Source: a virus. Taken from it: 22,108 nt of DNA. The stretch is taken from the IMG/VR virus record IMGVR_UViG_3300046006_001824, positions 1 to 22,108 of that record. One strand, given 5' to 3'. Position 1 is the first letter of the stretch. Each line of letters opens with the position of its first letter. Positions 1 to 22,108 of the stretch are shown piece by piece. The translations under genes were made by a program, and so were the position numbers. A model generated the notes under the pieces. The model searched no databases. It worked only from the letters and a program-made list of their open reading frames with translations, and had not been told where the DNA came from.

Positions 1-1297
1 ACTCATTTTTTAAGTTGTGTTCTGCTTTAGATCTGTATTCTTGTTCGGTTATAACTTTATTCCAGCGGCCACTTTGGGTCTGTTCTTCATTTTGAACATA
101 GCTACTAGAAATCAAGTGCTTGGGACCATATAGGTCTTTGGCAGCTCTAATCGACATGTTTTGCCCATTGACGAAAATGTATTCCTGAGTTGGCGGAATA
201 TTATCCCAATCAATATCGACACTATTAATTAGTTCTTCTACAGGGGCAGGCACAATTTCTGGTTCGGGAGGTTTAATATAATCTCCTGGACGTTCTACAT
301 CGGGTATCTCTACTACTGGTTCTGGCCTATGCACCATTGGTTCTAAGTCTTTGAAATGTACAAATGGTTCCAGAAGGTAGGGATGCTGGTCAAATATAGA
401 TGTAGTAACGGTGGCTGTGCTGACTAGCTCTATCTCTTGTTGTGCTGTAACAGTAGGCGGCTCTGGGTCTACGACCTCGGTGGTCCCTCCGGGGCTGTTA
501 CCCTCCACTAATTCTTGTTCTCGTTCACGAAAGTTTTGAAAACTAATTTGACTAGACAGCAGTAAAATAACTGCCAGCGGATCAAATACCACAATAAGGA
601 TAATGATTACCCAGGTTACTGCTTTTTCCAGTAGGCCCTCGTTTGTCTCACCGTAAACAAACTGTGCAATGTATTTTATTGGGCCAACTTCCGCTTCGAC
701 CTTTCGAACGTCTGCGGCAATCGGCGCCCTTTCTTCATTGAGACTAGCAATAGTTTTCTGCTCGGTGGAGATCTCAGATTGCAAACGGACACGTTCTTTT
801 TGTTGTGCTCGGCGTAGTCCAACTGCTTTATCTGCACCTTTTTCATCTTGGCTGCGACCCATAACTTGGTCCACCGCCTCATCCATCTGTTTAAGTGCTT
901 TGCGATTAGCATCGATGTTTTCCTTTGCGGTTTTAATCTTTTCGTCGTAGACTGCAATTTTACTCTGTACGTCACCGCTAACTAGACTTTGGTCACTGTG
1001 TGCTTTACTTAGGAATCCAAAGATACCCATGCTGGTTATTAGCATTAATACCGCAATGGCAGACAGCAGATAGGTTCGAATACTCCAGGGGGCTATATCC
1101 CAGTTCTGTTTTAACCATAGTGTTGCAGTAACTTTACCGACACCTAGTGCAATTCCCATAATGATTACAGGAATAACTGCGGCCGAGAAGATAGCGGTAA
1201 GACCAAGAATACTATAATATTCTGCTACAATGGAAAGAGTTATACCACTGAATAATGCAAGATACGCTAAGAATTTTTCATTTAATGTTGGTTTCAT
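1..1297 (-). CDS. Membrane-anchored coiled-coil phage protein, C-terminus cut by window edge
   Basis: The minus-strand frame opens with ATG at 1297 and runs stop-free for 432 codons to the left edge, so the C-terminus is missing. Residues about 10-60 are two adjacent hydrophobic segments, and about 74-96 a third. Residues 110-205 are charged and heptad-like, predicting a coiled coil. Another membrane segment follows at about 224-252, containing VFDPLAVILLL. The rest (260-432) is acidic, Pro/Glu-rich and probably disordered, ending in a more ordered stretch near 370-400. No enzyme motif is visible and I do not recognise a named family; similar membrane plus coiled-coil proteins occur in aquatic T4-like phages. 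An inner-membrane or virion role is only inference. The ATG follows the upstream stop by 7 nt, lacks a clear Shine-Dalgarno sequence, and has a late-box-like octamer 4 nt before it. Confidence 0.75.
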   Translation of the reverse strand, partial: MKPTLNEKFLAYLALFSGITLSIVAEYYSILGLTAIFSAAVIPVIIMGIALGVGKVTATLWLKQNWDIAPWSIRTYLLSAIAVLMLITSMGIFGFLSKAHSDQSLVSGDVQSKIAVYDEKIKTAKENIDANRKALKQMDEAVDQVMGRSQDEKGADKAVGLRRAQQKERVRLQSEISTEQKTIASLNEERAPIAADVRKVEAEVGPIKYIAQFVYGETNEGLLEKAVTWVIIILIVVFDPLAVILLLSSQISFQNFREREQELVEGNSPGGTTEVVDPEPPTVTAQQEIELVSTATVTTSIFDQHPYLLEPFVHFKDLEPMVHRPEPVVEIPDVERPGDYIKPPEPEIVPAPVEELINSVDIDWDNIPPTQEYIFVNGQNMSIRAAKDLYGPKHLISSSYVQNEEQTQSGRWNKVITEQEYRSKAEHNLKNE

Positions 1298-1304
1298 CTA
1301 ATAT

Positions 1305-1694
1305 TTATCGGCGCATACTTGCAATGGCCACTGCTTCTTCGTCACTAAAGATAGGCACAGCATTGCTCTTATGCATGGTACCGATGCCTTTAACTTTAGT
1401 ACCAGTATATACTGGATTGGGTTTGAGTACAGCGTTGCCAGTACTGTCACCCCGACTTGGTATATGTGCAGTAGTCCGTTGATTAGGACTTACTAGAGAA
1501 TAATTTAAGGGTTCAGCAGACATTGCACGTTTGCGTTTTTTTTCTTCTGCTTCAACACCCCACTTCTTTTGGAGTTCATTCCATTCTTTATCCAAGTTAC
1601 GTGCCCTCTGTGCTTCTTCAGCATTTCGAAATTTAACTTTGCCTCGCTTTTTTCCAGTCATGGAAAGGCTAGGATGGTGCAAATGCATACTCAT
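1305..1694 (-). CDS. Conserved-looking basic phage protein of unknown function
   Basis: This 129-aa protein is strongly basic in its first half: residues 13-60 hold GKKRGKVKF and many Lys/Arg/Glu, predicted as one long helix. Its second half is Pro/Ser/Thr-rich and probably extended. No catalytic motif, signal peptide or membrane segment is visible, and I do not recognise the family. The start at 1694 lies 2 nt after the preceding stop with no good ribosome-binding site, so translation is probably coupled; ATGs at residues 3 and 12 are possible alternatives. It sits between a small unknown gene and the membrane/coiled-coil gene and is probably co-transcribed with both from the promoter near 2034-2062. 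The reading frame is solid; the function is not known. Confidence 0.7.
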   Translation of the reverse strand: MSMHLHHPSLSMTGKKRGKVKFRNAEEAQRARNLDKEWNELQKKWGVEAEEKKRKRAMSAEPLNYSLVSPNQRTTAHIPSRGDSTGNAVLKPNPVYTGTKVKGIGTMHKSNAVPIFSDEEAVAIASMRR

Positions 1695-1696
1695 AA

Positions 1697-2011
1697 TTAA
1701 ACGGTTGCTAGTTGTGGAGTAGTAATCGGTTGACTAGCTTCAAATAGCTTTTGGGTCTTTTTAGGAATGCCAGTGAATCTATTAATAGTACCTGTGGGAT
1801 CGATCTTAAATGATCCGGCTACTACCCAAATTTGATGACCAGTAGCATCAATACCTGCTAACTTTCGTACTACCCCATTTACTAGTCCAGTGGCAGTATC
1901 TTTGCCACGGTTCCAATGATAGGTAGCACCTTTGTTTTCCCAAATTTGTTCATTTCCAGTTTGGGCAATACACCAAAGTTTAAGTTGCGTAATTGTGTTT
2001 TCAGCGTTCAT
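1697..2011 (-). CDS. Small phage protein of unknown function, first gene after a sigma70-type promoter
   Basis: This 104-aa protein has alternating short hydrophobic strands and polar turns (for example KLWCIAQTGNEQIW and HQIWVVAGSFKIDPTG), which suggests a small beta-rich fold. The C-terminal 20 residues are Pro/Thr/Ser-rich. There are no transmembrane segments and no catalytic motif that I recognise. The start is well supported: AGGAG lies 9 nt upstream of the ATG at 2011, and a sigma70-like promoter sits just before it. It appears to be the first gene of a three-gene unit running to the left edge. Function is unknown. Confidence 0.75.
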   Translation of the reverse strand: MNAENTITQLKLWCIAQTGNEQIWENKGATYHWNRGKDTATGLVNGVVRKLAGIDATGHQIWVVAGSFKIDPTGTINRFTGIPKKTQKLFEASQPITTPQLATV

Positions 2012-2033
2012 AATGTTAATCTCCTATGCACTT

Positions 2034-2062
2034 ATAATACACTGAATTTACCAGTTAGTCAA
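2034..2062 (-). promoter_or_regulatory. Sigma70-type promoter with palindrome over the -35
   Basis: On the minus strand TTGACT (2062-2057) and TATTAT (2039-2034) are separated by exactly 17 nt, close to the bacterial consensus TTGACA-17-TATAAT. Transcription would start near 2027 and read the gene starting at 2011, which has a strong AGGAG. The -35 lies inside a short palindrome (CAGTT/AACTG, 2052-2065). Copies of tttacca flank it at 2047-2053 and 2071-2077, so a repressor or activator site is possible. This is probably an early or middle promoter. Confidence 0.6.
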
Positions 2063-2078
2063 CTGATAATTTTACCAA

Positions 2079-3326
2079 TTATGTCTCGGTCGGAATAGTC
2101 GGAAATGGGCTACTACTAGCAAGTACCGTATCCATCAATGGCGCAATTTGTTTAGTAGTTGCCAGTACTTCGGGTTTTAGCGTCCTTTCATAGATAGCTC
2201 GTTGTTCGGGATCTTTGATTGAATTATATTCGCTAGCCACAACTCCGATATTATCTACTGATGATTGTGCTTTTTGTCCTAATACCACATTTCGTTTATC
2301 TGAAAGAACTTGATCTTTTATTGCATCGCTAGCTAAACCTAAATCAGCCAATGCTGTAGTATAGGAAGTAATACGCTCGTCATACTCCAATAAAATTGCC
2401 GCCTGCTCAGACGGACTTAAAGTTGCTGTTTCTATTCCCAATGCACTCAGTGCTGCTATATCTGGATTTACCAAAGTTGTCGGAACGCCTTCTACATCAG
2501 CTGTGTATGTTGGAAATTTAATTGCAGCAGCTTGCCTTAATTCCAATGCCGCTTTTTCTTCTGCTGTTTTTGCACCAGTGTAGTCACTAATTAGATCTTC
2601 TCTAACTAATGTGCCGACTAAATCGGTTAATGCAGGAACTTCTCCAATTCCCAAATAAGTTGCCATAAAATTAGTAGGAGCATCATTCACTGCTTGAAAT
2701 GCATCTTTCAACGTAAAATCTTCCCCCAATGTAATCTCATCAGTCCATGCCTTGGCGCTATCGATAACATCGCTAATTCCTGTTCCAAGAGATGATGCTC
2801 CGCTGGCCAATGCAGCGGCCAATGTATTATCTTGCAAAGTATAAATCGCATTCAAATTGTTCAGCGTAGTAGCATCACCAGTCAACGCATCCTTGAATCC
2901 TGTAAACACATCCCCTAACGGATTAATAAAATTTTCCGAAATAGAAGTACCTACACCGCCAATTGCATCTCTGAATGTTTCAATACTGCTACCAGCCGGA
3001 ATAACAGAGTTAATACCGTCTTTGAAGTCGTCATATACTTTACCGGCACTGGCTACTAGGGCTTTTGCCGGCTCGGCAATTTCTTTTGGTATTGTATCTA
3101 AAAATTTATCCAATCCAGCTGGACCGCCTTTGATAAAGTCAAAGCTGGCACCAGCAGCAAATACAGCTAATGAAGTAAGTCCCGATGCAATCATTTCTCC
3201 AAAGCTAGATTTTCTTACAGCATCCTGTCCGTCGACTTGCACAGTGCTCGACGGTCTGGTTTTATTTTGGCCGTACCAAGTCTTAAAGGCTGCAATCATT
3301 TGAGGATATGTTACTTGTGCTGGCAT
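2079..3326 (-). CDS. Ala-rich phage protein of unknown function (possible structural protein)
   Basis: This 415-aa protein is rich in Ala, Asp, Thr and Leu. The N-terminus (MPAQVTYPQMIAAFKTWYG) is followed by a mildly hydrophobic Gly/Ala segment at about 45-75 and then long amphipathic helices. Asp/Ala/Thr spacing in residues 130-260 resembles elongated helical virion proteins. No enzyme motif, zinc site or clear membrane helix is present. AAGGA lies 7 nt before the ATG, and the gene starts 10 nt after the Sm-like gene, so it belongs to the same transcription unit. A virion or tail-accessory role is inferred only from composition, size and place; I do not recognise the family. Confidence 0.7.
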   Translation of the reverse strand: MPAQVTYPQMIAAFKTWYGQNKTRPSSTVQVDGQDAVRKSSFGEMIASGLTSLAVFAAGASFDFIKGGPAGLDKFLDTIPKEIAEPAKALVASAGKVYDDFKDGINSVIPAGSSIETFRDAIGGVGTSISENFINPLGDVFTGFKDALTGDATTLNNLNAIYTLQDNTLAAALASGASSLGTGISDVIDSAKAWTDEITLGEDFTLKDAFQAVNDAPTNFMATYLGIGEVPALTDLVGTLVREDLISDYTGAKTAEEKAALELRQAAAIKFPTYTADVEGVPTTLVNPDIAALSALGIETATLSPSEQAAILLEYDERITSYTTALADLGLASDAIKDQVLSDKRNVVLGQKAQSSVDNIGVVASEYNSIKDPEQRAIYERTLKPEVLATTKQIAPLMDTVLASSSPFPTIPTET

Positions 3327-3336
3327 TTTATTTTCC

Positions 3337-3624
3337 TTAGACTAATGCAATGCCAGTAGTACCGGCTAGGTATTGATCGGCTGCATCTTTCTTACTAGGC
3401 ACGATGGCAAAAATATGACTTCTTTGAATAGTAATAGAATCTTTATCTCCTAGTAATACCCACGGAACCATTCCCAGGCCACCGCCTTGCATAGTTAATG
3501 CAAGTGGACGATCGATAGTAACTGTAGTAGCGTCATCTGAATCGAGACGAGCAATCAACTCATCACCGTTGCTTAATTTAATACTGACAACATCACCTGT
3601 TGCCATTGGTTTCTTTAATAACAT
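3337..3624 (-). CDS. Sm-like (LSm/Hfq-fold) small phage protein
   Basis: The 95-aa protein has the look of an Sm fold. A short N-terminal turn leads into the strand pattern VVSIKLSNGDELIARL (residues 12-27), which resembles the Sm1 motif with its central Asn-Gly and Asp. Next come TVTIDRPLAL (about 34-43), a Gly-rich loop, and an Sm2-like strand pair (SITIQRSHIFAIVPSK, 63-78). An Sm-like protein of putative cyanophage origin from marine metagenomes has a solved structure, so phage members of this fold are known. Binding to RNA or to a virion partner cannot be decided here. AAAGGA sits 7 nt before the ATG at 3624; an in-frame ATG six codons later is an alternative. It is flanked closely by unknown genes. 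Confidence 0.6.
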   Translation of the reverse strand: MLLKKPMATGDVVSIKLSNGDELIARLDSDDATTVTIDRPLALTMQGGGLGMVPWVLLGDKDSITIQRSHIFAIVPSKKDAADQYLAGTTGIALV

Positions 3625-3634
3625 ATTTTTCCTT

Positions 3635-4021
3635 TTATAATTCGCCAGTCTCTGCTAGTTTCAGCATGAGACTATAATGTTCGTAGGCTTTCTTTACTGC
3701 CGGGTATTTGTTTTTCAAATACTTTTCTTGTTCTTTTTGTTCCATTAAATTTTCAAACAGTCTATAATGGCCCTGCTTTTTCATATTGTTGAACACTTCT
3801 GATTCAAACTCTGCAATTCGAGTCAACTCGCTTTCAGATACTTCTATAGTGTACAATCTTTCAGTTTCGTACTGCATAGCGTCCATTGCCGTCATGACAT
3901 TATAGTCATTAGGAAACTGAAAAAATTTCGTGTGCATACGAGTGTGCTTATGAGCACGTTTGTTATCATCGAGTATGTTAATTCGATGATCTTGTATAAA
4001 ATGTTTTAAGTTGTCGTTCAT
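3635..4021 (-). CDS. Small helical phage protein with C-terminal KKAYxxY motif
   Basis: This 128-aa protein is His/Lys-rich at the N-terminus (residues 1-32) and then largely helical and charged. Its last 25 residues contain KYPAVKKAYEHYSLMLKL, which closely resembles the end of the protein encoded at 4165-4596. AGGGG lies 7 nt before the ATG at 4021, and the start follows the stop of the 54-aa coiled-coil gene by one nucleotide, indicating coupled translation. No catalytic motif is seen and I do not recognise a family beyond the shared tail. A structural or assembly role is conceivable from the neighbourhood but unproven. Confidence 0.65.
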   Translation of the reverse strand: MNDNLKHFIQDHRINILDDNKRAHKHTRMHTKFFQFPNDYNVMTAMDAMQYETERLYTIEVSESELTRIAEFESEVFNNMKKQGHYRLFENLMEQKEQEKYLKNKYPAVKKAYEHYSLMLKLAETGEL

Positions 4022-4022
4022 T

Positions 4023-4187
4023 TCAACCCCTGGATAATGCAGAAGTTACTTGGCCTAGTTCAGTTTTACGACGACTGTTTTCCCTTTCAAGATAACTTAC
4101 TCGTTGATTCAATTCACTTAGTTGACGCAATGCAGTGGCCAACTGTTTCTCTAAGGTTGCAATTTTATTCAGTTGTGTTTGATCCAT
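4023..4187 (-). CDS. 54-aa coiled-coil protein
   Basis: This short frame opens with MDQTQLNKIATLEKQL and closes with TGA at 4025-4023. Leucines and other hydrophobics follow a heptad pattern through about residues 6-37 (L6, I9, L12, L16, L20, L23, L26, V30, L33), predicting one continuous coiled coil. Three ATGs occur in tandem at 4193, 4190 and 4187. I chose the third because GGGG then sits 6 nt upstream. The 5' end overlaps the upstream gene, which ends at 4165, and the stop is one nucleotide before the next start, a layout typical of a real small phage gene. The function is unknown; a dimeric tether or assembly factor would fit the shape. Confidence 0.6.
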   Translation of the reverse strand: MDQTQLNKIATLEKQLATALRQLSELNQRVSYLERENSRRKTELGQVTSALSRG

Positions 4188-4596
4188 CATCATCCCCAAT
4201 TAATCGTTCTAACAACTTATAGTTATCGTAGGCTTTTTTAAGCGCCGCAAACTTTGCAAGTTTTTCCGGACTTGGTTCTGTTAGAATAGCAAGACGGTCT
4301 TCAATAGTTTCTAGTAATTTTCCTAGGCTACGACCTTTCCATTTGATATCACCATCGAATGTTGCATCAGTCTGAACATACAAACCACTTGAACCAGTAA
4401 TTGTAGAATTCCACATGCCGCTGTTTATACCAGTGGCGTATCCCATACTGCCAACAGCGCCAGTGGCTCCAGTGGAAAAAGTATAACTTGGCGGACTAGC
4501 GTAATTGGCACTATAGGTTGACATGTCAATTTCCTCGATCTTTATATCGCCCCAATCTGCTGTGTCTATAGTAATAGTGTCATCACTTTTATCCAT
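4165..4596 (-). CDS. Phage protein with Gly/Ser/Thr-rich middle and C-terminal KKAYxxY motif
   Basis: The 143-aa protein has an acidic N-terminus with an IEEID segment, and a low-complexity Ser/Gly/Ala/Tyr/Thr middle (about 28-75) like fibre or decoration proteins. A beta turn follows (DATFDGDIKWKGRSLGKLLE, about 78-97), then a helical end with KFAALKKAYDNYKLLERL. The last part matches the tail of the protein encoded at 3635-4021. I remember GDIKWKGRSL-type proteins as common in aquatic T4-like phages but know no proven function. The start overlaps the end of the glutaredoxin gene by 8 nt, with AAGGA 11 nt upstream. A virion-associated role is a reasonable guess. Confidence 0.7.
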   Translation of the reverse strand: MDKSDDTITIDTADWGDIKIEEIDMSTYSANYASPPSYTFSTGATGAVGSMGYATGINSGMWNSTITGSSGLYVQTDATFDGDIKWKGRSLGKLLETIEDRLAILTEPSPEKLAKFAALKKAYDNYKLLERLIGDDDGSNTTE

Positions 4597-4813
4597 TTAG
4601 ATGTGTCCTTAATTCGTCAATGCTGCCAATGACCTTGCCGTCAATTAAAATTTGAGGAACTGAGCGGGCACTAGGGACTTCTTCTAACAATTCTTCTTTA
4701 GTATACCCATCTCCGATCTTTCGTTCTTCGAAGGGAATTGATCGTTGTCCTAACAAGGCTTTTGCCTGTTCACAATTTGGACAATGATATTTGCTCCATA
4801 CAACAACTTTCAT
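4589..4813 (-). CDS. Glutaredoxin
   Basis: This 74-aa thioredoxin-fold protein carries the redox pair C11-P-N-C14 (YHCPNCEQAK) after the first strand, the cis-proline loop SVPQILIDG (51-59) and the final GSIDELRTHL helix. The length suits a minimal phage/bacterial glutaredoxin. It would pass electrons from glutathione to the C-terminal cysteines of ribonucleotide reductase, and its place directly after nrdB supports this. The frame is open further upstream to 4879, inside nrdB, but the ATG at 4813 is chosen because AAAGGA lies 6 nt before it and the protein then starts with the first beta strand (MKVVVWSKY). CPNC in place of the more usual CPYC is a small variation. Confidence 0.92.
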   Translation of the reverse strand: MKVVVWSKYHCPNCEQAKALLGQRSIPFEERKIGDGYTKEELLEEVPSARSVPQILIDGKVIGSIDELRTHLNG

Positions 4814-4823
4814 TTTGATTCCT

Positions 4824-5924
4824 TTATAGATCTGGTAATTCTTCGTAGCTAACATTGTCCGACATAACGCCAATGACATAGTTAGTGCTTTCGTTTTCTT
4901 GTAGTGCAGTCTGCTTCTTGTTAATATTCACATGCTTATTAAACCATGGAATAGGGCTTGCTTTAGGATGCTCACCTTGGTACTTGACGCCGATGTCTTT
5001 CAATCGAGTAAAGGCAGTGTGGTCAACAAAGTCGCTGAGAATAGCAGCATTAAGACCGATGACTGGTCCTAACTTAAACAAATAAGTTGCCCACTCTTTT
5101 TCTTCTTTAATAACTTCCATGTACAGCGCATATACTTCGTCTGCACATTCTTCCTCTAGTTTAAGGAAGTCTGGGTCATCTTTAGTTACATTGTTAATTA
5201 ACCAAGCAGTCCACTCAGTGTGCAATAATTCATCTTGTAGAATTAGGCTAATGATGTTGCCGTTGCCAATGTAAATCTTATTCTCAACCATAGCCAAACT
5301 AGTAGCAAAGCTCACCATGAAGCGTAGAGCCTCCAATGCATATGATGCATGTAAGGCCATCCATATGGCTCGCTTGTGAGTATGAAGGTCAATGTCTTCA
5401 TCCAACTCTTTACGACAGTTGAGCTGATGAAGATCCTCATAGTAACGACCAATGTTAGCAGCCATACCAACAATTTCAGCTGTGTCGTGAATCTTGTTAA
5501 ATTCTTCTTTAGGTACTCCATATACGTTCCTAATAATGTGGCTGTAGCTCTTTGAATGAATATTTGTTTCAAAGAAACTCCAATTGCTTACTAGTGCTTC
5601 AAGCTCTGGAATAGATATAACAGGGCTAAACACTTGGCTTGGTGCGCGACCTTGAATACTGTCTAGAGCAGTTTGACGTAAGAGGTTACTGGTAAAAATA
5701 TGTTTAACAGCATCACTCGATTCCTTATGATCCATTTTGTCTTTGGTAAGACTAATCTCTTCTGGTACCCAGAAAAAGCCTCGGGCAAGTTCTTCATACT
5801 TGGCAATCTTGGGATACTTAACTTCTTCGAAACGCTGTACAGTTACTGGACCTGCTGGATCTAAGAACATAGTGCGCTTTAGATAGTTTGTTTGTTTACT
5901 TAAATTGTATTGTGCTTTGCTCAT
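4824..5924 (-). CDS. nrdB: Ribonucleotide reductase class Ia, beta subunit (NrdB)
   Basis: The 366-aa protein is close in length to E. coli NrdB (376). It makes the diiron-tyrosyl radical used by NrdA to reduce ribonucleotides. Matches to the family include FFWVPEE (W52), ALDSIQGRAP with iron ligand D88, radical tyrosine Y127 in IHSKSYSHII, E198 in ALEALRFMVSF, D231-E232-L-L-H235, IPWFNKH and the C-terminal Y349 for radical transfer. One oddity: the first ligand helix reads E119-T-N-I-H123, so Glu and His are four apart, whereas E. coli and T4 have ETIH. D88 to E119 keeps the usual spacing, so the extra residue lies between E and H. AGGAT precedes the start, which lies two nucleotides after the iscA stop. 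Confidence 0.95.
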   Translation of the reverse strand: MSKAQYNLSKQTNYLKRTMFLDPAGPVTVQRFEEVKYPKIAKYEELARGFFWVPEEISLTKDKMDHKESSDAVKHIFTSNLLRQTALDSIQGRAPSQVFSPVISIPELEALVSNWSFFETNIHSKSYSHIIRNVYGVPKEEFNKIHDTAEIVGMAANIGRYYEDLHQLNCRKELDEDIDLHTHKRAIWMALHASYALEALRFMVSFATSLAMVENKIYIGNGNIISLILQDELLHTEWTAWLINNVTKDDPDFLKLEEECADEVYALYMEVIKEEKEWATYLFKLGPVIGLNAAILSDFVDHTAFTRLKDIGVKYQGEHPKASPIPWFNKHVNINKKQTALQENESTNYVIGVMSDNVSYEELPDL

Positions 5925-5926
5925 TT

Positions 5927-6253
5927 TTATATCCTAAAACTTTCTCCGCAACCACAACGGTCACGTTCATTAGGATTTGAAAATTCAAATCCTTCATTTA
6001 GTCCATTGCGGACCCAATCCATTGTTAATCCTGTTAAGTAAGGCTCGTCCTTTGCACTAACTAGTACTGCAAAATTCGGCTGTGCATAATTTGTAACACC
6101 TATTTCAACTTCTAGTTTGTCTACATATTCTAACACATAAGCTAGTCCACTGCAACCAGTAGTTTTAACTCCAATACGTATTCCTACACCCTTGCCCCGA
6201 CGCTGTAATGTTTGCATTACTTTTTTAACAGCTAGGTCGGTTAAGGTGATCAT
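5927..6253 (-). CDS. iscA: A-type iron-sulfur carrier (IscA/HesB family), second paralogue
   Basis: The 108-aa protein has the three-cysteine signature of A-type carriers: C34 in [13 protein letters not shown], and C100-G-C102 in RCGCGESF at the C-terminus. Strand content and length fit IscA. Family members bind iron or [2Fe-2S]/[4Fe-4S] clusters and hand them from the IscU scaffold to target proteins. Its ATG overlaps the erpA stop (ATGA), so the two are translationally coupled. It is the gene directly before nrdB. The Asn/Arg-rich stretch [11 protein letters not shown] and the loop sequence make it more IscA-like than the upstream paralogue. The assignment to the A-type family is firm; the exact sub-type is less certain. 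Confidence 0.9.
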
Positions 6254-6561
6254 ACACTAAAGGAACTACCACATCCACAAGTTGATGTTGCCCCCGGATT
6301 ATTGATTACAAATTGACTACCGGTGAGATCATCTTTATAGTCAATAGTAGCACCAGTAAGATACTGCATACTCATAGCATCAACTAACACTTTGTCAATT
6401 TCAAAATCATCTTCGTTAACTATCTCGTCAAACGTAAAGCCGTATTGGAATCCGGAGCAACCGCCACCTTGAACAAATGTTCGAACTTTTAAGTTAGGAT
6501 TATTTTCTTCGGCTAAAAGATCTAAAATCTTAGCATGTGCTGATTCAGTTATTGTTATCAT
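6250..6561 (-). CDS. erpA: A-type iron-sulfur carrier, ErpA-like
   Basis: From the chosen ATG at 6561 the protein is 103 aa, with C35 in [11 protein letters not shown] and C95-G-C97 in [11 protein letters not shown], the full A-type carrier ligand set. The [11 protein letters not shown] context, the [15 protein letters not shown] loop and the [12 protein letters not shown] end resemble ErpA more than IscA. ErpA-type proteins insert [4Fe-4S] clusters into apo-enzymes. An earlier in-frame start at 6579 exists, but AGGA lies 7 nt before the ATG at 6561 and the protein then begins with the usual MITITESA. It overlaps the iscU 3' end by 17 nt and the next gene by 4 nt. Confidence 0.92.
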
Positions 6562-6937
6562 GTTTGTTCCTATAGTCACTTACTGCGGCTTTAATGGCAT
6601 CCTCGGCCAATATGCTACAATGTATTTTGACCGGAGGTAAGGCGAGTTCTTCTGCAATCTCACTATTCTTAATGCTTGCTGCCTGGTCAAGTGTTTTACC
6701 TTTAACCCATTCTGTAACAAGAGAACTGCTTGCAATCGCCGACCCGCAGCCATACGTCTTAAATTTTGCATCTGTAATAATACCTGTATCATGATCGACT
6801 TTTATTTGCAACTTCATTACATCGCCACATGCCGGCGCACCAACCATACCAGTACCTACTTCATCATCGTCTTTAGCAAAGCTACCTACGTTACGAGGAT
6901 TTTCATAATGATCAACAACTTTATCAGAGTAAGCCAT
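6545..6937 (-). CDS. iscU: Iron-sulfur cluster scaffold protein IscU
   Basis: The 130-aa protein matches IscU along its length. It has the N-terminal [18 protein letters not shown], cluster ligands C37 and D39 in GAPACGD, C64 in [12 protein letters not shown], and H106-C107 in [13 protein letters not shown]100-P-P-V-K104 is the motif recognised by the HscA chaperone in bacteria, so the phage protein may plug into the host ISC machinery. IscU builds [2Fe-2S] clusters from sulfur given by IscS. No iscS, hscA/B or ferredoxin gene is visible here, so the sulfur donor would have to come from the host. GAGG precedes the ATG. It lies two nucleotides after the 68-aa gene, within the nrd operon. Confidence 0.95.
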
Positions 6938-6938
6938 T

Positions 6939-7145
6939 TTAGTGCCTCAACATGTTATCATCGGGCTCTTTGAATTCAAACACTAACCCGCCCTCGTGAT
7001 CTACGTATACTCTTTCAAGATCCTCTGATTGAAACCCCATCAGCAATACTTCTTCAGCCTCGGGATCAATAGTGACAGGTGTTGTAATACCGTGTAGTAA
7101 AAGAAAAGATTTTATTTTTTCTTCATTGGTTAGTAATTGGTTCAT
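6939..7145 (-). CDS. 68-aa phage protein between nrdA and iscU, unknown function
   Basis: This small acidic protein starts with a helical segment (NEEKIKSFLLLHGI) followed by alternating strands (VTIDPEAEEVLLMGF, RVYVDHEGGLVFEFKEP). There are no cysteines, so it is not itself an Fe-S protein. The single His residues at 14 and 50 form no known motif. Its ATG overlaps the nrdA stop by four bases (ATGA), and iscU follows two nucleotides after its own stop, so it is a full member of the operon. I do not recognise the family. A role with NrdA or the Fe-S proteins is only suggested by position. Confidence 0.7.
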   Translation of the reverse strand: MNQLLTNEEKIKSFLLLHGITTPVTIDPEAEEVLLMGFQSEDLERVYVDHEGGLVFEFKEPDDNMLRH

Positions 7146-9484
7146 AATTTGCAGGCCTCACAATCAGCGTCTTCTAATTCTTCATATATTGTAACAGGTG
7201 CAACTACCAACGTATTGGTATTTGTCATGCCAGCTTTTGCACCAACTTTATTGATCAAACTATAATACACAGTTTTAATACCCCACTTGTAAGCCAACAT
7301 TAAATTCTTGGCAATTAAAGTTCCTGGAACCTTGCGATCTTTTTGTGGATCACTGCTGGTAAAGTGAGCAGGATTGTAAAATGTGTTTGTACTCAAACTT
7401 TGATCAATGTAGGCTGCTAACACTGCGGCAGTCTTCAAGTAATCTACACAGTCCTTCTGATCCCACATTAACTGATAACGATTCTTTAGACGTTTGTACT
7501 CTGGCACGACCTGTACAAACGATCCAGCTTTTGATTCCTTAACAGAAATCAATTCCATCGGCATTTCAATTCCGTTGGTGGAGTTTAACACAACTGAGCT
7601 GGACTCAACTGGTGCTACGGCCATTAGGGTAGCATTGCGAATACCATACTTTTTCATGCGATCACGCAGGTGTTCCCAATCTAAGCTAGGCGTAAAATCT
7701 GTCAATTCATTAACACCTGGATTGCGTCTTTCCCAAGGAAACACACCTTTACCATAATAGGTAAATTCACTACGCTTACATGCTCCGCGTTCTTGGGCCA
7801 GTTCAACACTGGTCTCTGTTAGATAGAATGCCTGATGTTCCATCCAACGCTTGGCTTCTGCTAATGCTTCCGGAGCACCATACTTAAAGCTTCGACGAGC
7901 ATGCCAGTATGCTAGATTAGTAACACCAACACCTAGGGGCTCAAAGTCATCGTTAGCTAACTTACTTTGTATGCTCAAGAAATCTTGATACTGTAGTAAG
8001 TTACTTAGGCTACGTACTAGTACTCGGCAACACTTTCTCATTTCTTGTGGATTGCGGAACGCCCCCCAGTTGATTGACCCAAGAGTGCAAAGAGCAATGC
8101 GTCCCGTCGGATCTTCAATTCTTTGGAAAGGGCGGGTGGGTAAAAGTATCTCTTGGCATAAGTTTGATTGATATATTGGGTCAAGCTGTGTGTCAAACGG
8201 CCCCTGGTTGATAACATTGTCGATATTGACAAGATATATTCTGCCAGTATCAGTACGTTCTTTAAGGATTCCAGCTTTGAATATCGCATCCGCCGATACA
8301 ACTTTCTTTTTCTTTGTCTTATCTTGCTCATACTTTAGGTATAGGGTTTCAAACTCTGCACTATTTCGATAGTATGCTTCGTAGAGATCCGGAACTTCTG
8401 CTGGATCAAACAAGCTCATTGTTTCCCCGTTTTTGTAACGGTTCCAGAACATCTTGTTAACAACTACACTATAATCCATTTGACGTACACGAGTTTCTTC
8501 TGTACCTTGATTATTTTTTAGAACAATAAGATCTTCAAACTGATAATGCCACACAGGAAATGTAACAGTACATGACGCATTACGAATACCACCTTGACTG
8601 CATGAACGTAGGTCAGCAAACCATTTCTTCAGGAATGGGATCATACCTGTATGTTTAATTTCGCCATTTCGAATAGGGGCGCCGAGGGGTCGAATACGGC
8701 CGATCTCTAATCCAATGCCAGCACGTTTGCTGGCATACTTGGCCATCATTTCACCTGCGGCAAATATAGAATCAAGTGTATCGTCACTGCTAATAAGCAC
8801 ACAACTACTGAACTGTTTAGTTGTAGTACCGAGGCCGGCGAGCACAGGAGTAGCGAGAGTAAAATGTCCATCACTTGCACATTCATAATATTCTTTGACA
8901 AATTTTAATCTTGTTTCTTTTGGTTCGTTATGGAATGCAGTTGCCGCAGCCACTGCATAACGCACCTGAGGCGATTCGTAAATTTTACCTGTTGCACGAT
9001 TTTGTACCAGATACTTTTCAGCTAACTGTGCAATGGCGGCATAGGTGTAACCTTCATCTTTGCTATGGTCGATACATAGGTCAATGATATTCCATTCATC
9101 TTCGGTATACCACTCTAATAATTCCGGAGTGTACATACCGATCTCTACATTTTTCTTAATGATGCTGAATAATTTAGGAGGCTCGTATGTACCATATACT
9201 TCCTTCCTAAGCATAGAAACTTTTTGTCTGCCAGCTACATATTGATAGTTAACATTATTGATTTCTGGATTTTCAGATTCATCAATTAAATTAACCATTG
9301 CCTTTAGCAGTAGTTCGTCTATGGTGTTTGTGTGAATTCCGTCATGTAATTCAATTTGCGCTTTGATTTCAATCATCGACGGGCTTACGCCGTCAATGCC
9401 TTTACAGTCGTATGCGACTTGTCTCTGTATTTTTGCAATATCTAAGGGAACTCTTTCCCCATTGCGTTTAACAACTGTGATCAT
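7142..9484 (-). CDS. nrdA: Ribonucleotide reductase class Ia, alpha subunit (NrdA)
   Basis: The 780-aa protein aligns by motif with E. coli NrdA (761). An ATP-cone-like N-terminus (VVKRNGERVPLD) covers about the first 95 residues, suggesting allosteric activity control. The active site has C228 (QFSSCVLI), N441-L-C443-Q-E445 (QSNLCQEILLPT) and C466 (ALCTLGSINWG), with radical-transfer tyrosines Y740-Y741 (TVYYSL). The C-terminal redox pair is C775-E-A-C778, a CxxC spacing rather than the longer E. coli CESGAC, and would be reduced by the operon's glutaredoxin. It works with NrdB encoded 1.2 kb downstream. AGG lies 10 nt before the ATG, with a 52-nt gap before the gene and no convincing promoter in it. 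Confidence 0.96.
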   Translation of the reverse strand: MITVVKRNGERVPLDIAKIQRQVAYDCKGIDGVSPSMIEIKAQIELHDGIHTNTIDELLLKAMVNLIDESENPEINNVNYQYVAGRQKVSMLRKEVYGTYEPPKLFSIIKKNVEIGMYTPELLEWYTEDEWNIIDLCIDHSKDEGYTYAAIAQLAEKYLVQNRATGKIYESPQVRYAVAAATAFHNEPKETRLKFVKEYYECASDGHFTLATPVLAGLGTTTKQFSSCVLISSDDTLDSIFAAGEMMAKYASKRAGIGLEIGRIRPLGAPIRNGEIKHTGMIPFLKKWFADLRSCSQGGIRNASCTVTFPVWHYQFEDLIVLKNNQGTEETRVRQMDYSVVVNKMFWNRYKNGETMSLFDPAEVPDLYEAYYRNSAEFETLYLKYEQDKTKKKKVVSADAIFKAGILKERTDTGRIYLVNIDNVINQGPFDTQLDPIYQSNLCQEILLPTRPFQRIEDPTGRIALCTLGSINWGAFRNPQEMRKCCRVLVRSLSNLLQYQDFLSIQSKLANDDFEPLGVGVTNLAYWHARRSFKYGAPEALAEAKRWMEHQAFYLTETSVELAQERGACKRSEFTYYGKGVFPWERRNPGVNELTDFTPSLDWEHLRDRMKKYGIRNATLMAVAPVESSSVVLNSTNGIEMPMELISVKESKAGSFVQVVPEYKRLKNRYQLMWDQKDCVDYLKTAAVLAAYIDQSLSTNTFYNPAHFTSSDPQKDRKVPGTLIAKNLMLAYKWGIKTVYYSLINKVGAKAGMTNTNTLVVAPVTIYEELEDADCEACKL

Positions 9485-9536
9485 CTGTCGACCTTTTTAA
9501 TAATATGTGAGAAAGAAACTTCAATTAGGCTGATAT

Positions 9537-9971
9537 TTACCTTGGTCTCACTATGTCGACTAAGTTTTCTAGAAAAAATGTGTCTGGAATATCCTGTGAT
9601 TTTATGCTTTGCCATCTGTCGTAATTAAGTACCATGTTATCGTCTATATATACTAGATTGTACAGTTTAGTTCGAGTTTCATCAACCATAGTCCGCACTT
9701 CAATCTTACTATTGGCAAATTTTTCCGTTAATTTTAATGTCTGAGCCATCATTAAGGCTATGGTAAAATCATCATACCTATTTTCAACAATGATATCCCA
9801 CGGCGTAGGCCAGCTTTGGTGATTGTATCTATCTATATGATGGTTATAGGACACCATGGGTGCGTGACCCCAAAATTCGCTTAGAATGGTAAGAGGGTCA
9901 GAGGACTTATCAAGATCTTCTCGAAGTGCTTTCCACTCGGTCAATCTTTCTTCTAAAGATTTTTGAAACAT
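9537..9971 (-). CDS. Small phage protein downstream of the tail spike, unknown function
   Basis: The 144-aa protein has a helical N-terminus (EERLTEWKALREDLDK), then a Trp/His/Tyr-rich central segment with HQSWPTPWDIIVENRYDD (about 51-68). A helical stretch ALMMAQTLKLTEKF and beta-like strands follow (KLYNLVYIDDNMVLNYDRW). The central W-P-T-P-W-D segment is one I associate with conserved proteins of aquatic T4-like phages, but I know no proven role. Its start codon overlaps the tail-spike stop (TAATG), so it is translated with the spike and may be a chaperone, connector or baseplate-side partner; that is inference. Confidence 0.7.
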   Translation of the reverse strand: MFQKSLEERLTEWKALREDLDKSSDPLTILSEFWGHAPMVSYNHHIDRYNHQSWPTPWDIIVENRYDDFTIALMMAQTLKLTEKFANSKIEVRTMVDETRTKLYNLVYIDDNMVLNYDRWQSIKSQDIPDTFFLENLVDIVRPR

Positions 9972-11650
9972 TAATAATACTGATTAATTTGATAAGTTAA
10001 TGTACCAGATGCTGTGTTACTGGTATATCTAATTGCAATTGCATTTGTGGTTAAATTGTAAGTAGCTTCGAATACAATGCCAGTATCGTCATTACCAAAA
10101 TAATTGTAATTGTCTGTTACTGGAATTAATAGTATATTAGGATCTATTGTGCTTGTCAATGTATTACTAGAGCAGATCAATGTCAAGTCACCCCATCTTG
10201 AAATTCCAGCGGTTGTGATCTGATATTGCATTTTTACATTAGTAGTATCACCCGTATGAGCGACTTTTGCCACTGTCCCGGCAGCAGTCCCTGAACTAAT
10301 AGAAATAGTAGTAACTCTGTTGTCAACTAATGATACGTGTCCATATACTGGTAGAACGAATGCTATATCAGTGGATGTAGCATTTACTTCGGAGACTCTT
10401 GAAAACGTATCATAGTCGGATACATTGCCTGATGTTCCAAAGAACAATACATTAGTAACTTGCCCCCCAATGTCTCCAAGGCCAGGAGCTGCATACGAAC
10501 TATTGTTCCCTACATCAGTATAAATGTTTTCTGATAAGATATGGTTAGTATATTCTGTAGATGTTCCTGCAACTAATACTGCTTCATTAGCAATAACGTT
10601 AAAGATATTTCTAGTGATTCTAGATTTGGTTGGACCAATGTCTGCCTGCGGATCGTTAAAATAAACAATACCTCTAGCTAAGTTTTCAAATCTATTACTG
10701 TCAATTACAGTGCCTTCAGTATCGTAATCTGATTTAATACCATAATGTAGTGTATCAAATACACAGTTAGTGATTCGTAAGTTTTTACTAGTAATCCCAG
10801 CCTGACCGCGAATGTCAATACCTGTATTACCTACATTTGATGTTGCATAAGGAGATACACCTTGAAACTTAACATCGTCGATAATAGAATCAATGCTGGC
10901 ATCTGCTCTTAGTAACGGCAATGTTGCTGACATCGCTGCATCTCCACTGTACTGCAGAGTCATTCCAGAAATAGTGATATTTCTCGGACTTGTTCCGCTT
11001 GACATCGATCCAATTACTTCCGGTAGTCCTGGGTCGCTGTCTAGGCTGACAAATTGGAACAGTGCTTCGGCACCACTGTCCATAGAAATAATTGTTTTAT
11101 CTTTACCTTCACCTATAATAGATGCATATGCCGGCAAAAAGATAGTGGACGTTGTGCTATATTCGCCTGCAGGAATTTTCAGTGCAGTTCTAGCTCTTGC
11201 AGAAGCTTTATCACTGTTTAAGAACAATTCATCTATGGCTCGTTGTAGTGTAGTGGTAAAATCGAAATTGCCATCTAGATAGTTAACTTCGGTTACAAAA
11301 TCAAATAAACTTACACTGTCGTCTAACTTTTGTTTAACAGTTCTATTGAGAAATGTATTACCCGGACCTGTATAGATATCTATACCTCTGTGTCCAGAAA
11401 AATAATAACTGCTGGTAGTGATACTAGCCCCAAATATATTCGGAAGATCTAATACTGTTAAAATTCTGGTATTTGTGGTTAACGTGGCACCATCTTCAGT
11501 CCTGTTACCGATGAACAATTCCGGTGCAGTAGTTTCGGCAGCAGTTCCTGATATTGCCCAGCCCAATTCACCTGTGTCAAGTTGTGGCATGCCATCAGTT
11601 CTAGCATCCCCTCTTCTTACTTGTATGCGAGCAATTTCTACAACAGCCAT
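9971..11650 (-). CDS. Tail spike/fibre protein with beta-helix (pectate-lyase-like) domain
   Basis: The 559-aa protein begins with EIARIQVRRGDARTDGMPQL and LDTGELGWAI (residues 5-32), the attachment-domain pattern seen at the N-terminus of many phage fibres. Residues about 110-200 (TLQRAIDELF, ALKIPAGEYSTTSTIFLP, ASIIGEGKDKTII) are the classic start of a right-handed parallel beta-helix of the Pectate_lyase_3/spike type. The helix continues to about 400 with repeated N/D-rich turns (NITISGMTL, NLRITNCVF, RITRNIFNV). The last 150 residues are Ser/Thr-rich strands, probably a trimerising receptor-binding end. It would bind or cut a surface polysaccharide of the host. Active-site residues cannot be assigned. 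The start overlaps a hairpin and late box that may control expression. Confidence 0.85.
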   Translation of the reverse strand: MAVVEIARIQVRRGDARTDGMPQLDTGELGWAISGTAAETTAPELFIGNRTEDGATLTTNTRILTVLDLPNIFGASITTSSYYFSGHRGIDIYTGPGNTFLNRTVKQKLDDSVSLFDFVTEVNYLDGNFDFTTTLQRAIDELFLNSDKASARARTALKIPAGEYSTTSTIFLPAYASIIGEGKDKTIISMDSGAEALFQFVSLDSDPGLPEVIGSMSSGTSPRNITISGMTLQYSGDAAMSATLPLLRADASIDSIIDDVKFQGVSPYATSNVGNTGIDIRGQAGITSKNLRITNCVFDTLHYGIKSDYDTEGTVIDSNRFENLARGIVYFNDPQADIGPTKSRITRNIFNVIANEAVLVAGTSTEYTNHILSENIYTDVGNNSSYAAPGLGDIGGQVTNVLFFGTSGNVSDYDTFSRVSEVNATSTDIAFVLPVYGHVSLVDNRVTTISISSGTAAGTVAKVAHTGDTTNVKMQYQITTAGISRWGDLTLICSSNTLTSTIDPNILLIPVTDNYNYFGNDDTGIVFEATYNLTTNAIAIRYTSNTASGTLTYQINQYY

Positions 11651-11651
11651 A

Positions 11652-11679
11652 AAATATCCCCTATTATGGGATATTTATC
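11652..11679 (-). promoter_or_regulatory. Late promoter embedded in a ribosome-site-sequestering hairpin
   Basis: On the minus strand GATAAATA (11679-11672) is one mismatch from the T4 late box TATAAATA and lies 21 nt before the tail-spike ATG. The same DNA forms a perfect 9-bp inverted repeat: AAATATCCC (11676-11668) and GGGATATTT (11660-11652), with a 7-nt loop. The likely Shine-Dalgarno AGGGG is in the loop and 3' arm. A transcript starting at the late promoter (near 11666) lacks the 5' arm, so the site is free; read-through RNA would have it paired. The T4 lysozyme gene e is regulated this way. Confidence 0.6.
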
Positions 11680-11685
11680 GTTATT

Positions 11686-11704
11686 TGAGATAGTTGGTAT
11701 CTCA
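11686..11704. repeat. 7-bp inverted repeat in the tail spike/homing endonuclease gap
   Basis: TGAGATA (11686-11692) and TATCTCA (11698-11704) are perfect inverted copies around a 5-nt spacer. No T-run follows on either strand, so it is not a standard terminator. It lies between two divergent late-box octamers and could be a protein-binding site or a processing hairpin. Confidence 0.35.
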
Positions 11705-11724
11705 CCGAGTTATGATCCATAATA

Positions 11725-11732
11725 GATAAATA
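11725..11732 (+). promoter_or_regulatory. Late-box-like octamer directly before the homing endonuclease
   Basis: GATAAATA, one mismatch from TATAAATA, ends 4 nt before the ATG at 11737, and no Shine-Dalgarno sequence is present. If it is used, transcription would start at or within a base of the start codon, giving a leaderless mRNA. It could also be chance in AT-rich DNA. Confidence 0.35.
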
Positions 11733-11736
11733 CTGT

Positions 11737-12282
11737 ATGAACAACTCATATGTATATGCTTATCTTCGAGAGGACTTAACACCTTACTACATTGGTAAAG
11801 GTGTCGGTAAACGTTATAAGGATACCCATACTGTAGCAGTTCCTCCACTTGATAGAATTGAGTTTATCCAAAAACAGTTGACAGATGCTGAAGCAATAGC
11901 ATTAGAAATTGAACTTATTGCCAAATACGGCCGTAAGGATTTAGGCACAGGAATCTTACGCAACTTAACTGATGGAGGCGAAGGACTGTTAAATCCTAGT
12001 CCTAGTATTCGTAAAAAGTTATCTGATGTTAAACTAGGAAAACTTCCGAACAACTACGGCAAAAAATACACTACAGGCCCATCTAAACTAAAGAGCGTAT
12101 CCAAGCAAGGCAAAAATAATCCCCAGTACGGCAAAGAGCGTACTGAGGATGAACGTGCTAGAATAGCAAAGGGTATTAAGGAAGGGTGGAGTCGCCCTGT
12201 GCTAACATGTCCTCATTGTGGCAAGCAAGGCAAGGTAGGAATGACTCGTTGGCATTTTACTAATTGTAAATTAGCCAATTAA
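11737..12282 (+). CDS. Free-standing GIY-YIG homing endonuclease
   Basis: The 181-aa protein starts with the GIY-YIG core: Y5-V-Y7 on the first strand, Y17-Y-I-G-K-G with R26 (PYYIGKGVGKR), a catalytic Glu in the IALEIELIAKYGR helix (E57 or E59), and N76 in LRNLTDGGEG. The middle (about 85-150) has NUMOD3-like DNA-binding repeats, seen in GKNNPQYGKERTEDERARIA. The end is a predicted zinc finger, C158-x2-C161-x11-H173-x3-C177 (LTCPHCGKQG, RWHFTNCK). Such enzymes cut a related phage genome to spread by recombination. It is on the opposite strand to its neighbours, and its last 12 nt overlap the end of the convergent exonuclease gene. Confidence 0.9.
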   Translation: MNNSYVYAYLREDLTPYYIGKGVGKRYKDTHTVAVPPLDRIEFIQKQLTDAEAIALEIELIAKYGRKDLGTGILRNLTDGGEGLLNPSPSIRKKLSDVKLGKLPNNYGKKYTTGPSKLKSVSKQGKNNPQYGKERTEDERARIAKGIKEGWSRPVLTCPHCGKQGKVGMTRWHFTNCKLAN

Positions 12283-12993
12283 TTTGTAGTATTGTTCTAC
12301 TTTGTTTAGCCACATATCCTGATACTTGTTAAAGTCTTTTGGTAATAGATCAAATTGTTGATATACCTCACCTCCTACCTTAAGTGTGTCGTCACCTCGA
12401 CTACACATAAAAATAACACCACGTTTAATATCTGTGCCATACACTTCGTTATGTGCTAGAATGTAGGCCATTAGTTGCAGAAAGTAATCTTCAACCCATT
12501 CTGCTTTTTTAGGCTTGTTTGTTTGTTTATGATCGCAAACTGCCGGTTGATTGTCATACACCCCAACTAGGTCAGTAGTACCGCTGTACAAGCCAGGAAA
12601 GTATAAACTCTGCTCCATTGCCCATACTTCGTTTACTTTGCTAAGTCCTTCGTCGATAATTCGATCTGCCATTGCATTGGCTTTGACCTGTACTAGATTA
12701 TTGCCGGGCATACGCTCTAGCCCTGCTAGATATCTTTCAATATTGGCATGCATTGCAGTACCTACGCCTGCGGCTTCTTTTGTAATAGCTGCGGCATTGG
12801 CCTCGCCCACTCGTTTGCGCCATTCGATCAAATGGGTTTGATCTTTAGTTGCGCCCAGAATAGTTGTTACACTGGGAGTTTTTTCTCCGTCAGGAGTGAG
12901 ATAAACACGTTTACGAGTTATCGGATCGTTTACTTGCTGACAGGATTTATATTGGAATCGTTCGACGAACGGAGGAGGAGTTTGAATCTGCAT
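12271..12993 (-). CDS. PD-(D/E)XK exonuclease (Cas4/RecB/MGME1-like)
   Basis: The 240-aa protein shows the PD-(D/E)XK exonuclease pattern. It has PSVTTILGATKD near residue 40, H82 in GTAMHANIERYL, E127 in MEQSLY, D141 in SGTTDLVGVYD, the catalytic D154-H-K156 in AVCDHKQTNK, and Q173-L-M-A-Y177 in YFLQLMAYILAHNE. These match the RecB/Cas4-type exonucleases and mitochondrial MGME1. In a phage it would process DNA ends during replication or recombination. There is no four-cysteine cluster, so it is not a true Fe-S Cas4. No Shine-Dalgarno sequence precedes the ATG; instead a consensus promoter would start RNA at the ATG itself. The 3' end overlaps the convergent homing endonuclease by 12 nt. Confidence 0.85.
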   Translation of the reverse strand: MQIQTPPPFVERFQYKSCQQVNDPITRKRVYLTPDGEKTPSVTTILGATKDQTHLIEWRKRVGEANAAAITKEAAGVGTAMHANIERYLAGLERMPGNNLVQVKANAMADRIIDEGLSKVNEVWAMEQSLYFPGLYSGTTDLVGVYDNQPAVCDHKQTNKPKKAEWVEDYFLQLMAYILAHNEVYGTDIKRGVIFMCSRGDDTLKVGGEVYQQFDLLPKDFNKYQDMWLNKVEQYYKLIG

Positions 12994-12999
12994 ACTATA

Positions 13000-13028
13000 A
13001 TTATAGCACTACAGATTCAATATGTCAA
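13000..13028 (-). promoter_or_regulatory. Perfect consensus sigma70 promoter, probably leaderless
   Basis: On the minus strand TTGACA (13028-13023) and TATAAT (13005-13000) are separated by exactly 17 nt, all twelve bases matching consensus. Counting 7 nt from the end of the -10 puts +1 on the A of the exonuclease ATG at 12993. The upstream gene's TGA stop lies inside the -35. This points to strong early transcription by unmodified host RNA polymerase. Confidence 0.8.
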
Positions 13029-13378
13029 ATATCCGGAGATAATTTCTGTGCGCCCGAGCGGGCCATTTGATCAACGCCAGGACCTTTTGGTACTTCCATA
13101 GGATCCTGCTTGGTGTTTTCTGGTTCTTCATCTGTGCCTAGAATCAAACCATCTTCATTAAAATTTCTAATTAAGGCATGCAGGCTAGGATTTTCATCAA
13201 AGATTCTCCTAAACCCTGCATAGTCAATATCACCGTAGCCGAAACCTCTTAACATGTTGCTTAATGCAGGCCATGTTAACGTTTGGGAGGCTTGCTTTGC
13301 ATCACTTCTCCCAATTCGGTTTCTCAATAAAGTTTCTAGATCATCTACAAACCTATTGTCGGCTTCAAATAATCTCAT
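13025..13378 (-). CDS. Phage virion-associated candidate, unknown function
   Basis: The 117-aa protein opens with MRLFEADNRFVDDLETLL, then has a helical core (LETLLRNRIGRSD, LTWPALSNMLRGFGYGDIDY, FRRIFDENPSLHALIRNFNEDG) and ends in a flexible Pro/Gly-rich tail of about 35 residues. I remember similar helical proteins in aquatic T4-like phages close to structural genes, without a proven role. The ATG overlaps the upstream stop (ATGA), so it is coupled to the large Lys/Glu-rich gene. MRLFE could be a very short prohead-protease site (L-F-E followed by A). Its stop codon lies inside the promoter of the exonuclease gene. Confidence 0.65.
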   Translation of the reverse strand: MRLFEADNRFVDDLETLLRNRIGRSDAKQASQTLTWPALSNMLRGFGYGDIDYAGFRRIFDENPSLHALIRNFNEDGLILGTDEEPENTKQDPMEVPKGPGVDQMARSGAQKLSPDI

Positions 13379-14676
13379 CTTGACAACTTGCTCATGATAC
13401 TATGGCTTTCGGCAATTTTACGAATAAATCTGCTTTCGCGCACTTCACGGCCTGCTGTTTCTGCGCCGCCGGCAGCAGCGTCACTTGCACCAAATTCGTC
13501 TTCTGGAGGATTCATAGAATCTGGTTCTACGTCCATTGGTACTTCGCCGTCCATTGGTGGCTCGCCCATTCCTGGTTCTGCACCCATTTGTGGAACTTCA
13601 GTAGCTTCACCTGCCAATACGGCAACTGCGTGACTAATTGCTTCACGTTGCTGTGTTAACACTTCTAACGTTGCAGTCAATGCTGGACTAACTGTTTGCT
13701 TAAATGTTTCTGCTTCTTGTTCGCCAAAATCTGAACGAATTGCATCTGCTAATTCGACAATGGCTTTAGTTTGATATTGACCAACACGTTGCATCCATGT
13801 AGTAAAATCATTAACCATATCGCTAGCAGCAGTGATTGCTTTAGCTTTGCCTTCTTCATCTTCTTTAATTAAGAAACGTAGGCTTTCGTTGACTAAGCGA
13901 ACGTGTAGTTTGAAAACTTCTTCGCTTACTTTTTTCTTAGAAGATTTCTTATCGCTGTCAGGGGCTTTAGGAGCATCCTGTCCACCATAGTTCTTACCAG
14001 CTGTGTGCTTTAGACCTGTAGCAGTTTTAGTAATTTCGCCGCCAGTGCTAGACTTTTTCTTCTCGCCTTGCTTCATACCACTTGTGCCGGCAGCAGCTTT
14101 CCTGGCATCATCTACTGTTGGAAATGCTTCTTTAACTTTCTTGCCACCTTTGGCATCTTTGCCTAATCGGCCTGCAATTACGTCGCCTCTAGTAACTTTA
14201 TCATATGGCTTGGCATTGTTTGCTAAGTTGCCATCGCCTTTTGTAGCTTCGTTTGTTTTCTTCATAGTTGTTTCCTCGATGCCTTCTTCGGCTTTGGTTG
14301 TTTTTTTCTTTGGATGCTTGATGTGTGCCCAAGCAATTGATTCTGCATCATCTTTAGACTTGCCCTTCTTCATCATACTTTTTGTAATATGTGCAGCTTG
14401 ACGATCTACCTTAGCGCCTTCACCTAGCATCTCTTTGATCTTTGTATTCAAAAGCTCAAGCATATGCTTGTTTTTTTGATAATCTTCGTTAGAAAGTAAT
14501 TCGTTAAATTTAGCACCAGTTTCAGTTTGATGAACTTTGGTTCTTAATATATTGCGATAGTTTTCTAACTCTTCGCGAGTGTACTTGTTAAAGTTAACTT
14601 TAGAACCGAACTTTTTGAACATGCTTTCGTTCAATGTGTCTGCGGTTACTGTAGTTGTAAAATCTGTTGTCTTCAT
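13375..14676 (-). CDS. Lys/Glu-rich phage protein, internal or scaffold-like candidate
   Basis: This 433-aa protein has a helical N-terminal domain (YTREELENYRNILRTKVHQ, about 33-51, to KIKEMLGE near 88) and an HITKSMMKKGKSKDDAESIAWAHIKHP segment in two parts around 100-125. Then come a long Lys/Gly/Thr-rich disordered stretch, a helical region (about 255-360) and an acidic Met/Pro/Gly-rich end. An earlier TTG start at 14688 is possible, but the ATG at 14676 has GGA 9 nt upstream. Charge pattern, disorder and several hydrophobic-x-Glu sites (TLNE, MLGE) resemble prohead core or internal proteins, but I do not recognise a named family. A late-box-like octamer lies 26 nt upstream. Confidence 0.7.
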   Translation of the reverse strand: MKTTDFTTTVTADTLNESMFKKFGSKVNFNKYTREELENYRNILRTKVHQTETGAKFNELLSNEDYQKNKHMLELLNTKIKEMLGEGAKVDRQAAHITKSMMKKGKSKDDAESIAWAHIKHPKKKTTKAEEGIEETTMKKTNEATKGDGNLANNAKPYDKVTRGDVIAGRLGKDAKGGKKVKEAFPTVDDARKAAAGTSGMKQGEKKKSSTGGEITKTATGLKHTAGKNYGGQDAPKAPDSDKKSSKKKVSEEVFKLHVRLVNESLRFLIKEDEEGKAKAITAASDMVNDFTTWMQRVGQYQTKAIVELADAIRSDFGEQEAETFKQTVSPALTATLEVLTQQREAISHAVAVLAGEATEVPQMGAEPGMGEPPMDGEVPMDVEPDSMNPPEDEFGASDAAAGGAETAGREVRESRFIRKIAESHSIMSKLSR

Positions 14677-14702
14677 GGGTAGTTCCAAAGAATGTAATGT
14701 AG

Positions 14703-14710
14703 TATTTAGT
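14703..14710 (-). promoter_or_regulatory. Late-box-like promoter ACTAAATA
   Basis: ACTAAATA on the minus strand is two mismatches from TATAAATA and lies 26 nt before the ATG at 14676. The longer string CACTAAATACTACAT around it is repeated exactly before the metallopeptidase gene (19560-19575), which supports a real promoter class. It includes the TAA stop of the upstream gene. Confidence 0.45.
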
Positions 14711-15176
14711 GGAGATTACGAAGTTTCTCAAAACTATACATGATGCTGGCCTTAGATGTTTCTACCCTAATTTTAGCAATGTTTAATTTAGTGTACAAAA
14801 AATCTGCCCTATCTAAATTCTTCTTTTTTAGGCTTTGAACAGCATGTTGTCTTAACAGGTCTACTTCAAAAGACATATACCCATATTCTTGATCTAACTG
14901 ATAAAATCGCTGTTCCGTTAACTTGCCCAGTGCTAATGAATTAGCAATTAGTGCAGCAGTTTGTGGAAGATTAATTTTATCAATTACTGTATCACCATTT
15001 CTATTTTTAATAGAATAAAATCCATTTGTATTTTTTACAATAGAATAATTCTCTATCGAAACACTGCCATCGATATTCTTAGTTGGAATAGCAATGCCTC
15101 GTTGTTTAAGATCCTTCTTAACAATATCGGCAACTAACTTAAATTTTTTAAGAACTTGATCGGAGGTAGAAGACAT
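14706..15176 (-). CDS. Phage protein of unknown function, helical C-terminus
   Basis: The 156-aa protein begins with a helical, basic segment (DQVLKKFKLVADIVKKDLKQ), then a beta-rich part with short strands (SIENYSIVKNTNGFYSIKN). A long helical domain closes it (AALIANSLALGKLTEQRF, LLRQHAVQSLKKKNLDRAD, FLYTKLNIAKIRVETSK). I recall similar proteins as conserved unknowns in aquatic T4-like phages. No catalytic motif, signal or membrane segment is seen. AAGG lies 6 nt before the ATG. The start lies 29 nt inside the 3' end of the upstream gene, and the stop overlaps the late-box of the next gene. Confidence 0.7.
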   Translation of the reverse strand: MSSTSDQVLKKFKLVADIVKKDLKQRGIAIPTKNIDGSVSIENYSIVKNTNGFYSIKNRNGDTVIDKINLPQTAALIANSLALGKLTEQRFYQLDQEYGYMSFEVDLLRQHAVQSLKKKNLDRADFLYTKLNIAKIRVETSKASIMYSFEKLRNLH

Positions 15177-15369
15177 TTTTAACCTTATTAATTTGGGCGG
15201 CGTCTTTACTTATTTCGTATACACCCTTGCGTACAAGGTTTTGAGCTACCCAACCTGCGTGTTCATCTAGACTATTTTTTCCAACAGTATCTCCAAAATG
15301 ATTAACAAATGCTTGTTCTTCATTAGTTAGGTACACAGCGATGGATTCTACAATGTCGTTAATTTTCAT
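15148..15369 (-). CDS. 73-aa phage protein with a capsid-targeting-like N-terminus
   Basis: The protein starts MKINDIVESIAVYL. Its first eight residues end in I-V-E followed by Ser, like a T4 prohead-protease site at the end of a capsid-targeting sequence. The rest is short and helical (NEEQAFVNHFGDTVGKN, EHAGWVAQNLVRKGVYEI) with no enzyme motif. The ATG overlaps the stop of the upstream gene (ATGA), and its own end overlaps the next gene by 29 nt. It may be a small internal or head-associated protein; this rests on the N-terminus and the neighbours only. Confidence 0.65.
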   Translation of the reverse strand: MKINDIVESIAVYLTNEEQAFVNHFGDTVGKNSLDEHAGWVAQNLVRKGVYEISKDAAQINKVKNVFYLRSSS

Positions 15370-16142
15370 TTTATGTCTTTAGGATCTACAGTAATCGGAT
15401 AACCTAGAGTTTTAGTTGTGTCTAACTTAACTCCCTTGCCGCCGGGATTCGGCATTACTTTGACAGTTCCCCTGCCAGTGATGGGATCAGCAATAGTTTT
15501 GCCCGGCTGCATATAGGTTACGGGATTAGAGCCCGGAGTTATAGCAGGATCTAATGAACGTGCAGCAGCGGTCATTCCTAATTTACTCAACCCTGACTGA
15601 GCAAGATTTGCTGCAATCCCTTGATCAGGATCCATGTTCATGCCTTTCTTAAAACCTTGTGCAAGTCCACCTAAGAACCCGGGAGGTTTAGCTTGAGTAG
15701 CAGCAGGCGCACCTAGTGTAGGCGCACTTCTCATTATTCCTGGAGAAAGTTTTTGTGCAGCCGCAACCTGTGCAGCAGTTTGTGCTTTTTGCACAGTATT
15801 AACTGACTGACCAGGAACTTTTACATTGACATCAGTTGCCGCAGTTTTATCTTTTGCTGCCAATGGACTTTTGTCTGTTTGTTGTGCTTGTTGAGCAGTT
15901 TGTTGTTGTGTGCCAACTGGCTTAATAACAGGTTTAGGAACTCCAGGTGCCGCATATTGACCTATCATCTTATCAAGTGAAATATCAGTTGCAGGCTTAG
16001 AGTTATCTCGAAAAGGTAAATTTGCTAGACTTGACGTCTTTACTGCTTGATCTTTCTGAGCCCTTAACTGTGCTCTTAGCTGATCTTGGCTAAGGACAGG
16101 TGTGGGTAATCCCACTTCAAAAATGAGCTCACTAATTTTCAT
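15366..16142 (-). CDS. Disordered Ala/Gln/Pro-rich protein with a capsid-targeting-like N-terminus
   Basis: The 258-aa protein starts MKISELIFEVGLPTP. The nine residues before Val end in I-F-E, resembling the T4 internal-protein and Alt leaders cut by prohead protease gp21. The remainder is low complexity: Gln/Ala/Thr/Lys-rich around 75-130 (QQQTAQQAQQ), a Gly/Pro region, one possibly folded stretch (GFLGGLAQGFKKGMNMDPDQ, about 160-179), and a Pro/Gly/Thr-rich C-terminus. It has no cysteines and no enzyme motif. Such composition suits a protein packed in the head or a flexible linker. ATGA overlaps join it to both neighbours. Confidence 0.65.
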   Translation of the reverse strand: MKISELIFEVGLPTPVLSQDQLRAQLRAQKDQAVKTSSLANLPFRDNSKPATDISLDKMIGQYAAPGVPKPVIKPVGTQQQTAQQAQQTDKSPLAAKDKTAATDVNVKVPGQSVNTVQKAQTAAQVAAAQKLSPGIMRSAPTLGAPAATQAKPPGFLGGLAQGFKKGMNMDPDQGIAANLAQSGLSKLGMTAAARSLDPAITPGSNPVTYMQPGKTIADPITGRGTVKVMPNPGGKGVKLDTTKTLGYPITVDPKDIK

Positions 16143-16378
16143 CCTGGGAATTTAGTTAATATAATGATAAGAGTGCTTATCACACCGGCTACTACAGTAC
16201 CGGCAGTACCAATGAGAACTTTAATCATACTCATTTGACCTTTTTCAACTAGGTCGGCCAATGTTGAAACTTTTGTTTCAATATTACTTAATCTAGTCTC
16301 TAGCTGCTTATATCGCTCTGCACATAATTCAACATGCGCTTCGAGATTTTCTTTTTCAATTTCAGTTGTCTTAGACAT
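16139..16378 (-). CDS. Small coiled-coil protein with C-terminal membrane helix (XhlA/holin-like shape)
   Basis: From the chosen ATG at 16378 the protein is 79 aa. A charged coiled coil covers about 5-48 (KENLEAHVELCAERYKQLE, TRLSNIETKVSTLADLV), followed by one strong membrane helix at about 51-75 (MIKVLIGTAGTVVAGVIS, TLIIILT). This N-coil/C-membrane order is seen in XhlA-type haemolysin/holin accessory proteins of phages and in other small membrane anchors. An earlier in-frame ATG at 16402 exists, but AGGA sits 9 nt before 16378. It overlaps the upstream gene by 8 nt and the next gene by 4 nt. A lysis role is possible but not shown. Confidence 0.65.
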   Translation of the reverse strand: MSKTTEIEKENLEAHVELCAERYKQLETRLSNIETKVSTLADLVEKGQMSMIKVLIGTAGTVVAGVISTLIIILTKFPG

Positions 16379-16811
16379 TGGTGTTTCCTGGTTCGATATC
16401 AATTAAAGAAATTAATGTGTTGCACCAACCATTATCTCTTAATTCGAAGACCGCTTTAGATGTATTTATGGTCTCTTCTAACTTTTCAATTACGGGCACT
16501 TGATGTAGATCATTAATTAATAATCCCAACTTGCCAGTTTCATCTTCGTAACTTGTTGACCTATCGGTAGTAAATCTAAATGTCCATACATTGTGTTTAC
16601 CTTTGTGTTTTGTTCCAAATCCCATTGACTTAACATCAATTGATTCTACTTGAGGATTTTGGTCGTACTCAATAATGGCCCTGAGTCCAATGCATTGCAA
16701 TAGAGTAACCCAATTTCTGTATTGACTGTGTTCTTTGTCTAATCCTATTTTATGTCTCGAAATTCCCGAGTTGGTTATATCTATTAGAGTTTTAATTTCA
16801 ATGATTTCCAT
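16371..16811 (-). CDS. Phage protein of unknown function (DITNSGISRHK type)
   Basis: The 146-aa protein has a conserved-looking opening (IKTLIDITNSGISRHKIG), then a helix (WVTLLQCIGLRAII) and several strands (ESIDVKSMGFGTKHKG, VWTFRFTTDRS). A C-terminal alpha/beta part reads VIEKLEETINTSKAVFEL. I remember proteins with this ITN-G-SRHK opening as common unknowns in aquatic T4-like phages. No enzyme motif is evident. GTAGG lies before the ATG, and a CATAAATA late-box 18 nt upstream suggests late expression as the first gene of the unit running down to 13025. Confidence 0.7.
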   Translation of the reverse strand: MEIIEIKTLIDITNSGISRHKIGLDKEHSQYRNWVTLLQCIGLRAIIEYDQNPQVESIDVKSMGFGTKHKGKHNVWTFRFTTDRSTSYEDETGKLGLLINDLHQVPVIEKLEETINTSKAVFELRDNGWCNTLISLIDIEPGNTNV

Positions 16812-16828
16812 AAGTACCTACTTTATGA

Positions 16829-16836
16829 TATTTATG
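16829..16836 (-). promoter_or_regulatory. Late promoter CATAAATA
   Basis: CATAAATA on the minus strand is one mismatch from TATAAATA, with 17 nt between box and ATG at 16811. It lies immediately after the terminator of the preceding gene, so a fresh start of transcription is needed exactly here, which strengthens the call. Confidence 0.6.
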
Positions 16837-16839
16837 GTC

Positions 16840-16867
16840 AAAAAAAAGCCCCTGCGTAAGCAAGGGC
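16840..16867 (-). terminator. Rho-independent terminator after the gene at 16891-17301
   Basis: On the minus strand GCCCTTGC (16867-16860), loop TTAC and GCAGGGGC (16855-16848) form an 8-bp stem with one mismatch, followed by eight T (16847-16840). It starts 23 nt after the TAA of the 136-aa gene and would end a short single-gene transcript. Confidence 0.8.
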
Positions 16868-16890
16868 GTTTTAATGCGTAACTTAAAAAA

Positions 16891-17301
16891 TTAAGCGTTA
16901 GCAAACATTGGGAAGCCGGCTTTTACAACTACTGTAGCACTGCTCAAATCAACTGAGTTAACTGTACCAAGGGCAATAACTTCGTCTTCTAAGTGAACTG
17001 CTAAAGCTTCGCTATTTGTACCGTCATAAGTGTCGTTACCATACTCGCCTTCAACTAATACGTCAAACATACGGCCTGCACCAGTACCGTTAGTTCTTAG
17101 TGCGCTTACACCAACGACTGTTACTCTACGTGCTAGAGCTGTTAGAATAGCTTGATATGCGCCAGCTGGGCCCATGTTAGCTGTTGCTAAGTTAGTTGCT
17201 GCAACAATGTCAACTGTAAAACAGTTTAGAGTTGCGCCGCTGAATGTACGACCGCGTGTTGCGTCGATTACTGGATTGATTTTTGTGATTCCACCTGACA
17301 T
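16891..17301 (-). CDS. Small, probably abundant virion protein, unknown function
   Basis: The 136-aa protein (MSGGITKINPVIDATRG) is Ala/Val/Thr/Gly-rich with alternating strands, resembling a small beta-rich coat or decoration protein. It has no charged clusters or enzyme motif. Recognisable segments are GRTFSGATLNCFTVDIVA, LARRVTVVGVSAL and EGEYGNDTYDGTNSEAL. The single-gene unit is well marked: a late-box and 5' hairpin before it, AGGAG 7 nt before the ATG, and a hairpin terminator after it, which suggests high late expression. I recall very similar proteins in many aquatic phages as unknowns. A capsid or tail accessory role is inference. Confidence 0.72.
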   Translation of the reverse strand: MSGGITKINPVIDATRGRTFSGATLNCFTVDIVAATNLATANMGPAGAYQAILTALARRVTVVGVSALRTNGTGAGRMFDVLVEGEYGNDTYDGTNSEALAVHLEDEVIALGTVNSVDLSSATVVVKAGFPMFANA

Positions 17302-17356
17302 AATATTCTCCTATTTTGTGTCATACCCCTTTGGGGCTATTGTACAATTATTTAGC
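17302..17356 (-). promoter_or_regulatory. Late promoter and hairpin leader of the 136-aa gene
   Basis: On the minus strand GCTAAATA (17356-17349) is a late-box variant, overlapping nothing else. After it come a perfect 10-bp palindrome ATTGTACAAT (17348-17339) and a hairpin CCCC/GGGG with loop AAA (17336-17326). The leader ends with AGGAG before the ATG at 17301. A hairpin close to the RNA 5' end would protect the message. The layout matches the leaders at 17783-17842 and 18724-18792. Confidence 0.55.
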
Positions 17357-17363
17357 CAGATTG

Positions 17364-17387
17364 AAAAAAAATACCCAATATGGGTAT
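17364..17387 (-). terminator. Rho-independent terminator after the 98-aa gene
   Basis: On the minus strand ATACCC (17387-17382), a short loop and GGGTAT (17376-17371) form a 6-bp stem followed by eight T (17371-17364). It begins within 6 nt of the TGA of the gene at 17391-17687 and separates it from the late promoter of the next gene. Confidence 0.8.
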
Positions 17388-17390
17388 AAA

Positions 17391-17687
17391 TCAATCTTCT
17401 TTGAGATCACCTTCTACAATCTTAAGACCTTTAACAGTTTCTTTATTATCGCGAAGTTTACGTATGCTACGAGTGAATTTAGCGGGATCAGCGGCTTTTA
17501 TACTGTTAATAAAACGTCTTTCGAGTTCGTATGCAGTTTCCGGATCGAAATTTTCTTTTATAAGATCTAAAAGGTTAATGGCGCTATTGATCACATGTGT
17601 GGCCCTAGCTTCTACAATTAGTTCTCCATCGCGCTTAACGGCAATGTCATTCAATTCTTCTAATAGGCTTTTAGTCTTACGTTGCAC
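17391..17687 (-). CDS. Small helical phage protein of unknown function, GTG start
   Basis: The 98-aa protein is almost wholly helical and charged (RKTKSLLEELNDIAVKRD, ATHVINSAINLLDLIKENF, AYELERRFINSIKAADP). I remember close relatives as conserved unknowns in many aquatic T4-like phages. It has no cysteine and no enzyme motif. The start is GTG at 17687 with AAGGA 9 nt upstream; no ATG is available near the helix start. A late-box ends 18 nt before the start codon, so the leader would be only about 13 nt, with the ribosome site at its very 5' end. A terminator follows the stop, making a single-gene unit. Confidence 0.7.
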   Translation of the reverse strand: MQRKTKSLLEELNDIAVKRDGELIVEARATHVINSAINLLDLIKENFDPETAYELERRFINSIKAADPAKFTRSIRKLRDNKETVKGLKIVEGDLKED

Positions 17688-17705
17688 AGTGAAAAATCCT
17701 TTTTG

Positions 17706-17713
17706 TATTTATT
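17706..17713 (-). promoter_or_regulatory. Late promoter AATAAATA
   Basis: AATAAATA on the minus strand is one mismatch from the T4 late box. It lies 18 nt before the GTG at 17687, leaving AAAGGA at the start of the predicted RNA. It diverges from the plus-strand promoter at 17783-17793. Confidence 0.55.
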
Positions 17714-17782
17714 TCTATTGTTAAACAAGTATAACATTCTTTTTGGCAAAATAATACCTTGTTTTATCGTTGCAGTGCAACA

Positions 17783-17842
17783 TATAATAAATATTGTACT
17801 CAGTAGAAACCATGAGTACTACATTAACACACGGAGAATAAA
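17783..17842 (+). promoter_or_regulatory. Composite promoter and hairpin leader of the plus-strand cluster
   Basis: TATAAT (17783-17788) overlaps the late-box AATAAATA (17786-17793), and a weak TTGTTT lies 18 nt upstream of the TATAAT. Next comes a perfect 7-bp inverted repeat, GTACTCA (17796-17802) and TGAGTAC (17813-17819). The leader then reads ACATTAACACACGGAGAAT just before the ATG at 17843. The same order of parts, with a different stem sequence, precedes 18793. Confidence 0.6.
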
Positions 17843-18022
17843 ATGTTAAACACAATGATCGGATATATTCAAAAGATGTACAACGATGTCAAAAAGCCAG
17901 TGACCTATGGCACAGAATTAGAAACATACATTGTTTCTAAGAATCCACAGAATACCTACGATGTAGAAGCATTTGCTAGGGACTATGACTATAAAAACAA
18001 AACACAAGGATGGTCAATATGA
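17843..18022 (+). CDS. 59-aa small phage protein (possible DUF3563-like)
   Basis: The frame begins MLNTMIGYIQKMYND and ends DYKNKTQGWSI with a TGA overlapping the next ATG. The centre, GTELETYIVSKNPQNTYDVE (about 23-42), resembles the core of DUF3563-type small proteins (LE-x-YI-x5-P-x4-DVE) seen in proteobacteria and phages; the link is from memory and tentative. GGAG lies 8 nt before the ATG, and the strong hairpin leader suggests good expression. It starts the plus-strand cluster. Function is unknown. Confidence 0.68.
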   Translation: MLNTMIGYIQKMYNDVKKPVTYGTELETYIVSKNPQNTYDVEAFARDYDYKNKTQGWSI

Positions 18023-18141
18023 AATCAATATTAAACGCAATCTACGAATTCTTTGTAGAAATGGGCAAGGCTAAAGCAGCCACAGCATTGGCTCGTGCAG
18101 GCGACTACGAGTCAGCTAAACATATAATGACTAAAAAATAA
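18019..18141 (+). CDS. 40-aa small phage protein
   Basis: The frame reads MKSILNAIYEFFVEMGKAKA and continues as an Ala-rich amphipathic helix ending ARAGDYESAKHIMTKK. AAGGA lies 9 nt before the ATG, the ATG overlaps the previous stop, and the acetyltransferase ATG follows one nucleotide after its TAA, all typical of a genuine small gene. Small proteins with an ALARAGDYE-type helix-turn occur widely in phages, but I know no function. Confidence 0.62.
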   Translation: MKSILNAIYEFFVEMGKAKAATALARAGDYESAKHIMTKK

Positions 18142-18142
18142 A

Positions 18143-18715
18143 ATGTCACACCTAGTCTATAGGTTACCGTTATCCGACCTACATAGATATAAGACTCATT
18201 TAATGTGTCTTGACGAGCATAGTCGCTACCTTAGATTCGGGTACCACATAAAGACTGAAATTCTTCAAGATCTAGTTAATAACTGGTCAAAAGATGAGAA
18301 TAAACATATCATTTTCGCCATAGAAAATGAAAATTTAGACCTAGTAGGAGTAGGACACATTGCACTAAGCGATGGACCTGCAGAATTGGCGTTTTCAGTT
18401 CTTAAAGAATATCAAGGAAAAGGTATGGGCAACGAGCTAATGGCTCGCTGTATAGAATGGTGCCAGAATAGAGGAATAAAAACTGGCTGCATGGTATGCC
18501 TGTCCAGTAACACCACAATTAAACATCTAGCAAAGAAACACGGCATCTTGGTACAGGACGGCCCGGACACTTTGGCAGAGGTACATATTCCAGATCTCAA
18601 TATTGCCAGCGTATGGCATGAGGTGCTGGAGAACAATTTATCTACGTTGGATCACTTAGGAAAAGCTCAAAGAAAATTTGCCAGGATGGCCGCATTTCCT
18701 TTGCTCTTCAAGTGA
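18143..18715 (+). CDS. GNAT-family N-acetyltransferase
   Basis: The 190-aa protein has the GNAT fold pattern. Strands appear around IIFAIENENLDLVGVGHIAL (56-75) and AELAFSVLKEY (80-90). Next comes the acetyl-CoA pyrophosphate loop Q91-G-K-G-M-G96 and its helix NELMARCIEWCQNRG, then a second half with SSNTTIKHLAKKHGI. An added C-terminal segment of about 35 residues (residues 155-190) is helical and not part of the core. The substrate cannot be told; in phages it could be a small molecule, host protein or polymerase. It starts one nucleotide after the preceding small gene without its own ribosome site, so translation is coupled. Confidence 0.85.
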   Translation: MSHLVYRLPLSDLHRYKTHLMCLDEHSRYLRFGYHIKTEILQDLVNNWSKDENKHIIFAIENENLDLVGVGHIALSDGPAELAFSVLKEYQGKGMGNELMARCIEWCQNRGIKTGCMVCLSSNTTIKHLAKKHGILVQDGPDTLAEVHIPDLNIASVWHEVLENNLSTLDHLGKAQRKFARMAAFPLLFK

Positions 18716-18723
18716 CATTACTA

Positions 18724-18792
18724 TATAATAAATACTTAGACAGCAAAATTAGTTGCTGTTTATACACAGACATTACACACAAGGAGAATTAT
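18724..18792 (+). promoter_or_regulatory. Composite promoter and hairpin leader of the 97-aa gene
   Basis: TATAAT (18724-18729), with TTGCTC 17 nt upstream (18701-18706), overlaps the late-box AATAAATA (18727-18734). A hairpin CAGCAA/TTGCTG (18741-18746 and 18753-18758) sits at the predicted 5' end of late RNA. The leader closes with ACATTACACACAAGGAGAAT before the ATG at 18793. This is the same architecture as at 17783-17842. Confidence 0.6.
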
Positions 18793-19086
18793 ATGTCAAA
18801 TTTTGAAACACCAAAGCTACCGGAAGTTAAATTTAATAAGAACGGATATGAAATCCGCACAGACATCTTGGGCATGGCTAAAAGCCTAGTACAAGATGAC
18901 TTCCATGCTAAATTCCAAGGATGGGAATTGACTGCTACTCGTGATGAGAAGACTGGTCAAATTGTTAACACAGTGCAGATGCCAGAGTTTCCGGGACTTG
19001 AAAAGGTTCTAGAGACAGCTGAAAAGATGTATGGTTTCGTTAATCAAGGTGTTAACAATATTAGTAAATCATCTACTAAGAAATAA
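18793..19086 (+). CDS. 97-aa conserved-looking phage protein of unknown function
   Basis: The protein has a central segment KNGYEIRTDILGMAKSLVQ and then FHAKFQGWELTATRDEK, followed by MPEFPGLEKVLETAEKMYGF. I remember this pattern as very common in cyanophages and other aquatic T4-like phages, always as an unknown. No enzyme motif or membrane segment is seen. The frame is open back to a GTG at 18712, but the ATG at 18793 is right: it has AAGGAG 8 nt upstream and follows a leader with late promoter and hairpin. A bidirectional terminator lies 30 nt after its stop. Strong signals at both ends suggest a highly expressed late gene. Confidence 0.75.
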   Translation: MSNFETPKLPEVKFNKNGYEIRTDILGMAKSLVQDDFHAKFQGWELTATRDEKTGQIVNTVQMPEFPGLEKVLETAEKMYGFVNQGVNNISKSSTKK

Positions 19087-19115
19087 TAATAATATATTAG
19101 GTGCATAGCACACTT

Positions 19116-19139
19116 AAAAGGGCCTTACTAGGCCCTTTT
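19116..19139. terminator. Bidirectional rho-independent terminator
   Basis: AAAAGGGCC (19116-19124) and GGCCCTTTT (19131-19139) form a perfect 9-bp stem around a 6-nt loop, with A and T runs on both sides. It separates the plus-strand gene ending at 19086 from the convergent metallopeptidase gene, whose TAA (19140-19138) lies in its edge. Either strand can be ended here. Confidence 0.9.
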
Positions 19140-19560
19140 ATTTTGACAGCGGTAATTCTACGCGGTCGATGAATAGATACTGGGGATTAGCTTTGTTAAA
19201 ATGTCTCATTATTACGCCAGCTAGTTCATGTGCTTGATTTTCTTGCGGACTGCCTGTCTCTCCGCTATGCGGCCCTAATTCGTCGTTTATGTCCTGTCTA
19301 TAATGGACTAGCTCGTGGGCAAGTGTTCTTAAAATATCAATAGGGTGTCTGTTTAATATTGCTAAAGTAATATCTTGTTCTTCGCTATTGTAGCGGCCGA
19401 ACGTAGGTTGTTCATCATCTGTAACTGTACCTACTAATTTAATTTTAGGAAGTTGATCTAAGGTTAATTCTTCTTTAGCCAAAGGTAGAAAATCCTCTAA
19501 CATATCAATTAGATTGAATTTTTTGCTAGTGGATTCTGTTAAGAGTTCTAATACCTTCAT
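19138..19560 (-). CDS. HExxH metallopeptidase-like protein with capsid-targeting-like N-terminus
   Basis: The 140-aa protein carries the zinc-peptidase signature H82-E-L-V-H86 (LRTLAHELVHYRQD), followed about 20 residues later by ENQAHELAG, where E107 or E112 could be the third zinc ligand. QPTFGRYNSEEQDITLAI forms the edge-strand region before it. The protein is small for a peptidase, and no signal peptide is seen. Its start MKVLELLTES looks like a T4-type capsid-targeting sequence ending in L-T-E before Ser. If so, the enzyme is packed in the head and delivered with DNA, or acts during head maturation. No ribosome site precedes the ATG; a late-box-like octamer ends 6 nt upstream. Confidence 0.75.
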   Translation of the reverse strand: MKVLELLTESTSKKFNLIDMLEDFLPLAKEELTLDQLPKIKLVGTVTDDEQPTFGRYNSEEQDITLAILNRHPIDILRTLAHELVHYRQDINDELGPHSGETGSPQENQAHELAGVIMRHFNKANPQYLFIDRVELPLSK

Positions 19561-19566
19561 ATGTAG

Positions 19567-19574
19567 TATTTAGT
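19567..19574 (-). promoter_or_regulatory. Late-box-like octamer before the metallopeptidase
   Basis: ACTAAATA on the minus strand ends 6 nt before the ATG at 19560. The 15-nt string CACTAAATACTACAT is identical to that at 14696-14710. RNA from it would begin within about one base of the start codon, so the message may be leaderless. Confidence 0.42.
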
Positions 19575-19680
19575 GCTGGTTACTTTCTCCAGCGCACACT
19601 GACGGGGTGCAGTCTTATTCATCCGGACGCCTGGGCCGAAGCCCTACCGTTACATCGACGGAACCTAAGGTAGGTGTTCT
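19573..19680 (-). ncRNA. GC-rich structured intergenic element, strand uncertain
   Basis: This stretch between two minus-strand genes is clearly more GC-rich than its surroundings and folds well. GTGCTGG (19573-19579) pairs with CCAGCGCAC (19589-19597) with a 2-nt bulge. GGGC (19633-19636) and GCCC (19641-19644) close a tetraloop that reads UUCG on the minus strand. TACC-GTT (19645-19651) pairs with AAC (19662-19664) and GGTA (19669-19672) around a CTAA bulge. It contains no convincing gene. It could be a regulatory leader of the metallopeptidase, an intercistronic processing element or a separate small RNA. The minus strand is preferred because both flanking genes and the stable UUCG loop are on it. 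Confidence 0.4.
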
Positions 19681-20010
19681 TTATGCCCACGGTGAATCAA
19701 TAGTGATTACCGGAGGATTTAATTTTAGATCAATTTGTCTAGCAACTTCTGCTTCGGCCATTGCACGATCAACACCGTTAGCCCATACCCAACTAATAAC
19801 CTGTTCTTCTGTAAGATCGTCGAACTGACTAAATTCAGTTCCGGATGGCCAGATATCAGCAAATCCTTCAGTAGTACCAGTGTGCGTTACACTACCTACC
19901 GTTAAGGTTCCGTTTACGCTATACCATACTTTGCTAATAAATTTCTCAATTCCGTAGTGGCCTGGGAGACATTCGACTTTATCTGCTTTCCAAGAAATGT
20001 TAATACTCAT
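19681..20010 (-). CDS. 109-aa phage protein of unknown function, beta-rich N-terminus
   Basis: The protein starts MSINISWKADKVECLPGHYG and shows a beta-rich first half (KVWYSVNGTLTVGSVTHTG), then a helical segment FDDLTEEQVISWVWANGVDR followed by AMAEAEVARQIDLKLNPPV. I remember this order, a beta sheet followed by LTEE-VI-WV and a helix ending in a short Pro tail, from small proteins in many phages of different types; no proven role is known to me. AAAGGA lies 8 nt before the ATG, and a perfect TATAAATA late-box lies 19 nt upstream. It is probably a virion or late accessory protein. Confidence 0.72.
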   Translation of the reverse strand: MSINISWKADKVECLPGHYGIEKFISKVWYSVNGTLTVGSVTHTGTTEGFADIWPSGTEFSQFDDLTEEQVISWVWANGVDRAMAEAEVARQIDLKLNPPVITIDSPWA

Positions 20011-20029
20011 AGTAATTCCTTTAACCCAA

Positions 20030-20042
20030 TATTTATATTATA
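20030..20042 (-). promoter_or_regulatory. Perfect T4-type late promoter TATAAATA overlapping a TATAAT
   Basis: TATAAATA on the minus strand (20037-20030) matches the T4 late consensus exactly and lies 19 nt before the ATG at 20010. It is joined directly to a TATAAT (20042-20037) that has TCTACA 17 nt upstream, so host polymerase could also use the site. It sits just after the methyltransferase stop codon. Confidence 0.75.
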
Positions 20043-20708
20043 TTAGGGAAGTAATCTTCTGTAGATATCGTAGATAGCCTCAGCAGTGGGTCCTAGATAA
20101 TCGTTATTAGCAACGGTGAATGCTATGTTGGTAATCCATAACATTCGTAATTCCATTTCTGCACGTTCTTCTACAACTAACTCATGCGGGTGGAACGTCA
20201 TATGATCTATAATAGGTATTTTAGGATATGCAACTAGTAAAGAATTTTCACTATCAAAAATCCATCTATGATGCATTGTACCTCTAAATTGTCCCTCGCG
20301 ACGTTGTAATTCGTTATACTTGCTAGGTACAGCAATAAATCCTTGCTCTGCAATTTTTGGCAGCATCTCTAGTACAAGCATGGGGTTTGCTAAATCCTCT
20401 AGAGTATGGGTACAGTTAACAAAGGTAAATTTACCGTGCTCTGCAACATAATCTAGAATAGGTTGCCAGTCTTCATATCTATTCATGTTACCAATAAACC
20501 CGTGTACACCTTCTATCTCAACTGGCATGATGTCAAACGTATGCGTTAGAAATTCTCGATTAAACGGGTTATGGCTTGCTCCAATATCAATAAGAGTAAA
20601 ATTTTCTCTAGTGGCTTTGAGATTGGTAACGGCTTGAATTACTTCAGGACGGATATGCCACGGCCATTCCTGCGTATCTCGTGGAGATAGATAAATTTGC
20701 TGTGACAT
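20043..20708 (-). CDS. SAM-dependent methyltransferase-like protein
   Basis: The 221-aa protein has a class I methyltransferase outline. FTLIDIGASHNPFNREFL (37-54) is motif I with the D-I-G-A-S loop, followed by FDIMPVEIEGVHGFIGNM (58-75) with an acidic residue at the second strand. FTFVNCTHTLEDLANPMLV (95-112) matches motif IV, and FIAVPSKYNELQRREGQF is motif V-like. A GTMHHRW segment near 143-149 is unusual and may shape the acceptor site. The target is unknown; the gene directly after a glycosyltransferase suggests sugar or surface-polymer methylation, though a nucleic acid or protein target is possible. It starts one nucleotide after the glycosyltransferase stop, with AGGGTAG before the ATG. 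Confidence 0.7.
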   Translation of the reverse strand: MSQQIYLSPRDTQEWPWHIRPEVIQAVTNLKATRENFTLIDIGASHNPFNREFLTHTFDIMPVEIEGVHGFIGNMNRYEDWQPILDYVAEHGKFTFVNCTHTLEDLANPMLVLEMLPKIAEQGFIAVPSKYNELQRREGQFRGTMHHRWIFDSENSLLVAYPKIPIIDHMTFHPHELVVEERAEMELRMLWITNIAFTVANNDYLGPTAEAIYDIYRRLLP

Positions 20709-20709
20709 A

Positions 20710-22108
20710 TTATTCTACCCTAAAAGTCCATGCTCCATGATGTCCACACAAGATACTAGTGTCGGCCCAAATTTCTTTGCCTTGTGCTTTTGCTTTTAAG
20801 AAAAAGTATACGTCTTCACTAATGGTGTGTGCATGATCTAACGCACTCTTATATACAAAATGCGGATACTCAATTGAAGTGAACACATCTTTCTTAATTA
20901 GGCAACAACCAAATCCTGCGCTGTCAACCTGTACAAGTCCTTTGCCTTTTAATTGATCGTAGGGCACATGTGTGACTCCGCCGTGTTCATTTCTACGCAT
21001 AACTTCAATACAATGTTTTCCGGGAATACGTTGAATATATAAACCAGTTACCATATCCTTGTTATGGGAAAGCATTTTCTTAAGCGTATCTGGCGAGAAG
21101 CTAATATCTGCATCAACTGCAAACAAATAATCATAAGGACCTTTTACAATCCAGTCTGCAATCAAGTTACGTACTTGTTCAACTTGATATCCGTAGAAAT
21201 ATTGGAACACTGTTTCGTAACCATCTGGAACTTCTAAGTCGTATATACTCTTAAATGTTTCGGCTTCAATAAGATTCTTTGCAGGAATAGCAATTAAGAT
21301 CTGTTTCTTAGGAGCATTTGGCGGAGGTGCTGTCATTACACTTAATTGAATCTTACTTGTAGATTCTGTTTTTCTTTCTGGGATGTTTTCAATTGTTTTC
21401 ATAGTAGTTTGAAGTATTTTTCCTGCTGTTAAATTCTGTTCTGTACCGTTAACTTTATAATCGTTCAACGGATTTATATCATTGTAGTTATATACAACAT
21501 CGGAGTTGGCAAAAATTCTACTAGGGTCACATTGCTCCAGTGGATAGTAAAAGGTCGAGTTGTCGCCGCCAGCTTTGAACCATTCTCCATTTTCATCTTT
21601 GAATAACGAAATGTCTAAATTGTTAAACAGCTTGGCCTTGTAGGTACGGAGGTGTGTATAGGGCATATTCCAATTAAAGCGATAGTCCCTAAACGTGCCA
21701 GCTTCCTTAACTTCCGGAGGATACGGTTGGCTGATTAACGGAATATTGTCAACCATACTCCAACTCGATCCGTAGACAAAGTCAGCATCCTGATGCAGTT
21801 CATTGTAATAGGTAAAGATGTCATTCCTATTGGTAAGACTATCATCACCATCTAACAACATAACAATGTTGTCATCATCGAGATGCAATCCTTTGATAGT
21901 TGTAATTTGATTAGCCACTGCACTACCGTTACGCTGATTAGTTTTACCTAATCTAAATTTTGATTGCAATTCTGTAGGTAACGCCCTAATAGCAGCTTCC
22001 GCTACAGCAAACGAATTGTCAGTCGAACAGTCATCGACTAGGTAATGCAGATAATTGTCATAATCTTGTGAGGCAACACTTTCGATACATTTGGCAATAT
22101 AGTTTTCT
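20710..22108 (-). CDS. Two-domain glycosyltransferase, N-terminus cut by window edge
   Basis: The frame stays open from the stop at 20710 to the right edge (465 visible residues); the start codon lies outside. The first domain is GT2-like: NYIAKCIESVASQDYDN at residues 2-18, YLVDDCSTDNS at 22-32, and a metal-binding VMLLDGDDSL around 82-91. A linker near 236-268 leads to a second GT-A-like domain opening KKQILIAIPAKN, with VDADI around 331-335 as its DxD and a later ISEDVYFFLKAKAQG catalytic-helix pattern. The tandem could build a disaccharide on phage DNA, virion or host surface. A start at 21969 would drop the first nucleotide-binding strands, so it was not used. Confidence 0.85.
   Translation of the reverse strand, partial: ENYIAKCIESVASQDYDNYLHYLVDDCSTDNSFAVAEAAIRALPTELQSKFRLGKTNQRNGSAVANQITTIKGLHLDDDNIVMLLDGDDSLTNRNDIFTYYNELHQDADFVYGSSWSMVDNIPLISQPYPPEVKEAGTFRDYRFNWNMPYTHLRTYKAKLFNNLDISLFKDENGEWFKAGGDNSTFYYPLEQCDPSRIFANSDVVYNYNDINPLNDYKVNGTEQNLTAGKILQTTMKTIENIPERKTESTSKIQLSVMTAPPPNAPKKQILIAIPAKNLIEAETFKSIYDLEVPDGYETVFQYFYGYQVEQVRNLIADWIVKGPYDYLFAVDADISFSPDTLKKMLSHNKDMVTGLYIQRIPGKHCIEVMRRNEHGGVTHVPYDQLKGKGLVQVDSAGFGCCLIKKDVFTSIEYPHFVYKSALDHAHTISEDVYFFLKAKAQGKEIWADTSILCGHHGAWTFRVE

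Follow-up and report, generated by a model that had tools for sequence, protein, structure and literature searches.

The tail-spike-like gene of the analysed viral DNA (22,108 nucleotides, hereafter the window) is preceded by a conserved hairpin covering its ribosome site, and with good confidence the best explanation for this hairpin is a switch of the T4 gene e kind that acts in cis on the timing of translation. A long RNA starting at the sigma-70 promoter of the upstream exonuclease gene would hold both arms, fold, and hide the ribosome site of the spike. The late polymerase, with a gp55-type sigma factor, would start at the box GATAAATA with its +1 at about 11666 and make a late RNA that lacks the whole 5′ arm, in which AGGGG would be free and the spike translated. 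Such a switch had been proposed in the first-pass annotation, and this reading was largely right: the arms covary across about 95 junctions, most of which have the predicted late start past the 5′ arm. Further support comes from the exonuclease promoter, from T4 controls on the same metric and from a gp55-like sigma factor in two relatives.

The spike gene (9971-11650, minus strand) encodes a predicted protein of 559 amino acids resembling a pectate-lyase-like beta-helix (Pfam PF12708, 26.9 bits against a cut-off of 27). Transcription of this minus-strand gene runs towards lower coordinates. The gene upstream, also on the minus strand, encodes a PD-(D/E)XK exonuclease (12271-12993) and is preceded by a perfect sigma-70 promoter, TTGACA-17-TATAAT (13000-13028, minus), which is conserved in relatives. 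An antisense homing endonuclease gene of the GIY-YIG/NUMOD3 type (11737-12282, plus) is inserted between the exonuclease and the spike. Searches of cultured phages returned neither a near DNA match nor a match to the whole spike, and the whole-spike search of IMG/VR gave none; in IMG/VR the exonuclease has hundreds of relatives, and more than a hundred were found for the spike N-terminus. Xanthomonas phage XaC1 was rejected as a counterpart, as it carries the exonuclease, but the genes that follow are annotated as hypothetical and not as a spike.

On the minus strand, the spike leader reads GATAAATA-TCCCA-TAATAGGGGATATTTT-ATG. The 5′ arm AAATATCCC (11668-11676, minus), upstream of the predicted late start, and the 3′ arm GGGATATTT (11652-11660, minus) pair perfectly over 9 bp, 11676-11668 with 11660-11652, and enclose a 7-nt loop. 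The Shine-Dalgarno-like AGGGG (11662-11658, minus) is located 7 nt 5′ of the ATG, in the loop and in the 3′ arm, which contains most of it. Both the full complementarity of the arms and this placement of the ribosome site agree with what had been described at first pass. When the longer RNA is folded, the ribosome site of this late gene is paired, as in gene e. Folded in isolation, the 30-nt element has a free energy of −9.4 kcal/mol, equalled by 0 of 200 shuffles (z = −2.97), and random 5-mers placed after the box matched its stability in 30 of 5000 trials. In a context of 61-71 nt, the z-score is only about −1.8. Therefore, the window sequence taken singly is modest evidence for the hairpin, and it is conservation that settles it. 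An Rfam scan of 9500-17500 found no family above the gathering score.

In most of the fetched loci, NATAAATA lies no more than a few bases behind the exonuclease gene, in many cases overlapping the stop codon of that gene, and is succeeded by the hairpin, the Shine-Dalgarno sequence and a spike homologue beginning MAVxEIAKIQVRRG. The arrangement was found in over 80 related sequences, and box, hairpin and ribosome site precede the spike in most of the 95 distinct exonuclease-spike junctions from IMG/VR. Covariation was assessed by partner-swap tests, scoring how well the segment absent from late RNA (the box plus 5 nt) pairs with the remaining leader; a MAFFT alignment misplaced the loop gaps and was left unused. 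Among 19 classes set by the 5 nt that follow the box, a grouping that limits the effect of relatedness and from which the hairpin-less group was excluded after looking, segments paired better with their own leaders than with swapped ones. The result stands in the repeat with all 95 distinct junctions and no exclusion, where the mean was −6.63 kcal/mol for own and −4.95 kcal/mol for swapped partners and 0 of 20,000 permutations were as good as the real pairing, although this figure is not an exact probability, the sequences being related. Own arms thus pair better than swapped ones and therefore co-vary, and the pairing has been maintained in evolution. In some clades, the arms were completely rewritten while the stem was retained, as in CTCTAT/ATAGAG (L059), CTAGAAA/TTTCTAG (L060) and ATCTAAT/ATTAGAT (L199), with the Shine-Dalgarno sequence still covered or looped out inside the stem. 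Both Shine-Dalgarno guanines pair with the part predicted to be untranscribed from the late promoter in 82 of the 110 junctions of the hairpin group. The hairpin is weak or absent in about 7% of the exonuclease-adjacent junctions; L021, L180 and L202 have none though they lie directly behind the exonuclease.

The T4-type late promoter box GATAAATA (11679-11672, minus) shares five bases with the 5′ arm, an overlap already pointed out in the first-pass annotation. In T4, the late box spans positions −13 to −6 relative to the start. The same spacing here predicts a +1 near 11666, which is also where the late start had been placed before, and therefore all nine bases of the 5′ arm precede it and should be absent from late RNA. 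Judged by sequence, the predicted start falls after the 5′ arm in most junctions, so that late RNA would lack this arm as in gene e. A gp55-type late sigma factor is encoded by the two largest relatives, G001 and G002, while no match was found in four further contigs, possibly partial; models of the gp45 clamp matched none of the relatives, but no control genome either. T4 late promoters have been reviewed elsewhere (PMC2988020).

When 169 late-box gene starts of six related contigs were ranked by the cost of opening the Shine-Dalgarno sequence in the long minus the late RNA, the top was dominated by spikes and by the homologue of a second gene, 16371-16811. Most spikes ranked at or near the top and most late genes had values of 0-2 kcal/mol. 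The low-scoring spikes were those of G006 (1.2, with a short hairpin) and G002 (−0.6, with no hairpin), and in the homologues of the second gene the hairpin is less consistent than at the spike. On the same metric, the positive controls T4 e, 49 and I-TevII scored 10.4, 8.1 and 11.1 kcal/mol, respectively, and the window scored 6.5.

The likely source of the long RNA is the exonuclease promoter. Across 123 distinct loci, a sigma-70-like promoter before the exonuclease ATG scores at least 10 out of 12 in 78%, a level that 1.2% of shuffles attain, and it is perfect in 25 loci, among them the window (13028-13000, minus). With a near-perfect conserved promoter immediately in front of the exonuclease, early RNA should be made. 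The distance from the −10 element to the ATG is 7 nt in 80 of the 123 loci and 6-9 nt in 117; with 7 nt, the early exonuclease mRNA should therefore be leaderless. Genome-wide, the distribution of this distance has a minor additional peak at 5-7 nt (20 of 191). In the window, the 590-nt antisense homing endonuclease insertion, which contains a terminator-like stem (12150-12119, minus), lies between the exonuclease and the spike, and early read-through may be weak in this very phage because the RNA must cross it.

The silenced RNA could instead stem mainly from structural genes upstream, as late read-through, with spike translation tied to its own late promoter, so that the hairpin would govern amount and not timing. 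Structural genes with late boxes do lie upstream on the same strand, and a second late gene, 16371-16811, follows a terminator and another late gene; it has a late box, and some of its homologues have a hairpin as well. The early RNA expected from the exonuclease promoter speaks against this possibility, which we consider rather doubtful as a full account. The two roles can coexist, and timing may not be the only one, since late read-through RNA would be silenced as well.

The other readings fare worse. An intrinsic terminator for exonuclease transcription would fit the hairpin's place directly after the exonuclease stop codon in most relatives, some of which have a short T run behind it, but relatives do not conserve the T run (GGGGATATTTCC, GGATATCTTACT, AGAGGATACTACC) and in a terminator scan the stem is picked up on the opposite strand alone; this reading was rejected as very unlikely. 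The inverted repeat could also act as DNA, for example as an operator of the I-TevI type, which overlaps the late promoter. The repeat does overlap the promoter, a homing endonuclease gene lies next door, and operators at late promoters are known targets of T4 homing endonucleases (PMC2988022). Protein binding should hold the sequence of an operator constant, however, and in relatives the arms vary widely while pairing is retained, including by G-U pairs; the hairpin is also present where there is no homing endonuclease, and an operator was rejected as very improbable. Chance complementarity between an A/T-rich box and an A/T-rich leader, for which one may cite that the box gives AAATA, that the leader often ends in TATTT and that a stability of at least −5 kcal/mol is reached by about 25% of composition-matched random 5-mers, is effectively refuted by the 78% of real junctions that do so and by the partner-swap permutations, which exclude independent arms.

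Homing endonucleases provide natural variants of the junction. The hairpin is kept where the endonuclease between exonuclease and spike is antisense (the window, L069, L076, L215 and L281). It is missing where a sense GIY-YIG endonuclease ends in GKRVWYDK-stop or similar (L077, L218 and L262) and where an apparent remnant of a sense endonuclease is found (L040 and L047). The last codons of these genes and remnants, e.g., TGG TAC GAT AAA TAG, provide a new GATAAATA. In all five (in L077 at 2340-2372), the codons for W, Y/F, D, K and stop encode the late box of the spike. T4 homing endonuclease genes are known to contain promoters that serve the genes behind them (PMC2988022). The hairpin is therefore not essential, given these phages and the junctions in which it is weak or lacking.

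The gene e switch, a textbook example, has been described mostly in T4 and in phages closely related to it. As in gene e, the late box at the spike lies in or before the 5′ arm, the Shine-Dalgarno sequence lies in the 3′ arm and late RNA would lack the 5′ arm. Unlike gene e, the gene guarded is a tail spike and not a lysis enzyme, sequence and neighbours are unrelated, and in place of two late boxes there is one, which in relatives frequently overlaps the preceding gene's stop codon. In T4, early read-through RNA of gene e is silenced about 100-fold (PMC3014915). Hairpins at T4 soc, 49, I-TevI/II/III and segB and at Aeh1 mobE follow the same logic in different genes, being found at late genes that lie in early or middle transcripts (PMC2988022, PMC3014915). 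At the spike junction, regulation is not directed at the homing endonuclease, whose insertion in the sense direction is accompanied by loss of the hairpin. Membership of the spike hairpin in the class of T4 e, soc, 49 and I-TevI is well supported; this new member stands out by the spike as the guarded gene and by the wide conservation. Covariation at the spike in about 90 diverse environmental sequences means that the design evolves and persists far from T4, and the series of hairpins kept, rewritten or lost after homing endonuclease insertion offers a natural system for asking why a phage avoids early spike synthesis. On balance, we lean towards a broader picture in which a large uncultured T4-like clade holds a receptor-binding-type spike under a conserved early-off/late-on RNA switch tied to a leaderless early exonuclease mRNA, while sense homing endonucleases invade the junction and replace the switch by a late box in their own C-terminal codons.

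Some further features of late genes were observed. Directly 5′ of the late box of gene 16371-16811 lies a poly-T terminator-like stem (16811-16870, minus), which is kept in relatives, and part of the homologues of this gene have a hairpin covering the Shine-Dalgarno sequence. Genes starting MAGIxxVHG or MTFGIxRVHG (L030, 28-110, and similar leaders) carry a G/C-rich hairpin between the late box and the Shine-Dalgarno sequence, leaving the latter uncovered. In 35 of the 169 late-box genes (contigs G001-G008), the box lies 4-5 nt 5′ of the ATG, and their late mRNAs are apparently leaderless. Genes with such a short distance include the GIY-YIG gene of the window (11725-11739, plus) and its equivalents in L215 and L281, and at 1309 of the window (minus) another late box lies 4-5 nt before an ATG.
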